51,857 bases of DNA. Origin: Candidatus Rokuibacteriota bacterium. Its GTDB lineage: Bacteria > Methylomirabilota > Methylomirabilia > Rokubacteriales > CSP1-6. Positions 1-51,857 of this stretch are shown here, one piece after another. The notes beneath the pieces were generated by a model. That model was not told the origin of the DNA. It saw only the letters and a program-made list of their open reading frames with translations, and searched no databases. The number at the start of each line of letters is the position of its first letter. Position 1 is the stretch's first letter. A program made the position numbers and the translations under genes. The DNA lies in NCBI GenBank assembly GCA_003220225.1, contig QHRU01000063.1, forward strand, positions 1-51,857. The letters run 5' to 3'.

Positions 1-894
1 GAGCGCCTCGAGGATGCGCGCCCGTTCGAGCCGTTCGACCGTTTCCTCGAGCGACATGCCCTCCAGGGCAGCGGCCGGAGTGGCGTCGCGACGCTGCGGC
101 GACGCTGGTCGGCCTGGAGGAGCCGCAAGCTCCAGCCTGTCGGCTGTCAAAACAGGGGCGTCGGTCAGCAGCGCGACTCGCTCCATCACGTTCGCCACTT
201 CCCTCACGTTCCCGGGCCAGCGGTAGGCGACGAGGGCTGCCCGCGCGTCGTCTGTAAGCGTTTTCGGCGCCAACCCATACTCGGTACAGGTGTGCGCCAG
301 GAAGTGTTCGGCGAGAGTGAGGATGTCCTTTCCCCGCTCTCGAAGCGGCGGGAGTCGAAGCGTCACCACTGCAAGCCGGTGGTAGAGCTCCTCGCGAAAT
401 CGTGGCCGACGCGCCCCGGCCTTTAAATCCTCGCTCGCGGCCGAGATGACCCAGACGTCCACCGCCTCGGTGCGTGTACTGCCCAGCCTTCGGACCGCAC
501 GGTCTTCAAGGACGGTGAGCAGCTTGGCCTGGAGGTTCGCGGGCAGCAGCCCGATCTCGTCGAGGAAGAGCGTGCCCTGATGGGCGGTCTGGAACAGGCC
601 CGCCTTGGCGTGGTGGGCATCGGTGAAGGCGCCCCGTTCGAAGCCGAACAGTTCGGCCTCGAGCAGAGTCTCGGGAATGGCGGCGCAGTTGACCGCGACG
701 AACGGCCCGGCCTTGCGAGATCCGGCTTCGTGGATGGCCCGGGCGAGCAGGCCCTTGCCTGTCCCCGTCTCACCGAGGATCAAGATGGGCGGAAGGTGGC
801 GTGCCTCTGAATGCCGTCGGAGAAGCTGCTCGACTTGCGTTCTGACGGCTACCAGACCAGGACTGTCACCGATCAACTCATCGAGTGACGCCAC
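1..894 (-). CDS. sigma-54-dependent transcriptional activator (AAA+ domain), 3' end outside window
   Basis: This is an enhancer-binding protein that would open sigma-54 promoters using ATP. Translation from GTG 894 (an in-frame TAG lies 15 bases upstream) stays open to the window edge, giving 298 residues. Visible landmarks are Walker A GETGTGKG near residue 43, the sigma-54 contact loop as GAFTDA rather than the usual GAFTGA, Walker B GTLFLDEIG, the arginine-rich PPLRERGKDI segment, and RWPGNVREV of the C-terminal AAA+ subdomain. No receiver or GAF domain precedes the AAA+ module. Any HTH domain would lie past position 1. A TAGAAT hexamer sits nine bases before the GTG with no Shine-Dalgarno, suggesting a leaderless message. 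It diverges from a gene with a sigma-54-type promoter. Confidence 0.88.
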   Translation of the reverse strand, partial: MASLDELIGDSPGLVAVRTQVEQLLRRHSEARHLPPILILGETGTGKGLLARAIHEAGSRKAGPFVAVNCAAIPETLLEAELFGFERGAFTDAHHAKAGLFQTAHQGTLFLDEIGLLPANLQAKLLTVLEDRAVRRLGSTRTEAVDVWVISAASEDLKAGARRPRFREELYHRLAVVTLRLPPLRERGKDILTLAEHFLAHTCTEYGLAPKTLTDDARAALVAYRWPGNVREVANVMERVALLTDAPVLTADRLELAAPPGRPASPQRRDATPAAALEGMSLEETVERLERARILEAL

Positions 895-1001
895 GGTGCG
901 CGCATTCTACGCCGCGTTGCGCACCACTGGAGGATTTTCGCCACCCGCGTCAGCCGGCCAACCACCAGCGCCAAGTCCCCAATTTCCCGTTCTCCCGACC
1001 C

Positions 1002-1017
1002 TGGCATTACCGTTGCG
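1002..1017 (+). promoter_or_regulatory. candidate sigma-54 (-24/-12) promoter
   Basis: TGGCAT, five bases, then TTGCG matches the sigma-54 consensus TGGCAY-N5-TTGCW at all but the last position. It lies in the gap between the divergent sigma-54 activator gene and the PD40 gene, about 100 bases before the latter's start. The remainder of the 895-1115 gap shows no gene. Confidence 0.5.
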
Positions 1018-1115
1018 TTCGCCGCAAGAAGGGTGCGCGGGCGGCCTGGTGACTACAGCAGGTGGAGATCGTCCTCGGGCCGCTAGGTTGGGGCGCAGAC
1101 GAGAGGAGGAGGCCA

Positions 1116-2312
1116 ATGAAGAGGCGCGTGCCAATCACCGTGGTTCATGCCCTGAGTGCGGCGCACGGGGAGGTCGGAGGCAATTCGCAAGCTGGTCCAT
1201 ACGAAGGAGGCCATCTGGAAAAGCAATTTTTCAGGATCGCTGGAGCGGCGGGGTACACGTGCCTGCTCCTCGTCACGCTAGCGCTCACGTCGGCGCCGCC
1301 AGCAGGTGCCCAGCCGGTTTGCGTGTCGCAGTTTTCCAAATGGTCCGAACCGATTAACCTGTGCTACGTCAATAATCCGGCAGGGACTCCGTGCAAGGTC
1401 AATTGGGCAGGGACCGACTCAGGTCCTGCCATATCCAAGGACGAGTTAGAACTCTACTTCGTGCGAGAGCTTAACGGCGATGGCGACCCCGACCCCGGGG
1501 ACCTCTGGGTGTCGACGCGCGAGCACAAGAAAGACCCGTGGGGATCCCCACAAAATCTCGGCCTCAACATCAACACCGTGCCCACTTTGTTCACCAACGA
1601 CGGCTTGCCCATCAACGGCAGGTAAAATTTGCCCACCCTCTCGCGCGACGGCTTGCGGCTGTATTTCAGCAGTAACCGCCCTCGCCCTCTCCCTGGAGGA
1701 GGGGTTACTACTGACTTCGACATGTGGGTTTCGGAGCGGACTGACAGGCGGGATCCCTTGGGTTGGGCACCGCCAGTCAATCTCGGCATTGGGTTCAACA
1801 CGAACGGGGGGCAGGAACTCGGCCCAGTGCCCTTTGAGGATCCCTTGACCGAGACCTTCACCCTTTACTTCTACGCGATCCGGCCGGGGACGGGTGCCCG
1901 TGATCTCTTCACCAGTACACTCGGCGAAGATGGGTTGTTCCACCCTCACCCCATCGCTGAACTCAACACGAAGTGCAACGACGAACAACCATCCATCCGA
2001 CGAGACGGGCTCGAGCTGTTCTTCACCTCGAATCGCGACGTCGCCGTGAACCCCATGTCGTGTCTTCCTACCAGTGACATATGGGTTTCGACGCGAGCGA
2101 GCACGTCGGATCCCTGGTTGCCCCCGGTGAACCTGGGGCCTCCTATCACTCCCATCAATACCGCAGGTCTCGAGGCACGCCCGGCTCTGTCCTTCGACGG
2201 CAGGAGTCTCTACTTCTTCTCGGACCGTCCCGGCGGTTCCGGAGCCACCGACCTGTGGGTCTCGACGCGCACCAAGCTCGATGACTGTGACGATGGTGAC
2301 GACGATGACTGA
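1116..2312 (+). pseudogene. exported PD40/WD40-like beta-propeller protein, interrupted by an in-frame TAA
   Basis: Repeats such as DGLRLYFSSNRP, DGLELFFTSNRD and DGRSLYFFSDRPGG, each followed by D(I/L)WVSTR, mark a PD40 beta-propeller. A hydrophobic stretch ending APPAGAQ about 57 residues in looks like a signal peptide, so the protein was secreted or periplasmic. The frame is broken by TAA at 1623-1625, yet the same frame resumes at once with NLPTLSRDG, so a point nonsense change is more likely than a gene boundary. ATG 1116 is preceded by AGGAGGAGG. A CTG at 1215 with its own AAGGAGG would sit closer to the signal peptide and is an alternative start. The C-terminus is a run of aspartates. 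Function is unknown beyond a propeller scaffold. Confidence 0.7.
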
Positions 2313-2368
2313 TCTCCCGCGTGGGAGGAGCGACGCAGAACCCGCCCTAGGGCCGAGGAGGGATGGGC

Positions 2369-4494
2369 ATGAGGGGCATGCGCGCATTACGGTTGGTCCT
2401 CGCGGTGGTCATCGCCGTCCTCGTGCTGAGGGCTGTACCGGCGTACTCCTCCCACGGCGGAGTCATGATCCCCGCCCTGGCAATCGATCCCCTCACCCCA
2501 ACCACCCTCTATGCAGGGACGTATGGCGGCGGTGTGTTCAAGAGCACGGACGGCGGTGTGAGCTGGAGCGCGAGCGGTCTGACTAACATTTACACTTCCG
2601 TCACGGCGTTGGCGATCGACCCCGTAACGCCGACTACACTATACGCGGGCTCAATTTATTGGCCGGGTGTGTTCAAGAGCACTGACGGGGGCGCGAGTTG
2701 GAACGCGACCGGACTAACTCGCGGTGTCTTGTCCCTGGCGATCGATCCCCTAACCCCAACTACCCTCCATGCCGGGGATGATGCCAGCGGTGTGTTCAAG
2801 AGCATGGACGGCGGCGCGAATTGGAGCTCTGCCTTGCTCTTTTATTATGGGCTTTGCGGTCCTTGTGGTGCAGTTGGCGCCCTGACGATTGACCCTCTGA
2901 TCCAGACCACCCTCTTTGGCGGGACGGGCGTAATCACTGCGTATGACTATGACGGATCGTTCTTGTACACGGCATCGGGCCGCGTGTTCAAGAGCACGGA
3001 CGGGGGTACGGGTTGGGGGATGTCGGCGTGGTTCGACGACGACGAATCAGTTCAAACTCTAGCCATTGAGCCTCGGACCGACCCCCAGACCCCGGCCACC
3101 CTCTATGCGGGGACCACTTTGCGCGTGGTCAAGAGCACAGACGGGGGTGTGAGTTGGAACGCGACCGGTCTCACTGGCGTTGCTGTCTCATCCCTGGCGA
3201 TCGATCCGCTGACCCCAACCACCCTCTATGCCGGGACGAATAGACTGGCGTCGGTGGTGTATTGACCTTGGCAATCGACCCCCTGACCCCAACCACCCTG
3301 TATGCCGGGACGGGCATCAGCGGCGTGCACAAGAGCACGAATGGCGGTCTGAGCTGGAACCCCACCGGCCTGATCACGTGGCCTCATAACATCTCCTCGG
3401 TGAGCGTGAATCCCACGAGCGTGTTCGGAGGGAGTCCTTCGACCGGAACGGTGACCCTGAGCGCACCGGCGCCGGCGGGCGGCGCGGTGGTCGCGCTCAG
3501 CGCTGACCCTTCGAATGTCGCCACGGTTCCTGCCAGCGTGACCGTAACGCCCGGGGCTACGAGCGCCGATTTCACGGTATCCACCAGCCTGGTGACTGGC
3601 TCCATTGCGGTGACGATCTCAGGGCTCTACGGTGGCGCTAGCAACTCCGCCGTGCTCACCGTGACCATTCCCAGTCTTTCTTCATTGAGTCTCAATCCCA
3701 CGAGTGTGACTGGGGGGGGGGCCGCCTCGATCGGAACTGTGACCCTGAGCGTGGCGGCGCCCGCCGGCGGTGCGGTGGTCGCGCTCCTCAGCACTAACCC
3801 GGCCGTGGCCACTGTCCCTGCCAACGTGACCGTGCCCGCCGGGGCTACGGGGGCGAACTTCACGGTATCCACCACTGCGGTCACTGCCTCTACTTCGGTG
3901 ACGATCTGGGCAGCCAACTACTCGACCGTTCTCACCGTGACCCCGGTCCCTACTCTCTCTTCGTTGAGCCTCAATCCCGCCAGTGTGACCGCTGGGACCA
4001 CCTCAAGCGGAAGAGTGACCTTGACCGCGGTGGCGCCGGCCGGCGGCGCGGTGGTTGCGCTCGCCAGCAACAACACGGCAGTCGCCACGGTCCCGACCAG
4101 CGTGACAGTGGCCGCAGGCGACACGAGCGCGACTTTCACGGTATCTACCAACTCGCTGACTGCCTGCGCCTCGTCGGTGGCAACGATCTCGGCGACCTAC
4201 GGTGGTGTTACGAAATCCGCCGGGCTCACCGTGGCTCCGGCGACGGACACCGTCGCCATTCAGCAGGCCGACTACTTCGCCAACAGGCATGAGCTCCGGG
4301 TCGCGGCGACGAGCACCGGTTCAACCGCGACGCTCCAAGTCTACGTGACGTCGACGGGAGAGTTGATCGGTACATTGACGCACTACGACGGAAACAGGTA
4401 CAGCGGGCGGTTCACATGGCCGGTGAACCCGCAGAACATCACGGTCCGGAGCAGTCTGTGTGGGTCGGCGACGAAGGCAGTGACGTCGAAGTAG
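2369..4494 (+). pseudogene. surface protein with BNR/sortilin-type repeats and Ig-like repeats, frameshifted near 3250
   Basis: The first reading frame (to 3265) begins with a signal peptide (LVLAVVIAVLVLRAVPA) and carries repeats of the pattern GVFKSTDGGVSWN-TGLT followed by LAIDPLTPTTLYAG, as in BNR/Vps10-like propellers. It stops at TGA 3263-3265. The next frame continues with the same repeat from 3262, so part of one repeat and the frame were lost there. Downstream are three Ig-like modules of about 85 residues (LSLNPTSV...GTVTLS...PAGGAVVAL...VATVP...FTVST), then a 75-residue tail. ATG 2369 has GGAGG six bases upstream; ATG 2363 is too close to it. The message could yield two polypeptides through the overlapping TTGA, but a broken single gene is simpler. 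Confidence 0.7.
3712..3721 (+). repeat. ten-G homopolymer inside the coding frame
   Basis: Ten consecutive G residues encode part of the start of the second Ig-like module (SVTGGGAAS). The tract is in frame as assembled. Homopolymers of this length are prone to slippage in replication and sequencing. Confidence 0.9.
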
Positions 4495-4545
4495 CGTCGT
4501 CCTGACCGCTTTAAATCGAGACCCCAATCGTAAAGGAGGCGTCTC

Positions 4546-5031
4546 ATGAAAACAGCAGTCGCTCTCAGAGCACTGGCGATCGGACTGACTGGCTTGGCTC
4601 TAGTCGGCCAACCTAACGCCTCTGCGGATAAAGCGCAGGTCGAAGAGTTCTATGGAACTGGGTTCAGAGAGGCTAGCGTCTTGAGCGTTCAGCACAACCT
4701 CTCGGATTGCGGCGACGCCGACCCCACCACTAACGTTGTCCTTTTCAACAACACCGGCACGGTCACTTACACAGGAATCTTGGAAGGGACCGGTCAGGTG
4801 AGGACGACTACGATCTCCAACGCTTGCGTGCCTGGCCAAGCGCACCTCGGCATCAGAGTGCTAGACACCTTCGAAAGCCTCACGGTCGCAGGCAGAACGG
4901 GTGGCGCCGTGGTCGAGATCATTGGCAGCGGGCGCGTGCCGGCGACGGGAATCCAGATCAACGACTCCTGGAGTTCCTCGAATCGATTACCGGCCGATGC
5001 AGCTCTGGGTCCATTTCGGCCATCGTCATGA
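4546..5031 (+). CDS. small secreted protein of unknown function
   Basis: This encodes 161 residues starting at an ATG six bases after AAGGAGG. A clear signal peptide (ALRALAIGLTGLALVG) ends near NASADK. The mature part is rich in beta-type sequence: GTVTYTGILEGTGQ and LTVAGRTGGAVVEIIGSGRV resemble the barrel strands of DUF3224-like proteins, but the match is too weak to name a family. The last 25 residues do not continue that pattern, so the 3' end may be frameshifted or truncated. It follows the Ig-repeat gene by 51 bases. Confidence 0.6.
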   Translation: MKTAVALRALAIGLTGLALVGQPNASADKAQVEEFYGTGFREASVLSVQHNLSDCGDADPTTNVVLFNNTGTVTYTGILEGTGQVRTTTISNACVPGQAHLGIRVLDTFESLTVAGRTGGAVVEIIGSGRVPATGIQINDSWSSSNRLPADAALGPFRPSS

Positions 5032-5335
5032 TGTCGGCTTCGACTTTCTATGCCAAGACCTGCCTGGTCATGACTCGGACGATTGAGTGAAGTTCGGGGC
5101 CGCTGCGGGCGAATGAACGCTGTTCAATACGCCGCGGCGGCTCCACGCGTCTCGTCGACCACCACGGTCTGGAGCAAGACGGGGGTAGATTTTCCAGCAA
5201 CGCGACATCGTCCGAATGGACGAGCTCGTTTGTGCCTTGACGAGTGCTACCCGCGGCGGCGGTCCGTGAAATTGCGGCTGAGGACCCGGCTGATGATACT
5301 CGTGTCGAGACGGAGGCAATTCTGCTCGCGGCCCA
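5032..5335. other. non-coding stretch, nothing recognised
   Basis: No frame here shows a protein pattern I recognise, and no repeat, tRNA or terminator is evident. It leads into a run of gene remnants. Confidence 0.4.
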
Positions 5336-5479
5336 TCCTACAAGGCGAAGACGCAGTTGGTCGGGGCGACGCTGCGCCGGATCGACGAGACCGAGCCGGT
5401 GGTCCACGCCTACGTCCATGTGGCAGCGGAGCAGGCGCTGGCCGCGGCGCGAGGCACCGCCAAGGCGGCCGATGGTGCC
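5336..5479 (+). pseudogene. remnant of an amidase (amidase-signature family), N-terminal fragment
   Basis: About 45 codons read QLVGATLRRIDETEPVVHAY then VHVAAEQALAAAR. This matches the N-terminal helix region of amidase-signature enzymes, compare VELTEAVLARIDAVNPRLNAF in the intact amidase at 32149-33558. The Ser-Ser-Lys catalytic region is absent, and the frame runs into unrelated sequence. It is a paralogous relic, not a copy of the intact gene. Confidence 0.5.
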
Positions 5480-5723
5480 AGAGAAGATTTCTCTTTGACC
5501 GTCTGCGTTCGGTCTGACGACTCCGCGCAAAATCAGCCGGTTGCGATAGCCGCTGCACCGAAGGTTTTTGGCCGTCTTGCCCGTCATCGGCGGTGCGGCG
5601 ACACTGAGGGCGGCCGAAGCGGACGCACGCCTCGGGAAGGGTTCGGCGAAGGTGTCGACAGACCCCGCCGGGTCATAAGACCTTCTAGGGCTGCCGTGAT
5701 CGGCGCCTACGGGAGCGAATCGA

Positions 5724-5973
5724 ATGAGCCGAAAGATCAAGACGATCATCACCGAGAGGTATCGGGAGCAGCCGGAGGTGACGCTCGAGGGGCTGTTTCC
5801 CGAGGGGGTATGGGAGCACGACAAGGTCGACGACAACGGCGCGGCGCATCTGAAGGCGGCCGTGCTGGGCCCGTCGGAGGCCGTGCCGGTACGCGATGGC
5901 CGGCTTCTGCTCGGGACGTGGCAGGGCATCGCGCTGGTCGAGTGACGGAACATGGGCCGAGCGCGTTCGGGTG
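5724..5973 (+). pseudogene. remnant of a YjbQ/UPF0047 family protein
   Basis: Residues [20 protein letters not shown] followed by [17 protein letters not shown] are the conserved C-terminal half of YjbQ (UPF0047), a family with thiamine phosphate synthase activity in vitro. The N-terminal half with its conserved histidine region is missing. A TGA at 5943-5945 ends the frame, but the family's last strand ([10 protein letters not shown]) follows in the +1 frame, so a one-base shift has also occurred. Confidence 0.6.
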
Positions 5974-5979
5974 CCAACC

Positions 5980-6189
5980 GAAAACGCGATCCCGATCGGC
6001 CCGACCGACGGCAACGCCCCGTTCTTCTCACAGCCGCGCATCGCCGAGCTGGCGCGCCGCATCCCGCTCGGGCGCTTCGGACGGCCCGACGAGCTCGTCG
6101 GCGCCGCCGTCTTCCCGGCCTCCGACGCCGCGTCCTACATCACCGGCCAGGTCCTCACGGTGGACGCCGGGTTGTCGGTAGCGCTCTAG
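5980..6189 (+). pseudogene. remnant of a short-chain dehydrogenase/reductase, C-terminal fragment
   Basis: The frame encodes [20 protein letters not shown], then [18 protein letters not shown] and a stop. This is the classic last 60 residues of a glucose/gluconate-dehydrogenase-like SDR. The cofactor-binding TGxxxGxG and the catalytic YxxxK are absent. It is fused directly to the YjbQ tail, so a deletion joined two former genes. Confidence 0.65.
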
Positions 6190-6201
6190 ACGCCGCTCGC
6201 G

Positions 6202-7482
6202 CTATCCGTTCGAGGCAGCCTGTGGCTGGCCGCACTGGTTGTGAAGCCGCGCTTCCACCGCCTCCTGGGGTTCCTGCCCGACCGGGGCGGCCACGCTCAC
6301 CCGAGTCCCCGCCACCGAGCGGCACTCGACGGTTATCCGGGCGATGACGTTGCCGCCAGGCGCCCGCTCGTACCGGGTGACGCGCTCTTCCGGCCGGCCC
6401 GGAGCCGTGGCGTCGCTCAGCACATAACCGTCGGCATTGAGGATGACGCGCCGATGCAGGCCGTCGGGACTGACGAGATCGGTCTGCGCCACCCTTCCGT
6501 CGGCGCCCTGCGTATAGGTGAACGTCCACGAACCCCAGCCCGTCACGTCCTGTCTGATCACCCGCCCTGCCACGTCGTACTCGTGGTCGAGCTCGAGGCC
6601 CGGCTCTCTGACGCGGCGGAGGCGATGCTTCGCGTCGTACGTGTACTCCGCGTCATATCTGACCGACATGCGGTCGAGCGACGGCAGCTGCATCGTCTCG
6701 TAGGCGTAGATGAGCTCGAAGAGCACGGTCCAGACGCTCAGCTGCCGGGACTTGACGCTGGCCAGCCGGCCGCCGGCGTCGTAGGCGTAGTCCACGGTCG
6801 TCATCGACAGGCCCCAGCCCGTGTCGGCCCTGACGATCCGGTGAGCCGAGTCGTAGCGGAAGTTGATCCTGCGACGCCAGCCGGCGCTGACACTTCGCAG
6901 CTCACCGTTCGGGTCGCGATCCAGGATGATGCTCCGGCCCTGCCCGTCGCGATAGCCGCGGAGCGCGCACTGCTCGGGGCGAACCACCGCGCCGTCACAG
7001 GGCGGAAACGAGTAGCGGCTGCCGTTGACGAGATCGAGGTCCCAGCCAGCGCCGTTCCAGCTCAGGCGTGCCCCGTGGAATGCCGACGGAGTGCCCTCGT
7101 GCATCAGCATGGCCCCTGTGTGACCGGTACCGGGCGAGGTACGCACGAATGGAAACCGCCAGCCTTTCGGATGAATTAGGTAGATGCGCCTGACCTCTTC
7201 CTTTGCCTTCTCGCTCTCGGCGGCCAGGAACAGGTCGTAGGAATGGCTGGCACCGATGCCGAACGCTCCCGCGCGCGGCCAGCCGCCTGCGAACGTGCGA
7301 TGTAGATCGATCTTCGGCTCCCCGTGCACCACGATGTCGTCGTGCTCGCGGATGTTGATGCCGGTCGCGAGATCCACCGGGTCCCCGGCGGTCGCACGCC
7401 CGTCGTCGACGCCGGAGGCGAGCCCGGCCAGCAGCAGGCTCGAGAAGAGCATGACCACGAGCGCGCGGCGACAAGCGGCCAT
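6202..7482 (-). CDS. secreted RHS/YD-repeat protein, short
   Basis: This encodes 426 residues beginning with a signal peptide (LVVMLFSSLLLAGLASG). GDPVDLATGIN at about residue 33 is the DUF6531-type motif that opens RHS proteins. YD repeats follow: INFRYDSAHRIVRAD, DYAYDAGGRLASV, YTYDAKHRLRRV, HEYDVAGRVIRQD. Full RHS toxins are over 1000 residues and end in a conserved core plus a variable toxin; here there are only a few repeats and no recognisable toxin or PxxxxDPxGL core. It may be an orphan N-terminal module or a truncated copy. The downstream neighbour on the opposite strand is a gene remnant. Confidence 0.75.
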   Translation of the reverse strand: MAACRRALVVMLFSSLLLAGLASGVDDGRATAGDPVDLATGINIREHDDIVVHGEPKIDLHRTFAGGWPRAGAFGIGASHSYDLFLAAESEKAKEEVRRIYLIHPKGWRFPFVRTSPGTGHTGAMLMHEGTPSAFHGARLSWNGAGWDLDLVNGSRYSFPPCDGAVVRPEQCALRGYRDGQGRSIILDRDPNGELRSVSAGWRRRINFRYDSAHRIVRADTGWGLSMTTVDYAYDAGGRLASVKSRQLSVWTVLFELIYAYETMQLPSLDRMSVRYDAEYTYDAKHRLRRVREPGLELDHEYDVAGRVIRQDVTGWGSWTFTYTQGADGRVAQTDLVSPDGLHRRVILNADGYVLSDATAPGRPEERVTRYERAPGGNVIARITVECRSVAGTRVSVAAPVGQEPQEAVEARLHNQCGQPQAASNG

Positions 7483-7596
7483 GAATCACTGTCGCACGCG
7501 GGCGGCCCTCGCTCCGAGTGAATCAATTGCTGTCGTCGTTTTCTTCGAATATCGTGCCCAATAACGAGGGATAATCCGGGAGCGACCAGAAATACG

Positions 7597-7820
7597 GGTG
7601 CAAATACGGTGGACCCGATTAGACCCGGTGCGCGGAATTTCGTGGCACTTCGCCACGAAATTCCATCGGGCCCACTCGAATTTCGTGGCTGCGCCGAAAT
7701 TCGTGTCGGTCGCAAAAAGGGGGCGACTTCGGTGGCTCTGGAGGAGTCGGAGCAATATCGGGCGCAAATACGGGCGAGCCCGACGAGCGAATTTCGTGGC
7801 CGGGCCACGAAATTCCCGCA
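7597..7820. repeat. cluster of palindromes built on GAATTTCGTGGC, in a duplicated block
   Basis: This fills most of the 375-base gap between the RHS gene and the IS. A perfect 13-base inverted repeat lies at 7634-7664 (GGAATTTCGTGGC, loop ACTTC). A second perfect one is at 7789-7815 with a one-base loop, and a degenerate one is at 7677-7703. The first and last are each preceded by a GCAAATACGG stretch, so a roughly 60-base block seems duplicated about 160 bases apart. No coding pattern is credible here. Confidence 0.8.
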
Positions 7821-7857
7821 GGAATCGTCTCAGAGGTTTCGGGGCGCTCAGATCCCG

Positions 7858-9192
7858 TGTCCTTCGCCAAAACTCCATCCGGCGCCAAGTGATTGATCTG
7901 GCGGGGCGGATCCAGAGAAAATTTCGGCTCGATGGTCACCCTCCTGCTCCGCCTGCTGCGACTGCTTCCCCTCCTCTGCGGCGCTCATCGCCATGTCGCC
8001 CTGGAGAACCTGGCCTTGCGCCACCAGCTCGCCGTCTACAAGAAGACGGTGACCCGGCCGAAGATGCGCAGGAGCGACCGACTCTTCTGGGTCGCGCTGT
8101 CGAGGGTGTGGGCCGGCTGGAGGCAGGCGCTCGTCATCGTGTCACCCAACACCGTCCTGCGGTGGCAGCGGCGCCGCTTCTGCGAGCACTGGACCAAGCT
8201 CTCCGCCCGGCCCATCGCGGGCCGCCCACCCGTCAATGCTGAGATCAAGGCTCTCGTCACACGGATGGCTGCGGCCAATCCGTTGTGGGGCGCCCCGAGA
8301 ATTCACGGGGAACTTCTCCGGTTGGGGATCGACGTCTCCGAGCGCACCGTCTCTCGGCTCATGCCGAAGCGGCGCCCCCTGCCGTCTCAGACCTGGCGGA
8401 CGTTCCTCGCCAACCATGTCCGCGATCTGGTCGCCCTCGATTTCTTCACGGTGCCCACCGCGCGCCTGCGCGTCCTCTTTGTTCTCGTCGTGCTCGCTCA
8501 CCACCGCCGGCGCGTCGTCCACTTTAACGTGACCGAGCACCCCACCGCTGCCTGGACGGCCCAGCAGATCGTGGACGCCTTCCCGGATGACTCCGCGCCG
8601 CTCTATCTCCTGCGCGACCGCGACCAGGTCTACGGCGAACAGTTTCGGCACCGAGTGAAGGGCATGCGGATCGAGGAAGTCCTCACGGCGCCGCACAGCC
8701 CCTGGCAGAATCCCTTCGCGGAGCGGCTCATCGGCTCGATCCGGCGCGAGTGTCTGGATCACGTTCTGGTTCTCGGCGAAAGCCACCTGCGCCGTATCCT
8801 GGCCCGCTACTTCTCCTACTATCACCGGGCTCGCACGCATCTCGCGCTCGACAAGGATGCGCCGGACGTCAGGCCCGTCGAGCTTCCCGAGGCGGGCGGG
8901 ATCGTGGAAATTCCCGAAGTCGGTGGCCTGCATCACCGCTACGTCCGCCAGGCGGCGTAGTCCAGCACCGGCGGTCCTCACTACCATCGAACACGCGTCA
9001 CCGGGTCCACCTTAGCCGCCGAGCCCGCCCGCTCCCCGTCCTCCATCGCGACTCCGGTGTGACCGTGCAAGGCCGACGGTCTAACGATGCCGGTCGCCCT
9101 ACCTCCAACCAGGCTCGGGGTCTTGGGCCTGTGAACGGATTGACGGATCACGGTGCTCCTGAGCGAGTCGGATGAGGTTTTGGCGAGGGACA
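7858..9192 (+). mobile_element. insertion sequence of about 1335 bp with imperfect terminal inverted repeats
   Basis: The left end TGTCCTTCGCCAAAACTCC and the reverse complement of the right end, TGTCCCTCGCCAAAACCTC, are terminal inverted repeats with few mismatches, continuing into CATCCG. One transposase gene lies inside. No target duplication is visible: the flanks are gatcccg on the left and ggcctga on the right. The element adjoins the truncated integrase on its right, so its arrival or a later deletion removed the integrase N-terminus. A 344 bp deleted relative lies at 46851-47194. Confidence 0.85.
7932..8960 (+). CDS. DDE transposase (integrase-core, rve domain)
   Basis: This encodes 342 residues from ATG 7932. 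The N-terminal part (ENLALRHQLAVYKKTV, then RRSDRLFWVALSRVW) is typical of the widespread integrase-core transposases found without a helper ORF in Acidobacteria- and Rokubacteria-type genomes. The catalytic triad is visible as VALDFF (Asp), YLLRDRDQVYG (Asp) and NPFAERLIGSIRRECLDH (Glu). An HTH-type region precedes it (GRPPVNAEIKALVTRM...WGAPRIHGELLRLG). The gene appears intact, so the element may be active and could supply transposase to its deleted derivative. Confidence 0.88.
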   Translation: MVTLLLRLLRLLPLLCGAHRHVALENLALRHQLAVYKKTVTRPKMRRSDRLFWVALSRVWAGWRQALVIVSPNTVLRWQRRRFCEHWTKLSARPIAGRPPVNAEIKALVTRMAAANPLWGAPRIHGELLRLGIDVSERTVSRLMPKRRPLPSQTWRTFLANHVRDLVALDFFTVPTARLRVLFVLVVLAHHRRRVVHFNVTEHPTAAWTAQQIVDAFPDDSAPLYLLRDRDQVYGEQFRHRVKGMRIEEVLTAPHSPWQNPFAERLIGSIRRECLDHVLVLGESHLRRILARYFSYYHRARTHLALDKDAPDVRPVELPEAGGIVEIPEVGGLHHRYVRQAA

Positions 9193-9704
9193 GGCCTGAC
9201 GTCGACTTCAACGGTCGATTCATCGAGGTCCGACGCAACCTGGTCGCCGGCCGTGTCACCACACCCAAGAACGGCAAGACGCGCCGCGTCGACATGTCGG
9301 CTCAGCTGACGGACGCGCTCCGAGCACTTCAGCGCACGCGGAAAAAGGAGACCCTCAAGAATGGCTGGGGCAGCGTGCCTGACTGGATCTTCTGCACGGA
9401 AAGCGGCGGCCCGCTCGACGGCGACAATCTCCGCCACCGAGTCTTCTACAAGCTGCTCGAGAAGGCGGAGCTGCGGCGGGTGAGGTTCCACGACCTGCGG
9501 CACACCTTCGCGAGCCTGCTGCTTCAGAACGGCGAGTCGCCGGCATACGTGAAGGAGCAGATGGGCCACTCCTCCATCCAGGTGACCGTCGACATCTACG
9601 GGCACCTCATCCCCGGCGCCAACCGCCAGGCGGTCGACCGTCTGGACGACGCGACCAGACGCAACCCCCGCGCAACCAGGACCGAGGCGGCGATCAAGCA
9701 GTAG
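9193..9704 (+). pseudogene. tyrosine recombinase (phage-type integrase), C-terminal part only
   Basis: The catalytic domain is recognisable: VTTPKNGKTRRVDMS, FHDLRHTFASLLLQ (Arg of the active site), MGHSSIQVTVDIYGHL (His region and nucleophile Tyr), then GANRQAVDRLDD. The N-terminal core-binding domain and the first catalytic Arg region are missing, because the sequence to the left is the end of the IS. The gene converges on tRNA-fMet, whose 3' end is 46 bases away. That is the usual position of an integrase in an element inserted at a tRNA gene. The truncation should leave it inactive. Confidence 0.8.
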
Positions 9705-9711
9705 AAACACG

Positions 9712-9745
9712 AAACCCCCGAAACCGTCTCTGATCTCGGGGGTTT
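9712..9745. terminator. bidirectional hairpin terminator between integrase remnant and tRNA-fMet
   Basis: AAACCCCCGA and TCGGGGGTTT form a perfect ten-base stem around a 14-base loop, with A/T-rich ends on both sides. It can end both the tRNA transcript and the integrase transcript. Confidence 0.75.
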
Positions 9746-9749
9746 GCCG

Positions 9750-9826
<77 letters not shown>

Positions 9827-9837
9827 GTGACCACGTC

Positions 9838-9866
9838 ACCTTACCGGAGCGGTGCCCGCCAGTCAA
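9838..9866 (-). promoter_or_regulatory. sigma-70-type promoter of tRNA-fMet
   Basis: On the minus strand, TTGACT and TAAGGT are separated by 17 bases. The -10 element ends 11 bases before the tRNA 5' end. Confidence 0.65.
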
Positions 9867-9944
9867 CCCGTCGCGCGCCACGACCCCCGCTCGCGCGACG
9901 TCACGCGGGGCCGGCGCTCACGCGCCGGGCCCCGCGATGCCGCG

Positions 9945-10637
9945 TCAGGGCTTCTGGGTCTTCGACGGTGGAGCCGGGGCCGCCGACGGCGAGCCGCCCG
10001 CAGACGGCGCCGCGGAGGGCTTCTCGGCGGCCGGCGAGGCCGACGGCGTCGTCGCCCCGCTCGAGGCCTGGCCCATCAGGTGCGACTCGGTGTCGGCGTC
10101 GAGCCGGCCGGTCACCTTGATGTTCTCGGCCTTCTGGTAGGCTCGAAGGGCCGCCGACGTGCGCGGGCCGTGGATGCCGTCGATCGGGCCCGGATCGTGG
10201 CCCTTCTCCTTCAGCGCCATCTGGCCCTGACGGATTTCGGCGCTGCTCTCGGTCTGCGCGGCGATTTTGTCCTTGGTCTCGCGCGCCTTGGCCTTGGTCT
10301 TCTCGACGCCGCGGTCGACCTTGGCGCCGACGGTGTCCTTGCCCTCGGCCTTCCGCGCGGCTTCGGCCTGGTCTTCCGCGGACTCCTTCTTGTCGCCGCT
10401 GACCTTGGCCTTGATCTTGTCCTTCGCCTCGACCGTCTTCTCCTTGGCCTTGTCCCACGCCTCGGAGGTTGTCTCCTTGGTCTTGTCCCAGGCCTCGGAG
10501 GTCTTCTCCTTGACGGTGTCCTTGGCGTCGACCGCCTTGTCCTTCAGCGTCTTGTTGTCGTCCGCGCTCATGGCCGGGATGGCGCTCAGGCTGATGCCGA
10601 GCGCGACGGCCAGGGCGGCAGTGGCGAGCTTGTACAT
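9945..10637 (-). CDS. exported LEA-like repeat protein with peptidoglycan-binding domain
   Basis: This encodes 230 residues. A signal peptide (ALAVALGISLSAIPAMSA) precedes about 110 residues of 11-mer-like, Lys/Glu/Ala-rich helix (DKTKETTSEAWDKAKEKTVE), as in group 3 LEA desiccation proteins. Then comes a PG_binding_1 domain (IRQGQMALKEKGHDPGPIDG, HGPRTSAALRAYQKAENI) and a Pro/Ser/Ala tail. The layout suggests a periplasmic protein that sits on the wall and may protect against drying or osmotic stress; that role is inferred. The tandem SEAWDK units differ slightly, indicating internal duplication. Confidence 0.8.
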   Translation of the reverse strand: MYKLATAALAVALGISLSAIPAMSADDNKTLKDKAVDAKDTVKEKTSEAWDKTKETTSEAWDKAKEKTVEAKDKIKAKVSGDKKESAEDQAEAARKAEGKDTVGAKVDRGVEKTKAKARETKDKIAAQTESSAEIRQGQMALKEKGHDPGPIDGIHGPRTSAALRAYQKAENIKVTGRLDADTESHLMGQASSGATTPSASPAAEKPSAAPSAGGSPSAAPAPPSKTQKP

Positions 10638-10695
10638 GGCTGGTCCTCCTCGAGGCTGGTGGGTTGCAAAACCAACACCAGCGGCGGAGGCGGCG

Positions 10696-11154
10696 TCAGG
10701 CCTTCAACAGCTCCTCGGCAATCTTCTTCACATCGGCCGCGTCGACTTGTCCCTTGTGGGTTTTCATGATGTCGCCGACGAGGCGGCCGACCTGCTTGGC
10801 GTCGGTGACGCCGAGCGCCCGCGCACGCTCCTGCACGAGGCTACGCAACGCGGTGACGTCGAGGCCCCTAGGGAGGAACCGCTCGCAGAACTCGATCTCG
10901 AAGCGGAGCTGGGCCGCGTGCGCGGCGCCGCGCTCGCCCAGCTTCTCGTACTCGGCCAGCGCCTTCTGGAGCTGCTTGCGGTAGGCGCCGATCACGTCCA
11001 GCAGGAGCGCGTCGTCCACCTGGCCCGTGAAGCCCTTGGCGGTGCGGCGCTCCTGGAGCCGCGTCTTGAGCATGCGGACGACGTCCGCGGTGCGCGTGTC
11101 CTTGGCGCGGATGGCCTGCGTCAGCGTGTCGGTCAGCTGCTGCTCGATGGCCAT
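10696..11154 (-). CDS. GatB/YqeY domain-containing protein
   Basis: This encodes 152 residues of the YqeY family, which resembles the tRNA-binding tail of GatB. Landmarks are VVRMLKTRLQERR, YRKQLQKALAEYEKLG, FLPRGLD and GRLVGDIMKTHKGQVDAADV, in the expected order at normal length (about 150). ATG 11154 overlaps the stop of the acyl-CoA ligase by one base (TGATG), so the two are translationally coupled. Its physiological role is not settled in any organism; a role in aminoacyl-tRNA or amidation quality control is only suggested by homology. Confidence 0.9.
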   Translation of the reverse strand: MAIEQQLTDTLTQAIRAKDTRTADVVRMLKTRLQERRTAKGFTGQVDDALLLDVIGAYRKQLQKALAEYEKLGERGAAHAAQLRFEIEFCERFLPRGLDVTALRSLVQERARALGVTDAKQVGRLVGDIMKTHKGQVDAADVKKIAEELLKA

Positions 11155-12770
11155 CAGTTGATCCGCTTCGCCCGGCCCTTCCACTCCTTGTCGCGCAGGA
11201 CGAACTTCTGGACCTTGCCCGTCGAGGTCTTGGGCAGGTCGCCGAACTCGACGGCGGCCGGGCACTTGAAGTGCGCGATGTGCTGGCGGCAGAACTCGAT
11301 GACCTCGGCCTCGGTCGCCTTCATCCCCGGCTTGAGGGTGACGAACGCCTTCGGCCGCTCGCCCCACTTCTCGTCGGGCACGGCGACCACCGCGCACTCC
11401 ATGACCGCGGGGTGGCGCGCGACGGCCTGCTCCACCTCGATGGTCGAGATGTTCTCGCCGCCTGAGATAATGATGTCCTTCTTGCGGTCACGCAGTTCGA
11501 TATATCCATCCGGGTGCCACACCGCAATATCACCCGAGTGAAACCATCCTCCCCGGAACGCCTCGGCGCTGGCGTCGGGCTGCTCGAAGTAACCCTTCAT
11601 GACGTTGTTGCCGCGCATGACCACCTCGCCGAGGGTCTCGCCGTCCATCGGCACGTCCTGCATCGTGTCGTCGACGACGCGCACGAGGTCGAACACGACG
11701 TACCCCTGGCCCTGGCGGGCGGCCTTCTTCGCCATCTCGTCGGAAGGCAGGCGGTCCCACTCGGCGTGCCACGCGCAGACGGTGTGAGGGCCGTAGGTCT
11801 CGGTGAGGCCGTAGACGTGCACGGGCCGGAAGCCCAGCTCCTTCAGCCTGGCCAGGAGCGTGGGCGACGGCGGGGCGCCGGCGACGGCGCAGGTGACGGG
11901 GCGCGGCAGCGGGTGGGCCTTGGGATCGTTCACGATGCCGATCTGCACGGTCGGCGCGCCGCAGTAGTGGGTGACGCCTTCCTTGTCGATGAGGTCCCAG
12001 ATACGCGCCGACTCCACGCGGCGCAGGCAGACGTGCGTGGCGCTCATCGCCGTCACGCCCCACGTGAAGCACCAGCCGTTGCAGTGGAACATCGGCAGCG
12101 TCCACAGGTATGTCGAGTCGAACGACAGCCCCGTCTCGAGCAGCTCGCCGACGGCGTTCAGGTACCCGCCGCGGTGGTGGATCATCACGCCCTTGGGCCG
12201 GCCCGTCGTGCCCGACGTGTAGTTGATGGAGAGCGTTTCCATCTCGTCCTCGATCCACGGCTCGCCCGGCTCGGGCGAGGCGGCGGCGAGGAAGTCCTCG
12301 TACGGATCGCCCGCCGCGCCGGTGTCATCCACGCGGATCACGCGCACGCCCGCGAGGTCGAGCGGCTTGACGAGTCCTTCCAGCTCGTGGTCCACGAAGA
12401 CGAACTTCGCGCCCGAGTGCTTGAGGATGTAGCCGATCTCGTCGCTGTTGAGCCGCGTGTTGATCGGCACGAGCACGAGCCCGGCGGCGGGCACGCCGAA
12501 GTGCGCCTCGAGCATCGCGGGCGTGTTCGGACAGATGAAGGCGACGCGGTCGAGGTGGCGCAGCCCGGCCGCGCGCAGCCCCGAGGCGAGGCGGTTCGCG
12601 CGCTCCTCGAACTGCCGGTAGGTGTAGCGGCGGTCGCCGTGCACGACCGCGATCTTGTCGGGAAACACGTACGCGCTGCGCCGCAGGAACGACACCGGGG
12701 TCAGCTCCGTGCGGTACGGCTGCGTCTCCCTGGAGATGCGCAGCACGCGCTTGGCATTCGTTCCGGCCAT
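11154..12770 (-). CDS. AMP-dependent acyl-CoA synthetase (fatty acid-CoA ligase)
   Basis: This encodes 538 residues of an ANL-superfamily enzyme that activates a carboxylic acid with ATP and CoA. The P-loop YTSGTTGRPKGVMIHHRGGY lies near residue 187, followed by VYGLTETYG, GWFHSGDIAVWHPDGYIEL, DRKKDIIISGGENIS and the catalytic Lys region KTSTGKVQKFVLR near the end. The overall sequence resembles medium/long-chain or acyl-CoA synthetases annotated as FadD-like; the exact chain length cannot be read from sequence. The start ATG follows GGGAGGA. It is coupled to the YqeY gene downstream. Confidence 0.9.
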   Translation of the reverse strand: MAGTNAKRVLRISRETQPYRTELTPVSFLRRSAYVFPDKIAVVHGDRRYTYRQFEERANRLASGLRAAGLRHLDRVAFICPNTPAMLEAHFGVPAAGLVLVPINTRLNSDEIGYILKHSGAKFVFVDHELEGLVKPLDLAGVRVIRVDDTGAAGDPYEDFLAAASPEPGEPWIEDEMETLSINYTSGTTGRPKGVMIHHRGGYLNAVGELLETGLSFDSTYLWTLPMFHCNGWCFTWGVTAMSATHVCLRRVESARIWDLIDKEGVTHYCGAPTVQIGIVNDPKAHPLPRPVTCAVAGAPPSPTLLARLKELGFRPVHVYGLTETYGPHTVCAWHAEWDRLPSDEMAKKAARQGQGYVVFDLVRVVDDTMQDVPMDGETLGEVVMRGNNVMKGYFEQPDASAEAFRGGWFHSGDIAVWHPDGYIELRDRKKDIIISGGENISTIEVEQAVARHPAVMECAVVAVPDEKWGERPKAFVTLKPGMKATEAEVIEFCRQHIAHFKCPAAVEFGDLPKTSTGKVQKFVLRDKEWKGRAKRIN

Positions 12771-12795
12771 GGATCGTCGTCCTCCCGTGAGCCGA

Positions 12796-12801
12796 ATTAT
12801 A
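12796..12801 (-). promoter_or_regulatory. -10 element upstream of the acyl-CoA ligase gene
   Basis: A perfect TATAAT lies 25 bases before the ligase ATG, leaving room for a short leader with the GGGAGGA ribosome site. No good -35 hexamer is visible 16-18 bases upstream. Confidence 0.4.
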
Positions 12802-12848
12802 GCCTCGGTGGTCCGCGGATTGCTCCGAGGCGCGCGGCGTGGCCGCGG

Positions 12849-14348
12849 TCAGCGGGTGACGCGATCGGTCTTGGCGGGGTCGAACTGCCGCGTCGTCGCC
12901 AGCGCCCACAGCACGCGCCACGCGCCCCGCGTGGCGAGCAGCCAGTAGGTCTGGCAACGGAACGTGCCGAGGAGCTTCTGGCCGAGCGTGGTGCGGCGCA
13001 CGTCGACGCGCCGCGGAAAGTACGGCGCGAGCCCTTCGATCAGGTCCTGGGTCACGATGCCGCCCACCCAGATCGTGAGCCCGAGCGAGATCGAGGGGAA
13101 GGCGATGCCGAGGGCGAACAGCACGGGGTGGCCGCCGAAGCGGTAGGCGAGGTGCCAGCCGAGAAAGCCGACGACGGGATAGACGACGGCGGCGATCGGC
13201 CACTCCACCACCTTGTTGCCGACGTGCCGGCAGAGCTGGGCGGCGTTGAACGCGCTCGGCGCCGCCCGCCACGCGCGCCACAGGAACGCCACGTCGTCGA
13301 GCACGCCCTTGTACCAGCGCGCGTTCTGCCGGACCATCTTCTCCTTCGTCTCCGGCAGGTCCACCAGCTCCAGCAAGGGCAGCGGCGCCATCAGCAGGCC
13401 GCGCGCGCCGAGCGCGTAGCCGAGCGTGGAATCCTCCGTGGCGCCCGAGGTCGGGAAGCCGCCGAGCGCCTGCAGCACGTCGAGGCGCACGAACTGGTTG
13501 TGGCCGAGGCAGATCTGCGAGCGGCGAAAGCCGAGCTCGAAGGCGGGCCCGATGGCGCGCGCCAGCCGCGGCGCCCGCGAGGCCAGCGCCGCGAACCAGC
13601 GCACGCGGCGTGCCTCGTTGATCAGCCGCGCGATCGACACGCGGATGAAGATCGACGACTGCTGGATCGCGCACACGCGGCCGCGCGCGTCGTGGGCGGC
13701 GAAGTTCGCCAGCGAGAGCGTGACGCCCTGGTAGGCGGGGGCCCCCCTGCCGGCCAGGGCTTGCGCGGCGATCCACCGATACACATTCCGATCGGGCAGC
13801 GAGTCGGCGTCGCTCACGCCGACGTAGACGCGGCGCGGGTCGTAGCCTTCGCCCAGCGTCGCGCCCAGTGTCTCGGGGCGCAGCGCCCAGTTGAGCTGGT
13901 GGGCCTTGCGTCCGGCGCCGGGCATCGCCACCACCGACAGCATCTTTTGCTGCCACGACGGCAGGCCCCCGCGAAAGCGCCGCACCAGCTCCGCCGTCGA
14001 CGCGGCCATGGCGGGATGCGGCGCCGCCTCCTCGCTGGCCTTCGTCGCCACCACGACGTGCAGCCGGCCGTTCGGATAGCGCGAGGCGAGCAACGCCGCG
14101 AGGGTGCCGGCGATGGCCGGCTCCTCCCACGCGGGGACGAGATGCAGAAAGACCGGCGCCGCCGCGCGCTCGAGAGCGGCCTCGTCGGGCAGCGTGTCGA
14201 GCGCGGCGTACGCGTCCTCGACGAAGCGGCACGTCGTCAGCATGCCCTTCCAGTCCACGAGCAGCTTGAAGGCGGCGCGGCCGTTGACGAGCATGGCGGC
14301 GACGAACACGCCGAACCAGGCCCAGCCGGCCCCCCAGAGCCAGTCCAC
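12849..14348 (-). CDS. membrane-bound family 2 glycosyltransferase
   Basis: This encodes 499 residues. An N-terminal membrane helix (GWAWFGVFVAAMLVNG) is followed by a GT-A fold: FLHLVPAWEEP, VVVATKASEE, the metal-binding YVGVSDADSLPDRN, LGHNQFVRLDVLQALGGFPT, the acceptor-site ATEDSTLGY and QNARWYKGVLDD (QxxRW-like). Three C-terminal hydrophobic segments follow. The motif order (DxD, ED, QxxRW-like) is that of processive membrane GT2 enzymes such as cellulose or hyaluronan synthases, though the product is unknown. It ends next to the acyl-CoA ligase promoter and starts four bases after ftsB, so it may be part of the same transcript as eno-ftsB. Confidence 0.82.
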   Translation of the reverse strand: MDWLWGAGWAWFGVFVAAMLVNGRAAFKLLVDWKGMLTTCRFVEDAYAALDTLPDEAALERAAAPVFLHLVPAWEEPAIAGTLAALLASRYPNGRLHVVVATKASEEAAPHPAMAASTAELVRRFRGGLPSWQQKMLSVVAMPGAGRKAHQLNWALRPETLGATLGEGYDPRRVYVGVSDADSLPDRNVYRWIAAQALAGRGAPAYQGVTLSLANFAAHDARGRVCAIQQSSIFIRVSIARLINEARRVRWFAALASRAPRLARAIGPAFELGFRRSQICLGHNQFVRLDVLQALGGFPTSGATEDSTLGYALGARGLLMAPLPLLELVDLPETKEKMVRQNARWYKGVLDDVAFLWRAWRAAPSAFNAAQLCRHVGNKVVEWPIAAVVYPVVGFLGWHLAYRFGGHPVLFALGIAFPSISLGLTIWVGGIVTQDLIEGLAPYFPRRVDVRRTTLGQKLLGTFRCQTYWLLATRGAWRVLWALATTRQFDPAKTDRVTR

Positions 14349-14352
14349 GGGC

Positions 14353-15929
<1,577 letters not shown>

Positions 15930-16823
15930 TCAGGACCTCCGTTCGAACACGAAGTCGGCGAGGGCGCGGATCGGCTCGGCCGGCGGGCCGAGCGGCTCCA
16001 GCAAACGCTTCGTCTCGTCGATGAGCCCACGAGCCTTGCGCTTGGAGGCGTCGAGTCCGAGCAGCGCCGGGTACGTCACCTTCTTCTTTCTCACGTCGCT
16101 CCCGGCGGTCTTGCCGAGCTCCGCGAGGCTGCCTTCCACGTCGAGGATATCATCCACGATCTGGAAGGCGAGCCCGAGCGACTCGCCCGCCCTCCGCACC
16201 GCGTCGATCTGCGCCGGGGTGCCGCCCGCGAGGGTGGCCCCGGCCGTGAGCGAGACGCGGATGAGCGCCGCCGTCTTGTGGCGATGGATGTACTCCAGCG
16301 TGTCGGCGCCGACGTCCTTGCCCTCCGACTCGATGTCGATGACCTGGCCGCCCACCATGCCGTCGGTGCCGGCGGCGTCGGCGACGTCGGCCACCACCCG
16401 CGCGACCGCGCGCGGGTCGGCGAGGCGCGCCGCGTTGTCGGCGACGAGCCTGAAGGCGAGCGTCAGCAGCGCGTCGCCGGCGAGGATGGCCATGGCCTCG
16501 CCGAAGACCTTGTGGTTGGTCAGGCGGCCGCGGCGATAGTCGTCGTCGTCCATGGCCGGCAGGTCGTCGTGGATCAGCGAGTACGCGTGGATCAGCTCGA
16601 GCGCGCACGCCGTGTCGAGCACGGCCTCGGCGGCGCCGCCGACGGCCTCGGCGCCGGCGATGACCAGCGTGGGCCGCAGCCGCTTGCCCGGCGCGAGCAC
16701 GCTGTAGCGCATGGCGCGGTGGAGGTTGACGGGCACGATCTCCTCCGACGGCAGCACGCGGTCGAGGGCGGCGTCCACGATCACGCGATGCGCCTCGAGA
16801 TACGCCTTGAGGTCGAAGCTCAC
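15930..16823 (-). CDS. ispA: polyprenyl diphosphate synthase (farnesyl/geranylgeranyl type)
   Basis: This encodes 297 residues. The first aspartate-rich motif is IHDDLPAMDDDDYRRG (near residue 82) and the second is FQIVDDILDVEGS (near residue 225). LAPGKRLRPTLVIAGAEAVG and GQVIDIESEG also fit the family. Large residues before the first motif are typical of short-chain (C15) synthases. It overlaps xseB by four bases, as in the xseB-ispA pairs of many bacteria. The symbol follows that synteny; a C20 product cannot be excluded. Confidence 0.9.
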   Translation of the reverse strand: MSFDLKAYLEAHRVIVDAALDRVLPSEEIVPVNLHRAMRYSVLAPGKRLRPTLVIAGAEAVGGAAEAVLDTACALELIHAYSLIHDDLPAMDDDDYRRGRLTNHKVFGEAMAILAGDALLTLAFRLVADNAARLADPRAVARVVADVADAAGTDGMVGGQVIDIESEGKDVGADTLEYIHRHKTAALIRVSLTAGATLAGGTPAQIDAVRRAGESLGLAFQIVDDILDVEGSLAELGKTAGSDVRKKKVTYPALLGLDASKRKARGLIDETKRLLEPLGPPAEPIRALADFVFERRS

Positions 16824-17056
16824 CGCTCCTCCTCTTCCCAGGTGAGCGGCCTGGTCGTCGTCGCCCCGCTCTCGTCCTTGGCGAGCAGCTCGATGCGGCG
16901 CTCGGCGTCGTCGAGGTACTTCGCGCAGTGACGCGCCAGCGACACGCCCTCCTCGAACACCTTCAGCGAGTCCTCCAGCGGCAGGTTGCCCGCCTCCAGC
17001 GCGGCCACGATCTGCTCGAGCCGGGCGAGGCAGTCCTCAAACTTGAGGTCGGTCAT
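16820..17056 (-). CDS. xseB: exodeoxyribonuclease VII small subunit
   Basis: This encodes 78 residues: KFEDCLARLEQIVAALEAGN, LPLEDSLKVFEEGVSLARHC, the helical-hairpin pattern of XseB. It binds XseA to form exonuclease VII, which degrades single-stranded DNA to oligonucleotides. Its start overlaps the end of xseA by 20 bases and its stop overlaps ispA, so expression is coupled in both directions. Confidence 0.95.
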   Translation of the reverse strand: MTDLKFEDCLARLEQIVAALEAGNLPLEDSLKVFEEGVSLARHCAKYLDDAERRIELLAKDESGATTTRPLTWEEEER

Positions 17057-18413
17057 CGCGCTCCTTCCTGGCCGTCACGCGGGCCGCGAGGCGGCCCTCG
17101 TGCAGCATCACGCCCACCTCGTCGCCCACCGCCACCTGCCGCGCGCTCCGCACGATCGCTCCCGACGCCGTGAGCGTGAGGCTGTAGCCGCGGCCCAGCA
17201 CGGCCAGCGGCGAGAGCGAGTCGAGCCGGCCGGCGACGCCGACGAGGCGGTGACGCCGGCGGTCCAGGCCGCGCGCGAGCGCGCGGTCGAGCCGTCCCGC
17301 GAGGTCGTCGAGGCGGCGGCGATCCTGCCGCGTGCGCGCGACCGGGCTGCGCCCCCGGAGATCGCGCGTGGCCAGCTCCACGCGGTGAGCGATGCGCTGG
17401 ATCGTCGCCCTCATCGCCCGCCGCAGACGCTCGGTGGCCTCGTCAACCCGCCGCGACAGCTCACGCAGCGGCCGGCGCGGATCGGTCAGCACGCGGCGCT
17501 CGCGGATGGTCTCCAGCCGGTCCCGCTGGGCCGCGAGCCGGCGGCTCATGGCGCGGATCAGGCGCCGGCTCAGCTCGCCGACCGACTCGGCCACCGCCTG
17601 CTTCTCGCGCACGACCAGCTCCGCCGCCTGCGACGGCGTGGCCGCCCGCACGTCGGCGACGAAGTCGGCGATCGTGTAGTCGACCTCGTGGCCGACGGCG
17701 GAGATCACGGGGATCTTGCTGGCGACGATCGTGCGCGCGAGCATTTCGTCGTTGAACGCCCAGAGGTCCTCGAGCGAGCCGCCGCCGCGTCCGACGATGA
17801 TGACGTCCACGCCGCCCAGCGCGTTGAGCTCGCGCACGCCCTGGGCGATCTCCTGGGCGGCGCCGTCCCCCTGCACTTTCGCGGGCGCGACCACGACATG
17901 GATCTCGCCGAAGCGCCGGCCGATGACACGCAGCATGTCGTGCAGGGCGGCGCCGCTGGGCGAGGTCACGATGCCGATCTTGCGCGGAAAGCGCGGCAGG
18001 TGGCGCTTGCGCGCCGGGTCGAACAGGCCTTCGCGTCCCAGGCGCTCCTTGAGCTGCTCGAAGGCGAGCTGCAGCGCGCCGAGCCCGCGCGGCTCGAGCA
18101 GCTCGACCACCAGCTGGTACTCGCCGCGCTGGGCGTAGATCTCGACGGCGCCGAACGCGAGCACGTGCAGGCCGTCGGCGGGCTCGAAGCGGATCCGACG
18201 GACACGGTTGCGGAACAGGACGGCGCGCAGCTGCGCCCCCTCGTCCTTGAGGGTGAAGTAGGCGTGGCCCGAGCCGTAGACCTTGAAGTTCGAGATCTCG
18301 CCCTCGACCCAGACGGCGGGGAAGCGCTCGTCGAGCGTCGCGGCGAGCCGCCGCGACAGCTCCGAGACGCTCCAGACGGCGCGCTCGCTTGTCCCACCGG
18401 AGGCAGGGCTCAC
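17037..18413 (-). CDS. xseA: exodeoxyribonuclease VII large subunit
   Basis: This encodes 458 residues. An N-terminal OB-fold (SVSELSRRLAATLDERFPAV, GEISNFKVYGSGHAYFTLKD) leads into the catalytic core: IGIVTSPSGAALHDMLRVI, VIIVGRGGGSLEDLWAFNDE, IPVISAVGHEVDYTIADFVA, DVRAATPSQAAELV. A long arginine-rich coiled coil follows, then the C-terminal strand LGRGYSLTLTASGAIVRSA. It lies seven bases after folD and overlaps xseB. Confidence 0.96.
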   Translation of the reverse strand: MSPASGGTSERAVWSVSELSRRLAATLDERFPAVWVEGEISNFKVYGSGHAYFTLKDEGAQLRAVLFRNRVRRIRFEPADGLHVLAFGAVEIYAQRGEYQLVVELLEPRGLGALQLAFEQLKERLGREGLFDPARKRHLPRFPRKIGIVTSPSGAALHDMLRVIGRRFGEIHVVVAPAKVQGDGAAQEIAQGVRELNALGGVDVIIVGRGGGSLEDLWAFNDEMLARTIVASKIPVISAVGHEVDYTIADFVADVRAATPSQAAELVVREKQAVAESVGELSRRLIRAMSRRLAAQRDRLETIRERRVLTDPRRPLRELSRRVDEATERLRRAMRATIQRIAHRVELATRDLRGRSPVARTRQDRRRLDDLAGRLDRALARGLDRRRHRLVGVAGRLDSLSPLAVLGRGYSLTLTASGAIVRSARQVAVGDEVGVMLHEGRLAARVTARKERDDRPQV

Positions 18414-18420
18414 GCGACCG

Positions 18421-19269
18421 TCAGCGCGCGGCCTGGCGTTGCGCCGCGGCCAGCGTGTTCTTGAGGAGCATGGCGACGGTGAGGAGGCCGACGCCGCCCG
18501 GGACCGGCGTGATCGCGCCGGCGCGGGTGACGACGGAGTCGAAGTCGACGTCGCCCGCGAGCTTGCCGGTGTCCAGCCGATTGACGCCGACGTCGATCAC
18601 CCACGCGCCTTCCTTGACCATGTCGCCCGTGATCATGCGCGGGCGGCCGGCCGCGACGCAGAGGACGTCGGCGCGGCGCGTGTGCTCGCCGAGGTCGCGC
18701 GTCCGCGTGTGGCACGTGGTTACGGTGGCGTGGCGCGCGAGCAGCAGCTGGGCGAGCGGCTTGCCGACGAGGCGCGAGCGGCCGACGACGACGGCCTCGG
18801 CGCCCTCGAGCTTGGCGCCGTAATGATCGAGGATCTCCAGGCAGCCGGCCGGCGTGCACGGCACGGTGCCGGCTTCCCCCGCGAGCAGCCGGCCGAGATT
18901 CGTCGGGTGCAGGCCGTCGACGTCCTTCTCGGGATCGATGGCCGCCAGCGCGACGGTCTCGTCGAGGCCCTTGGGCAGCGGCAGCTGGAGCAGGATGCCG
19001 TGGATGGCGGGATCGGCGCTCAGCGCGCGCAGCAGCGCGTTCAGCTCGCGCTGGGCGATCCCCTGCGGGTACAGGCAGTCGCGCGAGACGATGCCCACCG
19101 AGTCGGCCGCGCGCTTCTTGTTCCGGACATAGATCTGCGAGGCGGGGTCCTCGCCGATGAGCACGACCCCGAGGGTCGGAGTCACGCCGCTCGCCTGCTT
19201 CAAGCGGTCGACGCCGGCTTTGACCTCCGCGAGGACGCGCTCCTGGACGGGCTTGCCGTGGAGGATCAC
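18421..19269 (-). CDS. folD: bifunctional methylenetetrahydrofolate dehydrogenase/cyclohydrolase
   Basis: This encodes 282 residues interconverting 5,10-methylene-, methenyl- and 10-formyl-tetrahydrofolate. Key features are SQIYVRNKKRAADSVGI (catalytic Tyr and Lys), GILLQLPLPKGLD, PEKDVDGLHPTN, TPAGCLEIL, VVVGRSRLVGKPLAQLLL (NADP site) and TPVPGGVGLLTVAMLLKNT. GTG 19269 is chosen because it overlaps the ymdB stop as GTGA and gives the standard N-terminus. Confidence 0.96.
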   Translation of the reverse strand: MILHGKPVQERVLAEVKAGVDRLKQASGVTPTLGVVLIGEDPASQIYVRNKKRAADSVGIVSRDCLYPQGIAQRELNALLRALSADPAIHGILLQLPLPKGLDETVALAAIDPEKDVDGLHPTNLGRLLAGEAGTVPCTPAGCLEILDHYGAKLEGAEAVVVGRSRLVGKPLAQLLLARHATVTTCHTRTRDLGEHTRRADVLCVAAGRPRMITGDMVKEGAWVIDVGVNRLDTGKLAGDVDFDSVVTRAGAITPVPGGVGLLTVAMLLKNTLAAAQRQAAR

Positions 19270-20042
19270 GCGGCTACGCGCAGGCGGCGGATGTCCGAGG
19301 CGCGACCGGTCTCCGGCTCGATTGCGATCACGACGCCGTGCAGCGCGGCCGGGCCCTTGGCGGGCTCGAAGCGCATCGGCATCTGCGTGAGGAAGCGCTG
19401 CAGGATGATCTCGCGGTCCACGCCGATGACGCCGTCGGTCGGGCCCGTCATGCCGAGATCGGTGATGTAGGCGGTGCCGCCCGGCAGCACGCGCTCGTCG
19501 GCGGTCTGCACGTGGCGGTGGGTGCCGACGACGGCGCTCACGCGGCCGTCGAGGTACCAGCCCATCGCCAGCGACTCGCTCGTCGCCTCGCAGTGCATGT
19601 CGACCAGGATGATGGGCGTCTCTTTCCGCAGCTCGGGCAGGATCTCGTCGGCCTTGCGGAACGGGCAGTCGATCGGGCTCATGAACACGCGGCCCATGAG
19701 GTTGACCACGGCCACGCGGTGCGGGCCGGCCTTCACGGTCACGTGGCCCACGCCCGGCGTGCCGGCCGGGAAGTTCGCGGGGCGCAGGAGCAGGTTCTCC
19801 TTCGTGATGTACTCGATGATCTCTTTTTTGTCCCAGATGTGGTTGCCGGAGGTGAGCACGTCGGCGCCCTGCTCCAGCATCTGTTTGGCCATCGGCCCTG
19901 TGATGCCGAAGCCGCCGGCGGCGTTCTCGCAGTTCACCACGCAAAAGTCGATGGCGTGCTGCTCGCGCAGCCGCGGCAGGAGCTTCGCCAGCGCCGCGCG
20001 CCCGGGCTCGCCGAAGATGTCGCCGACCATCAGGACATTCAT
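19266..20042 (-). CDS. ymdB: YmdB/TIGR00282 family metallophosphoesterase
   Basis: This encodes 258 residues. The metal-binding series of the family is complete: MVGDIFGEPGR, NCENAAGGFGIT, TSGNHIWDKKEI, LVDMHCEATSESLAMGWYLD, VVGTHRHVQTADERVLPGG, DLGMTGP. The Bacillus subtilis member hydrolyses cyclic nucleotides and interacts genetically with RNase Y. The gene lies four bases after rny here, the same neighbourhood. It probably acts in RNA turnover or signalling, but its substrate is inferred. Confidence 0.92.
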   Translation of the reverse strand: MNVLMVGDIFGEPGRAALAKLLPRLREQHAIDFCVVNCENAAGGFGITGPMAKQMLEQGADVLTSGNHIWDKKEIIEYITKENLLLRPANFPAGTPGVGHVTVKAGPHRVAVVNLMGRVFMSPIDCPFRKADEILPELRKETPIILVDMHCEATSESLAMGWYLDGRVSAVVGTHRHVQTADERVLPGGTAYITDLGMTGPTDGVIGVDREIILQRFLTQMPMRFEPAKGPAALHGVVIAIEPETGRASDIRRLRVAA

Positions 20043-20046
20043 GCTG

Positions 20047-21606
20047 CTACTTGGCCACCTCGACCGCGCGCGTCTCGCGGATCACCACGACCTTGATGTG
20101 GCCGGGGTACTGCATCTCGGCCTCGATGCGCTTGGAGATGTCCTTCGCCAGCTGGTGGGCGTCGAGATCGGAGACGATCTCGGCCCGCGTCATCACGCGC
20201 AGCTCGCGGCCGGCCTGGATCGCGTAGCACATGTCGACGCCCTTGTAGGAGAGCGCGATCTCTTCGAGCTGAGCCAGCCGCTTGATGTAGGACTCGAGCA
20301 CGTCGCGCCGCGCGCCGGGCCGCGCCGCCGAGATCCCGTCGGCGGCCTCGGTGAGCACCGCCTCCACCGTCTCCGCCTTCACGTCCTCGTGGCCGCAGAG
20401 CGCGGCGTTGATCACCTGCGGGCTCTCGCTGTACTTCGTCAAGACCTGAAGGCTGAGCTCGGGGTGGCTGCCCTCCTGCTCGTGCGTGAGCGCCTTGCCG
20501 ATGTCGTGCAGCAGCCCCATGCGCTTGGCCAGCTTGACGTCGGCGCCGATCTCGGCGGCCATCATGCCGGCGAGCCAGGAGACCTCCTTGGAGTGCTGCA
20601 GGCAGTTCTGGCCGTACGACGTCCGGAACTTCAGCCGGCCCACCAGCTTCACCAGCTCGGGATGCAGGCCGTGCACGCCCACCTCGAAGCAGGCCTTCTC
20701 CCCCTCCTCCTTGAGGTGCACGTCCATCTCCTGCTTGACCTTGTTGACGACCTCCTCGATCCGCGCGGGATGGATGCGCCCGTCGGCGACGAGGCGCTGG
20801 AGCGCCAGCCGCGCGATCTCGCGGCGGTACGGATCGTAGGCGGAGATCAGGACGGCCTCGGGCGTGTCGTCCACGATGAGGTCCACACCGGTGTGCTGCT
20901 CGAGCGCGCGGATGTTGCGGCCCTCGCGGCCGATGATGCGGCCCTTCATGTCGTCGGAGGGCAGGTCGACCACCGACACCGCGGTCTCCACCGTGTAGTC
21001 CGGGGCGAGGCGCTGGATCGTGGTGGCGAGCACCTCGCGCGCCTTGTCGCGCGCGCCCTCGCGGGCCTCTTCCTCCAGGCGCATGCCCAGCAGCGCGGCC
21101 TCGCGGCGCGCCTCCTCCTCCATCTGCCCGAGGAGCTGCCGCTTGGCCTCCTCGGCGGTGAGACCGGCGATGGATTCCAGCTTGCGGCGCTGCTCCTCGG
21201 CCGCGGCAGCCATACGCTGCTCGCGCTCGCCCAGCGTCCGCTCGCGGCCCACGAGGGCGCGGTCCTTCTCGGCGGACTCCGTCAGCCGGCGATCGAGCTG
21301 GTCGAGCTTGCGCGCCAGCTCTTCCTCCTTGGTGACGACGCGCTGCTCGACGTGCTTGAGCTCGCGCTCGCTGCGCCGCGTGTCATCCTCCAGCGCGGCA
21401 CGCGCCTTGAGCGAGGCCTCCCGCGCCTCCAGCTCGGCGGCCTTGCGGAGGGCGTCGGCCTCGCGCTCGCCGTCCGCGATGATCTTCTTCGCGGCGACGC
21501 CGGCGTCGCCGAGCCGGCGGTCGGTGAACCACTTGTGCAGGAGCACGCCGATGAGCAGGGAGAGCAAGCCGACGAGCGAATCGAACCACGCTAGAGAGTC
21601 CATCAT
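20047..21606 (-). CDS. rny: ribonuclease Y
   Basis: This encodes 519 residues, the normal length. It has an N-terminal membrane anchor (SLVGLLSLLIGVLLHKWF), a coiled coil to about residue 200, and a KH domain (MKGRIIGREGRNIRALEQHT, GVDLIVDDTPEAVLISAYDP). The HD domain has the metal-binding His and HD pair (NCLQHSKEVSWLAGMMAAEI, LLHDIGKALTHEQEGSHPEL). It is an endoribonuclease tethered to the inner membrane that starts mRNA decay. It has its own promoter just downstream of the 6S RNA gene. ATG-ATG at the start leaves a one-residue ambiguity. Confidence 0.97.
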   Translation of the reverse strand: MMDSLAWFDSLVGLLSLLIGVLLHKWFTDRRLGDAGVAAKKIIADGEREADALRKAAELEAREASLKARAALEDDTRRSERELKHVEQRVVTKEEELARKLDQLDRRLTESAEKDRALVGRERTLGEREQRMAAAAEEQRRKLESIAGLTAEEAKRQLLGQMEEEARREAALLGMRLEEEAREGARDKAREVLATTIQRLAPDYTVETAVSVVDLPSDDMKGRIIGREGRNIRALEQHTGVDLIVDDTPEAVLISAYDPYRREIARLALQRLVADGRIHPARIEEVVNKVKQEMDVHLKEEGEKACFEVGVHGLHPELVKLVGRLKFRTSYGQNCLQHSKEVSWLAGMMAAEIGADVKLAKRMGLLHDIGKALTHEQEGSHPELSLQVLTKYSESPQVINAALCGHEDVKAETVEAVLTEAADGISAARPGARRDVLESYIKRLAQLEEIALSYKGVDMCYAIQAGRELRVMTRAEIVSDLDAHQLAKDISKRIEAEMQYPGHIKVVVIRETRAVEVAK

Positions 21607-21661
21607 CCGCCCTCTCGTAAGAGGCCGTTCAGTGTCATCGAAGTACGCGTCAGATTTGATG

Positions 21662-21691
21662 AGTATAGGTGGGGGGCGCGCGGCGAGTCAA
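21662..21691 (-). promoter_or_regulatory. sigma-70-type promoter of rny
   Basis: TTGACT and TATACT on the minus strand are separated by 18 bases. The predicted start is about 50 bases before the rny ATG. Confidence 0.65.
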
Positions 21692-21707
21692 ATACCCTGA
21701 AACGAAA

Positions 21708-21884
21708 GTCCCCGCCTCTGCCGTGTGCCGGGGTGTTTCGAACCTGGTATGACCAGGTGGGCGTCTTTGATGGAGAGCTTCAGGCTTCCCCTTCGAAGAG
21801 GGGCTTGCACACCACTCTCGGTTCGACACCCGATGTGTAAACGAGGTTGAAACTTCCCTCCGGCATCACCAACAGCGCAGGGAC
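21708..21884 (-). ncRNA. ssrS: 6S RNA
   Basis: The position between zapA and rny, the length (about 177 bases) and the fold fit 6S RNA, which binds the housekeeping RNA polymerase holoenzyme and mimics an open promoter. The 5' end GTCCCTGCG pairs with the 3' end GGCAGAGGCGGGGAC to close a long stem. Internal helices such as CACCTGGTCATACCAGGTTCG and CCCTCTTCGAAGGGG flank an unpaired middle. A strong promoter lies immediately upstream. The exact ends are inferred from the promoter and the closing stem. zapA-6S linkage is widespread in Proteobacteria. Confidence 0.75.
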
Positions 21885-21890
21885 AGGCTA

Positions 21891-21919
21891 GGTTTACCCG
21901 GGGACGGGCCGCAGGTCAA
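21891..21919 (-). promoter_or_regulatory. promoter of the 6S RNA gene
   Basis: On the minus strand, TTGACC, 17 bases, then TAAACC. The -10 element ends about six bases before the predicted 5' end of the RNA. The -35 hexamer starts just after the zapA stop codon. Confidence 0.7.
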
Positions 21920-21929
21920 GCCCCTAGGG

Positions 21930-22235
21930 TCAGGGGCGACGGGGCGGGTCGGGCGCGACGCGGTCGAGCAGCTCGACGAGGGCGCCCAGCCGGGCCTCGA
22001 CCTCACCCGCATCGCGTGTTTTTTCCTCGCGCGCGCGGTGCAGCTCGTCGGCGATCTCGAGGGCGGCGAGCGTCAGCGCCTTGAGCGGGTCGCGGACGCC
22101 GCTGCGCTGCAGCGCGGCCACGCGCTGTTCCACGAACGCGGCCAGCGCCTTCAGATATGCGGGATCGGCCTCGCTGCGCAGGGTCAGCGTCTGGCCGAGC
22201 AGGGTCAGCTCGACGCGCGCACGGTTGTCGGTCAC
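21930..22235 (-). CDS. zapA: cell division protein ZapA
   Basis: This encodes 101 residues: ARVELTLLGQTLTLRSEADP then YLKALAAFVEQRVAALQRS and ALTLAALEIADELHRAREE, the compact N-terminal domain and coiled coil of ZapA. It binds FtsZ and stabilises the Z ring. Its start overlaps the preceding ZapB-like gene by four bases, and the 6S RNA gene follows. Confidence 0.92.
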   Translation of the reverse strand: MTDNRARVELTLLGQTLTLRSEADPAYLKALAAFVEQRVAALQRSGVRDPLKALTLAALEIADELHRAREEKTRDAGEVEARLGALVELLDRVAPDPPRRP

Positions 22236-22435
22236 GTCTCCGCTCCGAGGTCGAGCTTGGCGATGTCGCGCAGCACGGCGTCGATCTGGCCGAGCACCTG
22301 CCGGCGCTCGTCCTCGAGCCGGCGGTTGTCGCGGCGCAGGCGGTCGTTCTCGTCGCGCAGGCGCGCCACGGCCTCGGCGGCGCGACGCACCGCGGCCTCG
22401 AGCTCGGTCAGCCGGTCGGCGATGGAGTCGGTCAC
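22232..22435 (-). CDS. small ZapB-like coiled-coil protein
   Basis: This encodes 67 residues, almost entirely a single heptad-repeat coiled coil (ADRLTELEAAVRRAAEAVAR, LRDENDRLRRDNRRLEDERR). It has no membrane segment. It overlaps zapA (ATGA type), and such ZapA partners are often ZapB-type or TIGR02449-like proteins. A role in Z-ring organisation is inferred from this coupling. The start is GTG. Confidence 0.75.
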   Translation of the reverse strand: MTDSIADRLTELEAAVRRAAEAVARLRDENDRLRRDNRRLEDERRQVLGQIDAVLRDIAKLDLGAET

Positions 22436-22444
22436 GGCCCCTTC

Positions 22445-22500
22445 ATAGGCTCGCCTCGAACGGCGGGGCCCCAGCCCCGCGACGTTCTGCGGCTCGCACT
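22445..22500 (-). repeat. 56-bp dispersed hairpin repeat, copy 1 (after pheT)
   Basis: It is 50/56 identical to the copy at 26526-26581. It folds into a hairpin around GCGGGGC-CCCA-GCCCCGC with an outer GAACG/CGTTC helix. It starts at the pheT stop codon and ends just before the ZapB-like gene. Confidence 0.85.
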
Positions 22501-24901
22501 ACGCCCCCCTCAGCGTGAGCCCGAGCGCGGCGCAGACGCGCTGCGCGACCCGCGCGTGGATCGCGTTCACCTCGTCGTCGGTGAGCGTGCGGTCCTCGGC
22601 CTGAAACGTCAGCCGGAAGGCGATGCTGCGCCGGCCGTCGGGCAGCGGGAACACGTCGAAGACGGCGAGCCCGCGCAGCAGCGATCCCGCCTCGCCCCGG
22701 ATCGCGTCGGCGATCACATCGGCCGTCACCGGCCGCGCGCCCAGCGCGAAGGCCATGTCGCGCTGGACGGCGGGGAACCGCGCCAGTGGCCGGTAGCGGG
22801 GCGTGCGGCGCACCGGCGGCACCCCTTCGTCGAGCGTGAGCGCCGCCGCGAATACCGGCACGTCGATGCCGAACGCCTCCCGCGTGGTGGCCGCGACCTC
22901 GCCGAACTCGCCCAGCGGCTGGCCGGCGACCAGCAGCGTCGCGTGCGAGTCCGGCTCGAAGCCCGAGAGCTTCCCGCCCGTTCGGGTCTCGGGCGCGAGA
23001 CCGAATTCCCCCGCCACCAGCTCGGCGAGGCCCTTGGCGTCGTAGACGTCGGCGGCAGCCGGCGGCGTATGCCATGCGGCCTCCGCGCGCGCGCCGGCGA
23101 GCGCCAGCGCGACCCAGCGCGGCTCCGTCGTCTCCGTGTCCCCGCCCAGCGCCCGCTTGTAGGTCCGGCAGATCTCGAACACACGTACGCCGGGCTGCTG
23201 GCGCCGCAGGTTCGTCGCGATCACGCCGAGGAGGCCTTCGAGCGGGTGGGCGCGCAGCTCGGACGCATCCTGCGACAGCGGGTTGAGCAGCTTCAACGCG
23301 CCCGAGGTACCCAGCGCGCCCGCCCGCGCGGGATCGCTGAACGCGTACGTCACGCACTCGGTCAACCCGGCGCCGACGAGCGCCTCGCGCACGATCTGCT
23401 CCTGGCGGCCGCTGTCGCTGTCCCGCGCGAGCGCCACCGTCCCGCGCCCGAAGGTGGTCGGGATCCTGTCGTAGCCCCACACCCGGATGACTTCCTCCAC
23501 GAGGTCGTCCTCGATGGCGAGATCGCGGCGGAAGCTCGGCACCGTGACGTCGAGGTCGGCGCCGCGCGCTCGCACGCCGAGCCCGAGGCCGGCGAGGATC
23601 CGCCGCGCCTGCGCGGGCGGCGGGGCGACGCCGAGCACGCGCTTCACACGCGCCATACGCAGGCGCACGCGCACGGGGCGACGCTTGCGAGGATAGACGT
23701 CGATCACCCCACGCGCGACGACGCCGCCCGCCAGCTCGGCCATGAGCTGCGCCGTGCGGGCCGAGGCGTCCAGCAGGCCCTCGATGTCGGCCCCGCGCTC
23801 GAAGCGATAAGCGGCGTCGGTCTTGAGGTCGAGGGCGCGCGATGTGCGTCGGGTCGTGCCCGGATCGAAGTACGCGCTCTCGAGGAGCACGCGCGTGGTG
23901 GCGTCGGTGACCTCGCTGTTCTGGCCCCCCATGACGCCGGCCAGGCCGATCGCGCGCTCCGGGTCGGCGATGACGCACATCGAGGCGTCGAGGGTGCGCG
24001 CCTGGCCGTCCAGGGTGATGAAGCGCTCGCCGGGGCGCGCGCGGCGGACGACGATCGTCGCGTCGGCCACGCGCGTGGCGTCGAAGGCGTGCAGCGGATG
24101 CCCGAGCTCCCACAGCACGTAGTTCGTCACGTCGACCACGTTGGAGATCGGACGCAACCCGACGGCGCGCAGCCGTGACTGCATCCATGCGGGCGAAGGC
24201 GCCACCCGCACGCCGTCGATGATGCGCACGGTATAGCGAGGGCAGAGGTCGGGCGCCTCCACGCGGACGCGCGCGAGGTCGGCGGCGCGCTGCCGGCCCT
24301 CGCGCAGCGAGATCGGCGGCGGCCGCAGCGGCGCGCCCGTCAGCGCGGCCAGCTCGCGCGCCACGCCGAGCACCGACAGGCAGTCGGGACGGTTCGGCGT
24401 GATCTCGATGTCGAGCACCTGATCGTCGAGGCCGAGCTGTTTCACGACGTCGGCGCCGACGGCGGCGTCGCCGTCGAAGAGCAGCAGGCCCGCCTCGTGC
24501 TCCTCGCCAAGACCGAGCTCGCGCTCGGAGCAGAGGATCCCCTGCGATTCGAGGCCGTGCATCTTCTTGGCCGTCACGGCGCCGAGGCCTGGCAGCGTGG
24601 CGCCGGGCGGCGCGAAGGCCGCCCGGACCCCGGCGCGCGTGTTGGGCGCGCCGCACACGACGCTGAAGCGCTGCGCGCCGCGGCCGCGCACGCGGCACAG
24701 GAACAGCCGGTGGCCGCGGCTCTCGCCGAGCTCCCGCTCGATGGCCTCGACCTCGCCGACGATCACGCCCCGCAGGCCCTCGGGCAGCAGCGGCGTGACG
24801 CTCGCCACCTCGACGCCGGCGTTCACGAGACGGTCGGCGGCGTCCTGGGCGGAAAGCTTCACGTCCACGAACTCGCGAACCCAGCCGTACGGGATCTTCA
24901 C
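22499..24901 (-). CDS. pheT: phenylalanyl-tRNA synthetase beta subunit
   Basis: This encodes 800 residues, the normal size. Segments include the N-terminal KIPYGWVREFVDVKLSAQDA, the tRNA-binding-like OB fold (FSVVCGAPNTRAG), the B5 region, SNVVDVTNYVLWELGHPLHAFD, RRDLAIEDDLVEEVIRVWGYD and the C-terminal ferredoxin-like anticodon-binding domain (ARFPAVQRDMAFALG, FRLTFQAEDRTLTDDEVNAI). GTG 24901 overlaps the pheS stop as GTGA. With PheS it forms the heterotetramer that charges tRNA-Phe. Confidence 0.97.
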   Translation of the reverse strand: MKIPYGWVREFVDVKLSAQDAADRLVNAGVEVASVTPLLPEGLRGVIVGEVEAIERELGESRGHRLFLCRVRGRGAQRFSVVCGAPNTRAGVRAAFAPPGATLPGLGAVTAKKMHGLESQGILCSERELGLGEEHEAGLLLFDGDAAVGADVVKQLGLDDQVLDIEITPNRPDCLSVLGVARELAALTGAPLRPPPISLREGRQRAADLARVRVEAPDLCPRYTVRIIDGVRVAPSPAWMQSRLRAVGLRPISNVVDVTNYVLWELGHPLHAFDATRVADATIVVRRARPGERFITLDGQARTLDASMCVIADPERAIGLAGVMGGQNSEVTDATTRVLLESAYFDPGTTRRTSRALDLKTDAAYRFERGADIEGLLDASARTAQLMAELAGGVVARGVIDVYPRKRRPVRVRLRMARVKRVLGVAPPPAQARRILAGLGLGVRARGADLDVTVPSFRRDLAIEDDLVEEVIRVWGYDRIPTTFGRGTVALARDSDSGRQEQIVREALVGAGLTECVTYAFSDPARAGALGTSGALKLLNPLSQDASELRAHPLEGLLGVIATNLRRQQPGVRVFEICRTYKRALGGDTETTEPRWVALALAGARAEAAWHTPPAAADVYDAKGLAELVAGEFGLAPETRTGGKLSGFEPDSHATLLVAGQPLGEFGEVAATTREAFGIDVPVFAAALTLDEGVPPVRRTPRYRPLARFPAVQRDMAFALGARPVTADVIADAIRGEAGSLLRGLAVFDVFPLPDGRRSIAFRLTFQAEDRTLTDDEVNAIHARVAQRVCAALGLTLRGA

Positions 24902-25920
24902 GCGAACTGGCTCAAGAAGCGGAGGTCGTTTTCGAAGAACAGCCGGATGTCGTCGACGCCGTACTTCAGCATCGCGATCCGCTCGACGCCCATGCCGAAG
25001 GCCCAGCCGGTGACCTCCTCCGGGTCGTAGCCGACGTTCTTCAGAACTTGGGGATGGACCATGCCGGAGCCCAGGATCTCCAGCCAGCCCGACTGCGTGC
25101 ACACGCGGCACCCGGCGCCGGCGCAGAGGAAGCACACCACGTCCACCTCGGCCGAGGGCTCGGTGAACGGGAAGAACGAGGGCCGGAAGCGGATCTTGCT
25201 GCGCGGGCCGAACATCTCGCGCGCGAACAGGTCGAGCGTGCCCTTGAGATCGGCCATGGTCACGTCACGGTCCACCGCGAGCCCCTCGACCTGGTGGAAC
25301 ATCGGCGAGTGGGTGATGTCGGCGTCGCGACGGTACACCACGCCGGGGCAGATGATCCGCACCGGCGGCTTCTGCAAGCGCATCGCGCGGATCTGCACGG
25401 GCGACGTGTGCGTGCGGAGCAAAGTCTCCGGCGACAGGTAGAACGTGTCCTGCATGTCGCGCGCGGGATGGTCGCGCGGGATGTTCAGCGCCTCGAAGTT
25501 GTAGGCGTCGGTCTCGATCTCCGGCCCCTCGGCCACCGAGAAGCCGAGGCCGGTGAAGATCGTGACGATCTCGTCGCGCACGCGCGAGAGCGGGTGCACG
25601 ACGCCGCGCGCCGGGCGGCGGCCGGGCAGGGTGAGATCGGGACGCTCGCGCTCGCGCTGACGCCGGCGCTCGGCCGCGCGCGTCGCCTCGAGGCGGGCGT
25701 CCAGCAGCGCCTCCAGCTCGCGCTTGGCCTCGTTGGCGGCGGCGCCCACCTGGGGGCGCTCCTCCGGGGACAGCGCGCCGAGGGACTTGAGGATCTGCGT
25801 GAGGTCGCCCGAGCGCCCGAGGTACTTGACCCGGATCCCCTCGAGCTCGGCCGACGAGGCGGCGCGGTCGATGGCAGCGCGCGCCTCGCCCGCCACGGCC
25901 TCGACGCGCGGGTGGCTCAC
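24898..25920 (-). CDS. pheS: phenylalanyl-tRNA synthetase alpha subunit
   Basis: This encodes 340 residues. An N-terminal coiled coil (VEAVAGEARAAIDRAASSAE) precedes the class II catalytic core: motif 1 VHPLSRVRDEIVTIFTGLGF, DTFYLSPETLLRTHTSPVQI, motif 2 RIICPGVVYRRDADITHSPM and motif 3 GWAFGMGVERIAMLKYGVDD. It overlaps pheT by four bases and follows rplT by seven, within the conserved translation operon. Confidence 0.97.
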   Translation of the reverse strand: MSHPRVEAVAGEARAAIDRAASSAELEGIRVKYLGRSGDLTQILKSLGALSPEERPQVGAAANEAKRELEALLDARLEATRAAERRRQRERERPDLTLPGRRPARGVVHPLSRVRDEIVTIFTGLGFSVAEGPEIETDAYNFEALNIPRDHPARDMQDTFYLSPETLLRTHTSPVQIRAMRLQKPPVRIICPGVVYRRDADITHSPMFHQVEGLAVDRDVTMADLKGTLDLFAREMFGPRSKIRFRPSFFPFTEPSAEVDVVCFLCAGAGCRVCTQSGWLEILGSGMVHPQVLKNVGYDPEEVTGWAFGMGVERIAMLKYGVDDIRLFFENDLRFLSQFA

Positions 25921-25927
25921 GCCGCCC

Positions 25928-26284
25928 TCAGCGCGCCTGGGCCTTCGCGGTCTCGGTGAGCTTGGCGAACGCGCCGGGATCGCTGACGGCGAGCTCGGCG
26001 AGGACCTTGCGGTCCAGCAGCACGCCCGCCTTCTTCAGGGCGGCCATGAAGCGCGAGTAGGACAGCCCGGCCTCGCGGCACGCCGCGTTGATGCGCACGA
26101 TCCAGAGCGCGCGCGCCGTGCGCTTCTTCTGCTTGCGGTGTCGGTAGGCGAACGCGCCCGCGCGCAGGACCGTCTCGGCCGCCGTGCGGTACAGCTTGCG
26201 CCGGCCGCCGACGTAGCCCTTCGCCTGCTTGAGGATCTTCTTGCGCCGCCGGCGCGTCTTCGCTCCACCCTTCGCCCGTGGCAT
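25928..26284 (-). CDS. rplT: 50S ribosomal protein L20
   Basis: This encodes 118 residues, the normal length: [20 protein letters not shown], then [20 protein letters not shown] and [21 protein letters not shown]20 is essential for early 50S assembly and represses its own operon in several bacteria. Confidence 0.98.
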
Positions 26285-26305
26285 CTGCCCGCTCCTCTTC
26301 TTCGT

Positions 26306-26503
26306 TTACAGGTAGGGAACCAGAACTTTGAGCCGCGCCGCGTCGGCGTGGTCGATCATCTTGGCCTTGCGCAGCCGGCGGCGCCGCTTGGGCGACTTGC
26401 CCTCGAGCTTGTGCTGCTTCCAACCCCCGGCCCGCATCAGCTTGCCCGACGCCGTCCGCTTCAGCCGCTTGCGCGCTCCGCGCTTCGTCTTCATCTTCGG
26501 CAT
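26306..26503 (-). CDS. rpmI: 50S ribosomal protein L35
   Basis: This encodes 65 residues: MPKMKTKRGARKRLKRTASG then KSPKRRRRLRKAKMIDHADA. It begins after AGGAG and sits 21 bases before rplT. Confidence 0.98.
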   Translation of the reverse strand: MPKMKTKRGARKRLKRTASGKLMRAGGWKQHKLEGKSPKRRRRLRKAKMIDHADAARLKVLVPYL

Positions 26504-26525
26504 GTCGCTCGACTCCTGTTCATTT

Positions 26526-26581
26526 ATAGGCTCGTCTCGGACGGTGGGGCCCCAGCCCCACGACGTCCTGCGACTCGCACT
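26526..26581 (-). repeat. 56-bp dispersed hairpin repeat, copy 2 (after infC)
   Basis: This partner of the repeat at 22445-22500 has a hairpin core GTGGGGC-CCCA-GCCCCAC and outer helix GGACG/CGTCC. It lies between the infC stop codon and rpmI. The six differences from copy 1 fall at positions 10, 15, 20, 35, 42 and 48, pairing as 10:48, 15:42 and 20:35. Confidence 0.85.
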
Positions 26582-27103
26582 TCAATGCTGAGCCTTGGGG
26601 CTCAGCATGATATGCAGCATCCGTCCTTCCATGCGCGGGTTGTTCTCGGTCACCGCGATGTCCTGCACCGCCTCCACCATCTTCTGGAGCATCTTCCAGC
26701 CCAGCTCGGTGTGGGCCATCTCGCGGCCCTTGAAGCGGACGGTGACCTTGGCCTTGTGGCCCTCCTCGAGGAACCGCCGCACGTGCTTGAGCTTGAAGTC
26801 GAAGTCGTGCCGCTCGGTCTTGGGGCCCATCTTCACTTCCTTCACCTGGATCGTCGTCTGCTTCTTGCGCGCCTCCTTGAGCCGGCGCGCCTGCGTGTAC
26901 TTGTACTTGCCGAAATCCATGATGCGGCAGACGGGCGGCTGCGCCTCGGGCGCGACCTCGACGAGGTCGAGCTCCTGGGTGCGCGCCGTCTCCAGCGCCT
27001 GCTGGGTCGGCATGATCCCGAGCTGCTCGCCCTCCGCGCTCACCACGCGGACTTCGCGGGAGCGGATCCCTTCGTTGATACGGATTTCTTGTGCCTTGCT
27101 GAT
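26582..27103 (-). CDS. infC: translation initiation factor IF-3, starting at AUC
   Basis: This encodes 173 residues. The conserved N-terminus ISKAQEIRINEGIRSREVRV precedes the usual VVSAEGEQLGIMPTQQALE, and an in-frame TAG lies only 12 bases before ATC 27103. No ATG, GTG or TTG exists between that stop and the conserved INEGIR, so translation must begin at a near-cognate codon; ATC is six bases after GGAGA. In E. coli the infC start is AUU and makes the gene self-limiting, because IF-3 discriminates against such codons. The C-terminal domain is complete (TERHDFDFKLKHVRRFLEEG, ENNPRMEGRMLHIMLSPK). Confidence 0.93.
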   Translation of the reverse strand: MSKAQEIRINEGIRSREVRVVSAEGEQLGIMPTQQALETARTQELDLVEVAPEAQPPVCRIMDFGKYKYTQARRLKEARKKQTTIQVKEVKMGPKTERHDFDFKLKHVRRFLEEGHKAKVTVRFKGREMAHTELGWKMLQKMVEAVQDIAVTENNPRMEGRMLHIMLSPKAQH

Positions 27104-27174
27104 GGACGTCTCCTAGACGTACGCGATGGAGGATGCCGCCCGCGCGCGCGAAGCGCGGGCGACGGGCCGCTCGA

Positions 27175-28965
27175 TCACGAACGGCCCACGGTTAGGCTGG
27201 ATTCGCGCGCGGCGATCTCGCGCGCGAGGTCGCCGACCACGCGGTCGACGGGCACCGCCCCGAGGTCGTCGCCGCTGCGGTGGCGCAGGCTCACGGTGCC
27301 GGCCTCCGCCTCGCGGGCGCCGCACACGAGCATGTAGGGCACCCGGCTAAGCTGCGCCTCGCGGATGCGGTAGCCGAGCTTCTCGTTGCGGTCGTCGAGC
27401 TCGCTGCGCACGCGCGCGGCCCGCAGGCGCTCGTGCACGGAGCGCGCGTAGTCGGCGAACTTCTCGCTGATGGGGATCACGCGCGCCTGCACGGGAGCCA
27501 GCCACGTCGGGAAGGCGCCGGCGTAGTGCTCGGTCAGGATCCCGACGATGCGCTCGAACGAGCCGAAGATCGCGCGGTGGATCATCACCGGGGGCTTGGG
27601 CTGGCCGTCGCTATCGACGTACTCGAGACCGAAGCGCTCCGGCTGCTGGAAGTCGATCTGGATGGTCGCCATCTGCCAGCGTCGCGCCAGCGCGTCCTGG
27701 ATGTCGACGTCGATCTTGGGCCCGTAGAACGTGCCGTCGCCCGGGTTCAGCTCGAAGGCCAGCCCGTTGGCGCGCAGCGCGTCCTCCAGCCCGCGCTCGG
27801 CCACCCGCCACTGCTCGTCGGTCCCCAGCGACTTCGGCGGCCGCGTGGAGAGCTTGAAGAACGGCTCGAGCCCGAACGGCTTGTACCAGTCCCGCACCAG
27901 CCCGAGCATGGCCGTGATCTCCGCCTGGATCTGATCGAGCCGGCAGTAGACGTGGGCGTCGTCCTGCGTGAACTGCCGCACGCGGAAGAGGCCGGTCAGC
28001 GTGCCCGAGCGCTCGTTGCGGTGCAGCCGTCCCATGTCCGAGAAGCGCAGCGGCAGGTCGCGGTACGAGCGCAGGGCGTGGCGGTAGACGATGGTGGACT
28101 CGGGGCAGTTCATCGGCTTCAGGCTGAAGATCTGCTCCTCCGACTCCACCAGGAACATGTTCTCCTGGTAATAGTCCCAGTGGCCCGATTGCTCCCACAG
28201 CTTCTTGTTGACCAGGATCGGCGTGGAGATTTCCTGGTACCCGCTCGCGTCCAGCTTCTCGCGGACGAACCGCTCCAGCTCCCGCACGATCGTCCAGCCC
28301 CCGGGCAGCCAGATCGGCGCCCCCGGCGAGACCTCGTTGAAGATGTAGAGGTCCAGCTCGCGCCCGAGCTTGCGGTGGTCGCGCTTCTTCGCCTCCTCCA
28401 GCCGCCAGAGGTGCCTGTCGAGCTCCTCCTGCGTGAGCCACGCCGTGCCATAGATCCGCTGGAGCATCGGGTTCTTCTCGTCGCCGCGCCAGTACGCCCC
28501 CGACGAGGACAGCAGCTTGAAGAACCGGATCTGGCCGGTGGAGCCGACGTGCGGGCCACGGCAGAGGTCGATGAAGTCCCCCTGCGTGTACAGCGACACC
28601 GTGGGGGCGTCGAGGCCCTCGAGGATCTCGACCTTGAAGCGCTCGCCGCGCTGCCGGAAGAACGCGATGGCCTCCGCGCGCGGCATCTCCCGGCGCTCGA
28701 ACCGCAAGTCGGCCTTGGCGATCGAGCGCATCTCGTCCTCGATCCGCGCGAGGTCCTCCGGCGTGAACGGCTCCGCTTTGAAGAAGTCGTAGTAGAAGCC
28801 GTCCTCGATGGCGGGGCCGATGGCGACCTTCACCTCGGGAAACAGACGCTTCACCGCCTGGGCCATGACGTGCGAGGTGGAGTGACGGAGGGTCGCGAGC
28901 GGCGTCGCGTCGCAGTCGAACTCGCCGGTCAGCCGGAGATGACGATCTTCTTCAGAGACGGTCAT
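27175..28965 (-). CDS. thrS: threonyl-tRNA synthetase lacking the TGS domain
   Basis: This encodes 596 residues against about 640 for typical ThrS. It opens directly at the editing (N2) domain: LRHSTSHVMAQAVKRLFPEV, the HxxxH editing motif, with no TGS (N1) domain. The catalytic core follows (GPHVGSTGQIRFFKLLSSSG, GWTIVRELERFVREKLDASG, PMNCPESTIVYRHALRSYRD, RNERSGTLTGLFRVRQFTQD, HRAIFGSFERIVGILTEHYA) and then an intact anticodon-binding domain (PTWLAPVQARVIPISEKFAD). It begins 22 bases after the tRNA-Val 3' end, with CGGGAG in that gap as ribosome site. Confidence 0.96.
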   Translation of the reverse strand: MTVSEEDRHLRLTGEFDCDATPLATLRHSTSHVMAQAVKRLFPEVKVAIGPAIEDGFYYDFFKAEPFTPEDLARIEDEMRSIAKADLRFERREMPRAEAIAFFRQRGERFKVEILEGLDAPTVSLYTQGDFIDLCRGPHVGSTGQIRFFKLLSSSGAYWRGDEKNPMLQRIYGTAWLTQEELDRHLWRLEEAKKRDHRKLGRELDLYIFNEVSPGAPIWLPGGWTIVRELERFVREKLDASGYQEISTPILVNKKLWEQSGHWDYYQENMFLVESEEQIFSLKPMNCPESTIVYRHALRSYRDLPLRFSDMGRLHRNERSGTLTGLFRVRQFTQDDAHVYCRLDQIQAEITAMLGLVRDWYKPFGLEPFFKLSTRPPKSLGTDEQWRVAERGLEDALRANGLAFELNPGDGTFYGPKIDVDIQDALARRWQMATIQIDFQQPERFGLEYVDSDGQPKPPVMIHRAIFGSFERIVGILTEHYAGAFPTWLAPVQARVIPISEKFADYARSVHERLRAARVRSELDDRNEKLGYRIREAQLSRVPYMLVCGAREAEAGTVSLRHRSGDDLGAVPVDRVVGDLAREIAARESSLTVGRS

Positions 28966-28987
28966 ACACTCCCGAGAACGAGGTGGA

Positions 28988-29062
28988 TGGTAGGCTCGGG
29001 CGGTTTCGAACCGCCGACCTCCTCTGCGTCAGAGAGGCGCTCTCCCACTGAGCTACGAGCCT
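28988..29062 (-). tRNA. tRNA-Val (GAC)
   Basis: 75 bases with encoded CCA. The acceptor AGGCTCG/CGAGCCT, D arm GCTCAGTGGGAGAGC, anticodon stem CCTCT/AGAGG with loop CTGACGC, and T arm GGCGG-TTCGAAA-CCGCC all pair. No terminator separates it from thrS. Confidence 0.95.
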
Positions 29063-29078
29063 ATCCAGAGTACGGCCC

Positions 29079-29107
29079 ATGCTACGCACGACGGCGAGGA
29101 GTGTCAA
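29079..29107 (-). promoter_or_regulatory. sigma-70-type promoter of tRNA-Val (and probably thrS)
   Basis: A perfect TTGACA, 17 bases, then TAGCAT on the minus strand. The -10 element ends 16 bases before the tRNA 5' end. Confidence 0.75.
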
Positions 29108-29144
29108 GCAAGCGCTTACTATTGCAAGCCATTTCCGCGACAAC

Positions 29145-30131
29145 TCAACGGAGAAGTAGGTTGGTCAGCGACGAATCGACCAAGACGTAGCTGAAGTGCA
29201 CGCGGATGGCGAGCCCCGTGCTATTCGGCTTCATACCACCCATCATGACTGGCGGCACCGGCGGGAATGGCGAGGCAAGCTTGATGGCGTTCACCGCCCA
29301 GTCGTCGTAGATCTCATACTGCGCCCGCTGCACGATCTCCACGAACTGAAGGCGTCCGTCTTTGAGGATGCCGAAATCCACGTCGAGCGAGGTTGTATGC
29401 CCCTCGCAGACGTGTGTGGCCGGATTCTTCACGCACGGATAGCCCCAGTGGGCCTTGATGCGCTGACGTATTTGATCGAGATAGTCGCTGTACTCGGCCT
29501 TCGTCGAGTCGAGAGGGATCGGCTCGCCCTCGATACCGCCGCGGCCTTGGCCCGAGCCTCCTGCCCCGCCCTGGCCGCGGCGCAGCGCGGTCAGGATGTT
29601 CGGCGCGCCCGGCGCTGCGGGCGCCGACGGCTGGGGCGGTGACGCGACCTGGCGTTCCGCCGGCGGCCGCGGCACCGGCTCGGCGGGCGCGCGCTCGGCG
29701 GGCTGCGCGACGTCGGGCTTGGGCGGCGCCGGCGCGGGCGCCGCGCCGTCGGGCGCCTCCGGCAGCGGCGTGCTCGCGAGGCGACGCTCTGGCTCGGCCC
29801 GCGGCGTGGGCTCCGGCCGGCGCGCGAGCTCGGGCTGGGGCGCGGGCTTCGCCACGGCCCTGGGCGCGGGCGCGGCGGTGGATGGCGCCGCCGGCGACGA
29901 CGGCGCGGCTGGCCGAGCCACGGGCACGCCGCCGAGCCCTGGAGGCGGCGAATCCTCCGCCCTGGGCAGCTCCACGATCAGGGGCTCGCCGCGCCTGACG
30001 TCGTACCGCGACACCGGCAGACCACCCCACAGGAGCAGCGCCACCAGGGCCAGGTGGATCGCCACCGACGCCGCGACACCCGCAGCGAGGCGGCCCGGCT
30101 GCCACTGCCGCAGGAACTCCATCAGGCCCAT
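29145..30131 (-). CDS. TonB family energy-transducing protein
   Basis: This encodes 328 residues. A single N-terminal membrane helix ([20 protein letters not shown]) is followed by a long Pro/Ala/Glu-rich spacer (residues about 50-200), a Gly-rich stretch and a C-terminal TonB-like domain ([55 protein letters not shown]-like segment). It would span the periplasm and couple inner-membrane energy to outer-membrane transport or act as a TolA-like protein. ExbB/ExbD are not in the window. Two cysteines flank an insertion ([12 protein letters not shown]), unusual in TonB. TATAAT lies nine bases before the ATG without a Shine-Dalgarno. Confidence 0.82.
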
Positions 30132-30160
30132 GCCGCGTCGATTATAGCGAAGACGGCCGC

Positions 30161-31177
30161 TTACACGTCGCGATCCACGGCGCGCGCCACCCGGGCGATA
30201 CGCGCCATGACCGCCGCGAAGCGGTCCGGCTTGAGCGACTGCGGCCCGTCCGACAGCGCCTCCTCGGGCCGCGGATGGACCTCGATGAGGAGCCCGTCGG
30301 CGCCGGCGGCGACGGCGGCCATGGCCATCGACTCCACGTACTCCCAGTGGCCGGTGCCGTGGCTCGGGTCCACGACCACCGGCAGGTGCGTGAGCTTCTT
30401 GAGCACCGGCACCGCGTTGAGGTCGAGCGTGAAGCGCGTGGTCGTCTCGAACGTGCGGATGCCGCGCTCGCACAGGATGACGTTCGGGTTGCCGCCGCTC
30501 AACACGTACTCCGCCGACAGCAGCCACTCCTGGATCGAGGTCGACATCCCGCGCTTGAGGAGCACGGGCTTGCCGGCCGCGCCGACCTTGCGCAGGAGCG
30601 AGAAGTTCTGCACGTTGCGCGCGCCGATCTGGAGGATGTCGGCGTGCTCGGCCACGACGTCGATCTTGTCGGGCTCCATGACCTCCGTGATGATCGGCAG
30701 CCCCGTCTCCCGCCGGGCCTCCGCGAGGAGCTTGAGGCCTTCTTCCTCCAGACCCTGGAACGCGTACGGCGAGGTGCGCGGCTTGAAGGCTCCGCCGCGC
30801 AGCACGGTCGCGCCCGCCGCCTTCACGCGCGCCGCGACCTCCAGCACCTGCTCGCGCGACTCCACCGAGCACGGCCCGGCCATGACCACCACCTTGCTGC
30901 CACCGATAACGACGCCGCCGACGCGCACGATGCTGTTGGCGCTGCGCACCTCGCGGCTCGCGAGCTTGAAGGGCTGCAGGATCGGCGTGACCGACTCCAC
31001 GGTCTCCAGCGACTCCAGCGAGCGCAGGCGCTCCTTGCCGCGGTCGTCGCCGATGGCGCCGATCACGGTGCGCAGCTGGCCGCGGATCGTGTGCGGCCGG
31101 TAGCCCATGGCCGTGATGCGGCGCTCGACGTCGGCGATCTCGCCGTCCGACGCCCCTGATTTCAACACGATGATCAT
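30161..31177 (-). CDS. aroF: 3-deoxy-7-phosphoheptulonate (DAHP) synthase, type I-beta
   Basis: This encodes 338 residues catalysing phosphoenolpyruvate plus erythrose 4-phosphate to DAHP, the first step of aromatic amino acid synthesis. An N-terminal ferredoxin-like regulatory domain ([20 protein letters not shown]) precedes the barrel: [103 protein letters not shown] and [15 protein letters not shown]. This layout is the Thermotoga maritima type, feedback-controlled through the N-terminal domain. ATG 31177 follows GGAGGAG. The gene is preceded by a leader-peptide attenuator. Confidence 0.96.
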
Positions 31178-31209
31178 GACCGTGCTCTCCTCCACTCCGA
31201 TGGCTGGAC

Positions 31210-31282
31210 AAAAAACGGCCGCGGGCTCGTCGCCCGCGGCCTCGGAGTGGTCATCGCCGCGGGCGTTCGGTCCGCCCGCGGC
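31210..31282 (-). terminator. transcription attenuator of the DAHP synthase gene
   Basis: Minus-strand segments, in order: A GCCGCGGGCGG (31282-31272), B CGCCCGCGGCG (31265-31255), C GGCCGCGGGC (31241-31232), D GCCCGCGGCC (31225-31216) followed by GTTTTTT. C:D is a perfect ten-base intrinsic terminator. B:C and A:B can pair equally well, so the structures are mutually exclusive. GGTCCGCCC inside the leader-peptide gene (31317-31309) is the exact complement of GGGCGGACC overlapping A, adding a fifth segment. Confidence 0.8.
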
Positions 31283-31292
31283 TCCCTGATGG

Positions 31293-31382
31293 TTAGATCA
31301 GCGCCGGTGGGCGGACCTCCGGAAAATAGAAGGGGGCGAAGTAAACGAGCCCGAAGCCGAACCACCGGATCGCGGTGCTCAT
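31293..31382 (-). CDS. aromatic-rich leader peptide of DAHP synthase
   Basis: A 29-codon ORF too short for ordinary gene callers. It begins [11 protein letters not shown], continues [10 protein letters not shown] and ends before the attenuator. Residues 7-20 contain one Trp, two Tyr and five Phe, eight aromatics in fourteen codons, far above chance in a GC-rich genome where TTC/TAC/TAT/TTT are uncommon. Such density next to an aromatic-pathway gene and an intrinsic terminator is the mark of ribosome-mediated attenuation. The ATG is 12 bases after the -10 element and has no Shine-Dalgarno, so translation is probably leaderless or nearly so. Confidence 0.75.
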
Positions 31383-31394
31383 GAGCGTTTGCGC

Positions 31395-31424
31395 ATGCTA
31401 CGGAGCGGGCGGCATCCCTGTCAA
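31395..31424 (-). promoter_or_regulatory. sigma-70-type promoter of the leader/DAHP synthase transcript
   Basis: A perfect TTGACA, 18 bases, then TAGCAT on the minus strand. The -35 hexamer overlaps the stop codon of the upstream VTT-domain gene. Confidence 0.7.
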
Positions 31425-32152
31425 GCGCTTTTCCTGCCGCGGAAGCGGGCCAGGATCCGGTCGCGGTGGTAGTAGAGCGGCAGGCACAGGGCGGCGATGA
31501 CGGCGATGAAGGCGATCGCGTAGAGGTATTGCTTCTCGCCGACGTGGGCGCCGAAGTAGGAGGAAATCCAGGTGCCCGGGAGCCGCCCGACCGTCGAGAC
31601 CAGCGCGAACACCCAGAAAGGCATCGGGCTCATGCCGAAGAGGTACGAGATGATGTCCTTCGGGAAGCCGGGGATCAGGTAGAGGATGAAGCAGATGATG
31701 GCGCCCTCGGCCTCGATGATGAAGTTCATCTTCTCCCAGTGGTGCTCGGAGAGCCACGGCCGGATCAGCGGCTCGCCCCAGAGCCGGCCGAGCGCGAAGC
31801 AGATCAGCGTGCCCGCGGTGAGGCCGATCGTGGAGTAGACCACGCCCAAGAACGTCCCGAAGAGCATGCCGCCCACCGGGCCCGTGACCTCGCCGGGAAT
31901 GGGCGAGATGATGACCTGCAGCGCCTGGATCGCGATGAAGACCAGCGGCGCCCACACGCCCCACGAGCGGACCGTCTCCTTGAGGAAGTGCTTGTCCTGG
32001 TAGAGCCGCACGAGGTATCGCACGAGGGGAGCGTCTGACACCACGAGCCACACGACGACGACGAGGCATATCGCGAGCGTGATCGACGCGACCGCCCACC
32101 GTTTCGTGTCGCTCCAGGTGGCGGGGCCGCGCTTGGCGTTCGGCTCCGTCAC
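31421..32152 (-). CDS. TVP38/TMEM64 (VTT/DedA-like) membrane protein
   Basis: This encodes 243 residues with an N-terminal membrane helix (WAVASITLAICLVVVVWLVV) and a VTT domain: IAIQALQVIISPIPGEVTGP, GGMLFGTFLGVVYSTIGLTA, FILYLIPGFPKDIISYLFGM and the closing helix YAIAFIAVIAALCLPLYY. The family works in lipid scrambling or membrane homeostasis, possibly moving undecaprenyl phosphate or phospholipids. GTG 32152 overlaps the amidase stop as GTGA, so translation is coupled. Confidence 0.85.
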   Translation of the reverse strand: MTEPNAKRGPATWSDTKRWAVASITLAICLVVVVWLVVSDAPLVRYLVRLYQDKHFLKETVRSWGVWAPLVFIAIQALQVIISPIPGEVTGPVGGMLFGTFLGVVYSTIGLTAGTLICFALGRLWGEPLIRPWLSEHHWEKMNFIIEAEGAIICFILYLIPGFPKDIISYLFGMSPMPFWVFALVSTVGRLPGTWISSYFGAHVGEKQYLYAIAFIAVIAALCLPLYYHRDRILARFRGRKSA

Positions 32153-33558
32153 AGAGCCGGCCTCCGCGCGCTCCACGGCCGGGCCGCCTCGTACGCCGCG
32201 GCGGCGGCGAGCACCGCGCGGTCGGCGTGGCGGCGGCCGACGATCTGCAGCCCCACCGGCAGGCCGTCGGCCGTGAGGCCGGCGGGAACCGAGGCGGCCG
32301 GCTGGCCCGTGAGGTTGAACGGGTAGGTGAACGGCATCCAGCCCAGCACGGAGACGGACTCGCCGTCGATCTCGCGGGGCGGCCGGCCGTCGGCGGGGAA
32401 CGGGGCCACCGCCGTCGTCGGCGTCAGGAGGAAATCGAAGCGTTCGGAGAACGCGCGCACCTCCTCCCAGTACTCCGCCACGCGGGCGCGCGCGCGGAGG
32501 TAGTCTCGGGCGGTGATGCTGCCGCCGCGGCGGATGAACTTCACGAGCGTCGGGTCCAGGCGCTCCTCGGCGGCCGGCAGCTCGTCCGACCACGCGGCGT
32601 AGAACTGCGCCGCGATCAGCGTGCTGAACGCCTCCTCGAGGTTCTCCCAGCCGGGGTTGACGACTTCCACGTGGCAGCCGAGCGACTCGAACTCGGCAGC
32701 GGCATCGCCGGTGAGCTCGAGCACCTCGGGATCGACGCGCGCGAAGCCGAGGTCCGGCGCCCACGCGACGTTGAGGCCCTTGATGCTGCCCGCGCATGCC
32801 TCGACGTAGGAGCCCGGCTCGCGCGGCAGCGACTCGCGGTCGCGGTCGTCGCCGCCCGCGATCACGTCGAGCACCGCCGCCGCGTCGCGCACGGTGCGCG
32901 CGAGCGGCCCGACGTGCGAGACGTGGTCCCAGCCCGGGAAGCCGGTGCCGAGCGGCACGCGGCCGTACGAGGGCTTCACGCCGACGAGCCCGCAGAACGC
33001 GGCCGGGATGCGCACGGAGCCGCCGCCGTCGCTGCCGAGCGCGATCGGGCCGCAGCCGCTCGCGACGGCCGCCGCCGCGCCGCCGCTGCTGCCGCCGGGC
33101 GTGCGCTCGAGGTTCCACGGATTGCGCGTCACGCCGAAGAGCGGGCTCTCGGTCACCGCCTTGTGGCCGAACTCGGACGTCGTCGTCTTGCCGAGGAGCA
33201 CCGCGCCCGCCGCCTTCAGCCGGCCCACGGACACCGCGTCGTGCTCGGGGATGAGGTCGGCGTAGAGCCTCGAGCCCCCGGTCGTGCGCATGCCGCGCGT
33301 GAAGAGCACGTCCTTCACCGACACCGGCACGCCGTGCAGCAGGCCGAGCGGCTCGCCCTTCATCACGGCGATCTCCGCCTCGCGCGCGAGGCGGCGCGCG
33401 ACGTCGTGCGCGACGAGAGCGAAGGCGTTGAGGCGGGGATTGACGGCGTCGATGCGCGCGAGAACCGCTTCGGTGAGCTCGACCGGCGACAGCTCCTTGC
33501 GCCGGATCAAGGCCGCGCACTCGACGGCCGAGCGCCAGACCACGTCGTCCGCGGCCAT
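32149..33558 (-). CDS. amidase (amidase-signature family)
   Basis: This encodes 469 residues from ATG 33558. The Ser-cisSer-Lys triad is visible: Lys in GVPVSVKDVLF, cis-Ser in the signature TPGGSSGGAAAAVASGCGP, and nucleophile Ser in LGSDGGGSVRIPAAFCG. The order of KELSPVELTEAVLARIDAVN at the N-terminus and PAASVPAGLTADGLPVGLQI at the C-terminus matches the GatA/amidase fold. Without GatB and GatC beside it, a general amide hydrolase (for example aryl or aliphatic amides) is more likely than the tRNA amidotransferase subunit. Its substrate cannot be read from the sequence. Confidence 0.9.
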   Translation of the reverse strand: MAADDVVWRSAVECAALIRRKELSPVELTEAVLARIDAVNPRLNAFALVAHDVARRLAREAEIAVMKGEPLGLLHGVPVSVKDVLFTRGMRTTGGSRLYADLIPEHDAVSVGRLKAAGAVLLGKTTTSEFGHKAVTESPLFGVTRNPWNLERTPGGSSGGAAAAVASGCGPIALGSDGGGSVRIPAAFCGLVGVKPSYGRVPLGTGFPGWDHVSHVGPLARTVRDAAAVLDVIAGGDDRDRESLPREPGSYVEACAGSIKGLNVAWAPDLGFARVDPEVLELTGDAAAEFESLGCHVEVVNPGWENLEEAFSTLIAAQFYAAWSDELPAAEERLDPTLVKFIRRGGSITARDYLRARARVAEYWEEVRAFSERFDFLLTPTTAVAPFPADGRPPREIDGESVSVLGWMPFTYPFNLTGQPAASVPAGLTADGLPVGLQIVGRRHADRAVLAAAAAYEAARPWSARRPAL

Positions 33559-33598
33559 CGTCACGTCATCACCACCGCGGCATTGTATCATCCGCCCC

Positions 33599-34786
33599 GT
33601 GGCCGCCGACGCGACGCGGATGCGCCGCGACGCCGCCGGGCGCCCGGCCGGCGAGCAGGACCGCCACGGCTCCGCCCTGAGCGCGCTCGAGTGGTCGCCG
33701 GACGGGCGCCTGAGCCGCGCCTCCGTGCGGCTGCCCGACGGCGGCTGGGTCTCGATCGAGCCCGGCGCCGGCGCGGCGGGGCCGTGGGGCGCCTCCGATC
33801 TCGTGACGCGCGACGGCCGGCCCCTCACCCGCCTGGCCGCGCTCGACTGGGCGCGCGTGGATCGCATCCCTCCGCTTGCCGAGCCCGCGCGGCTGCCCGC
33901 CGGCGCGGGGACGGCGATCTTCAATCTGCTCGCGCGCCTCGCCGCCGAGCAGGGCGTGGCCGTGCTCCGCTACGACGCGCCCTACCCGACGGAGGCGCTC
34001 TTCCTGGCGCTCCTCGAATCGTTCCGCTACGTCCCCGAGGAGGCGCCGAATCCGATGGACGCGTTCGCGCGCGGCGAGCTCGGATGGGCGCCGGCGCCGC
34101 ACGACGTCGCGATCGAGGCGGGTGGCGTCTGGGTTCAGCGGCGGGAGCGTGTCGAAAAAGTCGTCGGCGCGGGCCGCGTGTACTACCGGCCGGACTGGCA
34201 GGGCGTGCGACGTGTGGCGCCGCGCGCCGTCCGCGACGCCGGCGACACCGTGCGCGCCTCGCTGGTGGCGCTCGGCCGCGTGCTCGAGGACCATGTCGTC
34301 CTGAGATCCGACGGCGGCCTCCTCGAGGTCCGGACGCCGCCGTCGGATCCGCCGCAGATCGCGCCGGTGGCGCCCGAGGTCGTCGCCGGGCTCGTCGCGA
34401 CGGTCGTGGCCACCAGCGCGCCCGCGCTGGCGCCGTGGATCGCGGGCGTGGCGCGCGACGTCGAGTTCCAGTGGGGGCCGGTGCACGCCGATCTCGTGGA
34501 GGTGCGCGACGCGCGCGTCAGGCTGTCTCACCGGCTGCGACGCGCGCTGGGAGACGCCGTGCGCGGCCGGTCGCGCGCCGACGCGCTCGCCACGGGCCTC
34601 GCCGCGCTTCGCGAGGCGGCCGACCTCGTCGCCGACGGCCTGCGCGCGCGCGCTCAGGGGGCGCTCGCCGCCGAGCCCGCGGACGTGCAAGTCGCCGCGC
34701 TGGAGCGCGCCGGGCCGCCGGCGGCCGACGCGCGCGCCATCGCCGCCGCCGCCGAGGCCCTGGCGCGAGAAGCCGCGAGAGGATGA
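33599..34786 (+). CDS. uncharacterised protein
   Basis: This encodes 395 residues from GTG 33599 or 388 from ATG 33620. I do not recognise the family. Features are an N-terminal beta-rich segment (ALEWSPDGRLSRASVRLPDG), a central part YDAPYPTEALFLALLESFRY then GVWVQRRERVEKVVGAGRVY, and a C-terminal Ala/Arg-rich helical region, probably coiled coil. No signal peptide or membrane helix is seen. It diverges from the amidase gene with a 40-base gap holding TATCAT seven bases before the GTG, consistent with a leaderless transcript. Codon use matches the neighbours, so it is probably a resident gene of the lineage. Confidence 0.6.
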   Translation: MAADATRMRRDAAGRPAGEQDRHGSALSALEWSPDGRLSRASVRLPDGGWVSIEPGAGAAGPWGASDLVTRDGRPLTRLAALDWARVDRIPPLAEPARLPAGAGTAIFNLLARLAAEQGVAVLRYDAPYPTEALFLALLESFRYVPEEAPNPMDAFARGELGWAPAPHDVAIEAGGVWVQRRERVEKVVGAGRVYYRPDWQGVRRVAPRAVRDAGDTVRASLVALGRVLEDHVVLRSDGGLLEVRTPPSDPPQIAPVAPEVVAGLVATVVATSAPALAPWIAGVARDVEFQWGPVHADLVEVRDARVRLSHRLRRALGDAVRGRSRADALATGLAALREAADLVADGLRARAQGALAAEPADVQVAALERAGPPAADARAIAAAAEALAREAARG

Positions 34787-34790
34787 CCGC

Positions 34791-34928
34791 GGCGCGCCCC
34801 GATTCATTCGGGGCGCCCCGAGCGTTGGGGGGGTCGAGGCGCGCCCCGATTCATTCGGGGCGCGACGAGCGTTGGGGGGGGGTCGAGGCGCGCCCCGATT
34901 CATTCGGGGCGCGACGAGTGTTGGGGGG
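34791..34928. repeat. three tandem 47-49-bp units, each with a hairpin
   Basis: Units at 34791-34837, 34838-34886 and 34887-34928 each contain CGCCCCGA-TTCA-TTCGGGGCG followed by GACGAG(C/T)GTTGGGGGG. They start just after a stop codon and lie between two convergent genes. Unit 3 merges into the terminator hairpin. Confidence 0.85.
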
Positions 34929-34929
34929 T

Positions 34930-34956
34930 TTGGGGGGCCATTTCGGGGCCCCCCAA
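34930..34956. terminator. strong hairpin between convergent genes
   Basis: TTGGGGGGCC and GGCCCCCCAA pair perfectly over ten bases with a seven-base loop, two bases before the stop of the M50-like gene. There is no long T tract, but the position between convergent genes fits a bidirectional terminator or insulator. Confidence 0.55.
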
Positions 34957-34958
34957 TA

Positions 34959-36191
34959 TCAGGACGCGTGTACGACGAGCCAGACGTTGAAGGTGATGAA
35001 GGCGAGCACGGAGACGGTCGAGACCAGGACGTAACCGGCGAACAGCGCCTCCTGCCGCGTGAAGCGGAGCGACGCGCGGCCGCGCAGCAGCGAGCCGGCG
35101 TAGGCGATGGCGTCGTGCTTGAGCGTCGGGAGGCCGAGCACGTCCACCAGCACGTGGTAGCCGTCCATCTCGATGAAGCAGAACGGGTAGAGCGCGACCA
35201 CGAACGCCTGCCACTGGATGATCCCCGAGGCGGCGGCGAACGCTTGCAGGAACGACCCCATCGGCGCGCGGAGCGCGATGAGGAGCCACGCCGAGCCGAA
35301 GACGAGGTGCACGAGCGCGCCCGACACCGCCGTCACCACGCGCGCCCGGCGGCTGCCCATGAAGATGTCGGTGACGTCCACGTAGAAGGTCGGCACGAAG
35401 CCGTGCAGGAACGTGAAGCCGAACTCGCGCACGCGCCGGCCGTAGTGGATGAGCGCGAGCCCGTGCACGAGCTGGTGGGCGCCGACCGTGAGCAGGAACA
35501 GCAGCTTGACGGAGATCACCGCCATCAGCGGGCTCTTGCCGAAGCCCGAGACGACCCGCTCGGCGTCCGGCCAGAGCCGCACGCCGGCCGCGACGCCGAC
35601 GATGGCGAGCAGCACGCACGCCAGCGCCGCCCCGCGCGTGAAGATGAGGAACCCGCCCCAGCGGTAGATGCCGCGGAAGACCGGCTGCACGTTGCGGCTC
35701 GAGATGTTGATGCGCTCGAGCGCGAACAGCGCGGACTCCGCCATCTTGGCGACGGGCTGGCGGCGGTTGCGGGCGAGCGCCTGCCGCAGGCGCGACGTCG
35801 GCGTCATGGTCAGCAGCTGCGCGCGTTGCAGCTTGCGGATCAGGTTCGGGATGATCTCGAAGTCGAACTCGCCGTAGCGCAGCACGTACGCCGTCGCGAT
35901 GTCTTGCAGCGACGTCCGGCCGTTCATCTGCTCCCACAGGAACTTCTCGTGCTCGGACAGGAGCAGGAAGCGGTCGGTCGCCGTGTTCTTGAGGATGAAG
36001 GAGCGCTGGCGGTCCACCTTCGAGGCGACCTCGGCCAGCTCGAACGAGCCCGCGGACACGCGCGCGGGCCGCGACTGGATGAAGGCAACGCCGCTGCCGA
36101 TCTGGCGGACTTCGAACCCGTCGCCCTCCTCGGGTCGGACGAGCAGCTCCAGGCGCGCGCGTCGCGGCGGCGCGGTGGAGCCCTCGCTCAT
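34959..36191 (-). CDS. PqqD/RRE-like domain fused to a catalytically altered M50 (site-2-protease-like) membrane protein
   Basis: This encodes 410 residues. Residues about 65-130 (FILKNTATDRFLLLSEHEKF, LWEQMNGRTSLQDIATAYVL, IRKLQRAQLL) have the winged-helix pattern of PqqD-type peptide-recognition domains. Six or so membrane helices follow. VGAHQLVHGLALIHYGRRVR occupies the place of HExxHxxxA in M50 peptidases, but the catalytic Glu is Gln (HQLVH). FLHGFVPTFYVDVTDIF and EMDGYHVLVDVLGLPTL match the downstream family motifs, the Asp of DGY being kept. Intact relatives are peptide metalloproteases associated with peptide export. It overlaps the cNMP-binding gene by four bases. Confidence 0.72.
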   Translation of the reverse strand: MSEGSTAPPRRARLELLVRPEEGDGFEVRQIGSGVAFIQSRPARVSAGSFELAEVASKVDRQRSFILKNTATDRFLLLSEHEKFLWEQMNGRTSLQDIATAYVLRYGEFDFEIIPNLIRKLQRAQLLTMTPTSRLRQALARNRRQPVAKMAESALFALERINISSRNVQPVFRGIYRWGGFLIFTRGAALACVLLAIVGVAAGVRLWPDAERVVSGFGKSPLMAVISVKLLFLLTVGAHQLVHGLALIHYGRRVREFGFTFLHGFVPTFYVDVTDIFMGSRRARVVTAVSGALVHLVFGSAWLLIALRAPMGSFLQAFAAASGIIQWQAFVVALYPFCFIEMDGYHVLVDVLGLPTLKHDAIAYAGSLLRGRASLRFTRQEALFAGYVLVSTVSVLAFITFNVWLVVHAS

Positions 36192-36688
36192 CGCGACTCG
36201 ACGTCCAGCCCGGTCGCCTCCAGACCCCAGCGAGTGACTTCGGCCACGAGGTCGCCGGAGGCGCGCAGACGCTCGATGAAGATGAGGACGAGCGACTCGA
36301 AGAAGGCAGCGGCCGCGCGCGGGCTCACCTCGGTCAGCTTGGCGAGCGCGGCGCGGTCGAGCACGAGGAGCACGGCGTCATTGTCCGCCGAGATGGTGGC
36401 GGAGCGCGGCGAGCGGTCGAAGAGCGCCATCTCGCCGAAGAAATCGCCGGGCCCGACGCGCGCCAGCACCTGCTCGACGCGGCCGGTCACGGCCTTGGAG
36501 ATGACGAGCGAGCCCGAGCGTACGAGGAACATCTCGTCGCCGGCGTCACCCTCGCGCAGCAGGACCTGGCCGCGCTTGAGCGCACGCTCGCGCAGGCTGT
36601 CGGCGAGGATCCCGAGCTCGGGCCCTTCGACGTTGCGGAACAGACGCACGCTCCTCAGGAAGACCTGCGTGTCGGCCGAGCTGCCCAC
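36188..36688 (-). CDS. cyclic nucleotide-binding domain protein
   Basis: This encodes 166 residues, GTG start. A single cNMP-binding fold: LKRGQVLLREGDAGDEMFLV, RSGSLVISK, and the phosphate-binding cassette VGPGDFFGEMALFDRSPRSA with the conserved Glu and Arg. There is no HTH, so it is not a CRP-type repressor but a stand-alone sensor. It sits between the small NHLP-like gene and the PqqD-M50 gene and overlaps the latter as ATGA. In NHLM peptide-export systems the exporter ATPases carry such cNMP domains, so a link to peptide handling is plausible by analogy. Confidence 0.85.
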   Translation of the reverse strand: MGSSADTQVFLRSVRLFRNVEGPELGILADSLRERALKRGQVLLREGDAGDEMFLVRSGSLVISKAVTGRVEQVLARVGPGDFFGEMALFDRSPRSATISADNDAVLLVLDRAALAKLTEVSPRAAAAFFESLVLIFIERLRASGDLVAEVTRWGLEATGLDVESR

Positions 36689-36709
36689 CGCGCGGGGATC
36701 CCGCGTCGC

Positions 36710-36928
36710 CTAGGTGGCCACGCGTCGGATCAGGGCGCTGCGCAGCGCCGTGGCGCGCTGACCTGCCGAGGTCTGGCCCAGGCGGGCGAGCGCGGCGAGC
36801 ACGGTCGCGCGCTCGTCGTCGGTCAGGTCGTACTCGGCGAGGATCGAGTCGGGCGCGCGCTGGAGATCGGCGAGGAACTCGGGATCGATCATCACGCGGC
36901 CGACCAACTCGGGGAGTCGCTGAGCCAT
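36710..36928 (-). CDS. small protein resembling NHLP-clan RiPP precursor leaders
   Basis: This encodes 72 residues. The first 50 (LPELVGRVMIDPEFLADLQR, APDSILAEYDLTDDERATVL) follow the pattern of Os1348/Franean1_4349-type leader peptides of the nitrile-hydratase-leader clan: a helix, DPEF, a helix ending in xxYDLTxxE. The remainder (SAGQRATALRSALIRRVAT) has Ser and Thr but no Cys and no GG cleavage motif, so a modified core is not obvious. TATGAT lies nine bases before the ATG with no Shine-Dalgarno. It could be a precursor peptide or a partner recognised by the PqqD-like domain; neither is proven. Confidence 0.6.
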   Translation of the reverse strand: MAQRLPELVGRVMIDPEFLADLQRAPDSILAEYDLTDDERATVLAALARLGQTSAGQRATALRSALIRRVAT

Positions 36929-36937
36929 GGCGCCCGG

Positions 36938-36943
36938 ATCATA
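36938..36943 (-). promoter_or_regulatory. -10 element of the small-peptide operon
   Basis: TATGAT on the minus strand, nine bases before the ATG, overlapping the stop region of the YfhO gene. No -35 hexamer is recognisable. Confidence 0.4.
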
Positions 36944-39841
36944 TCAGAGTGGCCGGGGCCGAGGAAGGTCCCGTCCCCACGCCAGCGCCGTCGCGGCGAC
37001 GGCGGCCAGGAGCAGCCCCGTCAGCGTCGTCCACGGGCGCGGCGGACGCGCGCCCGGCGGCGCGGTCACGCGGACGGTCGCCAGCGCCGGCTGGTGGGTC
37101 CACTCGGCGCGGTCGAGCGGATCCGCGCCCGGACGCACGACCACGAGCGCGAGCGTCACGTCCGCCGGCGGCCCCGCGCGGCTCCAGGCGCCGCGCACGC
37201 GCTCCCCCGCCGCCAGCCGCGCGCGGAACGGGACGGGCTGCTGCGCCCACGCGCCATCGGGACCGAGGAACGCGGCGCGCTCGGAGAAGAGCCACACGAC
37301 GTACACGTCCCACGGCCCGCCCGTCGCCGCGCGCGGCCTGAGGCCGATCTCGACCGTGTCGCCCGCGCTCACCGAGGAGGGCGTCGCCGTCAGCACGAAC
37401 GGCGGCGCGGGCAGCGCCGCCTCCGCCCGCGTCGACGCGAGCAGCAGCACGGCCGTGGTGATCGCGGCGGCGGCGCGGCGACGCGGCAGAAGGAGGACGC
37501 CGAGGATCGCGAGCGCCGCGAGCGAGATCGCCACGCCCGGCCGCAGACCGCGCGGCGTGAACGCGAACTCGACCTCGTGACGCCCTGGCGGCAGCGCGAC
37601 GGCGCGGAAGGCGTGGTCGGCGCGCTGGACGGCGACGTCGGCGCCGTCGAGCCGCGCGCGCCAGCCCGGGAACCACGTGTCGGTGAGCACGAGCCACGCC
37701 GGCGCACCGGTGGACGCGGAGACGACGACGCGCGCGGGCTCGTCGACCATGATGCGCGCCTCCGGCGCAGCCATTGCAGTCCGCGCCTCCGGCCCAGTCA
37801 TTGCAGTCCGCGCCTCCGGCGCAGTCATTGCAGTCCGCACCTCCGGCGCAGTCGAACGCGGCGGCGAGGCGCAGTCGGCCAGCAGCACCTCCGCCGCTGG
37901 CGCGAGAGAGCGCGCGCGCAGCAGCGCCAGCGCGCCGCGATCGTCGACGCAACGGGCGCGCGGGACGACGAACGCGCGCGGCAGCGCCGCCGGGTCCTCG
38001 ACCACGCGCGCGTCGGCGCCGTCGTAGACCGGCCGCAGCCGCGGCTCCGCCGCCGTCATCCCGGGCGGCAACACGAGGAAGCGCACACCCAGCAGCTCGC
38101 GCGTCGGCGCCAGGAGCACGGCGATCGGCGGCAGCGGCTCGCTGCCGTGCAGCGCGATCGTGTTCTCGCGATAGCCGGCGGCGAGCGCGCGGCCGGTGCC
38201 GATGGGCCCGGCCAGCTCGGCGATGCGCCGCGGCGAGAGCCCGTCGTAGCCGTGCGCCTGGCGCAGGCCGTAGAGAAGGCCGACCTGATCGGCGATGAGA
38301 ACACGCGCGGAGCCGGCGTGATCGCGGAGCCACGCGATCGCCGGCGGCGTCGGATAGAGCCAGCGCGCGTCGCGGACCGGCAGGTAGGTCGCCAGCGGCG
38401 CCAGCGTCGCCACCTGCACGGCGGCGAGCGCCACGCCCCAGCGCGCGCGGCCGTCGACGAGCCAGCGCCGCAGAAGCCACGCGGCGGCGGTGAGCCCGAC
38501 GAGCATGCCGACGTACTGCGCGGCGAGCGACGGCCGCACGGCGAGCGTGGCGGGCTCGACCGAGGCGAGCGTCACCGCCACCAGTCCCGCCCCCGCGAGC
38601 GCCATGAACCCGCCACGCAGCCACGCGAGCGCGCGCGGGCCCGCGTCGCCGCGCGCCACGGAGTCGACGCCGAGGGCGCCGAGCGTGGCCAGCGCGAAGA
38701 CGAGGATCGGCATCAGGCGCAGGTTGCTCCCGAACGCGATCACCGGCGCCGGCGCCACCGCGGCGAGCGCGCCGTAGTGGATGAGGCCGGCGATCACGGC
38801 GAGGCCGGCGAAGAAGCGCGTCGGCGGCCGGCGCCACGCCAGCGCCGCCAGCGGCAGCGCGGCGAGTGGAACCAGCCCCACGTAGGTGGACGTGATGTTG
38901 AACTGCCACGTGGACCACGTGCCCTCGGCGGTGCCGAAGAAGTACGGCATGAGCACGGTCACGAGCGCGCGCGGCGGCACCGAGAGCGGCGGGGTCCACG
39001 TGCTGCGAAAGGCGTAGACGGCGCTCTCGCGCGCGTAGTCGAGCGCGGGCAGCGCCTGCACCGCCGTCAGCGCGCCCCCGAGGGTCACGCCGGCGGCGAC
39101 GCGCGCCAGGAACGGCCCCGCGCCCGCGCGCCAGGGCGCGCGGGCGACCGCCCACGCCACGATGGCGGCGAGCGCCTGGAGCGCCGCCTGCGGGTAGCCG
39201 GCCACGAGGTCCAGCGCGACCGCGAGCGCCAGCAGCGCGACGAGGCGGCGGTCCCCGCGCGCGCGCAGGCGGTCGACGAGACCTGCGAGCAGCGGCAGGA
39301 ACGGCATCGTGCTGGCGAGCGTCCACGGCAGCCAGGCGATCAGCGTCGTCGACAGCATGAAGCCCGCGGCGCCCACGAACGCGGCGAGCGGCAGCAGCGC
39401 CAGCCCGCGCAGGAACCAGTACGTCGCCAGCCCCGCGGCGATCAGCTTGAGCAGCGCGGGCACGGTGAGCGCCCACGTCGGCGGCAGCGCCCACGCCAGC
39501 CACGTGAGCGGGAACACGCAGGCGGTCTGCGGATTCGAGAAGAACGGCGCGCCGGCGTACGCGTACGGGTTCCAGAGCGGCACGCGCCCCGCGCGGACCT
39601 CGTGGGCGGCCCACAGCGTCCACGGATGAAAGACCGACGTGACGTCGCCGAGCGCCTGGTTGGGCCGCACGGGGCCCGGCGCGATCGCGCGCCACGGCGC
39701 GCTCGTGAAGAGGTTGTCGAGCGGCGAGAGCGTGTGACCCGGACGCAGCGCCGGGGCCCAGAGCACGAGCGGCAGCACGACGAGAACGGCCACGGCCGCG
39801 CGGTCGGGGTGCCGCCGGAGGAGGGCCCCGAGCGCGGTCAT
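36944..39841 (-). CDS. YfhO family membrane protein
   Basis: This encodes 965 residues. The N-terminal half contains about a dozen membrane helices with family hallmarks: FTSAPWRAIAP, DVTSVFHPWTLWAAHEVRAG, VPLWNPYAYAGAPFFSNPQT (the WNPY...G.P motif) and VLMPYFFGTAEGTW. A large periplasmic beta-rich part and one C-terminal helix follow (ATALAWGRD end). Firmicute YfhO attaches sugars to lipoteichoic acid; diderm relatives are GT-C-like glycosyltransferases of unknown product. A degenerate nine-residue repeat (APEARTAMT) lies at about residue 665-695. TACCAT six bases before the ATG suggests a leaderless start. Confidence 0.82.
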   Translation of the reverse strand: MTALGALLRRHPDRAAVAVLVVLPLVLWAPALRPGHTLSPLDNLFTSAPWRAIAPGPVRPNQALGDVTSVFHPWTLWAAHEVRAGRVPLWNPYAYAGAPFFSNPQTACVFPLTWLAWALPPTWALTVPALLKLIAAGLATYWFLRGLALLPLAAFVGAAGFMLSTTLIAWLPWTLASTMPFLPLLAGLVDRLRARGDRRLVALLALAVALDLVAGYPQAALQALAAIVAWAVARAPWRAGAGPFLARVAAGVTLGGALTAVQALPALDYARESAVYAFRSTWTPPLSVPPRALVTVLMPYFFGTAEGTWSTWQFNITSTYVGLVPLAALPLAALAWRRPPTRFFAGLAVIAGLIHYGALAAVAPAPVIAFGSNLRLMPILVFALATLGALGVDSVARGDAGPRALAWLRGGFMALAGAGLVAVTLASVEPATLAVRPSLAAQYVGMLVGLTAAAWLLRRWLVDGRARWGVALAAVQVATLAPLATYLPVRDARWLYPTPPAIAWLRDHAGSARVLIADQVGLLYGLRQAHGYDGLSPRRIAELAGPIGTGRALAAGYRENTIALHGSEPLPPIAVLLAPTRELLGVRFLVLPPGMTAAEPRLRPVYDGADARVVEDPAALPRAFVVPRARCVDDRGALALLRARSLAPAAEVLLADCASPPRSTAPEVRTAMTAPEARTAMTGPEARTAMAAPEARIMVDEPARVVVSASTGAPAWLVLTDTWFPGWRARLDGADVAVQRADHAFRAVALPPGRHEVEFAFTPRGLRPGVAISLAALAILGVLLLPRRRAAAAITTAVLLLASTRAEAALPAPPFVLTATPSSVSAGDTVEIGLRPRAATGGPWDVYVVWLFSERAAFLGPDGAWAQQPVPFRARLAAGERVRGAWSRAGPPADVTLALVVVRPGADPLDRAEWTHQPALATVRVTAPPGARPPRPWTTLTGLLLAAVAATALAWGRDLPRPRPL
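37757..37852. repeat. 27-bp tandem repeat inside the YfhO gene
   Basis: About 3.5 copies of a 27-base unit encode PEVRTAMTA, PEARTAMTG, PEARTAMAA, PEARIM. The frame is preserved because the unit is a multiple of three. The repeat sits in the extracytoplasmic domain just before a beta strand. Confidence 0.85.
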
Positions 39842-39880
39842 GCGGACATGGTACGCTGGGCCCTCGGAGGAGGTGCCACG

Positions 39881-40279
39881 TTGCGTATGCGTTCGGTGCT
39901 GAGCGTCCTCGTCCTGATCCTCGCGTCCACGTCACTCGCGGCCGCGGCGCCACCGCCGCCGCTCGTCGAGTATTCGAAGCCCGCGTTCGCGGCCGCCCAG
40001 GCCGAGAACCGGCCGATCGTGGTCTTCGTCCACGCCTCGTGGTGCGTCACCTGCCGGAAGCAGCAGCCGATCGTGCAGGAGCTGGCATCGGACGGCGCGT
40101 TCAAGGGCCAGAAGCTCGTCGTGTTCGTCGTGGACTACGCGGACAAGGCGACGCTCAAGGAGCTGAACGTGACGGAGCGCAGCACGCTCGTCGCCTTCCA
40201 CGGCAAGACCGAGCGCCGCCGCTCGTCGTTCAGCACCGATCCCGGCGAGATCCGCGCGCTCTTTTCGAGCGCGCTCTAG
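39881..40279 (+). CDS. periplasmic thioredoxin-like protein
   Basis: This encodes 132 residues. A signal peptide (SVLSVLVLILASTSLAAAA) leads to a thioredoxin fold with WCVTCRKQ, a CxxC active site of the DsbD-gamma kind, then VVFVVDYADKATLKELNVTE (the cis-Pro loop is altered). TTG 39881 is preferred because AGGAGG lies seven bases upstream; ATG 39887 is an alternative. It is followed 18 bases later by a CcdA-like gene, so the pair probably passes electrons from cytoplasmic thioredoxin across the membrane and reduces periplasmic disulfides. It diverges from the YfhO gene. Confidence 0.82.
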   Translation: MRMRSVLSVLVLILASTSLAAAAPPPPLVEYSKPAFAAAQAENRPIVVFVHASWCVTCRKQQPIVQELASDGAFKGQKLVVFVVDYADKATLKELNVTERSTLVAFHGKTERRRSSFSTDPGEIRALFSSAL

Positions 40280-40297
40280 CCGCGCCGGCGCCGCCGC

Positions 40298-41005
40298 GTG
40301 GGCGCCTGCCTCCTCGGCTTCGCCGCCGGCGCGCTCTCGGCGCTGTCGCCCTGCGTGCTGCCGCTGCTGCCGGTCGCCCTCGCCGGCGGCGTAGAGCGCC
40401 ATCGGCTCGGGCCCCTCGTCCTCGCGGCCGGACTCGCCGTCTCTGCCACCGTCGTCGGCTTCGCCGTCGCACTGCTCGGATTCACGCTGGATCGCGACCT
40501 CGTTCGCGTGGTGGCCGGCGCGCTCCTCGTGGTGTTCGGCGTAATCCTATTGACCGCGCGGCTCGACGTCGCCGTGGCGCGCGCGACGGCGCCGATCGCG
40601 GCCGGCGCGGCTGCGCTGCTGGCGCGGCTGGGTCCGCGGGGGCTCGCGGGACAGTTCGTGGTGGGGGCGCTGCTCGGCGCGCTGTGGACGCCGTGCGGGG
40701 GGCCGACGCTGGGCGCCGCGATCGGTCTGGCCGCCCAGCGGCGCTCGCTCGGCGCGGCGGCGGCGGTGATGGCGGCCTACAGTCTGGGGGCGATGGTGCC
40801 GGTGCTGCTGCTCGCCTACGGCTCGCGTCGGCTCGTGGCGCGCCCCGATCGCCTGGCGCTCGTCACGCGTGTCGGCAAGCCCGCGGTCGGCCTGGCGCTC
40901 GTGGTGCTCGGCCTGCTGAGCGTCACCGGCGGCGACAAAGCCCTCGAAACGCGGCTGCTCGACGCGATGCCCGCGTGGCTCGTCGACCTCACCACGCGGT
41001 TCTGA
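40298..41005 (+). CDS. CcdA/DsbD-like transmembrane thiol-disulfide transporter
   Basis: This encodes 235 residues with six predicted membrane helices. The two redox motifs of the family are present: ALSPCVLPLLPVALAGG near the start and GALWTPCGGPTLGAAIGLA in the middle. It begins at a GTG with no strong ribosome site and is probably coupled to the thioredoxin gene 18 bases upstream. The role is to carry reducing equivalents from the cytoplasm to the periplasmic thioredoxin-like partner. No cytochrome c maturation genes are seen nearby, so a general reductive relay fits better than heme ligation. Confidence 0.85.
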   Translation: MGACLLGFAAGALSALSPCVLPLLPVALAGGVERHRLGPLVLAAGLAVSATVVGFAVALLGFTLDRDLVRVVAGALLVVFGVILLTARLDVAVARATAPIAAGAAALLARLGPRGLAGQFVVGALLGALWTPCGGPTLGAAIGLAAQRRSLGAAAAVMAAYSLGAMVPVLLLAYGSRRLVARPDRLALVTRVGKPAVGLALVVLGLLSVTGGDKALETRLLDAMPAWLVDLTTRF

Positions 41006-41011
41006 CGCCGG

Positions 41012-42115
41012 CTAGCCTCGCACCTCGCGCGAGGTGATCCGGTACTTGAAGCTCGTCGGCTCGAGACTGTCCTTGCGCCCCTCCGCCGTCTCCGCCTGCG
41101 GGTACATCAGGAACGGCACCGGCCCCGCGGCAGAGTTCGGCAGCCGCACGTCGTGGCCGTAGTTGTACGCGAGCCAGTTCATCTCCCAGGCGCCGAACAG
41201 CTTGGCGCGCGCGCGCTGCGCCTTGGGATCCGCCAGCCCGGCCGGCAGCCCGCCGCCTTCTTCCAGGATGACCTTGCGCACGTCGGCGGGGTCCACCGGC
41301 ACCCAGCCGTAGCCGTTGAGGTAGAACTCGGCGCGGCAGTGCTGGGCCTTGGAGATGTCCCCGCCCTTGCCGAGGCTCTTGAACTCCGCGGAGTCCGCGC
41401 AGCGCGCGCCGTACACGTCGCGCGCCGGGATCTTCACGGCACGCGCGAGGCCGACGAAGAGCGCGTTGAGGTCGGCGCACTTGCCGCCGAAGTAGCGCGT
41501 CTCGAGCATCGTCTTGATGTCGCCCAGCCCGCAGCCGCGCGTCTTGGGGTCGCGGAACGTGTTCTCCACGATCCACTCGTAGAGCGCGCGCGCCTTGTCG
41601 GCGTCGGAGGCGATGCCCTGCGTGATGCCCTGCGCCGTCTCCAGCACGATGCCGTCGGTGGGGATCAGCAGCGTGGGCTCGAGGTAGCGCGCGAGCACCG
41701 CGCGGTCCTCGCGGACCGGCTTCGCGGGCGGCTTGTCGAGATCGACGGCGCGGTCGCGCGTGGCGAAGCGACTGGTGATCTCGATCACCGGCGCCTTCTC
41801 ACTCGCCGGCCACTCGGCATACACGAGGCCGACGTCGTACCTGGCGTCCTTCACCGAGCGCGTCACGGCCGCGTTGCCCGTCCACGTGTCGCCGCCGCGC
41901 TTGAAGTAATCGGTGTCGGTCAGCAGAGGCACCGGTGCCCACACACGCGTGACGCCGCTCGGGTTGGTCACCTCGATCCTCGTCACGGCCTCGAACTTCC
42001 GCCACGGGTTCGCCTCGGTCGGCGACTCGGCGGCTCGAACCAAACGCGGAGCGAGCCCCAGCGCGACGACGGCCGACGCCCCGAGACCGGTCTTGATGAA
42101 GGTGCGGCGCTCCAT
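41012..42115 (-). CDS. Tat-exported transglutaminase-like cysteine protease domain protein
   Basis: This encodes 367 residues from ATG 42115, which follows GAGGGGGA. The N-terminus MERRTFIKTGLGASAVVALG is a twin-arginine signal (RRTFIK) ending near RAAES. The transglutaminase core is intact: FGGKCADLNALFVGLARAVK (Cys), AQHCRAEFYLNGYGWVPVDP (His and Asp). The family includes proteins that cut or cross-link peptides outside the cytoplasm. Several extra cysteines occur (TRGCGLG, ARCADS), so the neighbouring reductive thioredoxin/CcdA pair could serve it. That functional link is inferred from convergence of the two loci. Confidence 0.85.
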   Translation of the reverse strand: MERRTFIKTGLGASAVVALGLAPRLVRAAESPTEANPWRKFEAVTRIEVTNPSGVTRVWAPVPLLTDTDYFKRGGDTWTGNAAVTRSVKDARYDVGLVYAEWPASEKAPVIEITSRFATRDRAVDLDKPPAKPVREDRAVLARYLEPTLLIPTDGIVLETAQGITQGIASDADKARALYEWIVENTFRDPKTRGCGLGDIKTMLETRYFGGKCADLNALFVGLARAVKIPARDVYGARCADSAEFKSLGKGGDISKAQHCRAEFYLNGYGWVPVDPADVRKVILEEGGGLPAGLADPKAQRARAKLFGAWEMNWLAYNYGHDVRLPNSAAGPVPFLMYPQAETAEGRKDSLEPTSFKYRITSREVRG

Positions 42116-42241
42116 GGCAGTCCCCCTCGGAGACATAGATGCGGATCGCATGGTAAAGGTGCGGGCCGAGAGGTCAAATCGAACGTTCCTATACGAGGCC
42201 CCCGAGAAGCGGGCGGACGGCGATAGAAGGAGGGCGAGGCC

Positions 42242-42658
42242 TCAGGCCTCGGGAGCGCTCTCCAGCGGCGGGAGTCCCATCAACTCACGGCTTCTGCGGA
42301 TCAGCTCCCTCGATCGGCGGCTGAGGATCTTGGAGTCGCGGATCGTGCCGTCGGTCGTCAGCCGCCGCCAGCACCGGCCATGGAACCGGTCGGTGTCGAC
42401 GACCTCGACCGCCTCCCCCGGGTCGATCGGCTGGCTGCAGTGGGTGCACTTGTCGACCACGACACCGCCCGTTCCGCACGTGAGCGTGGTGGTCTGGCGC
42501 CGGCAGCTCGCGCAGGTCGCGGTGCCACGACTGAACGACGCGGTCGTGGCGACCGCGGCCGAGACGGCGTGCATTTCCGTGAGGCTCACCGAACAGGCAA
42601 AGGCCAGGCAGGCGTCGCACAAGGGTTCCCCGGGACACTGCTCGAGCAATCTGCGCAC
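42242..42658 (-). CDS. zinc-ribbon-like protein of unknown function
   Basis: This encodes 138 residues rich in cysteine pairs: CPGEPLCDACLAFAC, TCASCRRQTTTLTCG, KCTHCSQPIDPGEAVEVVDT and FHGRCWRRL. At least two zinc-ribbon modules are likely. The C-terminal 30 residues are basic and helical (ILSRRSRELIRRSRELMG). The CTHC...FHGRCW part resembles LIM/treble-clef knuckles. It may bind nucleic acid or another protein; the sequence does not say more. It lies alone between the transglutaminase and PAP2 genes. Confidence 0.65.
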   Translation of the reverse strand: MRRLLEQCPGEPLCDACLAFACSVSLTEMHAVSAAVATTASFSRGTATCASCRRQTTTLTCGTGGVVVDKCTHCSQPIDPGEAVEVVDTDRFHGRCWRRLTTDGTIRDSKILSRRSRELIRRSRELMGLPPLESAPEA

Positions 42659-42730
42659 GATGCCCGCGAGTTGCGTGGCAAGACTCTAGAACCGTCGGCG
42701 GACGGGGTCAAGTTGGTACAACCACGGAGG

Positions 42731-43957
42731 CTACCGAAGCAGGTGCGGCAGGCGCTCGCTCATCTCCGCCAGCGCCGCCAGCGCCAGCGTCCCCGCCGCG
42801 GCCACGAGCCCGCGGACGACGGTGCGCCGCGACGGCGTGCCGAGGGACGCCATCGCCGACCACACGGCCGCGAACGTCGTGAGCGTGACCCGCGGCCACG
42901 CGGGCACGCGCGCGCAGTAGTCGATGTACGCGCGCCCGAACCGCTCGGCGAGGCACGCGTCGTCCAGCGGCACGGTGATGCGGTACATCGCCATCAGCGC
43001 CGCGGGCAGGACGATCAAGGCTGGCCCGTTCTCCGCGATCAGAGCGACGCCGACGCCCGTCAGCAGATTGGCGAGCGGTACCGGATGGCGCATGAGCGCG
43101 TACGGGCCGGTGGTCACCAGCCGCGTGGGCGGGCGCGCCGGGAACACGCGCTGCTCGTCTCGATGGCCGGCCGCCCAGAGGCGAAGCCCGAGCCCCGTCA
43201 GCATGCAGACAGCGCCCGCGACGTCGAGCACGCCGTCGAACGGGGTCCCGGCCACGGCCAGCGGCGGGGTGACGAACAGGACGGCGAGCAGGGCGAACGG
43301 GAGGACGTTCTGCCAGCGATAGATCCAGCGACGCCAGGTCGGTGGCACGGCCGACGGGACGATGTCCTCCAGCGGATAGCGCTCGTGCCACCACGCGGCG
43401 GCCGCGATGACGGCGACGCCGATCGCGGCACCGCCCACCACGTCGAGCGGCCAGTGCACGCGCAGGATCATTCGCGAGAATCCGACCAGCAGGATGAGGA
43501 ACACCGCGAGACCGTAGAGGGCGTGCTTCACCCACCGCCGGACGACGCCCTCGAAGAAATAGCACGCCATCAGATAGAACGCGGCGGCCGCCGCTGTGTG
43601 GCCGCTCGGAAACCCGAGTCGCATGCCGCCCGGTCGGGGCCGCCCGATGCCGATCTTGCCGAGGCCTTCGAGCATGGTGACGGCGAGCATCACGACGACC
43701 CAGACCCACCAGCGACGCAGGAACTGTCGCGGCAGCAGCACGACGAGGAAGACCGCGAGGGGCAGCAGCACGCTCACGCTGCCGAGCCGCGTGATTCGAC
43801 GAAACACCAGCGCGTTCGGCACCGCCGTCGTCAGCGCCTCGTAGAACCCACGCTCGAACGTGGGCACGCCGGCGAGCGACACGGTGGCCGCGGAGGCGAT
43901 GAAGACCGCCGCCGCGGCGAGAAAGATCCAGGCCCAGCGTCGTCCGGCGTCGGGCAC
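42731..43957 (-). CDS. PAP2 phosphatase fused to an isoprenylcysteine-methyltransferase-like domain
   Basis: This encodes 408 residues from GTG 43957. The N-terminal half is a six-helix PAP2 enzyme with all three motifs: KIGIGRPRP, GFPSGHTAAAAAFY and SRMILRVHWPLDVVGG. The C-terminal half has membrane helices plus LVTTGPYALMRHPVPLANLL and ERFGRAYIDYCARVPAWPRV, the SAM-binding signature of ICMT/phospholipid methyltransferases. Together it could dephosphorylate a lipid diphosphate and methylate a lipid or prenyl group; the joint role is inferred. TACCAT lies five bases before the chosen GTG; a GTG at 43972 would add five residues. Confidence 0.82.
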   Translation of the reverse strand: MPDAGRRWAWIFLAAAAVFIASAATVSLAGVPTFERGFYEALTTAVPNALVFRRITRLGSVSVLLPLAVFLVVLLPRQFLRRWWVWVVVMLAVTMLEGLGKIGIGRPRPGGMRLGFPSGHTAAAAAFYLMACYFFEGVVRRWVKHALYGLAVFLILLVGFSRMILRVHWPLDVVGGAAIGVAVIAAAAWWHERYPLEDIVPSAVPPTWRRWIYRWQNVLPFALLAVLFVTPPLAVAGTPFDGVLDVAGAVCMLTGLGLRLWAAGHRDEQRVFPARPPTRLVTTGPYALMRHPVPLANLLTGVGVALIAENGPALIVLPAALMAMYRITVPLDDACLAERFGRAYIDYCARVPAWPRVTLTTFAAVWSAMASLGTPSRRTVVRGLVAAAGTLALAALAEMSERLPHLLR

Positions 43958-44094
43958 GCGCGATGGTAGCACGAGAGCTTCAGGGTACCGCGCGGCGGGG
44001 AGAGAGGAGTGGTGACCCCGGCGTGATCGCGGCGACTCTTACCACTCATGCGAACGTCACGGAGCAGGAGCCGAGGCCAACGACTGGCTTGTCG

Positions 44095-44625
44095 TTACCT
44101 CTGCACCCGCCACTTCGACGTCGCGATGAAGCGGAGATTTTCGGCGGTTATCGGGGCGGCCATGCTGTTGTAGAAGAGCGAGATGACGCTCCGGGCTGCG
44201 TCGACGTTGACGCCAGCCGCATGCAGGACCCGGTTCGCTTCAGAGCCTTCGCAGGCCAGCAGACCGAGCAAAAGGTTCTCGGTGCCGATCACATGGTTCG
44301 GTTGCAGGCGCGCTTCGAGGGCTGCCTGGAGGACGGCCTTCAGTTCGGGAGAGAAGCCGGGCTCCGAGGGCGTGGACGAGCCTGGCGCTTCGCTCAGGAG
44401 GCGTTCGACCTCAGCACGCAGCGTCTCGGGCACCTGGAGCCGCTCAAGCACCTTGACGGCCATGCCCTCGCCGTCGCGCAGGATGCCCATGAGCAGATGT
44501 TCGGGCTCGATGCTCTCGTGCCCACGGCTGCGCGCCTCCTCGGTCGCCAGGACGACTGCCCGTCGCGCACGGGGAGTGAATCGCTCCAGCATGCGTCGGG
44601 CCCGGGCAGTAAATCCCTCCACCAT
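44095..44625 (-). CDS. standalone Clp N-terminal (double Clp_N) domain protein
   Basis: This encodes 176 residues. Two Clp_N repeats: FTPRARRAVVLATEEARSRG...IEPEHLLMGILRDGEGMAVK and FSPELKAVLQAALEARLQPN...IGTENLLLGLLACEGSEANR. The AAA+ modules of ClpA/ClpC are missing. ATG 44625 follows GGGAGG. Such ClpS/ClpC-N-like proteins may recruit or compete for substrates of the Clp unfoldase. The last 25 residues (NSMAAPITAENLRFIATSKW) are not part of Clp_N. It precedes the gas-vesicle-like genes, but no functional tie is shown. Confidence 0.82.
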   Translation of the reverse strand: MVEGFTARARRMLERFTPRARRAVVLATEEARSRGHESIEPEHLLMGILRDGEGMAVKVLERLQVPETLRAEVERLLSEAPGSSTPSEPGFSPELKAVLQAALEARLQPNHVIGTENLLLGLLACEGSEANRVLHAAGVNVDAARSVISLFYNSMAAPITAENLRFIATSKWRVQR

Positions 44626-44959
44626 AGCGACCTCCCGAGGTCCAGCCATCACTCGCTGGCTCGCTCGACCCGGATTCTACAGCCCGGCGCGCTTAACCGC
44701 CAGACTGCGCGTGTCGGTCCAGAAGCCGCCCATCGCCGCGCTCGGCCGACTTCGCAAATCGTCGCTGCGCTGAGGAGCGGGAACTCACGCGGCGCCAGCA
44801 GCAGCAACTCGATCGCGCACTCAAGCAGGCGCGGGCTGACGAGGGCGAATGGCGTGAGTGTCTGAGAAAGCACGGCCGCTGAGTCACATCCGTATTACAA
44901 GGGCCGCCGCGACGGCGCTCTAACCTCCGAGTTCGCGAAGCCTGAGTAAACCTCTCGGC
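44626..44959. other. intergenic stretch without a convincing gene
   Basis: The only notable feature is a plus-strand open run ending at TGA 44883 that encodes a charged helix (EERELTRRQQQQLDRALKQA), with no start codon or ribosome site that I can support. It may be the tail of a lost gene. No repeat, tRNA or terminator is obvious. Confidence 0.35.
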
Positions 44960-45244
44960 CTATGTGCGTATGATGCGCACGCCCCGCGTGCTCAGCCACT
45001 CACGCACACGTGCCCATGACGTGGGATCGTCTCTGTTCCAGCGCGTGATCGCTTTCGCCGAGACCGCCACGACGCTGCGGCGTCGTTGGTGGACTCGCGT
45101 CACCAGTTTCGCCAAGTCTGTCGGACTTTGGTGGAGTTCTCGTAACAGTTCGTCGGTCGCCTCGCGCAGCGTCGATTGGGCGAAGGCGATGGTGATGGCA
45201 ACCTCAACCGCCGGCTGCGGTTGCACGTCGCCGAGCGGATTCAT
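44960..45244 (-). CDS. unknown protein coupled to gvpA
   Basis: This encodes 94 residues of unrecognised family, with an acidic/helical start ([20 protein letters not shown]) and a basic C-terminus ([20 protein letters not shown]). It overlaps the gvpA stop as ATGA, so the two are translated together. It lacks the features of GvpF/L, GvpK, GvpG or GvpN, so it could be a novel accessory factor or unrelated. Confidence 0.55.
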
Positions 45245-45549
45245 GACTTCAGGCGGCTGCCTTCTTGCACCCTGTGACGGCCACGGCCGTTGGGCGTCGT
45301 GACGCTGGAGAGCAGAGGAGCGAGGCTTGCGGTGCTCGGTGCCGACGCCGATGCCGACGATGTGCCGACGACGTCGCTGAATTGCAAGTAAGTCGCGATC
45401 GAGGCGACAACGACGCGGGCCTCGATCGTGACCAGGTCGATGCCGACGAGCGAGACGCGGACCCAGGCATCGATGACGATGCCCTTGTCGAGCACCCGAT
45501 CGAGAACCTCGATGAGGCTATTGCTACCAGCGGCGCGCTCAACCCCCAT
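45241..45549 (-). CDS. gvpA: gas vesicle structural protein GvpA
   Basis: This encodes 102 residues. [20 protein letters not shown] then [20 protein letters not shown] is almost identical to the hydrophobic wall protein of gas vesicles. Typical GvpA has about 70 residues; here a Ser/Ala-rich linker and a basic tail ([14 protein letters not shown]) extend it. GGGGGGAG precedes the ATG by nine bases. A second homologue lies 540 bases upstream in the same orientation. No GvpN, K, F, L or G genes occur in the window, so functional vesicles cannot be assumed. Confidence 0.88.
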
Positions 45550-45604
45550 TCGCAAAAACTCCCCCCGGTGGCCCGGTCGTGCAGCCAGAGAAACGCAGAA
45601 TTTC

Positions 45605-45620
45605 TACAAGGTGCGCGCCA
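45605..45620 (-). promoter_or_regulatory. weak candidate sigma-54 promoter upstream of gvpA
   Basis: TGGCGC, five bases, TTGTA on the minus strand, about 56 bases before gvpA. It departs from TGGCAC-N5-TTGCA at two positions, so it may be chance. Confidence 0.2.
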
Positions 45621-45730
45621 ATTCAGTATTGATGGCTACTTGCGCGCTTGGGGTAGGCGAAACTGGGCTCCGCGTGGGAAAAACCTTCCCCATCTTTGAC
45701 GGCAATACATACAAGGTGGCGGTAGGGTGA

Positions 45731-45916
45731 TCAGTGTCGATGGGAGTCGCGGGCGAGCCGCACGACGGCACACAGACAGCCGCCCGCCATGATGAGCGCG
45801 CCGAGGAGGCGGATGCTATGGTGACCCGATCGGTCGCCCGAGATGAGGACCAACGCGCCGATCACGATCCCTGCGACGGCACCGATGCTCCAGTACCGTC
45901 GCTCCGTCGGCGACAT
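45731..45916 (-). CDS. small two-helix membrane protein
   Basis: This encodes 61 residues from ATG 45916 (MSPTERRYWSIGAVAGIVIG), two hydrophobic segments (WSIGAVAGIVIGALVLISG and IRLLGALIMAGGCLCAVVRL) joined by a short polar turn, and a histidine-rich end (DSHRH). A longer frame from 46027 adds 37 residues without membrane character. It lies between the two gvpA homologues. Function unknown. Confidence 0.5.
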   Translation of the reverse strand: MSPTERRYWSIGAVAGIVIGALVLISGDRSGHHSIRLLGALIMAGGCLCAVVRLARDSHRH

Positions 45917-46090
45917 CAACCGCTGTCTCCCGGCCGGAATATCGTCACCACGATCTCGCGGCACTTCCACGCTGAGGTCATTGCCACTAGTCACGACCGC
46001 CCGCGCCGGAGGTCCTCCTCGTAGCACTGACGGTGCATCCTCAGGCCGCGTTGACGATATTGCGATCGCGCACGCACACGATCCTTTACT

Positions 46091-46327
46091 TTATCTCACG
46101 GCACGCAATGGGGCTCGCCGGGGCGCCTGTTTGGGCGACTCAGCGAGGGCGTCCGAGTGCGCGAAATATGTCGCGATCGAGGCGACGACGACGCGGGCAT
46201 CGACCGTCACGAGTTCTATTCCGACCAGTGACATGCGGACCCACGCGTCGATCACGATGCCTTTGTCGAGAACTCGGTCAAGTACATCTACGAGGCTTGG
46301 ACCCGCTCGAACTACTTCAGGGGGCAT
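46091..46327 (-). CDS. second GvpA-family gas vesicle protein
   Basis: This encodes 78 residues, normal GvpA size, from ATG 46327. [40 protein letters not shown] and IATYFAHSDALAES match GvpA. It differs from the first copy mainly at the N-terminus and the tail, so the duplication is not recent. GvpA-type paralogues (GvpJ, GvpM) nucleate or shape vesicles; which one this is cannot be decided. The longer upstream frame lacks GvpA character and is excluded. Confidence 0.85.
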   Translation of the reverse strand: MPPEVVRAGPSLVDVLDRVLDKGIVIDAWVRMSLVGIELVTVDARVVVASIATYFAHSDALAESPKQAPRRAPLRAVR

Positions 46328-46493
46328 GGTCGGCCCTCGTCGGTGTGAGGCGTGTCGCGTAACTAAAGGTCCGCGTAACTCATCGTAGGCCTTCCCCCAG
46401 TCGCCAGCAAGACCGGAAAACACTTTCCTGAAACCGGCAACCTTTGCAGGGGGCATCTTCCTCGCGCGTCGCCGCGGGGAGCGAGCCGCCCGA

Positions 46494-46721
46494 TCAGCCG
46501 CGCGTACTCGACGCCTCCGTCTCGGTGATGCGCTTCACGGGGCGGTGCTGATCGAGCGGCCAGATCAGCCACTCGTCGCGGTGAGCGACGTGCTCCAACG
46601 CCACCTCTAGCGACTTGACCCCTGCGCGCGTGCGCGGCTGGTGCACGACCCGCCAGGCTGAACCGGCGAGTTCGACCACGTCACCCGCGCGGAGTTCGTG
46701 CGGCAAGACCATCTCGCTCAT
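46494..46721 (-). CDS. small uncharacterised protein
   Basis: This encodes 75 residues. HELRAGDVVELAGSAWRVVH then SLEVALEHVAHRDEWLIWPL look like a small beta barrel (SH3-like: DVVELxGxxWRVV). ATG 46721 is chosen because the longer frame upstream has no ribosome site and no such pattern. It probably belongs to the group of short barrel proteins seen in Actinobacteria-like genomes. No function can be assigned. Confidence 0.5.
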   Translation of the reverse strand: MSEMVLPHELRAGDVVELAGSAWRVVHQPRTRAGVKSLEVALEHVAHRDEWLIWPLDQHRPVKRITETEASSTRG

Positions 46722-46850
46722 CCTGCCGGCGGGACCCCCTGCGGTGGCGCGCCGCGCAGTATACACGAGCCGCCGCAAGGCGTCTACATTCCTGCTATCG
46801 GTATGGAGCGGCTGACGCTGCTCGCGTCATCCTGTGGTCGATCGCGCTCG

Positions 46851-47194
46851 TGTCCTTCGCCAAAACTCTGTCCGGCGCTAAGTGATTGAGCCTGGCCGGC
46901 CTGATCCAGAGAAAATTTCGGCTCGATGGTCACAGGTGCGCAGGAGCGACCGACTCTTCTGGGTCGTGCTGTCTCCTACTATCACCGGGCTCGCACGCAT
47001 CTCGCGCTCGACAAGGATGCGCCGGACGTCGGGCCCGTCGAGACCATGGCGACTCCGGTGTGACCGTGCAAGCCCGACGGTCTAACGATGCCGGTCGCCC
47101 TACCTCCAACCAGGCGGGGGGTCTTGGGCCTGTGGGACGGATTGACGGATCTCGGTGCTCCTGAGCGAGTCGGATGAGGTTTTGGCGAGGAACA
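46851..47194 (+). mobile_element. internally deleted derivative (344 bp) of the IS at 7858-9192
   Basis: Both ends match the full element: TGTCCTTCGCCAAAACTCTG on the left and GGATGAGGTTTTGGCGAGGA on the right. Inside are three joined pieces of it: the 5' region, a short transposase fragment (RRSDRLFW), then the end of the transposase gene (around SYYHRARTHLALDKDAPDV) and the 3' non-coding end. About 1 kb is missing in two deletions. It keeps the termini but no complete transposase, as in a MITE-like element. Confidence 0.9.
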
Positions 47195-47307
47195 GGTCCT
47201 TCAGCAGCCCTCAATTGACAGCGTTGCGCGTGAAGAACCTGGCTCGCGTCGGCGCGACGTCATCGTTGAGACACGCTGGCCGCCGCGCAGGCAACGATGA
47301 TCGGCCA

Positions 47308-48315
47308 CTATGGGCAATTGTTCGTGAGCTGGCACCGTCGGCCGACCATATCGATCACGTGCTCGCCTTCGTTCCCGCCGATGAACCCGTGAGTGAGCCC
47401 GTCCGGATGGGCGGCGAGCCGGAAATGATCGAAGGGGAACCGCCACACCCGGGGGAGCCCGTTGCCAGACTGCGAGTCCACCGTGGACGGGTCGATGCAC
47501 TGCCAGTAGATGCTGGCCGGATCCGAAGCATTGTAGTTTGCGCAGTATGATGCGCGGCCCTCCGGGAGCACCTGCGCGATGTACTTCCTCAGCCACGTCG
47601 TTGTCACGCGCAGGATATTGCTGGGCGAGGGGCAGGGGCCACTTTGCGGCCCGGGGCTATCGACCACGCACTGCGTGACGAGCACCTTGTTCCCCACGGG
47701 CGGCCCGTCGTCGTACGTGTTGCCGAGGATGTTGTAGTCGAGCGTGATTTGAACGTATCCGTTGCCGACGTTGTCGGTGGCGAACGTGGCGCCCGGGTCC
47801 GGTCCCATCCCGTTGGTGAACTGGGCATTCATCGAGGCCGTTGGCGCCACCACGCCCGCGTCGACGTAGTACCCAGGAGGTCCGTTGGGGTAATTCGGAT
47901 CCAAGGGCGGCCTGATGCTTCCCGCGGGCAGCACGATCGGCCAGGCGAGCGGGTAGAACACCGTCCAGATCGTGTAGATCGTGTTCGGACGGGCATTGGT
48001 CAGCGTGAACTGCAGGACGGTCTGCCCATTATAGAGATACAGCACCATCGTGCCCATCGCGGCGTCCGGCCACACGGCGGGCTGGGCCCCGTCCGGGGCC
48101 GCCCAGAGGTTCGGCGTCGGCTCGAAGTTGAGGACGAACGGGCCGGTCCCGAGCACGGGGGCGGCGAGGCCGGTGACGAGAGCCTTCACCGGAGCGAAAA
48201 GCCCCCCGAGCGACTGCGCGGACGCCAGCCCCGGCAATGCGAGTATCAGCAGCATCACGATGATCGCGGACGGGCGCGCGCGCATACGGTTTGTTTTCAT
48301 CATACCTTTGCTCAT
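47308..48315 (-). CDS. secreted protein of unknown function, coupled to a histidine kinase gene
   Basis: This encodes 335 residues. A signal peptide (PSAIIVMLLILALPGLASAQ) is followed by a beta-rich mature domain: VLNFEPTPNLWAAPDGAQPA, MVLYLYNGQTVLQFTLTNAR, YTIWTVFYPLAW, GNGYVQITLDYNILGNTYDD, VLVTQCVVDSPG. Six cysteines in the C-terminal half suggest disulfides. The family is unknown to me. ATG 48315 overlaps the stop of the kinase gene as ATGA, so both are made from one message; the protein could be the output or an extracytoplasmic partner of the kinase, which is inference. Confidence 0.65.
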   Translation of the reverse strand: MSKGMMKTNRMRARPSAIIVMLLILALPGLASAQSLGGLFAPVKALVTGLAAPVLGTGPFVLNFEPTPNLWAAPDGAQPAVWPDAAMGTMVLYLYNGQTVLQFTLTNARPNTIYTIWTVFYPLAWPIVLPAGSIRPPLDPNYPNGPPGYYVDAGVVAPTASMNAQFTNGMGPDPGATFATDNVGNGYVQITLDYNILGNTYDDGPPVGNKVLVTQCVVDSPGPQSGPCPSPSNILRVTTTWLRKYIAQVLPEGRASYCANYNASDPASIYWQCIDPSTVDSQSGNGLPRVWRFPFDHFRLAAHPDGLTHGFIGGNEGEHVIDMVGRRCQLTNNCP

Positions 48316-51300
48316 AGCTTTGGGCCCTGCGGGAGAGGCTGCATCGCATCGTGTTCAGTGCCCTGAGGCGTGTGCCCTTCGCGACCATTGGTCGTCGCCG
48401 TCTCGTTCGTCCCCCCAATCAGCTCCTCGATCACCTCGCCGATGTGGGCCAGCGCCAGCGGCTTGTTGAGGACCGGCCGGCCGGCTTCCCGCAGGAACCG
48501 CTGGGAGCCCACTCGTATCGTGTCGCCCGTCATGAATATGACGCGGCTGGCGAGGCCAGGACGATGCGTACGGATCCACTGCCAGACCCCCTGGCCGTCG
48601 ACGTCGGGAAGCACGAGGTCGAGCAACACCACGTCGTAGGTGTCGCGCTCGAGCAGGCGGATCGCCGCCGTCCCCGTCGGTGCCGCCGCCACCTGATGAC
48701 CGAGGGTCGCGAGCACCTCCACGAGGACATCGCGCAACGACCTTTCGTCCTCGACGACCAGGATGTGGGCGCTCCGGGTCGCCGCCGGTCGCGTCGCGGG
48801 CGCGGCGAGGACCTCGACGCCCTGACCGACGGGCAGCTGGATCGTGAATCGCGCGCCGCCGGTCGGGACGTTCTCGACGGACATCCGCCCGCCATGTGCT
48901 TCTACGATGCCGATGGACACGCTCAACCCGAGCCCGGTGCCTTCCCCGGTCGGCTTCGTCGTGAAGAAGGGGTCAAAGACCTGGCCGAGGTGCTCAGGCG
49001 CAATGCCGGGACCGTTGTCCTCGACCACGATGGTGATCTCGCCTGCGTGAACGGTCGAGCGCACGGTGAGGACGCCGTCGCGCCCGGCGGACTTCATGGC
49101 GTGCGTTGCGTTGGTAAGCAGGTTGAGCAGCACTTGCTGGAGCTGCGGGGGGTCGGCCCAGATCGTCGGCAGTGGATCGAGGGCGGTGATGACGCGAATC
49201 TGGTTGAGATCGAATTCCGGAGCCTCCAAGCTGAGCGCGGCCCGCAGGACCTCGTTGGGATCGACCTGGCGCCGCTCGGGCGGCGTGCGCCGGGCGAAGG
49301 CGAGTAGCTCGCCCACGATCCGCGCGGCGCGCACGCATTGGCGCTCGATGACGTCCAGGGGCGCCCGCGCGGCGTCGCTCGGCCGGTACTTGAGCTTGAG
49401 GAGGCTCGCCGCGACCAGGACCGCCGAGAGCGGATTGTTCAGCTCGTGGGCGACACCGGAGAGCAGCGTGCCGAGGGCCTTCAGCTTGTCGGCCTGGATG
49501 AGCTGATGCTGCGTCCGCTGCAGCTCCTCCACCTTGGCCTCGAGCTGCGAATGCAGGCGCGCCTTCTCGAGAGCGAGCGCCGTCTGGTGGGCGATGCTGG
49601 TGAGGGCGCGGCGTTCGTCGTCGCTGAGGCGGCGCGGCGCCCGGTAATACGCGGCGAGAACCCCGATCGGCTGCTCGCGCACGCCGAGCGGAGTGGCGAT
49701 GCCGGCCCGAATGTCGTGGGCCATGAGGTCCGGAGGCAGCGTGAAGCGAGGTTCACTCGACAAATCCTCCACCGACATCGGCGCCTTGAGCAGAAACGCG
49801 TAGCCCGTGAACGAATCGGCGGACGCCGCGATGGTGACGGCGCCGGTGGGGCCCGACCCCCAGCCGAGCCCCGCCTCCAGGCGGAGGCAGGCCGCGCGCG
49901 CATCGAAGACGAAGAGCCCCACGCAGTCGGCGCCGAGCAACTCCCGCGTGAGCCGCAGCGCATCCTGGCGAATCGCCTCCTCGCCGGTCGCCCCGAGCAA
50001 CCGCTGCGAAAAGTCGTGCAGGGCCTCGTCGTGGCGCGCTTTCACCGCGAGCTGACCGAAGGCGCGTCCGTTCTCGAGGGCGGCGGATGCCTGGGTGCCG
50101 AACGCCTCCAGCAGCTCGACGTCGGTGGCGGCAAACTCGCGTTGACGCCGGTAGAACACGGAGAGCGCGCCGTAGATCGCGCCCGTCGGGCTCGACAGCG
50201 GGATCGCCATCACCGACCGCAGCCCTTCGCCGGGCCAGCGCGTCACCATCTCGATCGCCGAGGCCGCTGCCGGATCGTCGTCCAGCCGCGCGCTCACCAC
50301 CGGGCGCCGCTCGGCGGCCGCGATCCCCGGCGCGCCGACGCCGAGCGGCAACTCGAGCGCCGGCAGCAGCCGATCGCTGATGGCGCCGGCGTGGGCGAGT
50401 GCCACCAGCACCCGACTTTGCTCGTCGAACCGGAACAGGATGGCGGCGTCGGCGCTCGACACTTCGAGCGCCCTGGTCACGATCGTGTGGGCGATCTCGG
50501 GGAGGTTCAGGCTTTGCACGAGCGCCTGGCCAGCCCGGTGGAGGACGTCGAGGTCGCGCTGTCGCGCGCGGGCGTCGCGATAGAGCCGCACCTGCTCGCG
50601 CAGCAAGCCGACAAAGATGACGCCGACACCGAGCGGACGGGCCAGTCCCGCCAGGTACCACGGGATGCTGTACCGGAACGGACACAGCAGGAACCCGAGC
50701 AGACCCACCGTCCAAATATAGGCGGCGAGGAGCAGATAGCCTGCGAACGGATCGCGCGCGAGGTAGCGGCGCAGGCCGCCCCAGAGAGCCCACACGCCCG
50801 CGGTGCCGATTACGAACCCTGTCGCCGCGAGCCCGAACGGCGTGAACTTCCCGGGCGGCATAACCAGGGAGGGCAGGATGGGGTGCACCTCGAGAACGGA
50901 AGCGGCGAGGAGGCCGCTCAGGGCGGCGACGGCAACGGCAATCTTCAACCACGCGCGTTCGGCGAGCGCGAAGGCGCGCTCGCCGAAGTGCCCGGCAAGA
51001 CCGATGCCGGCGAGGCCGGTCAGGTAGCTCAGAAGGAAGAAGTAGGGCGCGATGCCGGCGTTGACACCGGGGTTCGCGGGATAGTCAGGCTGAGCGAGGA
51101 TATGGGCCAGCGCGAGCAGCGCCGTCAACCACAGCGTGACTCCCATGCCCGCCGACCGGAAATCCTGCCGCAGCCGGTGACGCTCGAGACAGAGATAGCC
51201 GACGCCCACCGCGACCAGCGCGAACGGCGTGTCGAAGATGGGAACGGCGTAGGGGGTGGCAAGCGGGCGCGCGATGCGGCCCCCGGCGAAGACGATACTG

Positions 51301-51461
51301 AGTTCGTAGACGAGACCGAACACCGCGCCGACGAGAATCGGGAACCACGCCCCGAGCTGAGCCACGCTTGCTTCGAGCGACGACGAGCGCCGCGCGGTTG
51401 CCGCGCGTGTGGACTTCAACTCTACGATTTCTGCGCTCCTTGTCGGCACAGTTCGCCCCAT
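48312..51461 (-). CDS. hybrid sensor histidine kinase (8 membrane helices, two GAF domains, HisKA, HATPase, receiver)
   Basis: This encodes 1049 residues. About eight hydrophobic segments span residues 35-310. Two GAF-like domains follow (VALAHAGAISDRLLPALELP...SVMAIPLSSPTGAIYGALSV; CLRLEAGLGWG...AGIATPLGVREQPIGVLAAY). The kinase core has the H box LLSGVAHELNNPLSAVLVAA, N box NLLTNATHAMKSAG, and DNGPGIAPEHLGQVFDPFF with GEGTGLGLSVSIGIVEAHGG. A C-terminal receiver (ILVVEDERSLRDVLVEVLAT, VVLLDLVLPDVDG, NKPLAL) supplies the phosphorylatable Asp. There is no DNA-binding output. The start is uncertain: ATG 51461 and TTG 51470 lack ribosome sites. Confidence 0.85.
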   Translation of the reverse strand: MGRTVPTRSAEIVELKSTRAATARRSSSLEASVAQLGAWFPILVGAVFGLVYELSIVFAGGRIARPLATPYAVPIFDTPFALVAVGVGYLCLERHRLRQDFRSAGMGVTLWLTALLALAHILAQPDYPANPGVNAGIAPYFFLLSYLTGLAGIGLAGHFGERAFALAERAWLKIAVAVAALSGLLAASVLEVHPILPSLVMPPGKFTPFGLAATGFVIGTAGVWALWGGLRRYLARDPFAGYLLLAAYIWTVGLLGFLLCPFRYSIPWYLAGLARPLGVGVIFVGLLREQVRLYRDARARQRDLDVLHRAGQALVQSLNLPEIAHTIVTRALEVSSADAAILFRFDEQSRVLVALAHAGAISDRLLPALELPLGVGAPGIAAAERRPVVSARLDDDPAAASAIEMVTRWPGEGLRSVMAIPLSSPTGAIYGALSVFYRRQREFAATDVELLEAFGTQASAALENGRAFGQLAVKARHDEALHDFSQRLLGATGEEAIRQDALRLTRELLGADCVGLFVFDARAACLRLEAGLGWGSGPTGAVTIAASADSFTGYAFLLKAPMSVEDLSSEPRFTLPPDLMAHDIRAGIATPLGVREQPIGVLAAYYRAPRRLSDDERRALTSIAHQTALALEKARLHSQLEAKVEELQRTQHQLIQADKLKALGTLLSGVAHELNNPLSAVLVAASLLKLKYRPSDAARAPLDVIERQCVRAARIVGELLAFARRTPPERRQVDPNEVLRAALSLEAPEFDLNQIRVITALDPLPTIWADPPQLQQVLLNLLTNATHAMKSAGRDGVLTVRSTVHAGEITIVVEDNGPGIAPEHLGQVFDPFFTTKPTGEGTGLGLSVSIGIVEAHGGRMSVENVPTGGARFTIQLPVGQGVEVLAAPATRPAATRSAHILVVEDERSLRDVLVEVLATLGHQVAAAPTGTAAIRLLERDTYDVVLLDLVLPDVDGQGVWQWIRTHRPGLASRVIFMTGDTIRVGSQRFLREAGRPVLNKPLALAHIGEVIEELIGGTNETATTNGREGHTPQGTEHDAMQPLPQGPKL

Positions 51462-51602
51462 GGAATGCAACCGCGATGCCCACTTGATACCCGGTAAGTC
51501 GCGGAGTTACAAAGCTGGGTGGGTAAAACTCTGTCCAAGAATTGATGCTGATTTCTCTTTACTGCTCAAAATCCCCCGCAGGACCGCGCCTCATGATTGC
51601 CG

Positions 51603-51620
51603 TTCGCCAAAACCTCATCC
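51603..51620. repeat. solo terminal-repeat-like sequence of the same IS family
   Basis: TTCGCCAAAACCTCATCC equals the inner part of the terminal repeats of the IS at 7858-9192 (17 matching bases to the right end read inwards). No partner end or transposase is seen in the remaining 240 bases. The rest of 51471-51683 shows nothing else certain. Confidence 0.5.
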
Positions 51621-51683
51621 AATTCGGTTGACGACGGCCGATGCTCCCGCGACACGCCAAGGCGCGCCAGGAGACGGTAGCCG

Positions 51684-51839
51684 GTGATCGTCGACGGGCG
51701 CCGCGGCTACAGGTTCGTCGGGCGCGGCACCTATGAGGCGCTGGTGCCGGCCCGACTGGCACCCGTCATGGTGGTGACCCCGGCGGGATCTGATCGAATC
51801 TGGACGCCGGAATTTCAAGGAGCTGTGGAGACGCGCTGA
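51684..51839 (+). CDS. small uncharacterised ORF
   Basis: This encodes 51 residues from GTG 51684, with AGGAGA nine bases upstream: IVDGRRGYRFVGRGTYEALV, then PARLAPVMVVTPAGSDRIWT and a stop. Composition and the ribosome site look genuine, but I know no family. It could instead be the tail of a longer gene whose start was lost beside the IS end. Confidence 0.35.
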   Translation: MIVDGRRGYRFVGRGTYEALVPARLAPVMVVTPAGSDRIWTPEFQGAVETR

Positions 51840-51857
51840 GATCGCGCGGGTACGATC

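Follow-up and report, generated by a model that had tools for sequence, protein, structure and literature searches.

RRE domains, peptides of the NHLP clan and S2P proteases linked to an RRE serve as markers for pathways that make peptide natural products, and the three genes described here combine features of all of them. The window, i.e. the whole stretch of 51,857 nucleotides analysed, lies within the 6.0-Mb, 97% complete metagenome-assembled genome (MAG) of a member of the Rokubacteria (Methylomirabilota), uncultured bacteria of soil. Closely related loci were found in MAGs of Candidatus Rokuibacteriota / Methylomirabilota.

Organization of the locus

The three co-directional genes noticed in a preliminary description, the last two overlapping by 4 bases (36188-36191), are present as described (Table 1) and are hereafter called the trio. 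Their order is constant in the orthologous loci, most of which also share the 4-bp overlap between the cNMP and M50 genes, and the spacing between the 72-aa gene and the cNMP gene is mostly 13-22 bp.

Table 1. Features of the trio locus and its surroundings, in window coordinates
Feature	Position	Strand	Remarks
Os1348/NHLP-clan small helical protein, 72 aa	36928-36710	minus	no core peptide, no Cys
Single-domain cNMP-binding protein, 166 aa	36688-36188	minus	GTG start; PF00027 9e-24
RRE (PqqD-like) + M50/S2P putative membrane pseudoprotease, 410 aa	36191-34959	minus	AlphaFold2, Foldseek, NCBIfam
PqqD/RRE-type winged-helix domain (predicted), residues ~61-130	35802..36011	minus	model, Foldseek, conservation
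HQLVH motif, H239/Q240/H243	35463..35477	minus	Gln in place of catalytic Glu
Re-entrant beta-hairpin region, residues 251-280	35352..35441	minus	conservation; substrate clamp in SpoIVFB
EMDGYH motif, residues 341-346, third zinc ligand D343	35154..35171	minus	conservation
Extended -10 element TGA-TATGAT	36938..36946	minus	9 nt before ATG of 72-aa gene
Tandem PEARTAM-type peptide repeats	about 37770-37850	minus	within YfhO-like membrane protein
Three 49-nt direct repeats	34780-34924		between trio and convergent gene
Convergent ORF	33476-34786	plus	no Pfam match

The trio is preceded by an extended -10 element, the first base of its TATGAT box being at 36943, which is also the end coordinate given in the preliminary description. 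The pattern TGnTA[T/G]nAT, whose background frequency is 0.19%, was found at most 30 nt upstream of the 72-aa start in 28 of the 34 orthologous loci, the distance to the start codon being 6-10 nt. Since a box so placed makes transcription likely to start at or beside the start codon, the arrangement implies that the mRNA of the trio would be leaderless or nearly leaderless. Three loci without the extended -10 box carry a tRNA-Glu (ttc) upstream of the 72-aa gene (L062:3140-3218, L063:5158-5236 and L065:3914-3992), about 20-25 nt from it in L063 and L065 and about 2 kb in L062.

Each of the 49-nt direct repeats downstream of the trio contains the palindrome CGCCCCGAATGAATCGGGGCG; only four copies of the repeat exist genome-wide (at most 1 mismatch), three of them in this array, which is possibly a bidirectional terminator array. 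The convergent ORF on the far side accompanies the trio in 23 of 34 loci, as judged by clustering, while the tandem PEARTAM-type repeats are found upstream of the operon. Pfam scanning identified YfhO, amidase, VTT, DAHP synthase and TonB proteins as neighbours of the trio.

Distribution and inheritance

Orthologues of the 410-aa protein were found in 55 of the 57 genomes of the GTDB family, one of them split across two contig ends. A search of 56 family genomes with all three queries, i.e. the 72-aa profile, the cNMP profile and the cNMP tail pattern, gave matches in 54 genomes for each. The neighbourhoods bear out the early view of the three genes as one operon: they are conserved together, as a single-copy unit, in 54 of 56 family genomes, and such a recurrence, with gene order unchanged, goes far beyond chance. 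The two family genomes without it, G066 (82% complete) and G078 (a small 1.7-Mb assembly), miss all three genes, and, at the thresholds used, the 38 other genomes searched in the phylum yielded no trio gene.

In most loci the downstream genes are the convergent ORF, amidase, VTT, DAHP synthase and TonB. Because this set recurs in most loci, the trio is a vertically inherited core locus rather than a mobile cluster of biosynthetic genes. The pairwise distances measured for each of the three proteins are correlated with one another (r 0.75-0.90), as expected from shared descent. All three genes show dN < dS in the pairs compared, and conservation of the trio persists down to 46-50% protein identity. 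A mobile or phage-borne unit was also considered and was rejected, as no relative was found among viral contigs and synteny is fixed; plasmids contained only distant relatives of the M50 protein, with HExxH in the five read.

Architecture of the membrane protein

The AlphaFold2 model of the 410-aa protein (pLDDT 75.8) consists of a low-confidence N-terminus, an RRE-like winged-helix domain and a helical core, in which a beta-hairpin is placed between two helices. The predicted RRE domain is built of strands, then three helices, then one more strand, and has a mean column identity of 0.79. In Foldseek comparisons the model matched the RRE of TbiB1 (probability 1.00), a lasso-peptide RRE whose structure was solved with its leader, and, through the S2P core, M. 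jannaschii S2P (mjS2P, 0.98) and the SpoIVFB:pro-sigmaK complex (0.91), all with modest E-values (0.03-0.11, none <=0.001). Both assignments agree with NCBIfam matches to the daptide protein MpaP and to LiaK/YydH, obtained for 35 of 35 members. The fusion of a PqqD-like domain to an M50 protein, proposed from the sequence, is therefore supported, and its PqqD fold survived structure prediction.

Matches of the window protein to Pfam models are sub-threshold, both for DUF3267 (0.0012) and for PqqD (0.07), and the match to the NCBIfam model daptide_HExxH (1.2e-26) scores 93.8 bits against a curated cut-off of 300; comparison of the M50 profile with PDB sequences gave no match. An RRE fused N-terminally to an S2P/M50 core is the architecture found in the 410-aa protein. 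Winged helices like those of RREs are also known from proteins outside RiPP pathways (PMC7470986).

Loss of the catalytic residues

The catalytic HExxH, which defines an active RRE-S2P leader peptidase, is absent from the 410-aa protein. The replacement of Glu and the retention of the Asp motif, both already noticed, were seen as H239-Q-L-V-H243 and E-M-D343-G-Y-H, and the Glu-to-Gln change proved universal in the clade, with HQxxH in 42 of 42 distinct orthologues. HExxH is present in all 23 relatives outside the trio that were read: 18 of these come from the phylum, one of them being encoded by this very genome, and the other 5 are plasmid-borne. The zinc-ligand residues H239, H243 and D343 are invariant among trio orthologues, and E[M/V]DGYH was found in all 43 distinct sequences that hold the region. 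An Asn-containing motif, NxxP..DGY, is present in all 23 relatives read; in the trio proteins NxxP..DG is replaced by LYPFCFIEMDG, the sequence being LYPFCFIEMDGYH or close variants, with a 2-residue insertion. In a tree, trio proteins and relatives fall into distinct clades joined by a long stem, a pattern consistent with a single ancestral loss.

The beta-hairpin region is the most conserved segment of the protein (mean column identity 0.92, dN near 0). The region of the DG motif is almost equally conserved (0.91). In SpoIVFB the re-entrant loop gains a strand from the substrate, and the E44Q change wholly abolishes cleavage, the substrate complex remaining superimposable (PMC11486902). The simplest reading is that the 410-aa protein would bind without cutting. 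With its S2P fold retained under selection and its general base gone, it qualifies, as far as the alignments tell, as an S2P pseudoprotease.

The cyclic-nucleotide-binding protein

The 166-aa protein is composed of one CNB domain, with its phosphate-binding cassette, and has no DNA-binding domain; the lone cNMP-binding domain originally reported is thus confirmed, with the binding signature intact. The cassette residues G85, E86, R95 and A97 are invariant in 34 orthologues and PKA/PKG/CRP-type structures are among the best matches, which makes it likely that the protein binds cNMP. Class III adenylate/guanylate cyclases give 20 matches in this genome and as many as 39 in one family member, a large cyclic-nucleotide repertoire.

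The model TIGR03896 (cyc_nuc_ocin) is matched by each of the 34 cNMP orthologues, with a best value of 1.7e-15, the window protein scoring far below the cut-off (47.5 vs 161 bits). The model offers a precedent for cNMP proteins located near bacteriocin-type transport, whereas the trio has no recognised exporter.

The tail of the protein, VAEVTRWGLEATGLD, is conserved, R153-G160 being invariant in the 34 orthologues. Its TRWGLEATGLD part is invariant or nearly so, and is common to longer stand-alone cNMP proteins in several genomes. A trio-specific docking role for this tail was rejected because these longer paralogues carry it. Stand-alone proteins of this kind (L106, L107, L109, L110) are ~240-260 aa long, have a TRWGLEATGLD-type tail and lie beside unrelated genes; most share an N-terminal region, LLFVVERxRP...LDRR.

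The 72-residue protein

The family of the 72-aa protein matches NF038399 (Os1348 NHLP-clan) in 34 of 34 members, with a best value of 7.5e-11, and PF14407 (Frankia_peptide) in 33 of 34 (best 5.4e-9). The window protein itself matches the NCBIfam Os1348-family NHLP-clan model at 1.8e-7, with 31.1 bits against the curated cut-off of 40, which two orthologues exceed. The family profile also matches the chain of the Os1348 crystal structure, 6lk7 (1.8e-4). Five helices are predicted (pLDDT 78), and Foldseek matches are weak (best E 4.8, with 6lk7 top-ranked), so that the assignment to the clan rests on sequence profiles.

The gene had been described as coding for an NHLP-like leader protein. Membership of the clan stands, by virtue of the N-terminal region, but the family does not have the form of an ordinary RiPP precursor. 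Its length varies between 71 and 73 aa in 34 sequences. Their alignment is free of Cys and of GG sites and shows no hypervariable core; in particular, no such core follows a cleavage site, GG or similar. The C-terminal third is less conserved than the N-terminal two thirds, yet constrained, and purifying selection extends along the full length. An ordinary RiPP precursor with a normal core was accordingly rejected on the alignment, given the fixed length and the lack of a core region.

In these genomes, NHLP/Os1348 models are also matched, at LigB-like dioxygenase genes, by small proteins or protein regions of LigA-like type (L111:2669-2911, L112 and L114), hinting that NHLP-clan leaders and LigA may share a fold. 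Since models of the clan match LigA-like dioxygenase subunits too, the fold of the 72-aa protein need not mean a leader.

RiPP machinery

The window neighbours scanned include no recognised RiPP enzyme and no recognised C39-ABC exporter, in line with what had been reported from the sequence. A genome-wide survey for YcaO, LanB/PEARL-type proteins (Lant_dehydr_N) and C39 peptidase was applied to a sample of 24 family genomes: YcaO was found in 4 and C39 peptidase in 1, and Lant_dehydr_N in none, in a search run without positive control. Of the modifying and export proteins that go with a RiPP precursor, the families scanned were not recognised near the trio and are rare or undetected in the genomes.

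Comparison with known systems

In the literature searched, no description was found of a fixed core operon that combines an NHLP-clan protein, a cNMP sensor and an RRE-S2P protein; several systems share parts of it. The closest in architecture is the daptide protein MpaP (NF041824), which has the same N-terminal RRE and S2P/M50 core and is matched by 35 of 35 trio members (best 1.3e-31). MpaP removes the leader in an RRE-dependent manner (PMC10036551). It has HExxH, as seen in a Streptomyces MpaP locus, and daptide enzymes adjoin it, whereas the trio has HQxxH and the window protein scores far below the cut-off, no daptide enzymes being found near it.

The PqqD-M50(-HlyD) proteins of Rokubacteria and other phyla, one of which (L105) is encoded in the same genome, share with the trio protein the core, the re-entrant-loop sequence and the DGY motif. 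They differ from it in having HExxH and N-x-x-P in all cases read; many are longer, and the copy in the same genome has a C-terminal HlyD-like part. The plasmid loci read have no annotated cNMP or NHLP partner, unlike the trio.

The E44Q variant of SpoIVFB carries the identical Glu-to-Gln change, keeps its zinc ligands and matches in fold, but it is laboratory-made and bound to pro-sigmaK; SpoIVFB, moreover, carries a CBS domain where the trio protein carries an RRE. Plant EGY3 is, like the trio protein, an inactive S2P homologue kept by evolution, but it has no HExxH zinc-binding motif and no RRE, NHLP-clan or cNMP partner is described for it (PMC10978774).

The small protein resembles Os1348/PosA of Pseudomonas, which is helical, belongs to the same NCBIfam/Pfam families and provides the nearest solved structure, 6lk7. 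In Os1348/PosA, a precursor of NHLP type, the C-terminal core is modified (PMC7726476, PMC12636437), and this is done by HEXXH and MNIO-nitroreductase enzymes (PMC12636437); neither a core nor such enzymes are seen with the 72-aa protein.

Proposed function and alternatives

The reading which we prefer, with a probability of about 0.4, is that the RRE pseudoprotease captures and holds the NHLP-clan protein at the membrane, uncut, and is gated by the cNMP partner. The operon would encode a peptide-holding module, anchored in the membrane and non-proteolytic. In it, the 410-aa protein would use its PqqD-like RRE to recognise the helical 72-aa protein at the membrane, and the inactive S2P cleft, in which zinc ligands and clamp loop are kept and Glu is changed to Gln, would hold this peptide, or another ligand, without cutting it. 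The translationally coupled cNMP protein may sit on the complex and may switch it between holding and releasing when cAMP or cGMP is supplied by the class III cyclases of the genome. For this reading speak the joint presence or absence of the trio, the universal HQxxH together with the conserved clamp loop, the SpoIVFB E44Q complex, the RRE-dependent leader removal by MpaP, the clan of the 72-aa protein, the invariant cassette residues and the cyclases; against it speak the score of the RRE region below the PqqD cut-off, the Foldseek E-values above 0.001, the winged helices of non-RiPP proteins, the tail shared with stand-alone cNMP proteins and the matches of NHLP-clan models to LigA-like subunits. 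A more specific proposal, put forward tentatively, is that the trio forms a bacterial signalling device, in which a leader-recognition domain and an inactivated site-2 protease make up a cNMP-gated receptor or trap whose ligand is a stand-alone leader-like protein, no peptide natural product being made.

Somewhat doubtful, yet the best of the alternatives, is a role of the pseudoprotease in chaperoning or stabilising other membrane proteins, as proposed for plant EGY3, its RRE binding an unrelated housekeeping peptide and the 72-aa protein acting as a helical subunit of LigA/Os1348-like type, either regulatory or an adaptor. Vertical inheritance of the locus, with downstream synteny fixed in most loci, and a small protein of fixed length without core peptide fit such a role; EGY3, an S2P pseudoprotease, stabilises other proteins (PMC10978774), and related small proteins in the same genomes adjoin LigB-like dioxygenases. 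However, an operon that brings together an NHLP-clan protein and an RRE domain resembles RRE-ligand pairs, and only 2 of 34 members of the 72-aa family match the LigA Pfam model (best 0.083), versus 34 of 34 for the Os1348 NHLP model.

It is unlikely that the trio belongs to a cryptic RiPP pathway, with the 72-aa protein as a pearlin- or daptide-like precursor or scaffold, modified in trans and escorted or exported by the M50 protein. Membership of the NHLP clan and the MpaP-like RRE-S2P architecture agree with this explanation, as do the C-terminal Thr found in all but two of the sampled intact orthologues, as in daptide precursors, and the pairing of constant scaffold peptides with M50 proteases in pearlins (PMC10885120). 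Against it stand the lack of hypervariable core, Cys and GG site, a C-terminal Met in one lineage, the HExxH kept by active relatives and the rarity of YcaO (4/24) and C39 (1/24) in the family, along with the absence of Lant_dehydr_N in the search without positive control.

Catalysis by the HQxxH protein through Gln or another residue, on a special substrate, might account for the invariance of the three zinc ligands; it is very improbable, as the same change abolishes cleavage by SpoIVFB and, in the trio proteins, the Asn of NxxP..DG is gone and two extra residues have been inserted at this site. That the trio is the decaying residue of an earlier system for peptide maturation, as suggested by the loss of the catalytic Glu and of the HlyD part present in relatives such as the paralogue in the same genome, can hardly be entertained, and decay was rejected in view of purifying selection in all three genes, fixed lengths, near-universal retention and conservation down to 46-50% protein identity.

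All the recognition parts are kept in the trio as core genes of the family; what is missing is the residue that cuts, together with the machinery that usually modifies and exports the peptide. If the preferred reading of a protein held uncut at the membrane is true, leader recognition would have been re-used for signalling or for the control of membrane proteins, and the 410-aa protein would represent in nature the kind of Glu-to-Gln variant that structural biologists construct deliberately. Genome mining based on RRE or NHLP models may then also flag systems which are not RiPP pathways.
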